Shown here: positions 1 to 64,000 of the stretch, piece by piece
Layout: the number at the start of each line of letters is the position of its first letter
Position numbering within the stretch: the first letter of the stretch is position 1
Assembly: GCA_000467715.1 (NCBI GenBank)
Contig: AJFK01000095.1
Location: 62,001 to 126,000, forward strand
Direction of reading: 5' to 3'
DNA: 64,000 bases
From: Hysterium pulicare CBS 123377
Taxonomy: Eukaryota > Ascomycota > Dothideomycetes > Hysteriales > Hysteriaceae
Notes under the pieces: model-generated
Database searches by the model: none
What the model saw: only the letters and a program-made list of their open reading frames with translations
Told to the model about the DNA's origin: nothing
Translations under genes and position numbers: made by a program

Positions 1-1311
1 CGGAAGTGAGCTCATGGAGGTATATTGTCTGAGCTTGGAACTGGCCTATTTCATAACTAGATGGCAATGTAACCCATTACGCTTACATTGATTCGCGAGT
101 CCGCTTAAGCAAGGTCCTGGGAAGAATAATAGGATCTCCAATACTTCGCTCAGAAGCTTGTTACGGGATTAATACTATTTAGCAGCATCAAAACTGCCCC
201 GGTCACATTGTCTCAATTTGTCGCGCCCTTTGAAAACCATGAGAAGGCGATTTTAGCGGAAAAGTAGATTTCCGCGATTCCTTAAATCAAAATCATAATT
301 AAGGACGTTCCGGCACGGTCTAACGCTGTAGCTACACCCTGATTCATACAGATTGGAACGCCGTACATCAAAATCAATCAAAGCCACATTCTGAATCACC
401 AGCTAAATATTCCCACGTCGAAAACCTTACAACTCCAATTCAACTTCACGATGACTCAGGTATTCCCAATTTTCTCAGCAATAATGCCCACTATTCTAGG
501 GACCACCATACGGCTGGCAAGGAGCCATCGCTCCATCGGCGGGTAACTTTTGGTATCGAAGACTTGCTGCTTCAAGGCTGCGGTACTTGATTGTGGTTGA
601 GCACCGGAGGCTTGAAGTTCTGTGGCTTGAGTGCGGGTTTCCGTTTTATGCGGCTTGCTCTCCGTCTAGTACAAGCTGTCGAATTTGAACACATGAAGTA
701 GGCGCTCCTTGAGCTCATGTTTGTCTTCCTCATCTTGAGCTTGAGGTAGACAACTTGCGTTTCAACCGGTGAGCCCAACTGCTGCATGCGTGTTGATATA
801 CGCCAAGACGACGTGATCCTAGGATGGTCTATCTCTCCATAGCGAAGGCTGTAATGGTATCAGAGACGTCTAGATGCCAATTCTGATACGGTACAATGGC
901 ACTGCATTGACATGGCTAATCATCGTCGGTAGTAACGCAAGTTTATATGACGTTAGTGAAGGGGAGATGGGTGCCTTAGAAAATGGATGGGATAATGATG
1001 TCGGTGTGATACTTTCCGGCATGTCCACTGATAGATATTATATAACTATTAACATGTTAGACGTTAGACTTTTTCTAGCTGTTGACATCTAAATATTTGT
1101 CAAGGTCCGTGCGTTTCACTCCCGTGAATGAAGACTTCGCGGTTTTCAAAAGCGATTCCCAGAGACTAGTCATGACATTCTTCGGATCTTTTCGCATCAA
1201 GGAAATCAACCTGTCTCTAACCCAACTCTACAGCGACCCCACCCCAATCTCCGAAGTTCGTCTCTCCTCCACCTAACCAAGTACGGAATCACCACAACCT
1301 GACAGCACGCC
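1..1311. other. mostly gene-free left edge
   Basis: Apart from the weak small gene at 451-688, I see no supported gene. Around 1055-1090 there is a TTAGAC...TCTAG stretch next to GTTGACAT that resembles the repeat pair at 23.5 kb. Open frames at 874-1276 have no recognisable composition or domain. Confidence 0.4.
451..688 (+). CDS. possible small two-exon gene (65 aa), unidentified
   Basis: An ATG at 451 in a reasonable fungal context is followed after three codons by a GTATTC donor at 460. A TTCTAG acceptor ends at 499, so the intron would be only 40 bp. The second exon reads GPPYGWQGAIAPSAG and then about 47 further residues to a TGA at 688. I do not recognise a family. The exon structure and the Pro/Gly/Trp-rich start are what make it look gene-like. 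The opposite strand is also open for about 70 codons, so chance is a real alternative. Low confidence. Confidence 0.25.
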
Positions 1312-2085
1312 ATGCCACCCAAAAACGATCAGATCACGGCTCTCGAAACCCAGCTCGAGCGCCTCAAGAGCGACTTCGTGCAGCAAGCGGAGAAAGACTT
1401 CCAAACCATCAAGACCCTTGCGATTGCTTTAGGACACGAACACCAGAGCAAGCTTCGATTGAAGAAAGAAAACAAAGGCTTGAAGCGGCAAGTGCGCAAC
1501 CTGCGACGTAGTAATCCTGGCGATGCATCGAGTGGCTTATCGCAAGCGCCTTCTCACACCATCTCCCAACCGCCCCGATTCCCAGACGGATATTCCCTTC
1601 AAGCTCAAACTATCCCGCAACATGGCTTTCGTCCTCCTATCTCATCATACAGTCGTCATCTAAACCCAACACCCGACCAACCCTCTCCATACGAGTATAA
1701 TACTAACTACAGAATCCAAAAGGAAATGCAAAAAGAGATAGCAAAGGCAGCGATCATCCTCCCGGATTACGATCCTCGCTCACCTCATTATCCCGAATAC
1801 TTGCGCAACTTCATGGACAGTAAGACTGTGGGAAACGAGGTTGAGATTGGAGAGGATGCTGCGTTGGATAGACGCTTGTTAAGCGCATATTCGGCCACTC
1901 CTGTGCCTGTTGACGCTAGGCAAATTCCGTCATCGGCCCCGACAGGTTCTTTTGGGAAGCGTCCTCTGTCTGAGGAATACGATCTACGAGTTCATAAATT
2001 TGGGCGGCTTTCTAACGAGGATGAAGGCCATAAAGATCGGTCGAAAGTACCCAGCTCCAGTGATCTTCATGCAGGACTGGACTGA
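1312..2085 (+). CDS. coiled-coil protein of unknown function
   Basis: A single uninterrupted frame of 257 aa begins at a true ATG. Residues 1-70 form a strongly charged helix: heptad-like Leu/Ile spacing in the first half, then a Lys/Arg-rich stretch ending in a basic patch around residues 50-67. This suggests a coiled coil with a possible nucleic-acid or nuclear-localisation patch. Residues 75-140 are Pro/Ser/Gln-rich and probably disordered. Residues 140-257 contain acidic and Ser-rich segments and no domain I know. It resembles a leucine-zipper-like protein but lacks the bZIP basic-region signature (N-x7-R), so I do not call it a transcription factor. It is tail-to-tail with the Zn2Cys6 gene downstream. 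Real gene likely, function unknown. Confidence 0.65.
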   Translation: MPPKNDQITALETQLERLKSDFVQQAEKDFQTIKTLAIALGHEHQSKLRLKKENKGLKRQVRNLRRSNPGDASSGLSQAPSHTISQPPRFPDGYSLQAQTIPQHGFRPPISSYSRHLNPTPDQPSPYEYNTNYRIQKEMQKEIAKAAIILPDYDPRSPHYPEYLRNFMDSKTVGNEVEIGEDAALDRRLLSAYSATPVPVDARQIPSSAPTGSFGKRPLSEEYDLRVHKFGRLSNEDEGHKDRSKVPSSSDLHAGLD

Positions 2086-2561
2086 ATGAGAAGCCTTCAG
2101 GCAGCTGACGATGTATCTACGCTGTGCTTAGCCGGTTCGAATGATATATAGAAGATGAAGACATCAATCCGGTCTCTCAGAAGATTGTTCTGAGTTTCTA
2201 CTGTAAGCGCTACATCTAGCTTGGCTACGCGACCTGACTGCCGGGGTTTGGTGCTTCAAAAGTCGTAACGGAGTCTCCCATTTGCGTGGTGGCGTTTTCT
2301 CGGCTTGTTCCAATGCTCATAACCTTTTCCTTCCTCTTGATTTTTCTTATCTTACTTGGTCAGCGTTGCTTGACGGAGAATGTTCGGTTCTCAGTGTAGT
2401 GGAGTGACCGAAGCGTGCGTCTGTGATATTCCTAATTACACGTGTTGTGAATGATGTTGAACTATCGTCGTTTTTGTGAGATCCTGGAATCAGTGTCTTT
2501 GGTTACTTTTCCACAACCCATCGAGCCGCAGGGCCCTAGATCTGATTCTATCCACCTTTAA
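2086..2561. other. convergent intergenic region
   Basis: This is the 3' region between the coiled-coil gene and the converging Zn2Cys6 gene. Nothing beyond presumed 3' untranslated sequence was seen. Confidence 0.5.
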
Positions 2562-4070
2562 TCAAAGTCTAAGCCATTGCTGGGTGTCCGCACATTCGAT
2601 GACTCCGACGCCTATTATTCTTCCAATGTGTGCTAGCTCAGCCTTGAACCACGATTGCTGCTCGGCGTCCACGCCTTCGAGGCTCGAAGCAATACTCAAA
2701 GGCCATACTGTCAGAGCAGCCATATAGGGCTTGATCTCATCATTCGCGGTTAGCGTGATCGAACTATCTGCGATCTTGAATCTTTGGAGACAGAAGGGTA
2801 CGCTAGATGCAAGATTATCTGCCATCAGTTTCAAGTGAGTGGAGCATTCCAGCTGCTGTTGCTCGAGAGCCAAGTCATCAGATTGATGACGATTAAGTTG
2901 AAGGATCCTCAGCCGTAGACTGTTGGTAAGCATCCTCGTAGCAAAATAATGATTCCAGAAGGCGGCGTATGCGGGACTTTTGTAGCTATAAATCATCGAG
3001 GAATAAATATGTGGCCTGGGCCAGGGACATGGGTCTTCGAGAAGGTGTTGCTGATAGAACCAATCGCCAGGAATCTGAGCGGTCCAATTTTCCAACGCGT
3101 TATCGATATCTTGTGCCTCCTTATCAAACTCCTCAGCTCTTGAAATCACTTCTTGAGAACTTGTCCGTGAGCTACCAGCTTGCTGAAGGAGCGTGCACAG
3201 TTGGTGACGGAGACCAGCAATTCGTACGTTGATGCGGTCATAGTCAAGTTCCAGGCCATGCTCGCCGAAAAGACTTCCATCCAGCATCCATTCCGGCAAT
3301 TCGAGATTCCTCATCAGAGCGGATCTCATTACTCCTCGTCTGGCCTGCTTAATGATTTCCGTCGCAGGGTGGCTGTAACTAAGGCGGTCTCTCCAAATCT
3401 TCAAAATTGCCTGCGCCCCATCATGATGCGAGAAGCTCTGCGGCAAGAAAGTAGATACGGTCTTCGGACTACGACTACGAGGGCGATACATTACGTCCTC
3501 GTACCGACTCATGAGAAAAATCGCAAGCAAGCAGTCGTCGATATTTCTTTCATCCAAGATAGGAATCGTCGCTTGCGCAATCCGTAGAAGCTGCTGATAC
3601 TTCAAGGAAGCGTCTGTGGCCGCCGGTGGGTGCTGCTGTGTTCGTGAAAAGACCGCCAACGCCATGGATGAGATAGCAAGATCGACCATCGGACACTTCG
3701 CTCTGGAACTCCATGCAAGCACACAATCAGAAGAACTCCTCACGATACCCGGGATCTCTGTCAGTGTCTGCAAATGGCAGTGCAGGTAATGTACCAATGC
3801 TCGGGTTTGCAAATCAATCTTTGGATGCTGCAGGACAGCGCTTACAATACTACTAGACGCTGCAGGCGAGGTTGCGCGAGGTCCTCTGGGGCGTTTGGTC
3901 TTCCCACTTGCGTAGCCATTTTCGGAGTGAATCATGAAGCCAGCCGTTTTGGCACTCATCCGGAGGCATATTCGCCTAGATTTCGTACACCGCTGACAGA
4001 TTGGTTTCGTATCATCGCACTTGACTCGTCGGATCTTGCAGGTGTGGCAACCTTCCCTTGGGAATGTCAT
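2562..4070 (-). CDS. Zn2Cys6 fungal transcription factor
   Basis: The 502-aa single-exon product starts at ATG 4070. Residues 8-35 carry the full zinc binuclear cluster: Cys8, Cys11, Cys18, Cys25, Cys28 and Cys35 with the family spacing C-x2-C-x6-C-x6-C-x2-C-x6-C. A basic stretch lies between Cys11 and Cys18 (KIRRVK). The rest is a helical region of the kind found behind the cluster in ascomycete regulators (DUF3468-like, inferred from layout and length). Such proteins bind CGG-type half sites in the nucleus. The gene is divergent from the short-chain dehydrogenase at 4686 with about 615 bp between starts, so a shared promoter is possible; regulation of that neighbour is only a guess. No intron is needed. 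Confidence 0.9.
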   Translation of the reverse strand: MTFPREGCHTCKIRRVKCDDTKPICQRCTKSRRICLRMSAKTAGFMIHSENGYASGKTKRPRGPRATSPAASSSIVSAVLQHPKIDLQTRALVHYLHCHLQTLTEIPGIVRSSSDCVLAWSSRAKCPMVDLAISSMALAVFSRTQQHPPAATDASLKYQQLLRIAQATIPILDERNIDDCLLAIFLMSRYEDVMYRPRSRSPKTVSTFLPQSFSHHDGAQAILKIWRDRLSYSHPATEIIKQARRGVMRSALMRNLELPEWMLDGSLFGEHGLELDYDRINVRIAGLRHQLCTLLQQAGSSRTSSQEVISRAEEFDKEAQDIDNALENWTAQIPGDWFYQQHLLEDPCPWPRPHIYSSMIYSYKSPAYAAFWNHYFATRMLTNSLRLRILQLNRHQSDDLALEQQQLECSTHLKLMADNLASSVPFCLQRFKIADSSITLTANDEIKPYMAALTVWPLSIASSLEGVDAEQQSWFKAELAHIGRIIGVGVIECADTQQWLRL

Positions 4071-4685
4071 AGCAGCTTTGTATTCTTTGTTTTGTGACTT
4101 GTTACGATTGTTTCGATATTGGATGGAAGTTCCATGTGTCGCTGAGTTTCTCCCGAGATGGCGTAGTCGTTGAGTTATACGTTGGTGAATCTTAACTCCG
4201 TCCGGCGTCGACGAAGCTACCTTTTAGTCTCGCGGGGTTTCTCCTGAGAAGGACTAGTTTGCTCTACTCTCGGCTAGGGAATGCTGACGCCGGGCCGATG
4301 ATGTCGGTGGCAGATCTTAACTCCAACCTCCGTCGACACCATCCGCAGCCTTCCCGAGACCATTCGTCTGGTCTTCTTGGTTTCACCCTATAATGTTTGA
4401 GCATAATACATGCGCATTATTAGTGTTAAGGGCAAAGAGATTAACACCGACCTCCGCCTAACAGACTACCTGGATTTGAGTGTGGATCTCGCACATGTTT
4501 CTCCCAAAAGGGTAGAATACCTCGAGGGGCAAAAGCAAAAGGTCAGGTGGCTCTATCTGCGCGGTTTGAGATGCAAGCTATATATAATCGTTCAGGTAGA
4601 CATCGCTGGAGCCTTTCAGACCAACCTTTCACCCATATTCCACTCTCCCTCGTCACTATCCGCACCGCACGTTTCTACCGTCAAA
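4071..4685. promoter_or_regulatory. divergent promoter, Zn2Cys6 gene / SDR gene
   Basis: Both neighbouring genes point away from this region. TATATATAA at 4579-4587 lies about 100 bp upstream of the dehydrogenase ATG and is a good TATA candidate for it. An open frame reads through from 4410 into the dehydrogenase, but its extra N-terminus spans the TATA and is unlike the family. Confidence 0.6.
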
Positions 4686-5642
4686 ATGGGCCTCCTGTAC
4701 TCACAACTCTTCGTGAAACCCGAGTACCCCACAGCCTCTTGTGCAGGCCAAACAATCATCGTAACCGGCTCCAACGTCGGTCTCGGAAAAGAAGCAGCGC
4801 GTCACTTTGCGCGTCTGGGCGCCTCCAAGGTCATTCTAGCTGTCCGTAATAGCAAAGCCGGAGAAGAAGCAAAGAAAGATATCGAAACTAGTACAAAATG
4901 TGGCCCCAATGTCCTCGAGGTCTGGACTCTTGACCTCATCTCTTACGAGTCTTGCAAGTCCTTCGCCGATCGAGTATCCAGGCTCCCACGTCTTGACGTC
5001 CTGCTGGAGAATGCCGGCGTTGCGGGTAGCAAGTGGTTTACCGCTGGAGGCCATGAACGTATGGTTGCAGTCAATGTCATTAGCACCTTCTATCTGGCTA
5101 TGCTGCTCCTACCGAAACTTAAGTCCTCCGCGAAAGAATTCGGTATTAGGCCCCGCCTTGTAATTGTATCGAGCGAAGTCCACAGTAGGACGCAGTTCCC
5201 GGAATGGAAAGAACCCAATACTTTTGCTGCTCTCGATGACGAGTCAAAGGCTCGAATGGAGGAGCGCTACCCTACTAGCAAACTCCTCGAAGTCCTTGCT
5301 GTCCGGCAAATGGCTCCGAAGTTGGAAGGAACCGGTGTCATCCTTAATATCCTCAACCCAGGTTTATGTCATTCGGAACTCGCTCGTGACAGTGGCATGT
5401 TCTTGCACATTGTGAAGTTCTTTCTTGCGCGCTCGACCGAGGTTGGCAGCCGTACACTGTTTGCCGCAGCCGTGGCGGGACCGGAGTCTCATGGAAAGTA
5501 CATGACTGATGCGCAAATAAATGACGATGCCCTTTCCGACTTCGTAAAGAGCGCGGATGGCGAGGAAGCGTCTAAGAAGGTCTGGAAGGAGTTGTGTGAA
5601 ATTCTGGAATCGATTCAGCCTGGCGTCACTAGTAATCTTTGA
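4686..5642 (+). CDS. short-chain dehydrogenase/reductase
   Basis: The 318-aa protein belongs to the short-chain dehydrogenase/reductase superfamily, NAD(P)-dependent oxidoreductases with a Rossmann fold. The nucleotide-binding motif TGSNVGLG is at residues 27-34, an NAG motif at about 109-111, the catalytic-type serine at about 162 and the active-site YPTSK at about 195-199. The layout (an extended N-terminus ahead of TGxxxGxG, a WxxRN-like AVRN after strand 2) matches the retinol-dehydrogenase-like fungal subgroup; the substrate cannot be told. I chose ATG 4686 rather than an upstream in-frame codon because the extra 92 residues cross the TATA element and lack family similarity. The N-terminus MGLLYS also fits the loose N-myristoylation pattern. 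Confidence 0.9.
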   Translation: MGLLYSQLFVKPEYPTASCAGQTIIVTGSNVGLGKEAARHFARLGASKVILAVRNSKAGEEAKKDIETSTKCGPNVLEVWTLDLISYESCKSFADRVSRLPRLDVLLENAGVAGSKWFTAGGHERMVAVNVISTFYLAMLLLPKLKSSAKEFGIRPRLVIVSSEVHSRTQFPEWKEPNTFAALDDESKARMEERYPTSKLLEVLAVRQMAPKLEGTGVILNILNPGLCHSELARDSGMFLHIVKFFLARSTEVGSRTLFAAAVAGPESHGKYMTDAQINDDALSDFVKSADGEEASKKVWKELCEILESIQPGVTSNL

Positions 5643-8640
5643 TTGAAATGAGGATTGTCGGGTACAGCGTTCCATTTGCACGTATCTCGTAGAACTCAAA
5701 CAGGTTTTTAAAAAAAGCCACATCCATAGACTCGCAGGTGCCGTATACTTTCATTCATAACTGTTCGCAGTTTGTGACGTGCGCCTGTGGTATTACTCTA
5801 TTCAGTTTATCGTAGAATGATTGTATGCAATCCAATTGACGCATTTCAGGGTTCATCCAAGCCTTCTACGTTGGCGGATATAATTGGTGCTTCTCGCTTG
5901 GTCAGAGGTATGAAGTTGTTTTGGTGAGTTTGGTCAGCTGGGCTAAGTGCGTGCCTGTCTCTCAAGGGTTTCGTTCACATTGGTAACCTAAGAAAGGAAA
6001 ATATACCGACTGATCCTGTAGGTGGAAATTCGAACTACTGTTGAAGCACGCAGACAGAATATGCACTTCGCACGTGATAGCGAAGCAGGACTCTGTGAAA
6101 GGGCTTGGTCCTCGTAGAGACATGGTAAGCTTTACTTTAACCTTTTTTTAACCTTAGATAAAGCAAAAGTGTAGCTCAAGTTGGTCACAGGAATTGGAAA
6201 CGAGGGTCTCGGGGCATTCAATACCAATCATGTCAATACTGCTTGGAGACATTTTGTGAGTGAAGACATGAAGCACCCGCAGAGCATTTGGCAAGGCACT
6301 GGCTATGATGGGAACATCAAATTTCTCTGCAAATCATCGACAATGGTCTTCTTCAAGATCTGTGATGAACCTAGTCTTCTTCATGCCCTCGCACCAGGCG
6401 AAGATCACAACGAAAACAATCTCAACGCCTATCCTTCCCTTCCGTTTCCACTCGCCATTAAGCGCTACTGGTTCGTCACACCCAGTTTTTGCCGTAGCTC
6501 ATTGGATCGCTCAGACACCTAAGGCTACAAGCTCGCGGGCGTAAAGAGGCGGACAGATAAACCCAAGGGCGCCGACTCGCCCTGACCCGTATGTGTTCCC
6601 ACTATGCGCTCGGAGGTTCATTTACTAGGCCAGCTCAAGTTTCGTTGTACACGTCAAAGTGAGCCAGCCATGCATGTGAACTTGCTTCTCTCTCAAAGAG
6701 AGTAAGCGTTGTCAGCGAGGTGTGAAAGAACCAGGTCGTCCGGTGGGTGGATCCCTTCGCCGCGAGGCAGCTAAGGATCATGCAACTTGACACGCAGGAT
6801 AGCACAGTACGAAGCCCTTTGAACTAATAAGACCCGAAGGCCAACCAGGCACCATGACTACTGCTCTCTGTTCCTGCTGCCGTGCCTGACAAAGTTTGTT
6901 CGGTCCAGTACATGCTAACGCTGGGCCAGACTTAACAGCCGTATCTCGGGAGAGCATGCCCTTACGCTTCGTCGGGATGGTGAAGAGACTGTTCAACCGA
7001 CTCTATTTGTTCTGAGCTAAGATCGGAGAGCTCGCGTACACGTAACGCCTGTGTGATAGCGGATCCAGCTGCTCGACCCTTGCGAGTGAGCCCCCAGTAG
7101 AAGATTCTGTGAGGCGGATGAAGAAGAAGAAGAGGAAGTGAGGGGCCAGCAAGAATTTCGTAGGCGAAAAGTGGCTGCCAAGGCACTAGGCTCGCTACGG
7201 TTGTCGTGGAGAAGGAAGTGAATGTTTATATTTCCTTAATTGTTATGGCTACGCGCAACGCGGACGCGGCTACGCGCGTGGTGAGTGAAGAATATTGACG
7301 CGACGAGATAACCCGACGTGACGGGATTGCTTTTGGCAACGACGCCTCTCAGCAGTAAAGTGAACGTGTCAACAGTCCATTCACTGCATACTGTGAACAG
7401 GGAGATCAACCACATGGAGTAATAATCCACTCCGAGTCGGACGCGTAAGAGCAACTGTAGGTGAGCAAGGAAGTTCAACGCATGATTAGGATGTCAATTG
7501 CCAAGAGTGAGCGAAGTGATTACCTACGATTTCATACTCAATAACTTGGTCTCTATGACACGAAAATTGATGGTTAAATTTGATCCTGGCCGGCGAAGCG
7601 GGAGACCCATAGAGCCAAAAGTAAAAATTGCAGATATTGATAATTTAGTCATTATTCTACCGGCTTTTTGTTCTCTCCATCCATTTTGTGGTGTTTGCAT
7701 GGTGAAGTGAAGTTGCGTAGCGCGATCTTGGAGTAGCACCTGAATAGGGGCGCAATAACTGAAAGCCGTAACCTCTGCTCGACGACGATGGTAATGAATC
7801 TTTTGAAAATGTTCTCATGAAATTCATGATGCAAGCTTGATTTCAGCATTGAGCACATCGTTTTTAAAACCTTCGCACATAAGCTCTTCCAGCCGGATAT
7901 TCCCTATGGTAACCCAGCCGTACCTTCACGTCCTCCTCCATCCGCGATGGACGCTATCGAAGGTCCGGATACTTTCAGGTCCAACTAAGCACCCTCAGTA
8001 CATATCTACCAACTTTCAGCAGTATGGCGATTTTTAACCACCTCACCTCTGAACAGACAGAACAATTCAAACTGGCATCAGCACCTACGGACCTCTGGCA
8101 GAATGTCACCTTCTCGATTTGATATGATTCCATCAAATCCTCTCAGGCTTTCGGATCACGATTCACCAGAACCAAAGAAACAAAACCAATGAGAATTCAA
8201 CGCAGAATCAAAGCAATACCGTTACCTCATTCAACGAAATCAACCATAAATGGGAGCTTTAACTATAATCACCGCTTTACACGTGGTTGAGATGTACAAA
8301 ATCTTCTTCAACAGCTCAATATTGCAGCTTTCTGCCGAATTGGAAACTTGGATCTCCTCAGTTTACCTCCAAGCCGGGCTTGGAGCCGGAGCCTACCTGC
8401 TCTCGGGTTGGTCTGCAAGTGGCTTGGAAGGATATGTTCATTATACGTTACGCTACAAAACTGTGGGCTTCGGTGAACACTACGACATCTACCTATCCAT
8501 CGATTTTAGGAGAAATATCTCAGCTGATTTCTCATCCGAGAAAGAGAAAACCGTCCGTCATGTCGACTAATTTACTGATGTCAAGTTCGTGATAAGTCTC
8601 ACTTATTTAACTTTCGTAAAGGCGCAATCAATTCTTGAGG
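5643..8640. other. gene-free region, about 3 kb
   Basis: I find no recognisable gene. Open frames up to about 113 codons at 6181-6544 and 8250-8592 have no domain, no convincing start and no exon structure. A GC-rich patch at 7247-7277 repeats GGCTACGCGC twice, 21 bp apart. The right edge runs into the tandem array described next. Confidence 0.5.
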
Positions 8641-8740
8641 ATCTCCACGGGAGTTTACTGAGTACGACCTGAGAAGGAAGTGTCGGGCATTCCGTGAGAT
8701 ACGCGTGGTGTACTGAAACATTTGCCGGTGATCCGCATCA
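8641..8740 (-). repeat. array unit 0, probable degenerate leftmost promoter
   Basis: GGAGTTTACTGAG at 8650-8662 aligns with GGAGTTTATATAG of the fifth unit and lies 484 bp left of the next TATA, the array's normal period. About 45 bp further right is a sequence whose minus strand reads ATCTCACGGAATGCC, comparable with the ACTCACACCGCTTCC box. The TATA itself is not intact. Confidence 0.4.
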
Positions 8741-9230
8741 TACGCTCTATCCAAGATTGCTCCTTCATATACCACCAGGCATGTCCATCATCATCAATCA
8801 TATATGATCTTCATTATCACTTAGTTGCCATCTTAAAAACAATTCCTCGAGCCTCCGAATTAAGCCATTCCGTCCCCCCCCTAAAAAAAACTTAAAAACA
8901 ATCGTCCATCATTTTGAGTCGAGTTCCAAAAATCTCACCACATTGGTGGCTATGCTCGTCAGATATGACGCAGTTCGACCGAACCACCCATGAGCACTAC
9001 CAGCGCGTCACGTTTGAGAGGACGGCAGCGGAATGCCCCAACGAAAATCGCTGGTGCATGGAAATGAAGAAAGGGCACAATCTAGGCTTCCGTGGTGCCA
9101 GTGGAGATACTGAAGGAGTTGAACGAAAGGGACATGGGGATTATATATCTGAGAAAGGAGCATGTGCCTTTCAACGAGAGGGGAAAAGGTAGATTTAAAA
9201 GGCGGTAAGGTCAGTAAGTGGCACATGATA
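8741..9230 (-). repeat. array unit 1
   Basis: Minus-strand TATATAA is complementary to 9142-9148. The CACATG variant of the E-box is at 9222-9227, and the TTACTGACCTTACCGCC box lies between. The first ATG past the TATA is at 9059 and opens a 20-codon frame ending at 8997. Confidence 0.55.
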
Positions 9231-9612
9231 TTGACACTACTCTTCATCGCCAACAAGAAAAGAAACTCAAGCTCTTCATCAATGAAGCTATCTCTTTCTC
9301 ACCTACTTCAACTTCTAATCCCAGACCTGCCTCTCTCAGCAAGCTTAGGTGTATGCGACGCTGCCACAACGCACATTCTCCTCCCCCACTCTCATCGACG
9401 ATGCTTTGGTGATGGTATAAAATATAGCTTGGATCTGAAACCTCCAAGTCAGCACATGAAGTCAAAATGCGGAACATTTCGATTACTAGTACCCATTCCG
9501 CGCAGGGATGCAGCGGGAAGTGTTTGTAGGGAAAAGAAAAATGCGGTTGAGGAAGCCTTATATAGACTTTAGAGACCCAAGCGCCGGTGAGTTTATGCAC
9601 ATAGCACGTGCA
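9231..9612 (-). repeat. array unit 2, with the longest mini-ORF (77 aa)
   Basis: CACGTG at 9605-9610, an ACTCACCGGCG box and minus-strand TATATAAGG (TATA core 9558-9565) are close together. The frame from ATG 9477 to stop 9244 encodes 77 aa ending in an alternating Leu/Glu segment. It is the only unit with an ORF of this length. Confidence 0.55.
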
Positions 9613-10100
9613 AAGCCGCCCATGCCAATGTCTTTCTTCATTCGACACTGGTTTGGAGAAGAAACGGGAAAACACCCTCAATTCTTGGAAGAGCTCTTGA
9701 CCGGACGCTTACTATAATCGTCATTAGAAAAATCCGGAGCCACCCAGTTCCTCTCCGACCTCCACATCTAAGATGTCCAAGCCTGAATCCTCCTATCTAA
9801 CCAACGATTTCGAGAGCGCTCTTCAATTCACCCATTCCAACACAAGCTCGCGGCATATGTTTTCATGAATCAGGACTCTTCTGCCCAGATCATAGGTTTT
9901 CTCTCTTGATGGAATCCTTCCCTCGAGGATGTTCCCACAGGCCGCTCCCATATATTGGGGGTAAGAGGGTAATTGGAAGCCACGAGCATTCCGGATATTT
10001 TCGCGAACTTGTCAAAAAGAGAAGAGTAGTTGTAGTATGGAGAATTATATAGCCTTTGAAGATCGCGAGATAAGGGGAGAAATGAGGCCACAAAAAGAAT
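9613..10100 (-). repeat. array unit 3
   Basis: Minus-strand TATATAATT (core 10045-10052) is followed by ATG 9951, 94 bp downstream, opening 42 codons to 9823. No E-box is kept. AACCAACGATTTC at about 9799-9811 is shared with the next unit at the same relative position. Confidence 0.5.
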
Positions 10101-10590
10101 AAATTGGGTTTTCTGAAAATTCAACGGACTATGAAAATCTTCACCATCATAGGCAGCTGATGCATACTATCACCATTCATTCCTGTCTCTCCACGCTTCT
10201 CCCACCAATACCCAAACCCGTCTACACTCAACCATTATCTTTTCGAACCAACGATTTCAGTCACATTCCACAGCCCTTCAAAACCACACGTAGTTAGGCT
10301 GTACGCTTCATGAAGCAGCAGTCTCTGCCACCACATGAAGTCCAACCCAGCACCTGTTGTAGTCTCCATGGCACACGCTACGAGCAACTTCCATCTTAGG
10401 CGGTGAAGGTGTCGTATTGATTTGTTGTCATGACCCCCAGAAAGGTGTCTGGGAGTGAGCGGATTTTAGTTTGGGGCATTCAAGAGGTGGAAGTTATATA
10501 GACATGGAAGAGGGTAAAAGAATGCCCAAGACAGCCTAGAGAGGAAGAAAGCGGTAAAACAGGAAGCGGCACATATGACTTATGGATAGA
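10101..10590 (-). repeat. array unit 4
   Basis: CACATATG at 10570-10577, an ACCGCTTTCTTCC box and minus-strand TATATAACT (core 10494-10501) precede ATG 10394, 100 bp past the TATA. The ORF has 28 codons to 10308 and begins MEVA, similar to MERA in the next unit. AACCAACGATTTC is at about 10247-10259. Confidence 0.55.
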
Positions 10591-11175
10591 CCATTTTCTG
10601 CCCATCGAGCTGTCCTCATCGCCTGACGACCAGCACTCTCGCCATCACCAGAACGTCCAGCGTATCATCATCGTCCATAGTCAACACACTTCAATCCTTT
10701 CTACTAGGGCTCGTCCTTTCCCCCTTGTTCTTACTGTTCCAATTTCTCCCGCAGCACTCGATCCATCAACAATGATCACATCCGTCACTCTCGGCAGATA
10801 TCGAAGCACACCACCACCCCTCCACCACTCTTGATTCCCCGTGCTTCAAGTCCCACAAATACCACTACTACCCCATCATTTTGATCCGACATTCTGATAA
10901 CACTCCTCAATTGCTCCAATCGCACATAAATACTAATCCTAGAATCACCATGGTATGAGACAAGACTCCCCCAATCTAGCATAGGAGCATTGTGGAGGTG
11001 TTATTGCTCGTTCCATGCCAGGAGGCGAGGCTTTGGTGTGACCGCCTGGACCGTGGAGATTGTCAGAGGTCGTTTGTACCTTTGAGAATTCGGGGGTCAA
11101 GGAGTTTATATAGAACCCAGGCACCAGGAGAAAGATGGAATAAAGGATAAGAAGCGGTGAGTAGAACACGTGATA
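10591..11175 (-). repeat. array unit 5
   Basis: CACGTG at 11167-11172, a TACTCACCGCTTC box and minus-strand TATATAAAC (core 11106-11113) precede ATG 11016, 90 bp past the TATA. The ORF is 23 codons to 10945, starting MERAITPP. Similarity to unit 6 continues through the distal half (ATGGACGAYGAT and GGGAAAGG stretches). Confidence 0.6.
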
Positions 11176-11695
11176 CTTAACTTAGCCTTCAGCGGCAAGG
11201 AAACGTACTTCGCCAATTGAAGGATCCCTTCATTATTATTAGCGTTTCTTGTCTCTCACCACCATCATTAGAAGCTAAACCTTATCGTCGTCCATCACCC
11301 GTACCACCGCCGGCCCTTTCCCTTCATCTCCCCGGTTTTTCTCCAAAAGTTCAAAATTCAAATCCTGAAGTCCGATATCACCCCAATTCTTCCAGTCCCA
11401 CATCGAATGATTCTTCCGTCCGTGTTGAAGTTAGACTATGCTTCCGTTCCCACACCATTGACCGCTTGTATCCTGGATTATTGCTCGGCCGGTATAGCAG
11501 CCCAAGAAAAAGCTGACACCCACATAGTGTACCGCGGGCGGGCATTTTTGGTAAAAGACACCCCAAGCCAGGCAAGAGCGCCAGAGGTGTTGATCGTGCT
11601 ATTTGGAAGTTGGGGGAAGGGGTTTATATAATTGTCGGACAGAGAGGAAGAGAGTTCAGAGAAAGAAAAGAGTAGTGTAAGCATGTGAACCTTAC
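11176..11695 (-). repeat. array unit 6
   Basis: CATGTG at 11682-11687 and minus-strand TATATAAAC (core 11624-11631) precede ATGTGGGTG at 11525, 99 bp past the TATA. The ORF has 15 codons (MWVSAFSWAAIPAEQ) to 11478. The region just before the ATG shares an ACCAAAA block with unit 7. Confidence 0.6.
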
Positions 11696-12175
11696 ATACT
11701 CCGTATTAGTAAAGACGGGCTGAAGAATTCTGAGTATCATCACCGTCAATACGGGCTGAGATTCACCATCATCACCATCGCCACCATCGCCACCATTACA
11801 ACCTTTTCCTTTCTCAGTCCTTATCTGACTCAGAGCTCAGTAGCCAGAACCAGCACCAGCCCACAATAAGTTGTATAGTGTCGGGGTGTTTTAATTTGGC
11901 AACGTGCCCTAGCTATCCTGCTCCCGATCCCAAGGCAATTGTAGGGTTCATAAGTCGTTCTTGCTCATCCCGCAAAGAAGACAAGGACCCCCACATTCGT
12001 TAATACTGCTCTTCCTTTTGGTAATAACATCCTCTCAAAGCCCGCAAGGGTGTTAGCAGGTTGCTTGTACCGTTGAGGACTCGGGGGAGGAGGGCTTTTT
12101 TGTCTTTTAGAGCCAGCGCAAGGCGACCTTAGAAGCGAGAGGAGCGGAAACGGTATGAGTAATCCCGGCAAACCT
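11696..12175 (-). repeat. array unit 7, TATA lost
   Basis: The GATTACTCATACCGTTTCC box is nearly identical to that of unit 8, but where the TATA should be (about 12095) the minus strand reads GACAAAAAAGCCC. ATGTGGGGG at 11996 is 99 bp from that position and opens 27 codons to 11913, starting MWGSLSS. Confidence 0.6.
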
Positions 12176-12665
12176 GAAACTTTCATACCCCAAGCCAGTA
12201 AAAAGGGGCCGAATTATCCTGATTATTATCGCCATCACCACAAAAAGCTGAACATCACCACCCAAACATTCATGGAGTCCTTCTATTCCCACTTTGCCTC
12301 CCCTCCCCCTCCCCCCAAAGAATCGAAACCCTATTCAAATCTCACCACCAGCTCCAGTCCACCACCACACATTTGTCCTACGCGTCTTGATAGCTCTCTC
12401 CAAGATTTCCCGAGTCCCCGCGGCTAAGAGGGATGCTATCGTTTCGGCTCGCTAATATAGCAACAACGCACCAAGTGCTCCCACATCTGCGTGATCCGTG
12501 ACAGGTTTTTACAAAGACTCGAGCGGCCAGGGAGAGAGCTAGAGAAGTGATTGTGTCGTCGACAGCTTGGGAACGAAGGGTTTATATAGAATTTTAGAGG
12601 CTGTAAGAAAGACGAGGGAGTAGAGATGAGGAAGCGGTGTGAGTAATCACCTTGCACGTGAAATA
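12176..12665 (-). repeat. array unit 8, best-preserved promoter
   Basis: CACGTG at 12655-12660, GATTACTCACACCGCTTCC next to it, CTCTAAAA and then minus-strand TATATAAAC (core 12582-12589) form the clearest promoter of the array. ATGTGGGAG at 12486, 96 bp downstream, opens 16 codons (MWEHLVRCCYISEPKR) to 12436. Confidence 0.6.
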
Positions 12666-13048
12666 TCGTTCATTTGTAAACTCCATTTCCGACGGAGTAA
12701 AGAGACGGAGGAGTCTTATGAAGACAAAGATACTTGTAAAGCCACGGAAGCAGGAACGACATAGATGAGGCAGGAAGGGAGAACATTTGGTATACAGAGT
12801 CTAAATCTACAAGTGAGATAGAAAAATATATCACGGGTCTTCGGCCATCCAGTCTACCAGATTTCATGTTCCTGAGGAGACCGGGTAGATAAACGCCAAC
12901 GCTATGCAAGACCCATCTAAAGGAAACCCCAAAGAGAGTAAGTAGATTTTACAGGGTTAGGAATTAGACAGGAGTAGAGAAGAAAAGGCGCGACAAATCT
13001 ATGTAAAGAAAAGAGACCCTCCTACAGAACACTAGCAAGAGGTGTACC
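12666..13048. other. intergenic, between array and MRS2
   Basis: No gene and no further array unit was recognised. This is the presumed 3' flank of the MRS2 gene, which ends at 13049. Confidence 0.5.
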
Positions 13049-15026
13049 TCACATCTTGTTCAACTTCTCATCAACCTCACCCTCCACCCCCTTCAACCTC
13101 TTAACCAACTCCTTCTCCCTCTTAATAATATCCCCCAGCGCCTGCCTCTCTCTAATTCCCGGAATTGGCGTCGGCATTCTAGCCTCCCCACACCCTGCCT
13201 CACCCCTCTCACCACCCCTTCCATCCCCCCAATCCGTCCACCTCCTCTTCTTATGCCCCAGCAACAACCTATCTCTAGAAGGAGCCGATCTCTCACCACC
13301 CCACATGCTGACTCTCTGGACTTTTCGCAGCTTGGTGAGGCCGTAGGCGCAGATTATGAAACCGAAGAAGGTGCACCAGACTGAGATGGCCGTGAATCCG
13401 ACGTCGGATTCTTCGATGAAGTTTTTGAGGTTCATGCCGTAGAGGGCGGCGACGAAGGTGCCGGCTGTGATGCCGAGGGTGAAGATTGAGAAGCGGAGGT
13501 CGAGGAGCATGAGGGAGTTGCGGTTTGCATCCAAGATGGCTTTGACACTATAGTGGACAATTTGATTAGTTTGCAATGGAGCGGCGAAATGGGAAGGGAA
13601 TGGGAAGGGGGCAAAGCAAAGCAAATGTTTAACTGGCCAAACATAGTGGATAAAGGCTCTCGGACTGAAGACTTACATTTCCTCTGTGTTCCTAATACTC
13701 GACACCAAATTCTCCGCCGCTTGTACGATTTCATCCGCAACTTTGTGATAAGATTCCAGCAACATCTCCACTTCAGTGTGATCGTCGTCCTCTCGAGTCT
13801 TGCCCTCCGCTTTCTCAGTCAAATACATTGACGAGAGATCATCATCTGCCTCCAGCAACTCCGTCAGAGAGTCTCTAACCAACCGCGCTTTCTGTTCGAA
13901 TGTACCGAGTTTCTTGGAGTAGATAAGCAGGTACCGGAGTTTATCGCGATCGATATCTTCCTCGAGCTCTCGCAGAACCCGCACTACAGGCTCACTGACA
14001 CCCTCGAATTCGCTTTCTAGGCCAAGAGTAACACTAACGAGGACGGATTCCAGCGCGCGAAATTCGTAGGCTAGAACGCCATTTGCGGGCGATTCTTTCT
14101 GGTGTAGTTTTCCTTCCAGATCATACATGAACAGTGACTGGGAGTAGGAGTCCGTACTACCATATGCATCGAATACGAGGACACGATTATGCTTGATTAA
14201 GACTCGGAGGTGAAGAAGATTGATTAGGATCGCGGAGGGGCGGACGAGGATATGAGGGAGAAGAGAGGAATCGATTTTGCGCAGGTCGCGAGGAAGGAGA
14301 CCATACTGTGATCAACATCTCTTATTAGCATGTCATCTCTCAATTGCGTTCCATGCGGAACATCTAGCCTTCCTTATCCCATGATGCAGGTATGCGGGCA
14401 CAGCATGAACTCACCTTGGCAATCAATTCACTCTTCTTGAACTCCCCATTGACAAGTGTAACATTCCCACCTTCATCAAACTCCGTACACCTCAACTTCA
14501 ACTCGTTAGTCGGTCTCGAAACCTTCCCCAATCCCCCATTGTCATCCAAAAAGCTCGCCAACGGCGGCAAATGGTGCAAAGAACCCGTCTCCTCGGACCC
14601 TTTAGGCTTCTTCAGGCCCCACAGATTCCACACATTATACCGACTTCGAGTCGTGAACGATCGTCGGAGCTCGTTGGTCACATTCGTGATCTTTGTGCAG
14701 CTTGTTGGGCGATAGGTGTGGGGTGCAGATGTTTCATGCTTCGGAGTCCGGGGAAGGATTTTTTGGGGTGAAGTGTGTAGATTCCGGGTGTGAGGGATGA
14801 ATGACGAGGTATGTTGCCATCGCGGAATAGAGTCGATGAGTCTCGCGTTTCTCGGGGAGAACGAATTGGGCCAGCGATGCGTTGTCTTGGAAAGAAACCT
14901 GCTGGGTTGGTGTCGAGGTGTTCGGGAGCATTGGTTCGTGGCGACAGGACATTCGACTTGCGCTCGTAGAAACTTCAGCAGTCTAGGCGACGGTGCTGTG
15001 ACATTATGAAGCAAAGTTGTCTTCAT
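13049..15026 (-). CDS. mrs2: mitochondrial inner-membrane magnesium channel Mrs2
   Basis: Mrs2 belongs to the CorA superfamily and carries Mg2+ into the mitochondrial matrix as a pentamer; this role is from the family. Three exons (14415-15026, 13677-14305, 13049-13547) join in frame to 579 aa. The introns are 109 and 129 bp with GTGAGT and GTAAGT donors. The Arg/Ser-rich N-terminus MKTTLLHN... is a typical mitochondrial presequence. Exon 2 holds the long helical matrix domain, and exon 3 the first membrane helix with the selectivity motif YGMN (Gly-Met-Asn at 451-453) and a second membrane helix. After it comes a charged C-terminal tail of about 100 residues rich in Gly/Arg, longer than in yeast. 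The start at 15026 was chosen because no earlier in-frame ATG precedes it. It is divergent from the small gene at 15280. Confidence 0.93.
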
Positions 15027-15279
15027 AACTCCCCATTCGCAGTTGTGAGCTTGGGATGCGATCCATCCGGTCGGGCTTAAAGCTGGAAAATTGGGATGCG
15101 TCGCGAAAAGAAATTTGCAGGTTTGGCGTTGACGTCGAGTCACGTGTGGGCTTCAATTGGGTGATTGGACCGCCCCGAAAGAACTTCAACACTTGCTTCA
15201 ACCAATTCACTCATCATCAATTCTGTCTTTACATTCTCCTTGAACAGCTTCGGGGCACTCTCACGCTTTCTCCAATGGC

Positions 15280-15678
15280 ATGCCTAACCCCATACACCCC
15301 ACCTTCAACGCCTTAATCCGCACCCACCACATAACATCCCGCAAAAAGGTCTCCCACCTACGTAAAGCCGCACATAACTATGCCTGTTACATATTACTTC
15401 GTTCCGGCGGCTCCCCCGGCATCATGTACTGCGAAGGCTCTGAGCACGGGGTCAAGGAATGGGTGAGCACGGTCCAGAGACTCAGATACAAGGACTATCA
15501 ACTTGTCTCTCGGCCGGCAGAGCTAGTCGCGGAGGGAGAAGGCAATGCACTGGGCACGAGAAGCATGGCATATGGCGATCTGGATGAGGTGGCTACGGTT
15601 AAGGAGTTTGGTGCTATGATGGAGGAGAGACGGGTTTGGGCTTGGTGGAGGAGAGGAATGGGATATGTGATTGATTGA
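15280..15678 (+). CDS. small RWDD2/DUF1115-like protein
   Basis: The single-exon 132-aa protein opens with a HHITSRKK segment, then GSPGIMYCEG, then an EWVSTVQRLRYKDYQL block. That order (HHI-SxxKR, G.PGI..xEG, hydrophobic helix with RLR.K..Q) matches my memory of the DUF1115 domain at the C-terminus of RWDD2-type proteins; this is a pattern match, not a search. The last third has a short acidic helix and Trp-rich WAWWRRGMG. Function is unknown. Only about 253 bp separate its ATG from that of mrs2, so they share a divergent promoter. An ATG at 15275 is out of frame. A (GATT)n run begins in its last codons. Confidence 0.7.
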   Translation: MPNPIHPTFNALIRTHHITSRKKVSHLRKAAHNYACYILLRSGGSPGIMYCEGSEHGVKEWVSTVQRLRYKDYQLVSRPAELVAEGEGNALGTRSMAYGDLDEVATVKEFGAMMEERRVWAWWRRGMGYVID

Positions 15679-15691
15679 TTGATTGATTGAT
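15667..15691 (+). repeat. (GATT)n microsatellite
   Basis: Five to six perfect GATT repeats overlap the stop codon of the preceding gene, so repeat-length changes could alter its C-terminus. Confidence 0.8.
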
Positions 15692-16369
15692 AGGCTAACA
15701 GCTGATTTTTCTGGGCTTCTGGTTTGCGACGCGATACAAAAATAGGTCAGAATGTCCCTGTCAATGGTAGGCATTGATCCTTTTTCTTAATAAGGGCTAT
15801 GTATTAGCGCATCGGTGGTTACGTAGCGATGCTGGGGTGCACACAGCCACAACAGCCTCCTCGACCAAAAACGGTCGAAGATTGCGCGAAGGCGCAACGG
15901 CTTCCACAACGAGCATAGGTGATAGACTTATTATGGATGAGCACTTTCCTCGAAGGTTTTGCGAAATTTCCAGTTTGGGGCATGTTCGCAAGCACATATC
16001 AGCGGCAGAACGTCTACAGAATGAAGCTGGAGCCCGGAAATCAAAGCATCGTCAAGAATTTAAATCAAATAGAGACTCTATTGAGATAGTAGAAGTGTGT
16101 ATTCAAAGCGATTGGGTATCATGAGCTATCAAATTGGAGAACCGCCGTAATCTTCAGTCTTACAATCTTCTTCCCTCCGATAAAATGAAAATTGAAGTCT
16201 GTATTCCAACAAAACGAAGACCAAAGCCCCATATCCAGTTCTCTAACACCAAAAATCCAATTACAAAGACATCCTAAATATATACAATAGAAGCGAATAT
16301 TAGAAGGTGCGGTAGAACAGAAAATTAACGGCAAGGAAATATTCATCTTCAGCGAGTGTGATAAAGCAA
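15692..16369. other. convergent intergenic region
   Basis: This is a 3'-to-3' region between the DUF1115-like gene and the F-box/UBA gene. No gene was recognised. Confidence 0.5.
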
Positions 16370-19300
16370 TTAGTCGTCCGCTCTTAATAGCAACTCAACA
16401 GCTCTGTCCACTCTCAACCCATCTCCCAGATCTGTGACACGAAGTGCATGTCTGGCTTTCTCGGCCGTGAATCCCATCTCCACGATACGGTAAATGGCCT
16501 TTTCGGCCGTGTTTTCAGCTGCGTCGCTTTGGTAGATGTCACGCTGTAACGGATGTTGCATCGAAGCTGGGAAGGTTGGGTGATCGTGCATCGAAGCTCG
16601 CGAAATTCGGTGATCGTGCGTCGAAGCTCCGTGGCTGTACATTGATGGAGCAGGAGTTGGCAGTAAAGGTGTTGCCACAGCTCGATAAGCAGGTTGGATG
16701 GGTTGGACGGGCTGAGCATCTTGGGAAGATTGGGATGGTTGAGGGGAATGCCCAGATCGCATTCCGGTAGGAAGGGGTGGTAGAGGCGTAGTTGGAGCAG
16801 ATGACCTCAAAGGTGGAAGAGGTGAAGGTAATCTTGACGATCGGGGAAGTTTCGATTGCGGACGAACTTGGGTGAGCCTATCGAATACAGCTTCCCACTC
16901 ACTGATAGGGCGTTCTTGGCTCATTCTAATTTCAAGAAGTCTTTCTCCGCTATCCTTCCGTCTTCTGATCTCGGTGATGTGTCTTTGAATTCTTTGCTTG
17001 GAAAGTTGCCGAAGCATTTCTTTCTGTGAGCTAGAAGAGAACGATGCTGCGATCTTCTCTTCGTAGACACGAGCGACGGCTTCTTTAAGGAAATTGCGGC
17101 GAGAGCCGCCAAATGCAGGGGGCTTCCAGTCCATCCAGCCGTTTTCAGCGGCGAGGATGAAGGCAGACGGATCTTTCTGGTGGCATGGTGCTGCGAGGTC
17201 GACGACGGTGGAGAGACCTAGTGTGAGAAGGTAATAATACCATTCATCTGCCGTCTTGTTAGCCTTTGTTATAGTTGTTGCGATGATGTCTAGCTTACCG
17301 AGCATGTTCTCTTCACCGTCAATGTCTCCACCTCGAACATCCGTTGGCTCAAAAACCCCAAATTCGCGTGCCTGGATTGTCCGCCCTTCAAACCCCTGAA
17401 GCAGAACTCCCAAACAAGTCCAGATCTCTGTCATATCGTATAGTTGCTCGGCTGTCAAGCCACTCTCATTACCCTTTGCGAAACAGTCCGGCGCGCTCGC
17501 AAGGGCGCCATTCATATCAAGCGCATCGGTTGTGATGATCGTTGACCTACATCCTTGCTGGTGGAATAACACTCCTCCTCTTAACCAATCCATCTGACCA
17601 ACAATATCTTCCTCCCTGCCCTTACCAGAACCAAATATCTTGCAAAAAGTCCAGATCCGCCAGAAAGCGTCGTCCACTCTTGAGGATTCGAATTGATCGT
17701 TGCTTGAAAGTGCCGCAACCATCTCTGGTCGAAGAAATGATTGACATTGATACAAGACCAAGGATTTCAGCGCAGCAATAATGTACATGTCGCGCATGTA
17801 ATATTGAAGATAGCTGGAAGGGGTATACTCTGGCTGCGCTATATCTAGGTCTTCTTCGGTGTCCTCTGGAGGGCAGATTTCACGATGCTCCCATGCTGGA
17901 GGTGACATCTTCCGTAGTGCATTCTTTGTTAGGCTTAGCTCGTGTCGTTTGAATACGCGATAGAAACCCTTGTTGACCACTGCTGTGGCAAACAAATCAT
18001 CGAGGCTTTCAAGGCTCTGGAGGATGCAGAAAATGACGTCCTCGGCACATTGGGGAGAGATGTTACGCTCTGTTGGCTTCGGAACAACCGGAATCGGAGA
18101 GAGGGTAAAATCATCCGTCATCCTCTTCAACGGCGGAATAGTGATTGTCAGCTCCTTCGCTTTTCCTTTGGATAGATTGCGCCGAATCTGAGAAGCAATG
18201 TGGTTCGAGGGCACGCGAGACAAGCGGAAACTTGAAACAAGTTGAGATATCCTCTTGCTGGATTTCCGGGGAAGAGCTGGAGGAGGTCCATATATGTCGT
18301 CCTCAGGTCGCTCGGTTTTTGAAACCACATCGTCCCATTTAAACGGATTGTCCTCAGTTATGGCAGTTAGATGCTGCTCAAGATCATTCTCAGCTTCACT
18401 GAGAGTCGGACTTGTGGCCTTAACAGCAAAGTCGGTCCGAGCAATTGCTTGATCAAGCACATCCAGTCGCGGCACGGACGACGAGTGTCTATGATGGACG
18501 CTACGCGTTGATCCGTGCCGTTTCACAGACGGTACTCGACGGCGAGGTAACACGTAAGATACTGATCGCCCCTGTCGAAGTGCACAGGTAGGCTGGAACA
18601 CAATGTCGTCTTCTAAGGCAGGGTGTGGGCCACAGGAACGCCTGGGTGGGTCCTGAATAACGGGCACCTGCAAGCATATCTCCACATCTTGAACCTTAGG
18701 CTCCGATGACTTAGTGTCGTCGAAGACGCCAGCCAAGACGGGCGAAGTGATTGAGAACGAGCTTCCTGACCGAGCATGTAGACTGATGGGTTTGATTTCG
18801 ACTGGACTTGTTCCGTCCACGCTGGTCATAGATGAGCGCTTGCTGTAGTTGGAGGATTCTTCCTCTCCTTGCGAGTCATCGGATGAGGTCGACACAGAAG
18901 GCATGGGTCTATGCATGGAGACCGGTCGTTCCAGATCCAATTCAGACATTCCTAATGGCTTTGAAGCGAATGTAAATGATCGAATTGGCCTTGGCATCTG
19001 CGTACTCAGAGGTGATACCGTAGAGTGTCTTTTGGTAGTTTGTGACCCTGAGGGAGGAGACACATCATGACCAGGGGCAGGCTCAGCGGTCGACTTGACA
19101 TTGCTATTGCTCGGGCTGAAGAAAGGAAGTGACGGGAAAGGGCGATGCCGTTGATCGTTCGGGATGATAACCTGTATTCTCGGTCTCCTGCACTTCTTTT
19201 CTGCGGGAGACGTTTGTTGAACAGGGATGGAATCGAAGCCGGCGAAAGCATCGGTGACTTGTCGCACGAGAGGGATAGACGGCTCACCCTCCCACTGTAT

Positions 19301-19801
19301 CCTCCCGTCCTTCCATACGCCAATTGTATCATCGGAACTAGGACTGCTCCTCGGACTTGACTTTTCCCTTCGACTTCGGGTGGGCGAGAACTTGGACGAC
19401 TTGATGCTATAGGTGCGGGATGCATGAGGATAGTTTTGAGGGAGCGTAGAGAAAGCCTGTTTATGCGATGGAGGTGGTGTGCGTCCAATTGCGTTGAGTA
19501 TCTCTTCGTTAGGCGAGGTAGCCATTTCCTGCTCTAGGGTGGAGAGGGGAGCCGGTGGTGGGGCATCGGCCTTGGGGACGGCGCGCAAGATCGTGCCCGG
19601 TCTTTTGGCACCAACCTTGCTCTTTGCTGACTTCATTCTCTTGCTGGACGTGTTCGTCGATGGGTTGCGCAGAACGATGGGCTTGACTGTTGGAATGGGA
19701 GAATCGGCGCCGCGACGAGAGAAGATGGACAGACTGCGGCGGTTGATGATGGAGCGGCGGCGGCAAATATCAGACTCGACGAAAGGAGTTTCAACAGCCA
19801 T
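16370..19801 (-). CDS. large F-box-like / UBA-domain protein
   Basis: A single-exon frame encodes 1143 aa from ATG 19801; a longer frame starts only at a non-ATG codon. Residues 1-590 are Ser/Pro/Arg-rich and probably disordered, with many SP/TP sites that could be phosphorylated. Around residues 610-665 a Leu-rich helical stretch with the sense of an F-box (cysteine, then ILQSL, then LFATAVVNKGFY) precedes a conserved globular region with WIRIW- and GLS-type segments. Residues about 1097-1140 form a UBA fold: MGF(T), Ala-rich helix, and a terminal RAVELLL helix typical of ubiquitin-binding UBA domains. An adaptor in ubiquitin-dependent turnover, joining a ligase-recruiting module to ubiquitin binding, is the inferred role. 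A Pro/Gln-rich linker with short repeated Ser-His-Asp motifs precedes the UBA. Confidence 0.85.
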   Translation of the reverse strand: MAVETPFVESDICRRRSIINRRSLSIFSRRGADSPIPTVKPIVLRNPSTNTSSKRMKSAKSKVGAKRPGTILRAVPKADAPPPAPLSTLEQEMATSPNEEILNAIGRTPPPSHKQAFSTLPQNYPHASRTYSIKSSKFSPTRSRREKSSPRSSPSSDDTIGVWKDGRIQWEGEPSIPLVRQVTDAFAGFDSIPVQQTSPAEKKCRRPRIQVIIPNDQRHRPFPSLPFFSPSNSNVKSTAEPAPGHDVSPPSGSQTTKRHSTVSPLSTQMPRPIRSFTFASKPLGMSELDLERPVSMHRPMPSVSTSSDDSQGEEESSNYSKRSSMTSVDGTSPVEIKPISLHARSGSSFSITSPVLAGVFDDTKSSEPKVQDVEICLQVPVIQDPPRRSCGPHPALEDDIVFQPTCALRQGRSVSYVLPRRRVPSVKRHGSTRSVHHRHSSSVPRLDVLDQAIARTDFAVKATSPTLSEAENDLEQHLTAITEDNPFKWDDVVSKTERPEDDIYGPPPALPRKSSKRISQLVSSFRLSRVPSNHIASQIRRNLSKGKAKELTITIPPLKRMTDDFTLSPIPVVPKPTERNISPQCAEDVIFCILQSLESLDDLFATAVVNKGFYRVFKRHELSLTKNALRKMSPPAWEHREICPPEDTEEDLDIAQPEYTPSSYLQYYMRDMYIIAALKSLVLYQCQSFLRPEMVAALSSNDQFESSRVDDAFWRIWTFCKIFGSGKGREEDIVGQMDWLRGGVLFHQQGCRSTIITTDALDMNGALASAPDCFAKGNESGLTAEQLYDMTEIWTCLGVLLQGFEGRTIQAREFGVFEPTDVRGGDIDGEENMLGKLDIIATTITKANKTADEWYYYLLTLGLSTVVDLAAPCHQKDPSAFILAAENGWMDWKPPAFGGSRRNFLKEAVARVYEEKIAASFSSSSQKEMLRQLSKQRIQRHITEIRRRKDSGERLLEIRMSQERPISEWEAVFDRLTQVRPQSKLPRSSRLPSPLPPLRSSAPTTPLPPLPTGMRSGHSPQPSQSSQDAQPVQPIQPAYRAVATPLLPTPAPSMYSHGASTHDHRISRASMHDHPTFPASMQHPLQRDIYQSDAAENTAEKAIYRIVEMGFTAEKARHALRVTDLGDGLRVDRAVELLLRADD

Positions 19802-22800
19802 GACGGACAGGGTATGGTGACAATATGCAGGAGACAATATTCAAAATAGCAAAGAAGACAGACAAGCGGTAGATATGAGAATCCCGAGGGACAGGAAGCA
19901 CTTATTCCTTACGAGAGATATGATATGAGATTCAAGAATGGACACAAGAGAAGGGTCACCTGGGTAAGGACCTATATGGAGAGGTGAGCAGCATGAAGAC
20001 CGGTAGACTGAAAGGAAGAAGAACAGGGCCGTAGGCGCATATCTATCTGAAGACGTAGCATTTCTGGTGAGAGGCGCAGGCGTCTCTCGATTCTTATGGA
20101 TGGCCGGCATAGTGGTGGATTGTCTCCAGGCGCACTCCGGAATCTCGCAACCTCGCACCCTCGTAAGCCTACCCTGTCGCGGGGTCCGACAGCAGGGCAC
20201 AGGCAGAGCGATCGACGAGTTGCAGATGCCGGGGCTGTGTCACCGTGTGTGGTGGGAAGAAGGCAAAAATAGAGCGACTGTTGGGGCTGAGAACCCGCCC
20301 CGCTAGACTGGACACGGAGAAGACGCCACGAACATCCTGAAATACTATGCACGCAGTCAGCTCGACCAGCCCTCTATTCTTGCTTCCTCCAACCACGCTT
20401 TCAGGATTATGGTTGTTTCGTTTCACTCCTCACGGCTATTCGAGGACAGCATATGTAACGCCAAGCAGTTCCATCAGCAGCAAATTTCTGCATCTGAGAG
20501 AATACCTGGGTTGTCACGATGGAGGCAGCTGATGCTAAGGTACCACTACTTGCACGCCTAAGATACTTATTTTAGGCCGACTTCTCGCCATTTCACCATC
20601 AGAGGTATCGAACTGGAAATTCGTTTCGAATAGAAAGCTTCTCCAGCGCACACTCCTGTCGCCGTTATGGACTTCCTACCGGCCGGAATGCGCAGCCAAC
20701 AGGAGCACCCTTCGATGTTGAGCTCAAGCCCGATTGGGTAGCATCTTCGTAGAATTACTGTTCCTGTCGATACATAAGCAGTCTATCTTCCAGGTTTCTT
20801 TGGCTGGCCACATCATCAACGTGGTGCGTGCCATCTGGACGACGATATATATCTATGCAAGTGAATAGTTTTGTGCTGTTCCTTGATGCTGTCGTAGTTG
20901 TCTGTCGAATCGGAGGGTTGATTGCGCGCCCAAGTTGCGTCATTCGCTATCCGAACATGGGCCCAAAACACGTCTGTACGTATGCGCAACGGCCTTCATA
21001 CCCAAAACCCAATGCCAACCGGCGTTCGTACTGTTGGGGCAAACGCGCTCTTCGGAGGAGTACGTTTGCGCAAAGAAACATGATTCCATCTCGTCCCATG
21101 TGCTATCCCACATCTTCTGGCCGGATTTGGAAGCACGCGCGAGGGCTGACGCGAGCCACAATGCCCCTTCTCTGTTGCCCAATCTATCCTCAACGTCCCC
21201 TGCATCCTGTCTTGCTCTCATTTCACCCTCTTCGGCAAAACTCATGCAGGCCCATTTCGGGTATCCTTAAGCGCTTCAGATGACCAGGGCATTGAATGTG
21301 TTTCATACGATTTCATGAGAATTTTGATGCCGTCCAGGGGCGATCGCGACAAGTATCGCCGATGCTGCCCCATCGATGGCAATTCTGGGCTATTTCCAAC
21401 TGAAGGCGAATCAAATAATTATTAATCCTCCATGGCGGCGGTTGGGGCGAGGCATCACCTCTCGCATTTCACTTCTGGAGGAACAGAAGTCTGGATGGAC
21501 GAACTCCAAGTTCGGAACCTTATCTCTCATGGGTGTCTTTCTTCCATCACCATCGCGTATGCCTGCCATGCCGTTATGTGGAGTGGCCTCCTCCATTGCG
21601 GCGCTGCCTTTGAAGAGGCAAAAGACAGACAATGTCGCTTCATTCTTCTCGTCATGTCGCTTCGATCTGAACATGTTGGACCCTTCCCTCAGAACGTCTC
21701 ACCATCTGGCCTCTTCAGCTGGGTCTCCCCATGAACAAGGACGATGGGTGGAATCGATTCCGCCTTGCCCGTGTATGATCCTCTGCCACAGCCGTTCATG
21801 CTTCAGATCCCGCGTTCCGAGCCTTCTGAAGGATCCTCTAGCCTTATGGCGGCGCAGGTACCTGAACGACCAACCAATGATGTAGAATCACGGCCCAACA
21901 GTTCTATGGCACAGTATCCGCACGAGTTTGGTATATTGAAAGCACTGCGCTTATTTCCCTTCTCATTTCTCCGCCACCAACGTACCCAAATTGTTGCGCT
22001 CTCTGAATGGTCAGGTAAACGGGATATTCGCAGCGCCGCGAAAATCTCCGCGCGACCTACCTTACTATTCACTGTGCCTTAGCCAAAAGTATCTCGTTTG
22101 GTAGATTTTTTTCTCGCCTTTGCCATGACCTGCGCTTTCAGTCATGCTTGCCACTCTCACAAATCCGTTTCGCACAACCTAGCGCTTATAACTTCTTCAC
22201 TTGATCATGCCTGAGGGACGACTAGTGTTGCTGCAAATCCTTCTTGTATTACATTCCCAGTAGGATTCATTTATGTCAAGCAGTCGGGTGAGCGCTTCCC
22301 CAAAGTCCGACATCAGTTCCGAACCTTTTGCGCATAGGCTGACCAATCGCATTCTATATTCTCGGCCGGGAGGAACTCCGAGTCGCGTTATCTTCTTGTC
22401 TCAGCGACTGCTGTATAATTTCTCATGATTCACTGCCTTGTTGCCTCGCGCAAACGTATCAGCACTCCTCACTCCGCAGCAGGAGGTAGTTCGTGGGTAT
22501 GGTACGGGCCGCACATCCCAGGAACCCATGAGGTTGGCCCCAACCGCATACGGTCTTGAAACGTTCCCATCCAACCCTACATGATCACGCCTGCAGACTG
22601 GGTTCTTCCCCTCGCGTGGCCTCTCAAAAGTGCTTTGGTTGCCGCGCACATCCGAACCCTGCAAGGGTAACTCACCGACATGCGCAATGGCCGCGCATGC
22701 TCGTCTCTCCATTCGTTCGCGGACAGATCAACGTCGGAGGCAGAAGATCAACATTGCTTTTTCCGAATACCGTCTTTCCAACAAAATTGCCGCAGGCTGG

Positions 22801-24165
22801 AACTGTAGACTGCACGGCGCAGGATTAATGAACATACTATGAGAGTAACTGCTGCTTCAAGAACCGAGCTGACAGTCGTTCTGGGATCCAATTGGGGGAC
22901 GTCGCAAACCACCATCAAACATCAAAGTGCTCCCGAATGGTTAAGATTTGGTCTGCGCTCGCTCATTACTGTAAGGCTAGTGATCCTGCGTTCCCCGCAA
23001 CCAACTGTAGGATCAGTTCCATGTGATCCTTCTAGGGCGCGGTACCTGTAGCCAGATATGTCGTTCTTGAGAACGGAAGTTTCCGCGAGACATCCATATC
23101 CAAGCCACAAGGCGTTGTTCTTTTCTTCCCTACACACTTTAGACTAATATCAATCCCCCGGGAGCAATCCATGATAACAACACCTGTCACGATTCCAATC
23201 GACTTCTCGAGACCAACAAAGCCATCTTGCAATGCCACCACGGCCGACGTCATGTTTTCTTCCTGTCCAACACATCTAGCATCCATCTCGTCTGAACGTC
23301 ACTCCATCAGTGGCCCTACTATTTAAGTCTCATTATCGAGCTAGACTCCTGGGAAGCTACGCCATATTCCTTGATCTAGACCAGCTGAACAGGCTCGCCC
23401 TCATCATCAATCCCGCGTCTTGGACTCATTCTGATACAGTCACCATCCCATCGCAAGTGTTTTCCTGATTAGCAGTATTTAACGTTTCATTTAACATTTA
23501 CCAATATGTCAACGATTAGAGTTTTTTCTAACTATCGGCTCAGTCAAATGTTAGATCAAAATTAAACTGTTGACGCTCACGTGATACTGTCGACTGTTAG
23601 ATTTCTTCCTAACTATCAGTCATGCTGATTAAATGGCGAAGGTGAGGTTGGCGGACCCTTACTCCAGACTTTTCACGCAAATAAATCATCAGACAGACCA
23701 GAGATGGTGCCACAAGGAAAAATCTAGTTGTGGAATGCTCGGCACATTTCGAGATATTAGTAAGCCAGGAATTGAGTATCAGGGCTGAATCGTCACGCTA
23801 GGAAGAATCCATCCTCATATGAATAAACATGCTGATAGCTGAGCAAATGGTTCTTTTTGCCCCAATCAGATCCACCGGCCCATCTCCCGGGTCTGAAAAC
23901 TTATGCTTGAAGCTGAGAAATCACCCGTCTATGGTTCAAAGGAACACCCTAATACTTCAGTAAGCAGATAAACCAGAGCTATCAAACCAGCTTGCATTAC
24001 ACGTGCTTTTGCTCGTGTGCTATCATCAGATAAATGATGAAAGAGTGGACCGGGGTGTCGTAGGAATTAATTCCCTCCTTTTCTCCCCCGCCATTGTGTT
24101 TCTTCCTCTCCTTTGCAGTTTGTGAAAGGTCTTTCATATTTCCAAATCCCCAAAATATCAACACC
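19802..24165. other. 4.4-kb intergenic region without recognised gene
   Basis: This region lies between the start of the F-box/UBA gene and the DJ-1-like gene. Several frames of 100-170 codons are open (for example 20828-21283 and 21376-21885), but they overlap each other on both strands and carry no domain. A pyrimidine-rich stretch next to 19802 probably belongs to the upstream gene's promoter. A pair of diverged direct repeats lies at 23507-23627. Confidence 0.5.
23507..23627 (+). repeat. pair of diverged ~40-bp direct repeats
   Basis: TGTCAACGATTAGAGTTTT at 23507 and TGTCGACTGTTAGATTTC at 23588 each continue into CTAACTATC and AGTCA. The repeats are 81 bp apart. Inside each, TTAGA and TCTAA/CCTAA form a short inverted repeat. 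A related string occurs near 1060. They could be footprints of a small inverted-repeat element or duplicated protein-binding sites. Confidence 0.45.
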
Positions 24166-24906
24166 ATGGCACCATCCCATCGTGCCCTCATCTCCGTAAC
24201 CTCCGCCTCAGCACCCCTCTTCTCCGGTACCCACACAACCGGCATGTTTATAGGCGAAGCCCTTCACCCTTTCAATGTCTTCCGCGCCGCAGGCTTCGAA
24301 GTCGACCTTGTCTCAGAGACAGGATCTTACACCGCCGACTGGCTCTCTCTCCAGCCGGACTACCTCTCCGGAGAAGATCTCAAGCAGTGGGAAGATCTCA
24401 ACGGAGAGTTCAGGAAGAAGGTGGATAGTATGGTGAAGGCTGAGGACATGTTTCATGATGTGGAGAAAGGAGCCACAGGGGGTTATGGCATCTTCTTTGC
24501 CAGTGCGGGTCATGCGGCCTTGATCGATTATCCCACTGCCAAGGGCCTGCATAAACTCGCGACGAAAGTTTGGAGCGATGGCGGTATCGTTGCGGCCGTC
24601 TGTCATGGACCGGCTATCTTCGCCGGAATCTTCGACCCGGATACAGCCAAGCCTATCATCGAGGGTAAGACCATCACAGGGTTCACTTCTGAGGGTGAGG
24701 ATGTGTTGAATGTTACCGACGAGCTTAAAACATGGGACCGCCCGCTGGTGGAAGAGCATGCGAAGAAGCTTGGAGCGAGCTATGTGAGACCGAAAGATGT
24801 CTGGGCTGATTTTCATGTTACGGATGGGAGGATCGTAACGGGGACTAATCCAGCGAGTGCAAGGAGTACGGCGCAGGCGGCAGTGGAGGCGTTCAGGAAG
24901 TTGTGA
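24166..24906 (+). CDS. DJ-1/PfpI family, Hsp31-like glyoxalase III / chaperone
   Basis: The 246-aa single-exon protein belongs to the DJ-1/ThiJ/PfpI superfamily. Cys146 lies in the nucleophile-elbow motif VCHGP, followed by His147, and Glu31 sits in the FIGEAL position. This Cys-His-Glu set is that of Hsp31-like fungal proteins, which act as glutathione-independent glyoxalases (methylglyoxal to lactate) and stress chaperones in the cytosol; the role is assigned from the family. The length is the usual 235-250 aa. A longer frame begins upstream at 24094, but the ATG at 24166 matches the family N-terminus. Downstream lies the converging amidase. Confidence 0.9.
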   Translation: MAPSHRALISVTSASAPLFSGTHTTGMFIGEALHPFNVFRAAGFEVDLVSETGSYTADWLSLQPDYLSGEDLKQWEDLNGEFRKKVDSMVKAEDMFHDVEKGATGGYGIFFASAGHAALIDYPTAKGLHKLATKVWSDGGIVAAVCHGPAIFAGIFDPDTAKPIIEGKTITGFTSEGEDVLNVTDELKTWDRPLVEEHAKKLGASYVRPKDVWADFHVTDGRIVTGTNPASARSTAQAAVEAFRKL

Positions 24907-25327
24907 TTCGATCAGGCCAACTGATGTGATGACTCACAGCCTCCTTTTTAATTGGCTGCGTAGAGATTTATGGATGTTTAGTGAGAACTGAATTGAACCC
25001 AACTGCTCCGGCGAAGTCTGCCTGGGAAAACTTAGAGTTTGCGTAAACATCATGTAATGCTGTGGTCAACCTGTCGATAATCTTTCTGTGGGCTAGACTA
25101 GCAGTGATTTCAGCTTAGGGCATTCCAAAATCATAACGTAGATAACTCTTATCCAGCACGGCTAACTGAAGTTTGGTCGTATGCATTTGTGAAGACTCCA
25201 ATGATTGGTTGGTTTCTTTAGTCGCGAGGCTTACAAAAACTTGAGTTAATCGAAGGTAACAATGCATACATTCTAATCAGGCTTTCATAATCAGATAATC
25301 TACACTCTCTCGTGCAACCCCCCAGCC
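24907..25327. other. convergent intergenic region
   Basis: 3' flanks of the DJ-1-like gene and the amidase gene. Nothing else was seen. Confidence 0.5.
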
Positions 25328-27695
<2,368 letters not shown>

Positions 27696-28356
27696 CTTGA
27701 AGGGGCAGCAAAGCTTTCGAGATGGCCGTCAACATGATTCTTATAGTGGCAGCCAGCCGTCGGCATGGCGGAATACTGATAAAGACCTTGAAGAGATAGT
27801 GTCTCGAAGCGGAACAGAGTGCCTATCCGGCCGTCGTGTTGGTGATTGAGAGTTCTTCGGAGATCGACGATAGGATCAACGTTAGACGCAGCCGGGATGC
27901 TTGGCATTGAACGGCGGGGTTGGAAACAGGAACGCGTGCATAATCGACAGGAACGTGTGGATGAGCGGGGAACTTCCTTATCGCAACTCGGCTCGTCGAT
28001 GCCGTTGATTGTCATTGACAGTGGTGATGCTGTCAGTTCATCCTGCTCGTCTTCAAATAGTTTTCTCCGTAGAGTTGGCGGGATTAGACATCCGCCATGA
28101 TCCCTGACGAACAGAAAAGTCGGTGGTATTAACAGAAGCTGAGACTGTCGGACTGGTATATACATTCTTGATGGCCTTCAATTGAAGAGTATGTCGGTGT
28201 CTAGTTTCGGACGACAGATGTGGGAGCTGGAGGTGAGTCACGTGATGGAACTGGTACCGCGCTCCGCCTTCCTTGTTAAGATTAGTCCGGCTGGGCACCT
28301 CAGTCCAGCACTCTCATACCATTGTCATCTCTCCGCGACTCTTGACCCCTGCAGTC
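27696..28356. promoter_or_regulatory. divergent promoter region, amidase / HET gene
   Basis: The two genes read away from each other across 661 bp. No clear TATA for either gene was singled out. Several frames cross it, but none is convincing. Confidence 0.45.
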
Positions 28357-30327
28357 ATGTACAAACATACTCCACTCTCCGGAGGAAGGATAATCCGTGT
28401 GATGTTACTCCAACCCAGTCCAATTCTGGAAGCACCTCTTGTATGCAGCCTTCATGAAGTCAGCCTCCGCAACGATAAGTATCCCGTCATACCTTACGAA
28501 GCCCTTTCATACACTTGGGGCTTGCCTACAGGCGATCAAAAGATCACTTGCGATGGGAAAATACTGCTGATAACTCCAAATTGTCATGCTGCATTGCGCC
28601 ATCTCCGGCAAAAGAAGAAAAGGCGAATGCTATGGGTGGATTCGGTTTGCATCGATCAGTCATCTATTGGAGAACGTAACCATCAAGTTCAGCTGATGGG
28701 AGACGTCTACTCTCTAGCTAAAAGAGTCTTGGTTTGGCTGGGCTGCGGGAATGAAGATCTATCATACTTATTCCGCCAACTGCAAATTCTGCCACTTCCA
28801 TTCAAAGCATATGACTACATTCATCACAGTCTGTACTTGTTTGGAACCACCTTTTCGCTCTTTGATGGAATACTAATTAGTACGGGCAAGCATCAACGTC
28901 AGTCTCATGACACTCTCTGTTCTGGGAGTCGTGCCAAAGCTAACTTCGCTTGACCAGATTTCCATGAAAGTTTGAAGGCTACCGTCGTACAACTTCTCAA
29001 AGCAGATTGGTTTGAACGTATGTGGACACTCCAAGAGTTCTGCCTCGCAGGAAAAGTTCTGGCAGTCTATGGGCAGAGCTCTGTGCGTTGGGGGATCCTT
29101 GAGCGCTATGTAAGGCATTACCTCCATAACGAAGGCCTACAGCGCTATCGACATCCTTTTCAAACCACAATAATTACTCGAGCAGCTTTTCGATTTGGAC
29201 GAGCATCCTCTCGCCGGTTCATACGTCAGTCCCACTCCAAATGGACTAATGAAAGGGACATAAACAGTCCCAATCCATATGACGATACATATCGCCCAGC
29301 TTTCGCTCAACACTGCGTCCTTATACTTCTGCAATCTTGCAACAGGAATGCTACCGATCCTCGCGACCAAATTTTTGCCCTATATCAGATCTTCCGAGAT
29401 CTAGGTGTCCAGCAAGCAAAACCGGACTATGCTAAAGATGTGGCAGCGGTTTACGAGGAAATCACACGTTTGTTGATTCGATCAACGCGAACACTTACAA
29501 TCTTGCAGCATTCACCTGGCGTTGAGAAGATGGAAAGACTTCCATCGTGGGTGCCAGATTACAGCAAGTTAACGGCACGAACTCATGACGCTTGGACCTT
29601 CGGCCCTACACCCCCTTTAATCCCTGATGTGCAAGAGATCGTGGAAGTCCCGGCAGAATTGAAGCTGAAAGGAAGACTATTTGACCGCATTGATAGAATG
29701 GGCGATAGGATGCCGTATACAACTGAATGGGAATGTCGCCAGAATCCGGAAGTATTTTTTAATGTTCTATTCTCCTGGTACTGCATCACGAAGAAATTGA
29801 AGACTTTGCCTTACCTAAGTGAATCCTCGCTCTCCACTGCGTTTCCTCTTACCATCCTACGGGAAGGTGCACTCTCAGAGGCCAGGACATTTGGCTCGAA
29901 ATTCGACGCGAAGGCATGGCAACGTCTTTTGAAAGACTTGGAATCTACGTTCAATTCGGAACTCCCCAAAACGATAGGACAAGAAAAGCGCATGCATATG
30001 CCGGAGTATATGACGGCACACCAGGACTCAACGAAGATGGCCTCCGGCTATTTGGCTCGCCTTCTTCGGTCACTTTATCAAAACCTAGCAGACAGCCAAT
30101 TTTTTATAACTACCAAGGGTTATCTAGGGCTTAGTGAAGGAAACATATCTCTCCGAGACGAGATCGCCTTATTTGCGGGCGCCTCATCACCAATTATCAT
30201 TCGACCTGCCGACCCAAGTTTGGGGACATACACCTTCGTTGGACCAGCTTCCATGTATGGAATTCCGGAGGAGACTTGGCAGGCAGTCTGTAGATGTGAA
30301 GGCGTTGATGTTTTCACATTGATATGA
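28357..30327 (+). CDS. HET-domain (heterokaryon incompatibility) protein
   Basis: Two exons, 28357-28897 and 28958-30327, with a 60-bp intron (GTCAGT donor, GCTAAC branch, CAG end) join to 636 aa. The N-terminal HET domain shows its hallmark blocks: YEALSYTWG near residue 50, RMLWVDSVCIDQ near residue 90, then VWLG and, across the intron, WFERMWTLQE. The C-terminal 400 residues hold the usual poorly conserved region. In other ascomycetes HET domains trigger a programmed cell-death reaction when incompatible strains fuse, and can contribute to defence; that role is inferred. It sits beside an ankyrin protein and between duplicated fragments, as is common for fast-evolving recognition loci. Confidence 0.92.
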
Positions 30328-31940
30328 TCTATTTAGTACGAACAGAACCTCTGGGAAATCGATCGCTGTATGGTGTGTTCTTCCTTTCATCAACCTCCAT
30401 TCCCTCTACTGGAGCCAGAGGTGGTAGAATCGTAGGGGTCCTCGTCCCCGCCGCAATTGTGCATTGCCATGGCACAGAGCCTGCTGTAGTTGACTGTCTT
30501 ATTGTAAGCAAGCGCGATAGTGTTTCTGCTCCAGTTAGCTTGGTGTTATGAAGGGAGATGATCGACTGATACCTCGTTAGGCGCATCATAAATGATAAGG
30601 CTCCCCTCAAGATGATAAATTTCTCGATTTGATCGACGGTGCGGGTCAATGTTGATAAACAGCCCAGTCGTGACTTACGGTGGAACCGCAGGGAACGAAG
30701 GAGTGAAATAAGACGACGATGAATCGATGACTTGTGGGAGGAAAAACGAGAAATTTGTGGTTGATTCGGTTGGGCTCCAAGGCAGATTTGAGGCTGAGTG
30801 CTGACCGGTCTTCTGCACAACGTTAAAAATGCCTCACTCGGCAACATGTACGTTCCAAAATGGATTACCCCTCCTCAGGCTCCGAGCACAGCGCAAAGGA
30901 TTCTGATAATCGATAAACATTTTGCAGGCGATGTTTCCCGAGTTCACAACTCAAACCAGTAAATACAGCCTCTACGAACCTATCACGACCATCGTAGACC
31001 TCGAGTCTTCGCCTTGTTAGGCTGCAATCATTCGTAACGTATGACTTCGTCAGCTCTTGAGGCTCATGTCGCTATTCACTCGCTTCACTCTTTTCTCGAT
31101 CATGAACTTGTGAGAGCTTATTAATTCGTAGGGCTTCCCAATGCCTCTTTAGTCTAGTCCGTAAGTCGCAACCTCAACAAGCCATGCCAAGAAATCTCTT
31201 TGCGGCGTGCTCCACACCCATCATGCGTCCCGCTGCTATACGTAGTCTAACTATTCTCGTGAGGGTATATTCCTCCACATTCTTGAGTACTAGTGGTAGT
31301 GCTCGTACTGGTATAAGGGCCTGAACCACCGGGTTTGCTGTAGTTGACGGGTTCATAGCAGCCGGTCGGGGATTTTCTGCACCTTTTAGTGTAGTGTTCT
31401 GGTATGGCTAAAGAAATAGTTACCTCGTTGGTCTCTCACTCACAAGTATTGTGCGCATTTCAAAGGCCTCTCTAGTGTGCATGTATATTTCGTGTTTAGA
31501 AGACGCCATGATGAAACCAATCTATGTCTTTGCGATAACCAACTGTATTGTTGCGGTTGAACAGATCCTAAAGGAAGAGATCAAGGTTCGGATATTCTTA
31601 GGGTTCATAGGAAGGACGTGCGAGTCTGGTGCCCTCGAGGCTGAGCCGAAGCTACCTGCAGGAGGTCCTTGTCAGGTGCCTTGCATGAGGCTAATATGCG
31701 CCTCATTAGGCAGACACCACACTCACACTGCTAATACCAGAAAGGCTGAAACTATCATATTTCGAACAGGCCGCAAACTTAACGCGCCTCGCAGACCCAT
31801 GCCGTACTGAAAGATGTCATCTCGTATCGCCTGCTCCATTCAATCCTTTTTCACATCCACGTCTCGTCTATCAAAATATTTGAAGATCTGATCTTTAAGC
31901 GTCAGACTACCCTGTGGTCTTAGTTTGTTTAGGTTCCGCT
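30328..31940. other. 1.6-kb region with two diverged copies of a fragment
   Basis: No complete gene was recognised. GCTGTAGTTGAC occurs at 30483 and 31337, and the sequence after each copy stays alignable to TACCTCGTT at 30570 and 31421 (offsets of 87 and 84 bp). On the minus strand both copies lie at the end of frames that contain STTA followed by a Pro/Val-rich stretch, so they could be decayed exons of one gene. A 172-codon minus frame at 30329-30847 covers one copy. Confidence 0.5.
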
Positions 31941-33854
31941 ATGGAAGGCATTGGACTTGCAGCGTCTTGCATTACCTTACTCAAGCTCACTTCCGATACT
32001 CTAGCCATTGCGAAAAGAACGTATCACGCCTTCAAAAAGGCCCCGGAAGAGGTCACCACTATTACCAATCAGTTGATGATTATTCAATCTGAGCTGGTCT
32101 TGTTGCGAGCTTTAGATGCGACTAGTGCTACCACAGGATTAGGATTGTCTGAGGACGAAGCTCGGATCGTTTCCCAAGCCATTCATGCCGCGCAATATAA
32201 CATCCAAAAGCTTAACGCTGCATGCGATACACCGATAGAAGTTAAGAAGAAACGGGAGAGGGCACGTTGGGCTTTCTATGACCGCTCTAAAGTTGAAGTT
32301 ATACTACAACGATTTCGGAGCACCGAGGTCACTCTGAACGCTGTGCTGCATCTCATAAACATGTGGGTAGCAGAGCGTACAGTTCCTGGCCATGAGCTAA
32401 TCTTTCTCAAGACGTGTTTGTACGTTGATCAGGTTGCAGGCTGTCAGCTCGGCAGACGAAATACTTCAAGAAGTTTCGCTGCTGAGACAAGCACTCTTAA
32501 TGCGGACACCAACACCAAGAGAGGTCGAAAAGGCTGATAGAATGTTGGAAGAACCTAGGAAGGGGCGCAATTCTACGATCGATAGTCTAGCTCATTTCAA
32601 AAGAATGTGGACTCTAACTACCCCATTCTTCGCCAAATCAGGGCCAAACCTCTCGGTTATCACTGCTGATAGTCGACTTTGGACGCTTTACCGGATTTTT
32701 CTTCAGGTCCCGATGCCCTCATTCGTCACCTCTCGCATTATCACCCTTGAGCTTACCTGCCGTGTCTATTCATTCATCTGGCCACGTATTACATTACTCG
32801 GAGGTCATATCACTGTTCGTAATGTAATCCCTGAGAATGCTGATATTATTACTGCTTGCCAAAGAGGGGATCTTGCGACAGTTAGAGCTTTGGCGTCTGA
32901 AGGCAGAGCCAGTCTGAATGATATGACCCCGAGCAATCGGATTCTACTAAGAGTAAGCTTGCTTCTAAGACGCATTCCGGTTACAGAGATCTGGCCTTGA
33001 CTTTGCAGTAGTTTGCTTCGGAGAGTGGTTCCACGAACCTCGTCCGCTGGATGTTGGATAATGGAGCAGATGCTACCATGACATCAGGAGTGCTGCAAGC
33101 GTAAGTCAAAGCCAATACTTCCATAGAAACACACTTTGCTGACGAGATTAGGGGATTACTTCAAGGTGCTTTCTATCTCCGACAACCAGAGATTGCCCGG
33201 CTACTTATTGCTCGTGGAGCGGACGTTGACTATCTGAGTCCAACTGGGTACACGCCGGTCATGGCACTCTTCAACCCAGAACGAAAAGAAGCGCCCTGCG
33301 AACAATTTCTTGACATACTCTCAGCAAACTCTTTCCAGAACATCAATGCGACGAACTACGAGGGATGGTCGGGCCTCCACCGCGCAGCCGCTTTCGGGGT
33401 CGCTGATGATATCCGCCTCCTACTACGCTTCGGCGCTTCAACGGAAGCAATTACTTCGAAGGTTCATTGGACGCCAGTATTCTGCTCTGTATGCTTTGAT
33501 AACCCCGACACGCTCCGAGAACTTCTTTCTGTATCACCATGTGATGTGGCTAAAGATAGAGACGCTCGGGGGTGGACAATGCTGCACGTAGCCGCGGATG
33601 AAGGCGCATTTCGAGTCATTCCAGTTCTACTAGAGCACGGTGCAGACCAGAATGCTCTCAGCGAAGCTACGGCTTTATATGTCCCGCTGGGTTTGGAGAA
33701 TCAATCATTGACCCCAGATGATATTGCCAGGAGCTATGGGCCGGAGCACTACAAACAATATCTCCAAGCATTACGCCAAGCAAATGGAGGAGAGAAGCTC
33801 ATGGATCTTGAATATGAGAGCTCCGAGGAGAACTTTTTCGATGCTGAAGAATAG
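31941..33854 (+). CDS. fungal N-terminal helical domain plus ankyrin-repeat protein
   Basis: Four exons (31941-32366, 32440-32952, 33012-33100, 33152-33854) join to exactly 577 codons (576 aa); the introns are 73, 59 and 51 bp. Residues 1-145 form the helical domain MEGIGLAASCITLLKL..., a type found at the start of many ascomycete STAND and ankyrin proteins. About 170 residues follow without a motif I know, and no P-loop is visible, so the usual NACHT or NB-ARC module seems absent. From about residue 290 there are at least five ankyrin repeats (ACQRGDLATVRALASEG, NLVRWMLDNGAD, EIARLLIARGADVD, GWSGLHRAAAFG, GWTMLHVAADEGA...LLEHGAD). The tail is acidic. A scaffold or recognition function is inferred. 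Confidence 0.87.
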
Positions 33855-34984
33855 AACTTTAGGGCTCGGAAAGTATTTCAAGAGTTAGCGAAGTACATTC
33901 TCCGGCTCTCAAGACGGCTTGACCACCTTCGCATTTCTTCTAGTGAATTGGAATCTTTCTAGAAGCGATGCTTCTCGGACGTTCCGCCTCTTTCACTTTA
34001 TGGAAATGATATCAGAAGTATTGCTCCTAAGAAACATTGCTCCTACCCAAACCAAATAGACTAGTGAAACTCGAAAAAGAACCTTGGTTTCTCAGAACAA
34101 ATGCTTCTCCTACGATTTTGTACGAATTTGATTTTCGTAAATGAATCAAAACCTCTCTAAGCGATTTCTTCTCTTGCCGTTTTCACGACTTTAATATAAA
34201 TACAATGCTACTAATAGCCATCGCTTCCATTTCCAATATCAAAGCATTGCTTTCGAGCAAATTGACTTCTATCACGCTATTTCGAATTCGTAATTTCCGA
34301 CCTAAAAGCAATGCTTCCAGAACTAGTTGGACTTTCTTTGACAGATTTGGGCTTGAGCAAAATTAGTAAAGGTTTTGACTCGTCACTCGAATTCTATAAA
34401 TACATTTGCCCTACTGTTTTTTCCCCTTCCAGGCCTTCTCAGAATGCGATATCCATATAATGAAGTGGACTGGTTTGGAAACTCCTCATTGATCTTCTCT
34501 ACTTAATCGCAAATGCCCTTCAACTAACGTGAGAGCCTTCAACGCTCAATACAACTGAAGGACAAAAATCAACTCTATGTATCTGTCTGATAGCATGGGA
34601 TGGCATGCCACTCCATGCTAATTCACGGACTCTCGACGTAGTCGAAACACAAACCACCGTGTCTAGAGACTGTCACGCGCTCCGCAGTTCACGTCTTTTC
34701 CAACCTAGCGTGCCTTCACAATGGTATAGCTATCAGAGCTTCAACGAATTTGTGAGACTATGTTGCTTCACAAAACGTCAGGGCATGAAATCACCAACAT
34801 CTGAGCAAATAAGACGCCCAACTTGACCTCTTGCAATGACAACATCCTCTCTACCACTACCACTACTCTGGCTGCCACCCAGTTCGCTTCGTCTTCGAAC
34901 TCAACCAGTACTCGTTAACGATACGAAAACACCGGTGGACCCCTTCTACCCCCCTGCAAAATATCGACTTTCCAATCTCAAACC
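33855..34984. other. AT-rich intergenic region with spaced imperfect repeats
   Basis: Between 33960 and 34320 the motif AAGC(G/A)ATGCTTC and variants recurs eight times, often 53-65 bp apart (near 33963, 34016, 34034, 34099, 34158, 34218, 34243 and 34304). No gene was recognised. The right part is the likely promoter of the gene at 34985. Confidence 0.4.
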
Positions 34985-35371
34985 ATGAACATCGAAATGT
35001 CTCGAAACAACCACGACCTCTTTCCCCCAACTATGGAGCCAGCGAACGAAGTAGACAACTCTACCCACTTCTCCTCAGACGAAGACACGCTCATCCCCTC
35101 CGGCTTCTCTAGCTCAAGCTCCATGTCCATGGAAGCCACAACAGCGCCAATCAACGCCGCATCAAACTTCGCCAATGCGGGGAGCATCTATCCTACTACC
35201 GTCGGTAACCTGTATGCTCGTTCAAGCTTTTCACCATGTTCCTACCCAGCAGCCGATGGCAGCTACATGCAATGCTGTCAGTGCGGGAAGACAACTTTCA
35301 AGGAAGATAGTTTGATTGCTTGTCTTCACTGTGGGCATACCTTCTGTTTGGATTATTGTAAGGAGTGTTAG
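34985..35371 (+). CDS. small orphan protein with C-terminal Cys-rich zinc-ribbon-like motif
   Basis: The 128-aa frame starts at ATG 34985 and is Ser/Ala-rich and acidic for about 90 residues. The last 35 residues then contain CCQCGKTTF, CLHCGHTF and CLDYCKEC: CxxC, CxxCGH and CxxxCxxC pairs that could hold one or two zinc ions in a ribbon or degenerate RING arrangement. I do not recognise a named family. The placement of a compact Cys cluster after a disordered tail supports a real protein. No intron is needed. Confidence 0.6.
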   Translation: MNIEMSRNNHDLFPPTMEPANEVDNSTHFSSDEDTLIPSGFSSSSSMSMEATTAPINAASNFANAGSIYPTTVGNLYARSSFSPCSYPAADGSYMQCCQCGKTTFKEDSLIACLHCGHTFCLDYCKEC

Positions 35372-35946
35372 GTGGGTAATTTGTTGAGAAGATGAATTTG
35401 GGGTTTGATAGGGGGTTTGCTGAGAGCTCATGAATCATGGCTAAAAAGCTTACTGAGTTGCTCCTAATCCCTAGTTGAGCAAATTCGGAATTAAGCTAAG
35501 CCATACGTATACTAGAACGATTACTCTAGCGTAATGAGAATAATCATAAGGCCTCTACGGCCGCTGGAGGTGGTGAGTTGGATCTGAATCTGAATGATAT
35601 TATCTGGTAAATTTGATCAGAATGATTCAGTTGTCCCTTGATGTTGCTCAATGTTGCTTAGGGGCGTATGATACGTTTACATCAGTGATTCAATTCACAT
35701 TGTACAGAAAGTACAGATTGTGAAGGAAGACTCTCATTCCCTTGCGCCTTTATTGCTTTCACGAGCCTCGCACAATGCACACCACTTCATTGTTAAACAG
35801 TATCTTCCGCACCCCTTATATACGGGTTTTCTTTTTCGATAATTCCAATCATTCCTAAATCATACGCTAAACATCTTTGGCTGAATATCGTCTCATCAAA
35901 AGACTTTATAAACATCCATTCCTAGCATTACACAAACGTCAACGTC
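35372..35946. other. intergenic, promoter of the following gene
   Basis: TTATATAC at 35816-35823 lies about 130 bp before the next ATG and is a plausible TATA element. No gene was recognised. Confidence 0.5.
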
Positions 35947-36444
35947 ATGGCAAAATCCTACATCACGGACTGGACTTCACCAGCCAGTTATTCCGAGGAC
36001 GTCGTCATGAGAGACGGTCCCCTTTGCCTTACCATCGCAGAAGACATCCCCTTCACGAATCTAGTATACGAATTCCCTACCATCATCCACCATTTCGACG
36101 CCTCCTCCTCCCAAATCGTCCTCACTCCTGAAGTGACAACCCTCGAAGGCGCCATCCTAGCCCTAAAGTGGTTCGACCCCGAAGATGAGCATGGATGGCG
36201 CCCGAAAACCCTGGTTGAGGCCTTGAAACTGTACCAGACCTTCCATCTGTTTGGCTATACTGACTTGGATGACTTCGAGGAGGATATCTGGAGTGATCTG
36301 GGTCTAGGTGTTACTACGGAGGAGATGGAAACGATGTGGGAATTGAGGGAGATGGAGGGGATGGAGCTTTTCAAAGCGCATCTTATGTATGCGCTTAATC
36401 TGAGGAGGTTTAAAGGGGTTTATGGTGGTTGGGGGTATTCGTGA
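35947..36444 (+). CDS. 165-aa protein of unknown function
   Basis: The single-exon protein is acidic with no signal peptide. Residues 20-70 alternate hydrophobic and polar residues (LCLTIAEDIPFTNLVYEFP, then QIVLTPEV), suggesting beta structure. Residues 75-165 look helical (LEGAILALKWF, TLVEALKLYQTFHLFGY, LFKAHLMYALNLRRF). The shape of short strands followed by a helical bundle recalls small fungal BTB-like proteins, but no diagnostic motif is present, so this is only a hint. Confidence 0.6.
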   Translation: MAKSYITDWTSPASYSEDVVMRDGPLCLTIAEDIPFTNLVYEFPTIIHHFDASSSQIVLTPEVTTLEGAILALKWFDPEDEHGWRPKTLVEALKLYQTFHLFGYTDLDDFEEDIWSDLGLGVTTEEMETMWELREMEGMELFKAHLMYALNLRRFKGVYGGWGYS

Positions 36445-37083
36445 ACGAGAAGGTAGAATTCAATAAAGAAGATGAGATTGTGGTTATGAAATAGAAATCT
36501 TCAAGTGAACTTCAATTGTCAAGAAGTTAAAAAGTGTCTCTTGGTGGTATCCCCAGCCAGTAGATAAAGTTCCGAGGAACTAATTCCGCTCATTCACTCA
36601 TTCACCCTCACATAAACCGGTGAAAGCCCCACAACCGAACCACGCTAAGGCCTGAGAGCCTCGCACCTCGAATTGTAGCATTGGGCTTCAGTAATCAACA
36701 CTTTTCCCAATGTTTCCTAATTAGGAAGGTCTTGGCATAGTCTTCCTTGAGAATAGCAAAGGGATAAGTCCACACCACTGAACGCCATAGGTCTCCACCA
36801 GGGACAACCAGCATCAACAAAGTCAACCGTGACAAGTTATAATATGATTCGTTGATCTGTAAGACTTGCTGCAACTGGCTGATCTCGGTAAGCAAAAAAA
36901 TTGAGTTCACATGACAAGGGTAGAAATTACTAATTGGAAGATAGGAATGTCTAAAATTATTTAAGAAGATGGAGAAGAACAATAAGGACAAAATTCTATC
37001 GTCATAATGCATCAGTGAAGAAAGAACGTGCTGGAGCTAAATTAGAGTACATTAGCGCAGCGTATTCGAGTGAGCCACATAAC
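36445..37083. other. convergent intergenic region
   Basis: 3' flanks of the 165-aa protein gene and of the first J-domain gene. No gene was recognised. Confidence 0.5.
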
Positions 37084-38172
37084 TCAATCATGTCCACGGA
37101 GTGCACTAGGGAACTCCCCAGTTCGATCGTACTGCTTGCGTGTACCTGGATCTGAGAGAACATCGAATGCTTGGTTGATAATAGCCATCTTCTCGGTAGC
37201 ATCATCCTTTTTCTCCAGCTTGACGCGATCAGGGTGATTCGCCAGAGATAATTCACGGTGCGCCTTCCTGATTTCGTCAGGGGATGCTGTCTTTGAGACT
37301 CTAAGTGTTATGTAGAGATCCACCTCTGGTCTATTCGTGACGCGCGAAGAAATCATGCGTTCGTATTCGTCCAGCTTCTTAAAAAATCTATTCAAGAGAA
37401 GAAGACCTCCAGTTTGGGGAGGAGCAGAACCGAAGCAAGTTTTATATGCTTCGAAAAATGCATTCTCATCATTTTTTGAACTCTTGTATGCTTTATAGAA
37501 GGCCTTGCGGAACTTATCACTTTCGATGTCCCCAAATCGTGCAGAGGGACGATGTGAGCTAGAGTTGAATGACCCATGATCCACTTCTTTCGGCGGCGTG
37601 AAATCGGGGTGGAATGGATTGGAGGCATCATCACGTCTCCTCTCGAACGTGGAAGTAGTGTCAGCACGACGGGGTTTAGTGGAAGGAGGTGAGCTTTTGT
37701 AGGTGCTCTCACGACGAGGGGGTGCGGCGCGTCGGGGTGTTGGTTCGCTTTCAGAGCGCTGCGGTCCCGAGCGAGATAGATGATTGTATGAACGGACTCT
37801 CGGGTTTGGTGGTTGAGTTGCCTGGCGGAGAGGCCTGTGCGGATAATCATCGAACTCCTTGTATTTCTTTGTGAACTGTGATCTTGAGTTATGTGCTGGA
37901 GTTCTTACCTCAGGACCGTGGGAACAATTATCATTATCAAATTGCTCGGGTTCCCTTGCAATATTTGGCCTTGAATTACGTGGCTGTGTTCTGCTCCGAG
38001 ACGGGCCATGGCGATAATCATCCTCATCGTGATATTCTTCCCTATCGTAGCCTTCCACTCCAGGGTGATCATCGTAAGGTGGATTGTGCTGGATGAATTC
38101 CATAGGGTCATGCGAGGTTCGGATTTCAACGAAAGTACCGGGGGCAGCGCAAATTGTGATGTTTCTATGCAT
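37084..38172 (-). CDS. J-domain (DnaJ-like) protein, J domain at C-terminus
   Basis: The 362-aa single-exon protein carries a J domain in its last 75 residues: DLYITLRVSKTASPDEIRKA, then the HPD signature at 313-315, then the DVLSD and KQYDRTG helix. J domains stimulate Hsp70 ATPase through HPD. The first 200 residues are Arg/Pro/His-rich and disordered. Residues about 200-265 form a helical block (FRKAFYKAYKSS...AFFEAYKTC) that also occurs in the neighbour. The J domain is normally N-terminal in DnaJ proteins, so this layout is unusual. The closest relative seen is the next gene (38850-40031), which has the same order of parts and the same RTGE-PSAL ending, so the two arose by tandem duplication and have diverged strongly. 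Confidence 0.85.
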   Translation of the reverse strand: MHRNITICAAPGTFVEIRTSHDPMEFIQHNPPYDDHPGVEGYDREEYHDEDDYRHGPSRSRTQPRNSRPNIAREPEQFDNDNCSHGPEVRTPAHNSRSQFTKKYKEFDDYPHRPLRQATQPPNPRVRSYNHLSRSGPQRSESEPTPRRAAPPRRESTYKSSPPSTKPRRADTTSTFERRRDDASNPFHPDFTPPKEVDHGSFNSSSHRPSARFGDIESDKFRKAFYKAYKSSKNDENAFFEAYKTCFGSAPPQTGGLLLLNRFFKKLDEYERMISSRVTNRPEVDLYITLRVSKTASPDEIRKAHRELSLANHPDRVKLEKKDDATEKMAIINQAFDVLSDPGTRKQYDRTGEFPSALRGHD

Positions 38173-38849
38173 TGTATTCTTCGACTATGGTGCAGTTTAG
38201 AACTCCATATGGCGGCGTTACTGCAGAGGTATATTGTGGAACGAGGTTAGGAAAAGCTTGAAGAAAGGTGGACGTTTTAGAAAGTTAAAATATGCATGGA
38301 AAACTTGAAACCGTATTATGTAGATTTGCAGTCATGGTGCTCAAAGCGCTAACAGTCATACCACATTGACACGATAGGCGTCGCTAATCGTCATGGCGAA
38401 ATGCATTATCAGTTCAAGAAGAGCGGTGATCTAGAGGCGGAATCTACACGATGAATGGAATCAAAAGCATGTGCGGGCATTTTTGGTAGCTAATTGAAAT
38501 TAACGATAGTAACATTAGAAGATTAAAGTTGAATACATCATTCAGTAATTAAAGATTCATGAATGAACGGCTTACACTTGTGACTCGCGGAAATTAGACC
38601 ATCGATCTCACCCCACAAAGACTATACCGTTCTTCTATACCTTTGTGACTCCTTTGCCGCCTTTGTCTATTCGCGCTCTTGCTAATCAGTTCGAAGACTC
38701 CATCCCTAAAGGGAAAAATGACTACTCGATTTCTTGTAGGCGATCAGCCTTGACTGAGTATATTGTGCGAAATGCCATATCCGGAGCCACAAATGTAAAC
38801 GTACTCAGATACGCTAAGGATCTCCCCGTTCATATCTACGAGTATCAAC
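38173..38849. other. intergenic between the two J-domain genes
   Basis: No gene was recognised. The region is AT-rich and presumably holds the promoter of the first gene and the 3' flank of the second. Confidence 0.5.
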
Positions 38850-40031
38850 TTAAAGCGCGCTCGGAAGCTCACCTGTTCTATCGTACTTCTCCCGCAGTTT
38901 TGAATCCGAAAGAACATCATAAGCCTGGTTAATGCGTGCCATTTGCTCCGTTGCAGCTTGTTTCTCCTCCGGCTTAGCACGATCCGGATGATGTTGCATG
39001 CATAACTTACGGTGTGCCTTCTTGAGATCGTCTTGGGAGGCAGACCTTGGAACACCAAGAACTTTGTAAAGATCCTCTTCTGACTTATTCGAGGGCTGTT
39101 GCTGGGGCATCCCACCGCTAAATCCAGAGAAACCATGGGGCCGGCTGTTGTAGCTCCAACCATGACCAGGGCCGCCGCCATAGAAGTTCTGATGATGCCG
39201 GCTGTTGTTAGGACGTGGACCACCGGTAGGATCAGGATCATATCCAGGCTCGTAAGTGTTAGTATCTTCAGGAGCATGGCCGTCCGAGGTAGAACCACCA
39301 ACCCTACTAAAAAATTCCTGGAAAGACTGGAAACTCATGGCGGGATTAGTACCACAGCAAAACCTATGGGCAACGATAAATGCTTCGTCCTTAGTCGCTC
39401 CTCTGATCCGTGCATTTTGGAAGACTCTAGTAAAGCGATCGCTTCTAGCATCACTAGGCCGCTGGGACTGTTGGCGTGAATTGGAGTTTGATGACCGCGA
39501 ACCTGCTCTACCGGCGGTAGGATCGGAGTTAAATCGATCGCCTCGACGGTCAGCATAGTTTCGATCAGAGGCCGGCCTATCCGGACGAGATTGATGCTGA
39601 CGAGAACGGCTACCAGCGGAAGTGCTGTCACGATGGCTGGAGTTGCTGTTATGCCTCGAAGACTCACTCTCAGAGGGTCGCCGTCGGGCGCGGAATTGAT
39701 CGCTATGCGAACGACCCCCAGGATCTCGTGGATCAGAAAAGGGAGTAGGCCCATACGGACGCCGGAAATCATCTTGAGTGTGGCGACGAGGGGGCGAAGA
39801 TCTAGAGTGGTCTTCGAAGCCAAAACGCCCTTCGAAAGCTGAGCTACCAAATGGCGGACGGGTGCGAAATGGGTTTGGACTAGCTGGAGGAGTGGTCTCA
39901 TATCCATCATCTGAATCACCGTAGTCGCCATCCGAGTAATCGTAATGAGGATCGTACCGAGGATTGTAACGAGGATCATAGCAAGGATCGCCCCCCCGAG
40001 AAAACATTCCTTCACGTGGGTTGTAGGACAT
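38850..40031 (-). CDS. J-domain (DnaJ-like) protein, tandem paralogue
   Basis: The 393-aa single-exon protein starts at ATG 40031. The N-terminus has short tandem YDPRY-type repeats and an acidic Tyr/Asp stretch, then a long Arg/Ser-rich disordered segment. A helical block (FTRVFQNARIRGATKDEAFI...) corresponds to that of the neighbour. The J domain is at the end: DLYKVLGVPRSASQDDLKKA, HPD at 348-350, DVLSD and EKYDRTGELPSAL. A co-chaperone role with Hsp70 is inferred from HPD. TATAAAAG on the minus strand at 40113-40120 lies about 85 bp upstream of the ATG. A GTGAGC after the RTG codons could be a donor, but the neighbour reads through the same place, so no intron was called. Confidence 0.85.
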   Translation of the reverse strand: MSYNPREGMFSRGGDPCYDPRYNPRYDPHYDYSDGDYGDSDDGYETTPPASPNPFRTRPPFGSSAFEGRFGFEDHSRSSPPRRHTQDDFRRPYGPTPFSDPRDPGGRSHSDQFRARRRPSESESSRHNSNSSHRDSTSAGSRSRQHQSRPDRPASDRNYADRRGDRFNSDPTAGRAGSRSSNSNSRQQSQRPSDARSDRFTRVFQNARIRGATKDEAFIVAHRFCCGTNPAMSFQSFQEFFSRVGGSTSDGHAPEDTNTYEPGYDPDPTGGPRPNNSRHHQNFYGGGPGHGWSYNSRPHGFSGFSGGMPQQQPSNKSEEDLYKVLGVPRSASQDDLKKAHRKLCMQHHPDRAKPEEKQAATEQMARINQAYDVLSDSKLREKYDRTGELPSAL

Positions 40032-40112
40032 CTTAGCTGTTGGAGTTGAGTGTAGAACACAGTGAGAAAGGTTGATCTGAGTGTGTATTGACGAGACCTA
40101 AGGGGAGCATCG

Positions 40113-40120
40113 TGCTTTTA
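40113..40120 (-). promoter_or_regulatory. TATA box of the second J-domain gene
   Basis: A perfect TATAAAAG reads toward the gene, about 82 bp before its ATG. Confidence 0.65.
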
Positions 40121-41174
40121 TAGGGTAAACCATTAATAAATCCTTTGTGCCAACTAGCGAATTGTGAGAAATCATAAAATGAATATGTTATGTATATACA
40201 ATGATCGCGGCTATCGGGTCACGTAATCGTAATAGTTAAGTCCTGAAGCTTCACAATTGACCGAGTGGCAGAACAATGCTTTTATGTCCCCTCACATTTG
40301 TTGAGATGAGAACAAGCTCAGTTTTGATGTAGCTGGAAGCTTCACGAGTGAACAAAGTGCTCGGCGAACTAAGACAAAGACAGTCAGTAGGGGTGCTCCT
40401 TGACTATACATAACAACGGTAGCACTTCTTTGTGCCTTTCGAATACTTGTGCAATCCAACATTTCCATGCCATTTATTGTCTTATTTTTTTCCACAGGAG
40501 TTCTTTGCATCTATACAGGTGGCTATCTCTCGACCTCCGCAAGTCTTCTATCCTGTGATAAAATATGGTGCATATGATCTATGACTAAGTGCGTCTCCGG
40601 AAGACTCCAATGCCAGTCATCATTGTGTTCGAGAAATGCGAGATGAATGCCTCTAAAGGTGTTTGAAGAGTGGCGGTCTGATGGAAGGGACTTGCAGCAA
40701 CGGAGAATGATAGCAGATCGATCCTGGCAAAAACATGTAATACATGGGTGTTGGACGCTTTTGAGATGAAATTATGGATGGTATGCTGAGTGAGGTGGTG
40801 CAAAAATCGGAGATGAAGAACGTCGCATTCTGTTGCCAAGAGATTTAAGAAGCTTATTCATCTCACGTGACTATCTAGATGAGATCAAGTGGCTTTTTCC
40901 AGGTTCTCTTATGGATGAGAGGGATCATTCAAATACCGCATCAACAATAAGTACTCATGGTTAATAGTTGAGAGTTGAGGCCCCGAAAGTTATTCTTGGA
41001 TTGTATATTATTTACGGATTGGCAGGTTTAATTTAAAACTATATGAATATCCAAAAGACTCCGAATCCAGATATAAAAATGCCCAATGATTAATGCAACA
41101 AAACCGCTATGCGAAGCCCTCATAAGCTTCAGAAGTCAAAGCCATCAGTCTTGTCAAGCCATGCTAGAGCGCGT
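40121..41174. other. intergenic region, about 1 kb
   Basis: Upstream of the J-domain gene and downstream of the But2-like gene. Short minus-strand frames at 40292-40839 have no features. Nothing was called. Confidence 0.5.
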
Positions 41175-41675
41175 CTAGCAGTTGTAGGTCATGGTAATAC
41201 CAGCATCCTTGGTATCGGCAAAAGCCACGTCACCAGCATCAGTTTGACTTCCAATGGACATCTTGTATATCATAGTGGAGGCGCATGTGAAGCTGTTGAT
41301 GACAAATTTGGTAGCAGCAACCGGGCTACTGGTGAAGTCGACAGTTCCGACCTGGCTTCCCTTGGACGGACCATCTTCGGCGAAGACATAGACTTTGCTA
41401 TTGCCGGAACTGGTGATCGGGTAGCCGGCAGGGAAGTTGACTTCAAGCTGGCAGCCGTATGATCCAGCGGGGATGTTGGAGAAAGTGACGAAATCATCGC
41501 GCTTGTTGGCACCTCCGGCATCTTGCTTGATCTCGTAGTTGATTGGGAAGCCGATGGATTGGGGGTAGGCGACGCTGCAAGCACGGCGCTCGAGGTTGGA
41601 TGCCGGAGTTGTGGGAGCGGCAGAGGTCATGAGAGCAGAACTCAAAAGAGCAGCGGCGATGGTGATGTACTGCAT
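41175..41675 (-). CDS. secreted But2 C-terminal-domain-like protein
   Basis: The 166-aa single-exon protein has an N-terminal signal peptide (about residues 1-19, ending in a small-residue TSAAP site). A short propeptide-like stretch ending in ERR, a possible Kex2-type cleavage site, follows. The mature part is a beta-rich domain with SVAYPQSIGFPINYEI, FSNIPAGSYGCQLEVNFPAG, and cysteines that could pair (the last residue is Cys). This layout fits the But2 C-terminal domain family of small fungal secreted proteins; their molecular role is unknown. The minus-strand TATAAAG at 41824-41830 is about 150 bp upstream. Family assignment is from pattern memory. Confidence 0.8.
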   Translation of the reverse strand: MQYITIAAALLSSALMTSAAPTTPASNLERRACSVAYPQSIGFPINYEIKQDAGGANKRDDFVTFSNIPAGSYGCQLEVNFPAGYPITSSGNSKVYVFAEDGPSKGSQVGTVDFTSSPVAATKFVINSFTCASTMIYKMSIGSQTDAGDVAFADTKDAGITMTYNC

Positions 41676-41823
41676 GTTTGAGAAAAAAGGTTGGTGACTT
41701 TGAAAGAGAAAACCGAGCTAGGTTTAAGGGGATTATAAGAATAGGTAAGTTGAGAAAGAGCTGTTGATTGAAGTTGAAATTGTTGATGAGTTGATGATGG
41801 CCTATTCTCGACTGCTTGCTCGT

Positions 41824-41830
41824 CTTTATA
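41824..41830 (-). promoter_or_regulatory. TATA box of the But2-like gene
   Basis: TATAAAG reads toward the gene, about 150 bp before its ATG. Confidence 0.5.
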
Positions 41831-42972
41831 CTTAAAGCGTCCGTATACAAGAGCTCCGTGAATCTATAATTAACTATCGCCTCTTCTCTTTGGGGCCACC
41901 GCCAGACGAAGCTCACGAGGACATGGTTGCGTAGGTATAGCGTGATCGAATGCAACGCTGGTTCGGAATACGGGACGTTAATCATGACTGTGACACTTGG
42001 AAAATAACATCTCAAATGGTGTTCCACGGCGTTCTGGATGTAATACGCATTACACGAATGAAACGCTGAGTTATTTTCGTGTCGCTCTGTGTTCTCCATC
42101 GGATTGGGTGAGAGTGCGATGGCGGCCATGGCTGGTTTACCACAGCCACATCAGCCTAGGTCTCCAAAGATTACAAAACTTCAGAATACGGGCAACAACT
42201 GACGACCTCATGGATGTCAGCGTCGCCTTAGCCAGACATTGATCGATCCATGGACGCTTGAGAACGGACTCTGTCAGCACTCACTTTCAGCCGCAACCAA
42301 AGACTCAAATACTGGCCGCCTGGCCGGTGCTCCCGGCAACGTCACCTCTCTACCTCCAAACGCATCCTACCTCAGTAGAACGTCCGCTCAGCATGTGTAA
42401 GTATCCTTGACGAAACCTTCGGAACGTATTTCGAAATTTCGTTCTACCACCTAAGAGCTGTGGGGTTTGGATTTCCACCGCGTCATGTGTCGCAAGAGAT
42501 GCTAGTTACTTGGAGAAAGAAGTGGTTGTACTCTAAAGTCCGTCGCGACTATGATGTGATTGTTGATTCGTTTTATGCCACTCGTAGCATATCAATGGAA
42601 TTTGAGATTTGAATGAGGTGCGTCCTTTGGAAAGTGATGTTTTTCAAGCAGAAGCTAACAATATACCTTAACCTTATCCTTGCTAGGGCCAACACCTATC
42701 TCGACCTAGTTGGGCTCTAGCTTGGGGTACTTATCACGATGTCGGCTCCTTCGAGGACCATGTCTCCCTCTCCCTATTTCCCGACGGTGAAACTCTGGAG
42801 TTGCGAGTTTTTCAACGACATTTCTGCCATCGTAGCTCCCCTAGGTATGGTTTTTCCTTGAGGCGCGCCTGGGTATCGACCGCGCATCGACACCAATTGT
42901 ACGAACAGGTGTTGTGGGAGGTCTCTAGATCGACAAATTGAGCCAAGTTGCAAGCGGCTACCGAAAAAGGTC
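41831..42972. other. divergent intergenic region
   Basis: This region lies between the But2-like gene and the acyltransferase gene, which are transcribed away from each other. No gene was recognised. Confidence 0.5.
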
Positions 42973-44437
42973 ATGGACTCGCCAACCTTACTTCAGCAGT
43001 ATTCGATCCCACTATTCTATCTTGTCAACATTCTGGGTCTAGGACTGCATCCAAGTGCCTTCCGAACACTTCTTACATTACCAGCGGTACCTCTTTTGGT
43101 AGCTCAATCATATTTGCGCAAGGACAAACAGTACTTGGGCGATGAATACTCCCTGAACTGCATGCTCTTAACTCTGGTGTTTACTTACATTGATCAAATA
43201 GTGTACGTAAGGTCCGGGTACAAAGTCCATGTCGCCGTCTTTGTACTTTTCTCTTATATGTTCACTACCCGCATCCCACTCAAGCAGTATCTGAAACACT
43301 ATAAGAAGAAGTATTGAACGGGTTGTGGCAGTACCAACACCCTTTTTAAAGTTCATGCTAATTGTACTCCCACCTTTAGGTTGGCCAACCCGGACAAGGA
43401 GCAATGGCACAAGCTTCGAAGTCAAGAGGACACCCAGAAAGGCCCAAGCAAGCACAGCGCAGTCCGAAACTCCTTTCCCCGGCGATTTTGGTGGGGGCTT
43501 CAGCTTGCAATGTACTGCCGCTATGTCGGCTGGTCCCAACAAGTGAAGAATATCCCAAAGGCCCCCCCTGCAAATTAATTCTAGATGGTGAGGGGGGCAA
43601 ACTTGATTGGGTTTGGAAGTTTGCTGATTACTGCTAGGATTTTCACTATACGAAAGTTTTTCAGATTGATCTTTATGTTCATCATTGCGGACACTGCTGT
43701 CTCATACTCTGCTTCTACACCGCATGGAGCATATCTCGGCTACGAAAATGGCAAGACGATCGTTGACCCGTTCTCTGCCCCACAGTCGACGCAATTCATC
43801 CTATGTTGGATTCACATAGTTATCACATATTCCAGCATGGAAGCGATGAATTGTGCTGCAGCCATTGTTTCCGTGCTTTTGACCCTCGCTTCTCCTCACG
43901 ACTGCCCACGTCTGTTTGGAGATTTGCGCGAAATGTATACAGTTCGTAGAGCTTGGTCGTCAGTAACACCCGTCTCACTTTGGTTATTTGTGAGCTGACG
44001 CTTTCATCAGAATTACTTGGCACCAGTTAATGCGTCGGATCACTTCCACGTTTGGGATCCTATTCGCCCGGGACCTCCTTCACCTACGCAAAGGATCATT
44101 TGGCTCCAGGTACATTCAGTTATTCGTCGGCTTCCTAATCAGTGCTGTAATTCATGCTGGAGCTTCAATGCTCTGTAATCGTACCCTCAAAGATAATGGG
44201 GAAATGGTCTTCTTTATGGCCCAAGCTATGATCATCATGATCGAAGACCATGTGCTCAACTGTGGTCGATACCTTGGTCTGCAAGATTCGCTAGCTTGGC
44301 GTATCATGGGTTACTTGTGGACTATTATTTGGTTCGGGATATCAACACGAATCTATTCATTTCCACTTATTTACAAAGGAATGTGGACACACCATCCTAC
44401 CATGGATTTCTTTGGCGTGGGCCCTTCAAAAGCCTAA
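42973..44437 (+). CDS. wax-synthase-like membrane-bound acyltransferase
   Basis: Four exons (42973-43202, 43380-43542, 43585-43958, 44011-44437) give 398 codons. Introns are 177, 42 and 52 bp. Joining them restores family-like blocks: NPDKEQWHKL after the first junction, TWHQLMRR after the third, and a membrane segment with the presumed catalytic His (SAVIHAGASM). The product has about eight hydrophobic segments, matching fungal wax-synthase-domain acyltransferases of the MBOAT group, which acetylate or acylate terpenoids and other alcohols in the ER. The substrate is unknown, and no synthase gene lies nearby. The second intron is very short and removes two in-frame stops just after a KNIP-like conserved string, so partial decay of the gene is a real alternative. 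Confidence 0.75.
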
Positions 44438-44878
44438 GTTGTCAATCTCACGGCGGGGTTGGCGATCTAGATCGTAAGAGCAGAAAGATTGGCTTACTTT
44501 CTTCTGCTTTTTGGCAAAGGGGAATGTGAGATCCTTGCTAAAATTGGGTTTCAACGCCACTCTGTGTAGTACTATAGCCCAAGCAAATCCACATCATGCC
44601 TTGGGCGGCTTTGGGCAGCCTCACTTTTGATGCCCAGTTTCTTAAGGTCGGTCGCTCTGGAAGTTTCACATGAACTTTCAAATGTATATCTACAAAGCGT
44701 CTTATCTAGATGGGTTTCCACTCAAAGCCAGCGTGGTAGTGGTCTTAATCTGTTGTAGCGCGCACGTGTGGCCGACTTTTCTCCGACAACCTGCCTAGGC
44801 AACCACCAGGCCACGCAACATTATCCTCGAACTTCCACCTCACATTTCTGCCTCGTTTGCTGGTGCTTTTATTTCATC
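44438..44878. other. intergenic, promoter of the F-box-like gene
   Basis: No gene was recognised. A frame that continues upstream of 44879 begins at a non-ATG codon. Confidence 0.5.
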
Positions 44879-46216
44879 ATGGCTCGAACCAAGGCACAAA
44901 GGCTTCATAGACGTCAAAAGCGCCGAATTCATTCATTCTTCCCTCTTTCCGATCTTCCCCTTGAACTCCAACTCCACGTCCTGGGTAAGTTGGACATCGC
45001 CTCACTCTACCGCCTCATTCATCTGAGCTCCGAACACAAGCGACTGTTCGTTGCTTATCCAGAAACAATCTTGCGGGATGTGATGAATGAACTGCCGTAT
45101 CAAGTGCGAATTCTTGTGGTGACCTCGCTCGCACTATATCGAGTCGATGGCTTCTTGGATCTGGCCGAAATGAGCTCGTTCATGAGTTGGCATTTGAACG
45201 GTAGGATGACGGGAAGGATGTTTTATGGGTATGATGACCCGATCGAAATCCTAGAGGCCCTCTTTGACTTCCACGGTGAAGTGGATGAAGCAGTTTGGGC
45301 ATACGTAACATGCGTCTACATGCGAATGTCTCAATTCGACAATCCGTGCGTAATCCCAGCGAAACTTGAACTCTCGCCGTCAGAGCATGCTCGCATCTCA
45401 AGCACCTTCTGGCTGCTGAAGGTATACACGCAGTTCTATCTAGAAGGGCATAAGCTCCAAGACAACCATCCCCGCTTTTTGTCAGCTTTTCATGTTCATC
45501 AAACCTGGATAGACGATTTCCTATCGTTCCTTCATCCGTGGCAGGTTGATAGCATGTTGAGTGTTCATCGATGGCTAGAATTCAACCAGTCGATCGGTGA
45601 CTGGGATCCGCACTCTTTTATTCCGATTAGGATGCCTTGGTCGGAAAAGCTATTCAGTTTAAGCATACCTCGCTTTTTCGAAAGCTATAACAAGTGCCAC
45701 GAGACACCATTTGGAAGAATGGCAGCTTTCAAGAAGATGATAGCGCAATACACGGATCGTCGAGGTTGGTGCAGAGACCCTCAGATATGTCGACCCACTT
45801 ACACTCCAAGCCCTGGATGGCTTTATTTCTCCAGGGTGAAAAATATTTGCAATCTAAACATCTATCAGCGCCTATTCCAGGATTGCGGTCTTTTCTTTTG
45901 GGACGAAGAGCGCCTCGACGGCTGGAATATGCGAGACGCCGAGTGTTTTCCATCCGTAACGACACACCTTGAAAGCCGACTGGGGCAACAGAATCTAGAC
46001 TTCAATCGCATAGAGTGGAACAGCCATCAAGCCAAGGCAAAAAGAGAACGAGATATCGCCTCCAAATTGAAAGAATGGACCAGATGTCCGATTCCTTGCA
46101 CATTTGAGGAATGGGAGGGTCAACCATTAATTCTGGCTCGATGTGGATATGAACGCGACCTGTGGAAGGAAAAGGCATCTCGATATCGACGCGAACAACG
46201 GGCATTGAAAGGGTGA
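44879..46216 (+). CDS. F-box-like protein
   Basis: The 445-aa single-exon protein starts at ATG 44879 with a very basic segment (RTKAQRLHRRQKRR) that could be a nuclear signal. Residues about 20-65 form an F-box-like motif: LSDLPLELQLHVLGKLDIASLYRL followed by a SSEHKRLF segment, matching the LP.E....I...L....L..L..... pattern of Skp1-binding F-boxes. The remaining 380 residues are Trp/Phe/Tyr-rich and helical without repeats or known domain, as in many expanded fungal F-box families. A substrate-receptor role in an SCF ubiquitin ligase is inferred. Confidence 0.8.
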   Translation: MARTKAQRLHRRQKRRIHSFFPLSDLPLELQLHVLGKLDIASLYRLIHLSSEHKRLFVAYPETILRDVMNELPYQVRILVVTSLALYRVDGFLDLAEMSSFMSWHLNGRMTGRMFYGYDDPIEILEALFDFHGEVDEAVWAYVTCVYMRMSQFDNPCVIPAKLELSPSEHARISSTFWLLKVYTQFYLEGHKLQDNHPRFLSAFHVHQTWIDDFLSFLHPWQVDSMLSVHRWLEFNQSIGDWDPHSFIPIRMPWSEKLFSLSIPRFFESYNKCHETPFGRMAAFKKMIAQYTDRRGWCRDPQICRPTYTPSPGWLYFSRVKNICNLNIYQRLFQDCGLFFWDEERLDGWNMRDAECFPSVTTHLESRLGQQNLDFNRIEWNSHQAKAKRERDIASKLKEWTRCPIPCTFEEWEGQPLILARCGYERDLWKEKASRYRREQRALKG

Positions 46217-47063
46217 GTAATACGGACTTCATTACAGGTGCTCTCAAGATCATCGCGTGGGACATCTGTATTTTCACGTGCCGTGGACCTTACTGGATAC
46301 TTTTCTTTCTGAAATCTCCGACCTGCTATTCCAATCTTTTTAAGGGAGGTATGGGTATTCTTTCTTTAACAATGTTCCTTCGCTTCTTGGTTTCTCGCGT
46401 TTCTTATTCAATTTTCGGTAAGTACTGCAATTTACACATTTGTATGAATTCCCATTCATTAGGACTCCGGAGTGGCCATATTTATCTCTGGATACTCGGT
46501 TCCGGCTTCCTAGACTCGCTGTGAAGTCTGGCCCCAAAACATTGGCTCCTACCTAATAATTGGTATTCTAGAGGACTAGTTCCAAAGCGTCGTCTTCCAG
46601 GATAGGTCATCCGTTATTGGAACGGGAAATTCATCGTAATCAATGCAGTAATAGCCTGTTTAAGTCAGGTAGGACAAAGGGACTCGATGTGTTTGGTCTA
46701 TTGCGCGGTTGACAGCGTTTGGATTATTCATTGGATGATGCATTGCTTTCCATACGCACATATGTCCTTAACTCTAGAAGATGCTCCGCTCTGCCTTTTT
46801 GGTCTCTACTCCTCCGCATCTAAGCTTGTAGTTGCAAATGCAGGAATGGTTTGGATTAATCGGAGGTACAGGATCTCTAAGAATTAACATGCTATGTGAT
46901 GACTGAATATGAGTTGATGCTTGGTGTTGCGTTGATTTGAGCCAAGTATTCAGCCAATTGGGATAATCTCGGCGAAATTAACACTTCAGCTCTTGAACCT
47001 CAGCTTCATGCAAACACCACACCCAGCAATCCACATCACGAACGATCCCCTACTTTACGCGCA
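46217..47063. other. intergenic region upstream of chs5
   Basis: No gene was recognised. Short frames at 46162-46524 and 46687-46887 have no supporting feature. Confidence 0.5.
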
Positions 47064-48441
47064 ATGCTAGTCTCCCTCACAGTCGGTAAAGTTGATGCCG
47101 GCGTCGCCGTTCTATTAACAGAAGATAAACGCCTCGTACGCGCCACCCCATCTCTCACTTTCCTCACTTCCCAAAGCTCAAGGCTACTTTTATGAAGCTC
47201 AGCACGCAATTCAGCTTCTTCCCTCCAAACCGCCCGCCTAGAATATATTTATCTAACCTTCTAACCGCACGAAATCACAGATCGAATTCCCCTCCATCCT
47301 CCTCCCGCCCGACATCTCCAGCGGCAGCATAGTCGACATCACCGTCTCTCGAAACGCAATCTCTGAATCCTCCTCCGCCTCCAACTTCCACAACCTGCAA
47401 TCGACCATCTTCCGCACCTTCGGCCAACAGAATCCCTCTCCGCCCGTCCTTCGCTGCCGCAACGCAACCCAAACATCCGTAGTGCTAGAATGGGATCCCA
47501 TACAAATGGCGACAGCGTCCCTGCGCGGGTTGACGCTTTTTAGGAATGGGAGTAAAGCGGGAACGATCCCGAAACCGACGGACGTGCATAGTACGAAATT
47601 GAGCGGGTTGGCTGTGGATACGGAGTATAATTTTCATCTTGTGTTAAGGACGAGTGCGGGGACGTATTCGAGTAATAAGTTAAGTGTGCGCACGCACAAG
47701 ATGACGGATCTGAGCGGGATTACCATCACGCCGGGGCATATGCCCTCTGCGCTCTTGACGAGTTTGAAGGAGAGCGTTGACAGGATCGGAGCGCGGTTGG
47801 CGGAGACGGTCAGGATTGATACAACGCATTTTGTTTGTACGGAGGGGAGGGGACAGGCGTGGGAGAAGGCTGTTGAGAATAACATCCCGGTTGTGGTGCC
47901 GGATTGGGTTAAGGGGTGTGAGAGGGAAGGGAGGATTACCGGTGTTAGAGGATACTATCTGAACGCTGATCCAAGGTTAAGGCAAATTGGCCCTGGGTCG
48001 CAGCAGCAGGTTCCGCAATTGCAGGCCCAGGGGCAGAGGGGCACGCCGTTGCAGAGTCCGACGACGCATGTTACGCCGCCTACGCCGGAGAGAGCTACAA
48101 AGGAAGAGAGGACGGCGGAGCCTCCTAGTACGGTTGATGAGGAGGATGGGACGCCGCCTCCCCCACCGCCCAAGGAGGATACGAGGAAGGAGAGAGCGGA
48201 GGCACCGGAGCCGAAAATGCAGACTGAGGAGCAGAAAGTCAGGACAGAGGATCTCAAACCTAGCGCTGAAAACGAGGACGAAGACGAAAATGATAGCGAG
48301 GAAGAAGATGAGGAGGATGGTGGAGCTGCTGGCGAGAAAGCTGTGGAGGCTGGATTGCCGGTGAGAACGAAACCGGGCCAGGCTGCCAGGGATGAGGCGG
48401 ACGCGGATGATGGAGGCAGTTTCCAGAATGTGGAGCTGTAG
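47064..48441 (+). CDS. chs5: Chs5, exomer scaffold (FN3 + BRCT)
   Basis: Two exons, 47064-47135 and 47281-48441, with a 145-bp intron (GTACGC donor, CACAG end), give 410 aa. The order of parts is that of yeast Chs5. A short N-terminal segment (MLVSLTVGKVDAGVAVLLTEDKRL, the exomer dimerisation and ChAP-binding part) continues into IEFPSILLP. An FN3 domain follows at about 75-165 (PPVLRC...VVLEWDP). A BRCT domain lies at about 170-260 (GITITPGHMPSALLTSL, then HFVCTEGRGQAWEKA and VVVPDWVKGC). An acidic, Glu/Lys/Pro-rich tail of 140 residues ends the protein. Chs5 scaffolds the exomer coat that carries chitin synthase and other cargo from the trans-Golgi to the cell surface. Confidence 0.93.
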
Positions 48442-48715
48442 GCTCTGCAGAGTGAGTGCGTAGGAGAGGTTCGATTTTGTGAGACAATGGTATTAGTAGG
48501 TGAATACTATGTATGGCTTCTTCGCTTGAGCAGGGCGTTGGTAGAGAGTAGAATAATATCCGTATGTCGATTATTGTCCACTTTTACTTTCTTGCTTGCC
48601 ATGTAACCTGGAGAGGTATCTGCGTCCGGGTGAGGAGTGAAGACTCTTGGGAGTAAGAAGGGTTGTGTCATAAATGCCATATATTCATGCACAAGATATG
48701 TTACAGCAAGTCGCT
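48442..48715. other. convergent intergenic region
   Basis: Short 3'-to-3' region between chs5 and the transporter gene. Nothing else was seen. Confidence 0.5.
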
Positions 48716-50724
48716 CTATACGCTACCCTCGCCGTGATCACGGTCATCTGGTCGATGACTCTGGTCAACCTCTTCATCCCCATCCTCCTCCCTCCACCTC
48801 TTCCTCCACCACTTCAATCGAAACCAATCTCCCACCTTATCCTGCCCTCCATCACCATCTCCTAAACCCCATCCTTGACTGCCCCTCCTCCGTCCAAGAT
48901 CCAAAAGCCCACTCTCCCCTCCATCCTCATCATCGGCGCTCTCATCCACTGCGTCCCGGCCTACAGGTCTCTTCCCAGACGACGCAGATCCTCCATTACT
49001 CTTCCCCATACCCTCCCACCAACTACGTCTCCTCAATTGCCCAAGCCATTTCGAGTCCTTCCGTTTAGGATGCGGTAAAGTTCCCGACCTGGGTCTACGT
49101 TCTAGATCCGCGGATCTACGAGCTCCGGCTGGAGAGCGGAGAGAAGAGGTATCGCGATCGTTAAGCTCGTCCCATATCTCGTTCGTTTCTTCCGAGATAG
49201 TCATCCTGCGTCTTCGTGGCGTCGGTCTTCGAGGGCTGGGGCTGGCTCTGGGACTTTGCTGCAGGGACCGCTTTCTCGCGCTGGGATTGGATGAATTCGA
49301 AGCAGTGGGAGACTGGAGTGAAGGACGCTTTTTGACTTTTGAAAACACTGGAGCGGGAGCAGTCGTGTGTCGTGCAAGTAATGGGGTCGTTTCGTCGGTG
49401 CTTCCTCGCTTGCGTTTGAGGTTCTGTTCGACGGCTGATCCGTGAGCGCCGGGAATTGCTGATTCTACGTCTATGATGTCTTCATCCTCTTCTTCCTCGA
49501 GGGTTGGGCGGACAAGACCAATACCTGGAGTTAGGAGCGTCTGAGGGGGCGGGATGGTGCCTGAGTGTTTGAGGTGGTGAGTGGGAGATTGAGGTTCCTG
49601 GGCGGCTGTCGGTCGGCCTTCTTCAAGACGCCAACTCAATGAAAAGACGCCTGCAAGGAGAATTACAGTACCGAGAGCGATGAGCCCGGCATGAAGGGAG
49701 GTCAGTCGAGAGGACTGATGGAAGTAGATTAGGCCGTCTATGATTGCGATGATATTGTAGATGCAAAAAACAAGTGGGTATAAAACGCTAGTGCTGCAAA
49801 GTTTGAGTCCGCGGTGCATGTAATAGAGTTGTGTGAGGGCGAATGCCACGAGGCCGAGTAGGATTACCCACGACTGCCAGCGGTTGAATTCATTGTGCCG
49901 GTCGACAATCGTACGGACGAGGAGTTCGACGGCGCTCTTGGCTATCAGGAGGGAGTGTGCAGAGAGGATGCCGCTCACGCAGCCAAAGCCCAAGCCGCGG
50001 ACAAGTCGAAGTCGTGGAGTAGGTCTTGGATAGAGACGTTTTAGAAACCAGTTGCCGATGATGAGGGCAAGAACTATGATAGCAGTGCCGGACATCCATA
50101 GCAAGAACTGACGTCTAACAAGAAGTGCGAGTAGTTGATCCAGATTATGTGACGGCTCTGAAAGAGACCCAAATATCCCAATCAGCAATGCGCCAGCTGC
50201 AACAAGTATGGTTCCAGTAAGGGAGTATCGGGTGAAAGGTTCGCTGAGGATGATGGAGGCGCAAATAGAGTTGAAGACGAGACCGGACTGTCGCTTGTTA
50301 GCAACTTGATCGGGAAAATAGTATGAACGCTTTCATACCGCTTGTAGTGTGGAGAGAACTGGGAGTGGGAGAGTGGTGATTTGAATGGTGCTTCCCACAA
50401 GGTTCGCCACAATGAACATGCCCATACCAATCTATTGCAAGTCAGTCGCTGGACCCAAGCACAGTGCACTCCACTTTGCTAACCTGCCATCTCCGCCGCC
50501 GATATGGTGGCCGCCGCTCATAGTCATCCTCTTTCTCTTCTTCGAGTAGATGGGATTTGCGCTGGAGGGTCAAGCCGACGCTCTGAATACTGGTGGAGAG
50601 GAGCCCGACGATCACTCCAAGCTGGGCAATATAGATCAGTACTATGGGCTTCCGACTCGGCGTGTTGTGGGCGCTCCATGCTTAAACTCACAGTAATGCT
50701 AGCCCCCACGGAAAGATCCACCAT
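48716..50724 (-). CDS. NIPA-type magnesium transporter (DUF803)
   Basis: Four exons (50692-50724, 50484-50648, 50339-50431, 48716-50287) join to 620 aa; introns are 43, 52 and 51 bp. The N-terminal 330 residues have about nine hydrophobic segments with NIPA-family strings: VLIYIAQLGVIVGLLSTSIQ, GMGMFIVANLVGS, SGLVFNSICASIILSEPFT, SAHSLLIAKSAVELL, YYMHRGLKLCSTSVLYPLVF and IYNIIAIIDGLIYF. NIPA proteins are Mg2+ transporters of endosome and plasma membrane; that role is from the family. The C-terminal 290 residues are a Ser/Arg/Glu-rich cytosolic tail, long for the family but usual in filamentous fungi. The first exon codes for only 11 residues. Its ATG is about 530 bp from the divergent V-ATPase gene. 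Confidence 0.88.
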
Positions 50725-51257
50725 GTTGGCGGTCGACGGTGCGGTGTTCGCGATGAAGGTCCTGCTACCTCACTGGCGGAAGCATACTGTGCATTTGTAG
50801 TTGTGATTGTGTTCGTCTTTGTGCTTTGCGGCCAGCGCAGAATGATGTTGTCACGATGAATGAGGTCGGTGACGGACAAGCCACGAGACAGCACTGGACG
50901 GGCTGCCGAGGCGAGAGGCCAGGGATGCGCGCGATGATGTCGTTGGCTCGAAGCTTCAGTCGAAGCGCACCCACGGAACCCACCCTTTATATCCTCGAGA
51001 CAGCTGAGGGCGTCGAACTTGCGTTTCAATATCAACTCGTTGTTCACTCGTGGCTGTTGGCGTCACTGTTGTCCTCTGTTCGCAGCGATCCCCTCCCGTG
51101 CTTGCTTTTGCACAGCTATCGCCGCAACTAGAGAAATCTCCGAACGCAGCTTGACCACTGCTCAACGAACAACTACCTCCACCTCCCCCATATCCTCTCT
51201 GTCTGTACCACCGCCAAAGCTCAAGCAGAGCAATTCGCATTCCACAGAGCCACCAAC
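50725..51257. promoter_or_regulatory. divergent promoter, transporter / V-ATPase subunit E
   Basis: About 530 bp separate the two ATGs. There is no clear TATA, as is usual for housekeeping genes. Frames crossing it on both strands are judged chance. Confidence 0.5.
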
Positions 51258-52108
51258 ATGTCACAGGCTCACGCCATGTCCGACGATCAGGTTAGAGCGA
51301 CTTTTCCCGTCTCCCAGGCAGCCCACAGCAGCCCTCTATCAAGCTCCCCGCCATCAATCAATGATGCCCGCACAACTAACCATAGCTTGTTATGCAGGTC
51401 GCCGGCGAGCTGAAGAAGATGACGGCCTTCATACGACAAGAAGCCCTCGAAAAAGCCAACGAAATCCGCCTAAAAGCCGATGAGGAGTTCGCAATTGAGA
51501 AATCCAAGCTCGTGCGCCAAGAAAGCTCCTCCATCGACTCCTCCTACGAGAAGAAGTTCAAGCAGGCAAGCATGTCGCAGCAGATCACTCGCTCTACCGT
51601 CTCCAACAAGACACGACTACGTGTCCTATCTTCGCGCCAGGAATTGCTGGATAACTTGTTCGAGGAGGCGGGGAAGAAGTTGGAGGGTGTGTCTAAGGAC
51701 AAGGGCAAATATCAGGGCGTGCTCAAGAATTTGATTCTGGAGGGTGCCTATGCGCTTAATGAGAGTAAACTGCTGGTAAAGGGCAGGAAAGCAGATTATG
51801 ACCTTCTGAAAAAAGCTATTGAGGAGGCAGAAAAGGAGTATAAGAGCAAGGTAGATAAGGAGGTCAAGGTCGAGATTAATGAGAGTGATCCGCTGCCAGA
51901 AGGATCGTAAGTCCGCACCCTGGTTGAGTTTTTAGTTATATGGCTAACAATTAGTAGAGCTGGTGGCGTCATCGTTATAGGTACTGGAGGCAGAATCGAC
52001 CTCAACAATTCCTTCGAGGAGAGATTAAAGCTTCTTGAAACAGATGCTCTTCCCTCCATCAGAGTGACACTTTTCGGAGAGAACCAGAACCGTAGATTCC
52101 ACGATTAA
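51258..52108 (+). CDS. vma4: V-type H+-ATPase subunit E
   Basis: Three exons (51258-51290, 51398-51906, 51958-52108) give 231 codons (230 aa). Introns are 107 bp (CTAAC branch visible) and 51 bp. The protein is subunit E, a peripheral stalk component of the vacuolar proton pump: a long N-terminal helix (VAGELKKMTAFIRQEALEKANEIRLKADEEF, then IEKSKLV), the central RLRVLSSRQELLDNLFEEA, and the C-terminal GGVIVIGTGGRIDLNNSFEERLKLL block typical of Vma4. Length matches the family (about 230 aa). The first exon encodes only 11 residues; the same was seen in the divergent neighbour. Confidence 0.95.
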
Positions 52109-53182
52109 GCGACTTCATCCAACCAGCAGGATGCCGAAAGCTGCTTTGGAAGGCAAAATGTCGACTCTGGTCAAATAAGGCTGGCAGTTGTATTGGAGAG
52201 AACAATGGGCCGAAGACGGGGAACAAGATAAACATGGAGGTAATATTCCCTTTCTGGTGTGATGGCTGCATGAGCAGCTGTGATGTATTGCAATACCTTC
52301 CATATGCTTTCTATGTTTTGCGGTCACTGTAGAATACTCGAAAGCTTCTTTGGGCTTTGAATTATTCAAAGTTCACATCATTTTAGACCATGTGCACATA
52401 CATACTTCTCTCGTGGATCGGGCGCAAGTAGTTGCCAGATTATGATATACGTGAGTGTTGATTCCAGCGAATCCCTTTCGCCCCAAACAGCCTTCATAAG
52501 TTATTGGTGGAAATGGTATGCAGTGCATACCCTCACTTCTTCATGCTGATGTTGAAGATGCGCCCTCTAAGGTTGCTATTGCCCAAAGCGGGTATGAAGT
52601 CCACCGCGCTCTTCGTCTTGGCTCGATAACCTCCACCATCGTCACTAACCATCCAAATACGCAAGCAGCCTTCCATTACTCAGTAATTGGCCCCAAAATA
52701 ACCTCTCGGTTCAATCACTCACGTTTGCCTATTTGATTAATACAGGTGCTCTTACAGAACAGATAGGCAGCCGAATGACCTCCGAGACTTACCAATTCTA
52801 GGAAACCGTTCCTTACAAATAGGACATTTTAACACCTGCATTGTCCTGCGGGGGCATAGCGGGGTTCTGTTTAGATTCTGATTCTAATTCTTACTGATGC
52901 TGATTGACCCTTGGACAGAGTATATGAAGCTCGAGATACCGACTTGCATTTCGCAGGCCTTACTTTCCCCATTCCAGCTTTCTTCCACCCCCCGTCACTT
53001 CCTTATCTTGCATACACCTTCACATTAGCTGCCCTTTGAGCATTGCTGTTCAGATACAGGAAGATATATAGAGGTACGTTGTGAACATACCAAATCCCAT
53101 TGTTCGTATTCTATCGTCCAAGCCCAAACAACACCATTGCCCTTCGTCCTGATTGAATATTGGTATACAATTGACTGACATT
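52109..53182. other. intergenic region, about 1.1 kb
   Basis: This holds the V-ATPase 3' flank and the cupin promoter. No gene was recognised. Confidence 0.5.
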
Positions 53183-53659
53183 ATGGGCGCTCTCATCAGC
53201 AAAGTCAAGTCCACAACGCCCTCTCCCAAATCCGAAAAGATGTCTTCGCCCGTAGCAATGACCTACTTCTCGAAAGCGCAAGCCAACAAACCGCCTCTTA
53301 TCGCCAACGAGAACGCTTTCCTCGGTGATGTGGCCTCAAGGTATGAACCAACTCTTTCCCCCGCTTTCCCTCCACACCCAGCTAACCTCCACAACAGCGA
53401 GAAAATTGACCCGGAAAAGCCCATCTCCGCAGGCTTCTACCGCCTTGAGAAGGGCACACCCCTCGTCTACACCTACACCTACCACGAAATGAAGATCATC
53501 GTGGAAGGCTCCTTCGATATCGAAGATGAGACGGGGAAGAAAGTGCATGCGGTGCCGGGGGATGTGTTTTATTTCCCCAAGGGCTCAAAGATCACATTCA
53601 CAACTGAGGATTATGGGTTGGCGTTTTATACTGGGCAGAGGAAGGAGGGTGCTGCGTAA
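53183..53659 (+). CDS. EutQ-like cupin protein
   Basis: Two exons, 53183-53340 and 53398-53659, join to 139 aa. A single-domain cupin is visible: AGFYRLEKGTPLVYTYTYHEMKIIVEGSF carries the first motif with its metal-binding His and Glu replaced in part, and VPGDVFYFPKGSKITFTT forms the second. This fold is shared with EutQ-type cupins of ethanolamine catabolism, but no ethanolamine pathway is nearby, so the role is unknown. The intron (GTATGA donor, GCTAAC branch, ACAG end) is 57 bp, a multiple of three with no stop, so a retained-intron form would add 19 residues. The start MGALIS fits the N-myristoylation pattern. I chose 53183 because the next Met codons would lose this start. Confidence 0.8.
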   Translation: MGALISKVKSTTPSPKSEKMSSPVAMTYFSKAQANKPPLIANENAFLGDVASRYEPTLSPAFPPHPANLHNSEKIDPEKPISAGFYRLEKGTPLVYTYTYHEMKIIVEGSFDIEDETGKKVHAVPGDVFYFPKGSKITFTTEDYGLAFYTGQRKEGAA

Positions 53660-54851
53660 GCTCCACGGTAGTTCTGCGGCTAGGAGATAGGGTCTGAGGG
53701 TTGTGGATAATTGAGCGAGAGACGTCAACTAGGAAAACAGGCTAGCTTTCTCTCTTATACATCGGCGAGATAAAGGTTATATCGGAAGGGAATTGATCAG
53801 GTAGTTTTGAAGCAAATAGTAATGAAAATCCAAATCCAGGCTCTGAAAAATCAAGAAGCGATTCCCTACTTGCAAAGGCAAGCCAAATTCCCCGCCCAGA
53901 CGCCCAAATCTCAGCCGGTTGCATTTTTGATATTCATCATATTATCCACTCCCTTTCAAATTATTTCATCAGAATCTACTTCAGATAATCAACTTAAAAA
54001 GTTCTATCTAAAATATGTTAGTTCAAAAACATCTAAGCCAACGCCTCTATCGATTTATCCAACTATCCATTAGGATCTCTCCCTCCTTCCCATTCTCACC
54101 TCAACTCACCCTAGAAACTCACACCCGATCCCTCCTGTATTCCTGCTCACTGAAACGAGAACTATTGCGTCTTAATTTCTTGCGGGAAAAAACCAAGAAA
54201 ATTCTGAGAGCGGGCCCGGCTCGCTCTGAAGTAGAATAGCAATACAAAAGCCCGGTACAGGTAGAGGGTTTATTTTTTTCAGGCAGCTTAAGTATGGGAA
54301 ATATGTTATAAGAACAGCAGTTTGAAGATGTAGTGTAGGTTGGGTTTGCCTTTATTTCCTCCCCCTCCTTTTCGCTTTCGGGTACTTGAGGAGATGTTGG
54401 CAGGGGCTTGACTTGACTTTGGCTCGTTGAGGGTATTGTTAGGGATGCTGCAGATTGGCTTTTGGTAGGAGGAGGGGAGAAGGGTGGAATGGGCGTGGTG
54501 ATTGGGATGTTGCATAGCATATAGGTTGGGGGGTTTCTAGGAGAAGAAGACTACTGGATGTTTGCTCGTTGTCCATTCCGAGCTATGAAGGTGGATTTCA
54601 GGTAGAAGAGTGCCAATGGAGAAAGGTCCGCATAATTTGTCAGGACGTGGAATGATATAAGCGTGCAGTCACCTTGTGAACCGTTCGCATCTATTTATTA
54701 CTCTTGGATGTGAAGTGAAAACAACTACGAGGATATTATTGAACCTGGTACTACCTAAGAATTGAAGTGAGTTTACTTGACGTCCAAATACAGCTCCCCC
54801 CCCCCTCCATCCAAAACATAATCTTTCGCACCTCTTCTCTTCCCTTCCTCT
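53660..54851. other. intergenic region, about 1.2 kb
   Basis: Downstream of both neighbours (convergent). Open frames at 53807-54520 lack features. No gene was recognised. Confidence 0.5.
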
Positions 54852-56187
54852 TTATCTACGGGTCGATGCTAGTCCCGCACAAGGCCCAAGCCCATAAGCC
54901 ATAGTCCCATCATTTCCTTCAAGATAGTATTCCTGCTTTCCCAACGGACACTGATCCAAATGACACACACCTGAGTCATAATCCGAATGATATACATAAC
55001 AGGTACCCGAACCATCGGATTTCAGCGCCTTGACGGCATAGAATATGCAATTGATTCCAGACGCCGAAGAAAAGCAACTCTGGCAGCAGTCTTTAATCCC
55101 GGTCGTGGCACTCTTGGTTCTGCTATAGTAGCTATCGTAGCTGAACGTAGTGTTCGTGACAGGGCTGGCGCAAGGGTCCCATGGTAAGGTGGAAACATCA
55201 GTAGCGATAGCGGTGCTGATGTCGGTGACTGTGGTTGTAGTCGTGAATACACTTGCGTCTGTAAAGGTGCTTACGGCTGTCGATGTTTCTATTCCGGGAA
55301 CTAGCTGGGTCGATACTTCGATAAGGGTCGAATAGACTGTGAGTGTTTTGAAGACGGTCGGTCTGGGCCCGCCTGTTGTTTCAATCATTGTCTTCGTTGC
55401 AGTTTCGCATTTGTCGGTTTGGGTGAGGAAGCAAGCTGGAGTGAGTTAGATGATTCCGAGGCCAGGTGGATGAGGAAAGAGTGGACATGGCTTACAGCAG
55501 CAGTCTGGCATCTTGGGTATATCGTTGAACCTCCTGGGTGGGCCGGGACCCACTACTACTGATGATGATGATGATGCTGGTGTTGCTGGACACGTAGGGG
55601 GGCCACTTGAAACTGTCACGTTCAATGTGCTATTTGCCAAATGTCAGTCCAAGGTCTTCAACCACTCATTTCTACCTCAGCTAAAGAAATTCGTTTCACT
55701 CACGTCGTCGTCGTTACTTTTGTATGCGCAGTCTCAGTAGCAGTGATTTGAAAAGAGTAAAAACTCGTCACGACAGCAGTTGAGTATGATGTTTGATATG
55801 CTGTCCTAGAGCAATGAATTAGAACCTGTATGTAATACCTCGGATTGCTCAATACATACTGATTAACAGTTTCAACAGCAGTCTCATGAACAGTCACAGT
55901 CGTCGTCTTTGGAGGGACAGCTGCTGTCTCTGTGACCGTAGTACTTGCTTCCGTGCATGTTGTCTTTCGAATTTTATACTCCGCTGCAAGAAACCGTCCA
56001 CCATTAGCATCTCTGTTCCGAGAGACCATCTCAGTTGAACAGTCTTACCGATGTAATGAGCGCAATCTTTACTCTCAGCCGGCGAGACCTGGCGGCATGA
56101 TGCTGGTTGGGGAACACATTGGTTATAGCAAAGGCCGGAGCCAACGAGAGTGAGAAGGAACAGGATGGAAACGAATGACTTGACCAT
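54852..56187 (-). CDS. secreted Thr/Ser-rich protein with Cys-rich apple-like region
   Basis: Five exons (56049-56187, 55860-55983, 55704-55805, 55496-55629, 54852-55435) join to exactly 361 codons (360 aa). Introns are 65, 54, 74 and 60 bp. A signal peptide covers residues about 1-20. Residues 20-230 alternate Thr/Val-rich stretches (TTTVTVHET, TTTTTVTD), the pattern of heavily O-mannosylated wall proteins, with short Cys-containing segments. The C-terminal 90 residues have DCCQSCFSSASGINCIFYAV, CYVYHSDYDSGVCHLDQCPLG and a final GLGPCAG: a Cys spacing like an apple/PAN module. It is probably cell-wall bound or secreted; the ligand is unknown. A TATAAAG box lies 74 bp upstream. A TCA repeat in exon 4 encodes five Ser. 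Confidence 0.8.
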
Positions 56188-56259
56188 TTTTGCAATAAAA
56201 GAGAGCCCTGCAAACTCAGATTTGGACGCGTGTAAGAAAATAGAAAGTGTGGGGATAGT

Positions 56260-56266
56260 CTTTATA
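56260..56266 (-). promoter_or_regulatory. TATA box of the secreted Thr-rich protein gene
   Basis: TATAAAG reads toward the gene, 73 bp before its ATG. Confidence 0.6.
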
Positions 56267-56323
56267 AATTCCTTCCACATTCTCAGGGGCGATGTTCACC
56301 ATGTCAACCTCGTCGCGACCGAC

Positions 56324-56391
56324 AATGCTACCACGAGAAGCTACCATTTGCGAGGCCGGAAATGCTACCATGAGGAGCTACCATTTGATAG
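56324..56391 (+). repeat. two tandem copies of a 37-bp direct repeat
   Basis: AATGCTACCACGAGAAGC at 56324 and AATGCTACCATGAGGAGC at 56361 continue in parallel into TACCATTTG and differ at few positions. They sit about 60-120 bp upstream of the TATA of the secreted Thr-rich gene, so they could be regulatory. Confidence 0.75.
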
Positions 56392-57189
56392 AAATCTCCC
56401 AATGGGAGAGAACGAGAAGAAATCGCTGCCAAGTGCAGACAGGAATGTGTGAAATAGTCGAATAGATTCAGTCTTGGAGATGAATGCTTACAAGTCAGAG
56501 GAATTGAGATGCGGCCAGACGCTCCCAGTCGGCGCAATTCACGGTTATACATCTCCATAACCGCAAGGGAAGGTTAAGGCGAAGAAAATTTGGCCTTATA
56601 CAAGTAGAAGTAGGGAATGCAAAACAATTACAGAGAGCAATGATGCGAATAATGACGTTAAAGAAATACTATGACACTAGTCCCCAAATTGAATAGGTAA
56701 GCGACTCACTTCTCATACCGGACGTGCTTTCAACTTCAAACCCCAGCAAGATTGTATGAATGTTTTTTATGGGTGTGCTTGATTGACAGTATATTTACTG
56801 TTCGAAAACTTGCCATTTTGGTTCCAGAAGCTGTCTGTCCAAGGAACTCTGGATCCAAGCCAGATTCCTCGAAAACTTGAAAGTTATTCCGAAGGAAAGG
56901 CCGATGCGGAATGACAAATTCCATCCATTCCCCTCCTCGTTTTATGTGGTTAGTAGGAGTCCCCAGCGGCAAAGCTATTTTCTCCAAGGTTCCTCGTTTA
57001 CACTTGCCAGGGGGTTATGTAAGCTACGCATTACTAAATCATGCTGCCTGTATTGGGGTGAACGTTTACTATCCTAGAACTGGACTATGTAGACAAACTA
57101 CTGTTTGATAGAAGCGGCATCATTAGCTACCTACTAAATCCAACTAGAATGAAGCATTAATCTACCACATGCTTTGAATCAACGAGATT
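56392..57189. other. intergenic region
   Basis: No gene was recognised between the repeat and the decayed dehydrogenase. Confidence 0.45.
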
Positions 57190-58149
57190 AATTGCTTCCA
57201 TGGCGCCGGCATTATCGCCGATGTTGGAGAAGACTCTCAATGGCAACAAGAGAAGGGAAGATGGTAAGTTTTCATACCAACACGTGGCTGAGTTGGGATG
57301 TGAGGAATCTGAGGGTGGATGAGGTGCTGGGAGGGGGAGATGTGTAGGGGACGTTGCAGGAGTATGTCGTTGTGGATGATGAGAGGTGAGTTCCTCCAGA
57401 ACAAGGCATTCAATGAAGTAGCATGAGAACCTGATTTAACAGAGCTGTCATTGCGCCTAAGAACTAGACGGTCGAGGAAGCAGCAATGCTGTCACGGCAG
57501 GAGTGTCGGCACTGAGTGAGTTGGGGTTAGTTGGAAAAGGGAACTGGGTTTTGACGCAGGGGACTGGCGGTGTGAGTTTTTTTGCGATACAGGTCAGTTG
57601 ACTTGCTCGTATTCGTTCACCGGAATGGAGAGAAAAATCTGGGTAGATTGTTGACTCTTAGCTAGCAACCGCACTCGGCGCAACTGTCATCGCGACATCT
57701 TCCTCGGACGAGAAACTCGAGATGGCGAAGAACATTGGAGCAAAACAACTCATCAACTACCGAAAGACTCCGAATTGGGATAAAGAAGTCCTGCGCATTA
57801 CCGACAATGAGGTCGTGCTGTCGTTGGAATATTATTAGAGGGAGCGCCGGCGGATTTGGTGCCTTTGATATTGTTCGGTGGGAAGACTGGTACGTTGTCT
57901 ACTTTTATCCCTCCTTTTAGATCGCTGGTCAAGAAACCCGAGACCATCTGGCTGATTTACGAGAGTCCGAGGAAAGGTCGGCGTACGTAGGGACATGGTT
58001 GTGGATTTTGTGAAGCATGCTGAGAAACATGATGCGCATCCAGTATTCTAATTGCTAAGACGTTCAAGTTTGATGAAGCGCCGGAGGCGTTCGAGAGTTT
58101 GAGGAATCAGAAGGAAGTTGGGAAGATTGTGGTTAAGATTGGAGCATAA
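57190..58149 (+). pseudogene. decayed zinc-type alcohol dehydrogenase (MDR family)
   Basis: Fragments in several frames match the medium-chain alcohol dehydrogenase order. GTLQEYVVVDDER is near 57350. A Gly-rich cofactor-binding stretch (GNWVLTQGTGGVSFFAIQ-like) is near 57540-57600, followed by LATALGATVIATSSSDEKLEMAKNIGAKQLINYRKTP at about 57660-57775. The terminal block KTFKFDEAPEAFESL...VGKIVVKIGA ends at the TAA at 58147. Missing in between are an intact N-terminal catalytic domain and a continuous frame; there are stops within the fragments (for instance after SLEYY near 57836) and frame changes between them. I see no single intron set that repairs it, so it is called a pseudogene, with a complex unread exon set as the alternative. 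Confidence 0.7.
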
Positions 58150-58738
58150 GAAGAGTCCTCGCGACTAAGTGTTGGCGGGGCCGAGCCTTTCGCCAAGATC
58201 ACGTAATCTTTCTCACGTGACCCGATATCCTTCCAGCCTTGTTCCAAGACAGAAATCTACTAAATGCTTTACAAAACATAAAAGCTGTATGCAGTGCTTT
58301 TTTTATCTAGATCTATTCTGTCTGCATATGTCTTGGTTGATTGCAAATCAAATACTGCAGTAAATTGAGGTTAGGGCCTCAGATATGAGATGTTTGTATC
58401 TCATGTGTATGGTCGGCACTTTTCACCTTCCACATTGGATGAGCAGAGTGAATAAATAGTAAATGAGACAAACTAGGATAAAACAACTATGGTGACGGCC
58501 GAAGGGAATTTAAGGTCACACTTAATTCGGTCAATCGACACATTGTCAACTCCCGAGCCCCCGCCCAGATATCTTAATAAGTTCGAGATTAAACTAGCGC
58601 CCAACGGCATATTACCCTACGAAGTGGTAGCAGAACCATGTATTTAGGAGCTACGATCCAAGTTATCGCACAAGTTATCTTAGACTCTTCATTCCAAGCT
58701 TTCGCTTCTCACTGACGGTGGGAGCCATTTCGTCCAAC
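58150..58738. other. intergenic, promoter of the DUF1996 gene
   Basis: No gene was recognised. Confidence 0.5.
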
Positions 58739-59727
58739 ATGCAGTGGAAGACTATCGCCCTGGCACTTCTCGTGCAGCATGGCTCTGGCCAATCGTCAAT
58801 GCCGATGATGCGTTTCGAGTGCTCGCAGCTTGTCGTCGACCGTTTAGACCCTTTGGTCAGTCCCGGCTCTATTCCATCGCCGCACCTTCATCAAATCGTC
58901 GGAGGTAATTCTTTTAACGCTTCCATGGACCCGACGACACACGATCTTCCCACAGTCTCCACATGTACCAGCTGCACATTCTCAGAAGATTTTTCCAACT
59001 ACTGGACCGCGGTTCTGTACTTTCGAGCTCGTAATGGAACGTTCAAGCGCGTGCCTCAATTTACGAGCCAGGGTCTTCATGGTAATGGCGGCATTACAGT
59101 GTATTATATCCCATCGTCCAATAAACAGTCAAAGGTCACCGCCTTCAAGCCTGGCTTCCGTATGCTTGTTGGAGACGCCACACTGAAGTCTCCAGGCACG
59201 GCGCGCAAGGTGTGCCATCGCTGCATGCCAGCATCAGGAGACAATAGCAATATCAATTGCGGATCTCCGGACGCCCAGACACTTCCCAAGGGCTTCTGTG
59301 CCGGCGGCATACGTACGATCATTACCTTTCCCACCTGTTGGGATGGTACGAACTTGGACAGCCCGGACCACCGGAGCCACATTGCCTATGCAACAGGATC
59401 AGCGTCCAACGATGTAGGTCCGACTGGTAACTGCCCGGCAAGCCATCCTGTGGTGATACCTCAAGTGATGTACGAAGTTATGTGGGACGTAAGTATTGTC
59501 ATTTCCTTTCCCGGCCTTCCTCGTGAGTCGTAGGTCTCAACTGGAGAATCTCGATATGTGGAGCGGTGGCCTGGCGGGTTGCAATGGGCTCAACTCAATG
59601 TCTCTAGGGCACTAAAAAAAGTCCCTTTGCTGACTCAGTGTCTACCACAGACCCGACTCTTTAATGATAAGACCTTATGGCCAGAAGATGGCTCGCAGCC
59701 GTTCGTCTGGAGCACTGGTGACCAGTG

Positions 59728-59769
<42 letters not shown>

Positions 59770-60087
59770 GTGACTCGCAGTCGGACCGCGACTCTAAAAG
59801 TAAGAAACAGGAATGGATACTCGCAGCATGGGGACTACGTCTTCGGCTGGAAAGGCGATGCTCTTCAACGTGCCATGAACGCGCGCTGCACTGGCGACAC
59901 CTGCAAGGAATTAAAGACCCAAACCACAGATGAGGCGATGAAGTGTACTAAGCCGCAGGTTGTCAAAGAGGACATAGACGGATGTAAGTCAGATCTTCTG
60001 ACCTTCTTGGGAAGGTCTCACGAGCTTAATCTGGCTGACAACCTCGTAGGGGTACCTACTCTTCCAGGCAACCGCATGGTATTCTAG
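58739..60087 (+). CDS. secreted DUF1996-domain protein
   Basis: Four exons (58739-59488, 59651-59724, 59811-59983, 60050-60087) join to exactly 345 codons (344 aa). Introns are 162, 86 and 66 bp. Residues 1-18 are a signal peptide ending near GSGQ. The mature protein shows the DUF1996 strings: [29 protein letters not shown], a Cys pair in [47 protein letters not shown] and, across the junctions, [21 protein letters not shown]1996 proteins are secreted or wall-linked, with no fixed activity known to me. The second intron carries a long (TC)n run right after its donor. The C-terminus is short, without a membrane anchor. Confidence 0.9.
59730..59765 (+). repeat. (TC)n microsatellite inside an intron
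   Basis: About 17 TC units lie right after the GTGAGT donor of the second intron of the DUF1996 gene. Length variation could affect splicing. Confidence 0.8.
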
Positions 60088-61011
60088 ATCAGTATTTGTT
60101 AGGGCTAGGATTAGGACTATACGGCCATATCAGGCTGCATAAATGCTTGTTTTCGCAGAAGTATGTACCGACATGATTCGTTGATGCTGAACTCGGTCTT
60201 CCACGACCTACTCGAGCAGTACGCCTCGTAAGGAAACGAGGGAACAGGTCCATATCCATTTTCATGAATAGCGGTCGAGCCACATGAATTCTTGGAAGTA
60301 GAATGAATGAGGTCCCGCTAAGCTTTACAATTTGCCCTGACGGAAACGCTAGCGTCTGCTTAAGTAAGCGTATCTGGTCAATTCTGCCTCCCTGGATGTG
60401 ACTACAGGAACCAAGTTAGAACAACAATCTGTATGAAATGCTTCTTGAGCGGATAGAAAGATGGAAATTTATCCGGTGGCAGGTATCTAGGCACTGAGAT
60501 CGGATCTGGTGTTTTCTCGGCAATCCCACCTTCACCGATTTGCCCCGCACGTTCCCCACTTGACCCTGTGTCTCCATCATGCTGTAACCCCCACGCATTT
60601 ATGTTGCATCTAGAATGCCCGCTGGCTTCAAATCTAAGGTACAGTCCGTCGTTGCTATTCCAGATTAGACTTACCTTCGGCGGAGTCGGCCTCCTCAAGA
60701 ATCTGTGCTGCAGAAAACGCTGATTTGCAGCTTTGCATCGCAATTCACAATGTCCAGCAGGGCCCGTCGCTCTCGCGCGTTCACAGAAAACGAAAACCCA
60801 GAAAGTCCGAAATCTTCGAGCTAATAAGAAGACTACGAAACGAGGCGCCTGTCAGAAAACCACAACCAGGGGAACCATGCCTAGAACAGCAACGACGCCA
60901 GCAGTACTTCGTGGAGTTGCAGTGGGAGCGGACATCGAGAGCATAATCATCTCGCTAAAATCTTCTCTACGGCTTTGCGAAATGAAATCCCCACGATGGA
61001 GAACACACGCA
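60088..61011. other. convergent intergenic region
   Basis: No gene was recognised. Basic Lys/Arg-rich frames at 60725-61074 are open but short and mutually overlapping. Confidence 0.45.
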
Positions 61012-61815
61012 CTACGCTGCTTCCACTTTCTGCAACCACCTTATCATCATCTCATTGAACTCCTCACTCTTTAGCTGATGAAACCAATGCCCATATCCCT
61101 CCCGAACATCAACCACATCCAGCTCTCCGAGTCCTAACTCCCTCTCTTTAGCCGCCAACTTCTCATCCGCATATATCACAAATCTCGGACACTTCCTCCC
61201 CTTCAAATAAGTCTTCGCAACATACTCCCTCCCGGGGCTCCCATCCGCATATATCCCGGCCAAACTTTCCTTAATCACATACCCAGGGGTGCCTAGAATC
61301 CTCCTCTCGTACCAACTCTGCATCCATTCCGGCGTCTGCGGTCCCACGATGTTCTTCAAGGCCCCTTGCCACGCAACCTCCTCCCAGTTCTGCACAGTGC
61401 TGAACATGCCTTGTGCCGTTTCGGCAAGTTCGTCAGAACTCCATTGGGGGAGGGGATCGACCAGAACGAGCCCTTTTACTACATCGGGGTGTTCGACGGC
61501 GAGAATGGAGGAGATGATGGTGCCCATGGAGTGACCGCATACTATGACATCTTTTTGGATATCGAGATGTGTTAGCAGAGCCAGGGCATCGTCGGCATGA
61601 GTTGATAAGGTGTAAGAGCCTTGCGGAGCGGTTGAGCGACCATGGCCGCGAAGATCGAGGGCAATGACGCGGTGGGTTTTAGAGAGAATCGGGAGTTGCC
61701 AATTCCAGTCGTGCGAGTCGCAGGTCCAGCCGTGAATCAGCAGCACTGGGGGTGCTGTCTTAGGACCGGACACGGTGTAGAAGAATTTGCAATCGTTGTG
61801 GGCGAAGAAAGGCAT
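61012..61815 (-). CDS. alpha/beta hydrolase
   Basis: The 267-aa single-exon protein has the alpha/beta-hydrolase fold signature: the oxyanion motif LLIHGWTCDSHDW near residue 35, the nucleophile elbow GHSMG (Ser96) and the active-site His in GYGHWFHQL near residue 245. An acid residue, probably the Asp in FVIYADEKL, completes the triad. The lack of a signal peptide puts it in the cytosol. The closest groups are small-molecule esterases, C-C hydrolases and haloperoxidase-like enzymes; the substrate cannot be read. The start at 61815 was chosen because the longer frame begins only at a non-ATG codon. It is divergent from the epoxide hydrolase gene. Confidence 0.85.
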   Translation of the reverse strand: MPFFAHNDCKFFYTVSGPKTAPPVLLIHGWTCDSHDWNWQLPILSKTHRVIALDLRGHGRSTAPQGSYTLSTHADDALALLTHLDIQKDVIVCGHSMGTIISSILAVEHPDVVKGLVLVDPLPQWSSDELAETAQGMFSTVQNWEEVAWQGALKNIVGPQTPEWMQSWYERRILGTPGYVIKESLAGIYADGSPGREYVAKTYLKGRKCPRFVIYADEKLAAKERELGLGELDVVDVREGYGHWFHQLKSEEFNEMMIRWLQKVEAA

Positions 61816-62648
61816 TTTGGCAAACGTTGGGTGAGGTTGAAACAATACTCAGAGGGGAAATGATTGGAGTGGAGTGAGGAAAGAAGAGATGAAGCGATGG
61901 ACAATTTGAACAGGCCGTCGTCCAAGGAGCCTTTCCATTTTAGTGGTTCTACAAGGACACATATACTTCGGCTGACGCACGCCGTACCTCTGTTTACATC
62001 CGAATTTGTTCCATCCATCGTGATGATACTCAAGCTGACCTATCAGCGCTCATGCGAACTTGACTCAAATGTCAGCGTTCATTGCGCACGGATAGTGGCT
62101 GAGGCATATAAGATGGTGGTATTCTCGAATCTGAATGTGTCAGCATGTCTAAGGGCCAGGGGTATTCTGTACTAACCTTGGAGGTGCTGAGTCTAACCAA
62201 AAACGGGATATTCGATCTTGGAACAGACCTTACGGGTGGTTGTAAGATTAGAAGCGCGCCTTGAGGCTTTCGTGAACTCGCCTACAAACTGTAAACTACC
62301 ATTTGGGGGATTCTTGCCGACCGGCTCTCGAGTGTCAGAGTTGAAAATGAGGAAGGGCTTGAATTAGTAAGCGAAATGACGTATATGAGATATGATAAGA
62401 GAGTTGACTGGGCCATCACCGCGCCCTTGGTGTACAGTCCTGCATCTGTATCGTCATTTTGATGTATTTCTCTCTTCAGGTGAGAAGATGTTCGGGATTA
62501 TATAGCGAGGCGAGTCAATAGGTAACGACCTTCTACATACCTATTCATCTGAGTATTCCCTTTTGTCGTCATAACCCGCTTCATTGATATACCTCTTTCT
62601 CAAAGCAGTGCTTGCCAAAACCGAGCAACAAGGTTTCGAACTACCAAG
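61816..62648. promoter_or_regulatory. divergent promoter region, hydrolase / epoxide hydrolase
   Basis: The two genes read away from each other across 833 bp. TTATATAG at 62498-62505 is about 145 bp upstream of the epoxide hydrolase ATG. No gene was recognised between them. Confidence 0.5.
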
Positions 62649-63839
62649 ATGCCACCACTCTCTTTTCAAATCTCCATCCCGCAAGCCAAAATTGACGACA
62701 TACAAAGCTGCGTCAAGAATTTCCCATGGCGTGCTGTAACCACATTCAACAATGGATGGCAATATGGCCCACCCCCAGAGTATATGAATTCCCTCTGCGA
62801 GTACTGGACCATAGAGTATGATTGGCGGGCACGAGAAAAGCTCATGAATTCTCTACCGCACTACAAGGCCAAAATAGATGGTCTGGCCATCCACTTCATA
62901 CACGAGATCGGCTCTGGATCGAATCCGTGGCCATTACTCTTTCTACATGGATGGCCATATTCATTCCATAGCTTCTCACATATAGTGGAGAAATTGGCGT
63001 ATCCAGAACGGTTTGTAGGGAGGGCTGAAGATAGGTTTACATGTGTGGTGCCGTCCTTACCTGGATATGATTTCTCTGATTTGCCGGAGAAACCGATGGG
63101 ACCCCATGGTATTTCGAGACTCATGAACAAACTGATGACCGAGGTGCTCGGATACTCTCAATATATTTCTCATGGCGGAGATTGGGGATCGTATATAACG
63201 GAATGGTTAGCATTTGATCATCCGCAGAATTGCATCGGTATTCATATCAACATGCTCGAGATACGGCATCATGGCTCGCCTCCCAGATTTGGCCAGTCCC
63301 TACCTGATGCTTCAGAGGCAGACAAGAAATTTGTGGAAAAAGAGAAGAGTATTTGGGGCAATGAAGGCGCGTATGCGTCTCTCCATGGCACGAAGCCTCT
63401 TAAACTTGCCTACGCGATGATGGATAGTCCGGTTGGGATCGCAGCTTGGATACTCGAGGCTTTCTATGCTTGGTCTGATACCTCCGGCTTGCGGAATTTT
63501 GAAGACGTTTACAATAAAGATGACTTGCTGGATAATATCATGCTTTACATCGTCACCGACGCTTTTAATACAGCAACCTGGATTTATGTTGGTGGCTTTG
63601 AGGAGAATGAATGGAGGCTTCCCGAAGGCAAGAAGATCGAAGCTCCAACTGCCGTACTAGCTCTTCCTGATCCAGTACTCCCCATGGCGCCACGAGCGGT
63701 TGCTGAAAGGAGCCATAGGATTGTGAGATGGACTGTAGGGAAGGAGGGAGGGCATTTCCCATTTTATGAAGTGGGGGATCAGTTGGTACAGGAGCTAGTA
63801 GGGTTTGGAAAGCAAGTCAGAGAGGAGAGAGGGGAGTGA
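62649..63839 (+). CDS. epoxide hydrolase (EHN-type, microsomal-like)
   Basis: The 396-aa single-exon protein begins with an epoxide-hydrolase N-terminal (EHN) segment, residues about 1-100: FQISIPQAKIDDIQSCVKNF, then W.YGPPPEYMNSLCEYW. It continues as an alpha/beta hydrolase with the HGWP oxyanion motif near residue 99, the nucleophile Asp178 in SHGGDWGS and the catalytic His369 in GGHFPFYE. A Tyr-containing lid (WIYVGGFEENEW) is in the usual place. Such enzymes add water to epoxides giving diols; they act in detoxification or in metabolite pathways. No signal peptide or membrane anchor is seen. The product has the usual length and no disruption. Confidence 0.9.
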   Translation: MPPLSFQISIPQAKIDDIQSCVKNFPWRAVTTFNNGWQYGPPPEYMNSLCEYWTIEYDWRAREKLMNSLPHYKAKIDGLAIHFIHEIGSGSNPWPLLFLHGWPYSFHSFSHIVEKLAYPERFVGRAEDRFTCVVPSLPGYDFSDLPEKPMGPHGISRLMNKLMTEVLGYSQYISHGGDWGSYITEWLAFDHPQNCIGIHINMLEIRHHGSPPRFGQSLPDASEADKKFVEKEKSIWGNEGAYASLHGTKPLKLAYAMMDSPVGIAAWILEAFYAWSDTSGLRNFEDVYNKDDLLDNIMLYIVTDAFNTATWIYVGGFEENEWRLPEGKKIEAPTAVLALPDPVLPMAPRAVAERSHRIVRWTVGKEGGHFPFYEVGDQLVQELVGFGKQVREERGE

Positions 63840-64000
63840 GACGTGAGACGTGAGAACCATCCTCCTCATTGATCAAATGCGATCCTAGGTGTAACCGGAT
63901 ATTGACGGAAGAAAGCGGACGTGGATGAATTTTCAAATAGGAAAAGATTTGATGACGAATTTGAAATAACAACTAATTTCTGACTCATAATTATGCCTAT
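63840..64000. other. right edge, 3' flank
   Basis: Presumed 3' untranslated region of the epoxide hydrolase gene. Nothing else was seen. Confidence 0.4.

Follow-up and report, generated by a model that had tools for sequence, protein, structure and literature searches.

Organisation of the locus

The window, a 64-kb stretch of Hysterium pulicare CBS 123377 genomic DNA, contains an intergenic array of eight units (A to H) arranged head-to-tail on the minus strand (Table 1). An earlier sequence-only reading of this DNA had described a repeat with a period of roughly 490 bp and no long ORF, and both statements were borne out: a hexamer scan revealed no sustained coding signal in the interval that holds the array, and similarity between units in register exceeds that of dinucleotide shuffles. 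The TATATA cores start on the minus strand at 9142, 9559, 10046, 10495, 11107, 11625 and 12583 (plus-strand coordinates), and successive TATA places are 417, 487, 449, 612, 518, 471 and 487 bp apart, with a mean of 492 bp. TATATAA is intact in seven of the eight units, where it had been listed before; in unit B, the only exception, the expected place (about 12096) reads as the degenerate ACAAAAAAG, a loss that had also been noted. Among five ORFs of the window submitted to a PDB search, one matched an epoxide hydrolase. The MRS2-like protein had no fungal relative in collections of viral and prokaryote sequences, and the assembly gave no 5.8S rDNA match.

Table 1 Features of the array and its two neighbours
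Feature	Position	Strand	Remarks
SDR ORF	4410-5642	+	Neighbour of the interval
Interval holding the array	5650-13000		About 7.3 kb; no sustained coding signal
Unit H	8770-9232	-	CATGTG; ACCGCCT 9200-9206; TATATAA 9141-9147; GATG words +315 to +358; weak member, lower limit approximate
Unit G	9243-9612	-	CACGTG 9605-9610; ACTCACCG; TATATAA 9558-9564; very weak 3' block 9243-9282 (E 2.6)
Unit F	9650-10125	-	TATATAA 10045-10051; no E-box or ACCG box; weak member, limits approximate
Unit E	10116-10576	-	CATATG; ACCGCTT 10549-10555; TATATAA 10494-10500; 3' block 10116-10199
Unit D	10639-11176	-	CACGTG 11167-11172; ACTCACCGCTTC; TATATAA 11106-11112; longer unit; weak 3' block 10639-10678 (E 0.49)
Unit C	11251-11692	-	TCACATG 11682-11688; TATATAAA 11623-11630; 3' block 11251-11322
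Unit B	11715-12180	-	Neither TATA (about 12095-12101) nor E-box retained; otherwise alignable throughout with the other units; 3' block 11715-11799
Unit A	12204-12664	-	E-box CACGTG 12655-12660; ACTCACACCGCTTC box; TATATAA 12582-12588; leader; body; 3' block 12204-12285
MRS2-like gene	End at 13049	-	Other neighbour of the interval

The elements that had been described upstream of the TATA box in most units were looked for by eye: an ACCG-type box was seen in units A, B, D, E, G and H and is missing from C and F, and an upstream CANNTG hexamer was seen in A, C, D, E, G and H and is missing from B and F. A strict rule, TCACRTG located 31-61 nt upstream of TATATAAA, fits two of the eight units (C and D); A (gap of 66) and G (TGCACGTG, gap of 40) miss it narrowly, E and H carry other CANNTG words, and B and F carry none. 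The promoter of unit B is probably dead.

At the other end of the unit, approximately +300 to +360 from the TATA box, lies a GATG-rich 3' block which is new here. When each unit was left out of the model in turn and searched for in the 64-kb window, all four tested units (A, B, C and E) were recovered by their 3' block with E-values of 0.0006 to 0.022, D following at 0.49. The word GATG occurs 17 times at +296 to +361 in seven of the eight units against an expected 3-4, in a band that was chosen after the positions had been seen. TATA followed by TGATGA (30 vs 11 in the control) is hardly commoner than TATA followed by TCATCA (25 vs 6 in the control).

Relatedness of the units

Comparison with dinucleotide shuffles gave z-scores of 5.9 for A-B in the upstream segment, of 6.4 (A-C), 6.0 (B-C), 5.4 (B-D) and 5.0 (C-D) around the TATA box, and of 5.2 for E-F in the body; the bodies of F and E have GAAATCGTTGGTT in common. 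In three of four segments none of 150 out-of-register placements reached the observed mean, and with the TATA box excised 0, 1 and 0 of 150 did so. The middle of the unit (+91 to +250) was not significant, since its observed mean was reached by 15 and 31 of 150 placements. Pooling the segments gave a z-score of 3.9, with a top placement (82.8) slightly above the observed value (82.6) under a null that is inflated where windows overlap. The proposal that whole units were duplicated stands in that the eight units are related beyond shuffles; F, G and H are related weakly, and the middle segment falls short of significance.

A leave-one-out HMM of the promoter, run on the same window, recovered A, B and D with E-values between 3e-5 and 9e-8 (B at 8.6e-8), G barely registering (0.62) and C, E, F and H being missed; unit B scores 96 bits against a model that includes it. 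A ninth unit, suggested near 8656, was not supported: its promoter was similar to that of one of the eight units (B) at the level of 1/100 shuffles, and its downstream part to one of the eight (C) at 3/100. Tandem Repeats Finder, with periods up to 500, did not report the array, and gapped identity between units was uninformative (0.77 vs 0.76 for shuffles). Anchored on the TATA box, the flanks show near-chance similarity while TATA and E-box persist in most units, a contrast that is biased because the units were picked by their TATA box. No RIP-like dinucleotide bias was detected.

Related loci in the same genome

Searching the genome with the unit consensus, as the earlier reading had advised, returned no other copy at E ≤ 10 in a DNA search that is insensitive, the query recovering only three of the eight array units themselves; counterparts emerged instead from series of promoter-type TATA boxes and E-boxes. 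Same-strand TATA series with E-boxes were found at C139, C506 and C497, and pairs at C95, C323, C300 and C556. Six same-strand CTATATAAAC pairs within 1 kb were present among the matches listed (100 of 114), where 0.18 would be expected for all 114. For the analyses below a set of 42 units was assembled, in which the TATATAA sites kept from same-strand series were 7/9 (C506), 7/9 (C139), 5/6 (C497), 2/3 (C323) and 2/2 (C95); regions C436, C26 and C23 contributed no units and sites L059-L062 were left out. The E-box CACRTG/CAYGTG is carried by 19 of 31 array units, where shuffles give 1.0 ± 1.0, and by 14 of 23 when this array is omitted, the count being made on 31 units because the other 11 of the 42 had been picked by their E-box pattern.

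The arrays at other loci look similar and have other sequences. Although the middle is the least conserved part of the unit in the present array, bodies can be aligned in certain sister pairs: similarity between C139_2674 and C139_3240 peaks in the middle (z 8.9), and some C139 pairs are alike over their whole length. The C300 pair is strongest in the leader (z 9.8) and the 3' part (z 7.2). Two E-box/TATA sites on different contigs, C112 and C454, share 93-97% identity along the 160 nt beginning at the E-box, beyond which gapped identity drops abruptly to 0.42-0.57. Overall, these loci point to the array being one member of a dispersed family of putative RNA-only genes.

The arrangement TCACRTG-N31..61-TATATAAA has 47 matches in the genome against five in the reversed control, and one of them lies immediately upstream of a U2 snRNA gene. 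A looser form, CACGTG-ACCG-TATATAA, has nine matches vs two in the control; three of the nine are within this array, and one immediately precedes a U4 gene. CACGTG with ACCGCTTC gave eight matches vs five in the control, and the ACCG-box/TATA pair was not enriched genome-wide (14 vs 34 in the reversed control); the ACTCACCGCTTC-like box is particular to this array.

Coding potential and RNA structure

Mini-ORFs encoding an orphan small-peptide family had been one of three explanations offered for the array, and hexamer, intron/ORF, translated and frame tests were all negative for it. No canonical intron was found in the eight units, and in seven of them ORFs are not longer than in shuffles, the exception being a 77-aa ORF in unit G which exceeds 60 of 60 shuffles. 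Translated similarity between units is lower in sense than in antisense (31.4 vs 38.4). Across the 42 units, sense and antisense hexamer scores are equal. In 34 of the 42 the first ATG falls at +68 to +106, where shuffles give 19.6 ± 3.3, a clustering that weighs against the RNA-only reading, and both the ORFs opened by the first ATG and the longest ORFs exceed whole-body shuffles (1/200 each). This excess in ORF length is probably an effect of composition, because in the 42 units the first ATG opens a frame of 29.8 codons before a stop, compared with 29.9 and 31.2 in the other two frames. An A at -3 of the first ATG is present in 13 of 42 units only, and of 132 gaps 31 have a length divisible by three. 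Two sister units stand out, C506_11030 with a 151-aa ORF and C506_11806 with a 93-aa ORF of coding-like score.

Rfam 15 covariance models gave no match at the gathering score in the 64-kb window, the best weak match at 8000-13000 being SNORD113 (22.4 bits vs 36 for gathering, E 0.62), and nine sister stretches yielded one tRNA and nothing else; in a snoRNA/snRNA trial, the six matches were the U2 copies that had been put in. Folding of the 42 units is at chance (mean MFE z 0.04, one of 42 below -2). With regard to H/ACA snoRNAs, overall folding was assessed, and 8 of 165 array windows fell below -2.5 vs 2 of 80 control windows, and RNAalifold on A, B, C and E found no conserved structure (-3.3 kcal/mol, 10 pairs).

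Proposed nature of the array

Spliceosomal snRNA genes yield an untranslated Pol II product. As the array promoters resemble those of a U2 and a U4 gene of the same genome in having an E-box upstream of TATATAA, the units most likely give rise to short Pol II RNAs that are not translated. The units differ from these two genes in having no counterpart among Rfam snRNA families and no excess folding, and in their strong divergence. A non-coding RNA cluster was the best supported of the three options offered earlier, the 3' block and the snRNA-like promoters favouring transcription units. We propose, with a probability of about 0.57, that the array consists of eight old genes, multiplied in tandem, for short non-coding Pol II RNAs under snRNA-like promoters. 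Most units are composed of an upstream E-box of CACGTG type, a ACTCACCGCTTC-like box, TATATAA, a CT-rich leader, the body and the 3' block. Judging from the sequence, a bHLH factor of the Cbf1/USF kind, suggested by the E-box, would be the likely activator, transcription would start within the leader, probably 30-50 nt past the TATA box, and it would probably terminate after the 3' block (about 300-360 nt downstream) and before the next promoter; any function is likewise a prediction. Since in this array the middle is less well preserved than promoter and 3' block, selection has most likely acted on transcription at the locus or on a diverse pool of short RNAs more than on one RNA sequence, which is the least secure step of the proposal.

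A tentative extension is a modular system in which cassettes made up of E-box, TATA and leader (about -115 to +100), together with 3' blocks, would have been amplified in tandem at many loci, each driving hundreds of nt of largely sequence-free RNA whose bodies drift or swap as the cassette persists; what the system yields would then be either the act of transcription or a varied pool of RNAs. The abrupt end of identity between C112 and C454 and the distribution of similarity in the C300 pair support it, and the C139_2674/C139_3240 pair, most alike in the middle, opposes it.

Recognition of short non-coding RNA genes usually relies on a conserved product; here, in tandem units, promoter and 3' block have outlasted the middle, and arrays of similar appearance are present at several loci of the genome. 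If transcribed, the units would amount to a repeated natural experiment on whether transcription as such can be under selection, and would help to account for intervals that annotation may leave blank. Through their promoter signature, other fungi and existing RNA-seq data sets can easily be searched for such arrays. The S. pombe lncRNAs prt and nc-tgp1 act in cis on neighbouring genes. Both are named among fungal lncRNAs in a review (PMC8113380). The present units would share with them a sequence-tolerant action near protein genes, if they act in this way; prt and nc-tgp1 are single transcripts with a known target gene, whereas here up to eight tandem units of putative function occur at several loci. 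In a search of open-licence papers by title and opening lines of the abstract, no description of tandem arrays of such units in fungi was found.

Among the alternatives to short RNA genes, a tandem regulatory array is unlikely but fares best. The E-box, ACCG and TATA blocks would act as DNA: they would titrate a factor, open chromatin or insulate the SDR gene from the MRS2-like gene, with any transcripts as by-products. The promoter half being the best conserved part, the strong enrichment of E-boxes and a body devoid of coding or folding signal are all consistent with this; a factor-binding array needs neither TATA boxes nor a 3' block, however, and promoters of the same E-box/TATA type immediately precede a U2 and a U4 gene. 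We consider it improbable that the units are what is left of an old, decaying tandem repeat or mobile element and serve no function today, as their high divergence, the lost promoter of B, the absence of a long ORF and the whole-length likeness of some C139 pairs, expected of plain old duplicates, might suggest: TATA and E-box are kept in most units between near-chance flanks (with the selection bias given above), RIP-like bias is absent, similar arrays with other sequences exist at other loci, and the insensitive consensus search found no further copy.

Slightly less probable still is a fast-evolving peptide family translated from an ATG about +70 to +106 past the TATA box. It was rejected: the ATG clustering and the ORF excess had looked positive, but the frame control gave no support for translation, and the base at -3, hexamer scores, peptide similarity and gap lengths all speak against it. 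Independently transcribed snoRNA or snRNA genes are very improbable in spite of the snRNA-like promoter, of TGATGA-like words near the 3' end and of the dominance of independent transcription among Neurospora crassa H/ACA snoRNA genes (PMC2780460), given the Rfam and folding results and a search of the minus strand at 8600-12700 for box C/D pairs (RTGATGA and CTGA, 45-130 nt apart) which returned two pairs in 4.1 kb, neither with a 4-nt terminal stem. The independent N. crassa genes resemble the array units in that both are short RNA genes located between other genes, each under a putative Pol II promoter of its own; the array differs in that no C/D boxes with a terminal stem and no H/ACA-like folding excess were found, and in its tandem duplication of whole units.

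Structure and reality of the repeat

Read along the minus strand, the general plan of the eight units A–H starts with an E-box and a ACTCACCGCTTC-like box; a pyrimidine-rich spacer leads to TATATAA, and a CT-rich leader, the body and a GATG-rich 3′ block come after it. The E-box is CACGTG in units A, D and G, CACATG in C, CATATG in E and CATGTG in H; a factor of the Cbf1/USF kind may bind it. The 3′ block is newly recognised here. GATG occurs 17 times, in seven of the eight units, at +296..+361 relative to the TATA, a band picked once the positions were known (expected 0.40–0.55 per unit). When a 3′-block HMM was trained on three of units A, B, C and E, the fourth was the top new match every time (E 0.0006–0.022); the four-unit model placed D at E 0.49 and G at 2.6, with unrelated places starting at 0.75.

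Tandem repetition, as first proposed, was borne out by in-register alignments and out-of-register placements. Against dinucleotide shuffles, five of the six pairings of units A–D reached an in-register z of 5.0–6.4 in the promoter or leader; for the bodies of E and F the value was 5.2. The observed mean was attained by none of 150 out-of-register placements for −115..−10, −9..+90 and +251..+400, and by 15 of 150 for the middle (+91..+250). With segments pooled, z was 3.9, and the top out-of-register placement (82.8) lay just above the observed value (82.6) because overlapping windows inflate the out-of-register null. The ninth unit suggested near 8656 is not supported, since no segment gave more than a single weak pair.

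Leave-one-out HMM searches recovered A, B and D clearly and G marginally, and did not recover C, E, F and H. Unit B has lost both TATA and E-box, yet matched at E 8.6e-8, and serves as an internal control. For C and E, the pairwise scores together with the 3′ block secure membership, whereas F and H depend only on pairwise scores, TATA and position; F, G and H are weak members and the limits of units are approximate.

Coding and folding tests

The small-peptide option was examined in the array and in 42 units overall, which include sister loci and sites chosen by E-box. No canonical introns were found in the eight array units, and ORF length was not above shuffles in seven, the exception being the 77 aa ORF of unit G (longer than 60/60 shuffles). 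The best hexamer score over the 42 units had a median of 0.07 in sense and 0.08 in antisense, against 0.32 for 22 held-out coding segments; the coding 10th percentile was exceeded by 11 of 42 units in sense and by 11 of 42 in antisense, and one unit, C506_11806, scored 0.34. The first ATG falls within +68..+106 in 34 of the 42 units, and the frame it opens is not longer than neighbouring frames. Folding was at chance (mean z 0.04 over the same units).

Sister loci

Searching the genome with the whole array returned no match except the array itself. A promoter consensus query recovers just three of the eight array units, so diverged relatives would escape a DNA search. The CTATATAAAC word shows no overall enrichment (114 matches vs 107 in the control); its same-strand pairs within 1 kb number six among the 100 matches listed (expected 0.18), with three among three sites on contig C506 and one each on C95, C323 and C436. 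Same-strand TATATAA series near CTATATAAAC pairs comprise seven at C506, seven at C139 and five at C497, mostly amid short ORFs; C506_11030 carries a 151 aa ORF. Although E-boxes played no part in picking these loci, which were chosen by TATA words, an upstream E-box is present in 14 of 23 sister units and 5 of 8 array units (shuffles 1.0 ± 1.0 of 31). At C139 a ACTCAGCAAAC-like box, seen by eye, occupies the place of the array's ACTCACCGCTTC box.

Similarity was greater within than between loci in all four segments (leader pairs above z 3: 17.4% vs 5.2%), which indicates that local duplication enlarged several of the loci. In comparisons across loci, promoters scored 0.60 and leaders 0.68, against −0.10 and −0.18 for mismatched-segment controls, and bodies were hardly above such controls. 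Across the set of 42 units, TGATGA has 28 occurrences at +220..+379 and four at +0..+219, and it is not enriched downstream of 54 coding ORFs (12 vs 20 for TCATCA). Genome-wide, TATATAAA is followed about 310–340 nt on by TGATGA in 30 matches (28 distinct; 11 control) and by TCATCA in 25 (24 distinct; 6 control); TGATGA, being hardly commoner, is thus no strict mark.

Near a contig end (C556:1-2153), two same-strand E-box/TATA sites lie 457 bp apart with TGATGATGA words downstream of both, and a third lies on the opposite strand; these are possibly another array.

Possible reuse of promoters and ends

Stretches from contigs C112 and C454 are 93–97% identical over 160 nt of promoter and leader, after which gapped identity falls to 0.42–0.57 (raw identities). 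For a pair on C300, similarity is greatest in the leader (z 9.8) and in the 3′ part (z 7.2), and its middle is outside the five best. From these two cases, promoter and end may be reused like a cassette around bodies that can be exchanged; C139_2674 and C139_3240, whose similarity peaks in the middle (z 8.9), argue against this as a general rule. By eye, the C112 and C454 leaders end in CTAAC..AG, resembling a branch point and 3′ splice site.

Promoter class and predicted product

The pattern TCACRTG-N31..61-TATATAAA gave 47 matches in the genome vs 5 when reversed; one of the 47 (C180:70039) lies about 100 nt upstream of a U2 match. CACGTG-ACCG-TATATAA gave nine vs two control, one (in stretch L025) about 40 nt upstream of a U4 match. 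Ten further stretches or part-stretches from this promoter class gave no Rfam match. The units' promoter thus resembles that of two untranslated RNA genes, with the strict TCACRTG pattern present in units C and D only.

Each intact unit would be transcribed into a short RNA, about 300 nt long, that ends near the unit's own 3′ block, ahead of the next promoter. Since the body shows neither a coding nor a folding signal and is less conserved than any other part of the unit in this array, the likely target of selection is transcription itself, where and when it happens, or else a diverse pool of RNAs. The main rival is a regulatory role of the array as DNA only. The array is probably a set of non-coding RNA genes.

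Six diverged U2 snRNA copies (80–139 bits) were seen in L026–L031 (C387, C569, C87, C180, C40, C159), four of which (L027–L030) seem, by eye, to carry interrupting introns of spliceosomal type (GT ... GCTAA ... AG) close to the 5′ end. Upstream of TATA, the U2 gene in L026 (about 1370–1390) and site L021 (about 1500–1580) have in common a GGCAACCGCCAAGCC-like element that may belong to snRNA promoters; the match at the U4 gene in L025 (about 1500–1590) is loose. Downstream of an E-box/TATA promoter, the last 80 nt or so of the stretch examined in L060 (C208:40943-41580) contain a run of repeated AGGTAAGT words that resemble 5′ splice sites in tandem.

Locus and neighbourhood

In the assembly (37.2 Mb, 596 contigs) the window is C80:62001-126000. 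Nearby genes code for an SDR, an MRS2-like protein and a Zn2Cys6 domain of fungal type, which marks the DNA as fungal. A 150-nt window scan found no sustained coding score between the SDR and MRS2-like genes; isolated windows reached 0.15–0.26 (top at 7600, minus), and two adjacent windows in unit F scored 0.17–0.18.

Features of the interval that holds the array (window coordinates)
Feature	Position	Strand	Place
SDR ORF	end 5642		flank of interval
Unit array	about 8.77-12.66 kb	minus	part of SDR-to-MRS2-like interval
MRS2-like gene	end 13049	minus	other flank of interval

Further along, adjacent minus-strand ORFs (37084–38184 and 38850–40097), each with a C-terminal DnaJ domain, are probably a tandem pair. 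Two magnesium-transporter-type proteins of different kinds, MRS2-like (13673–14311) and NIPA (48716–50332), are encoded on the minus strand of the same 64 kb window.
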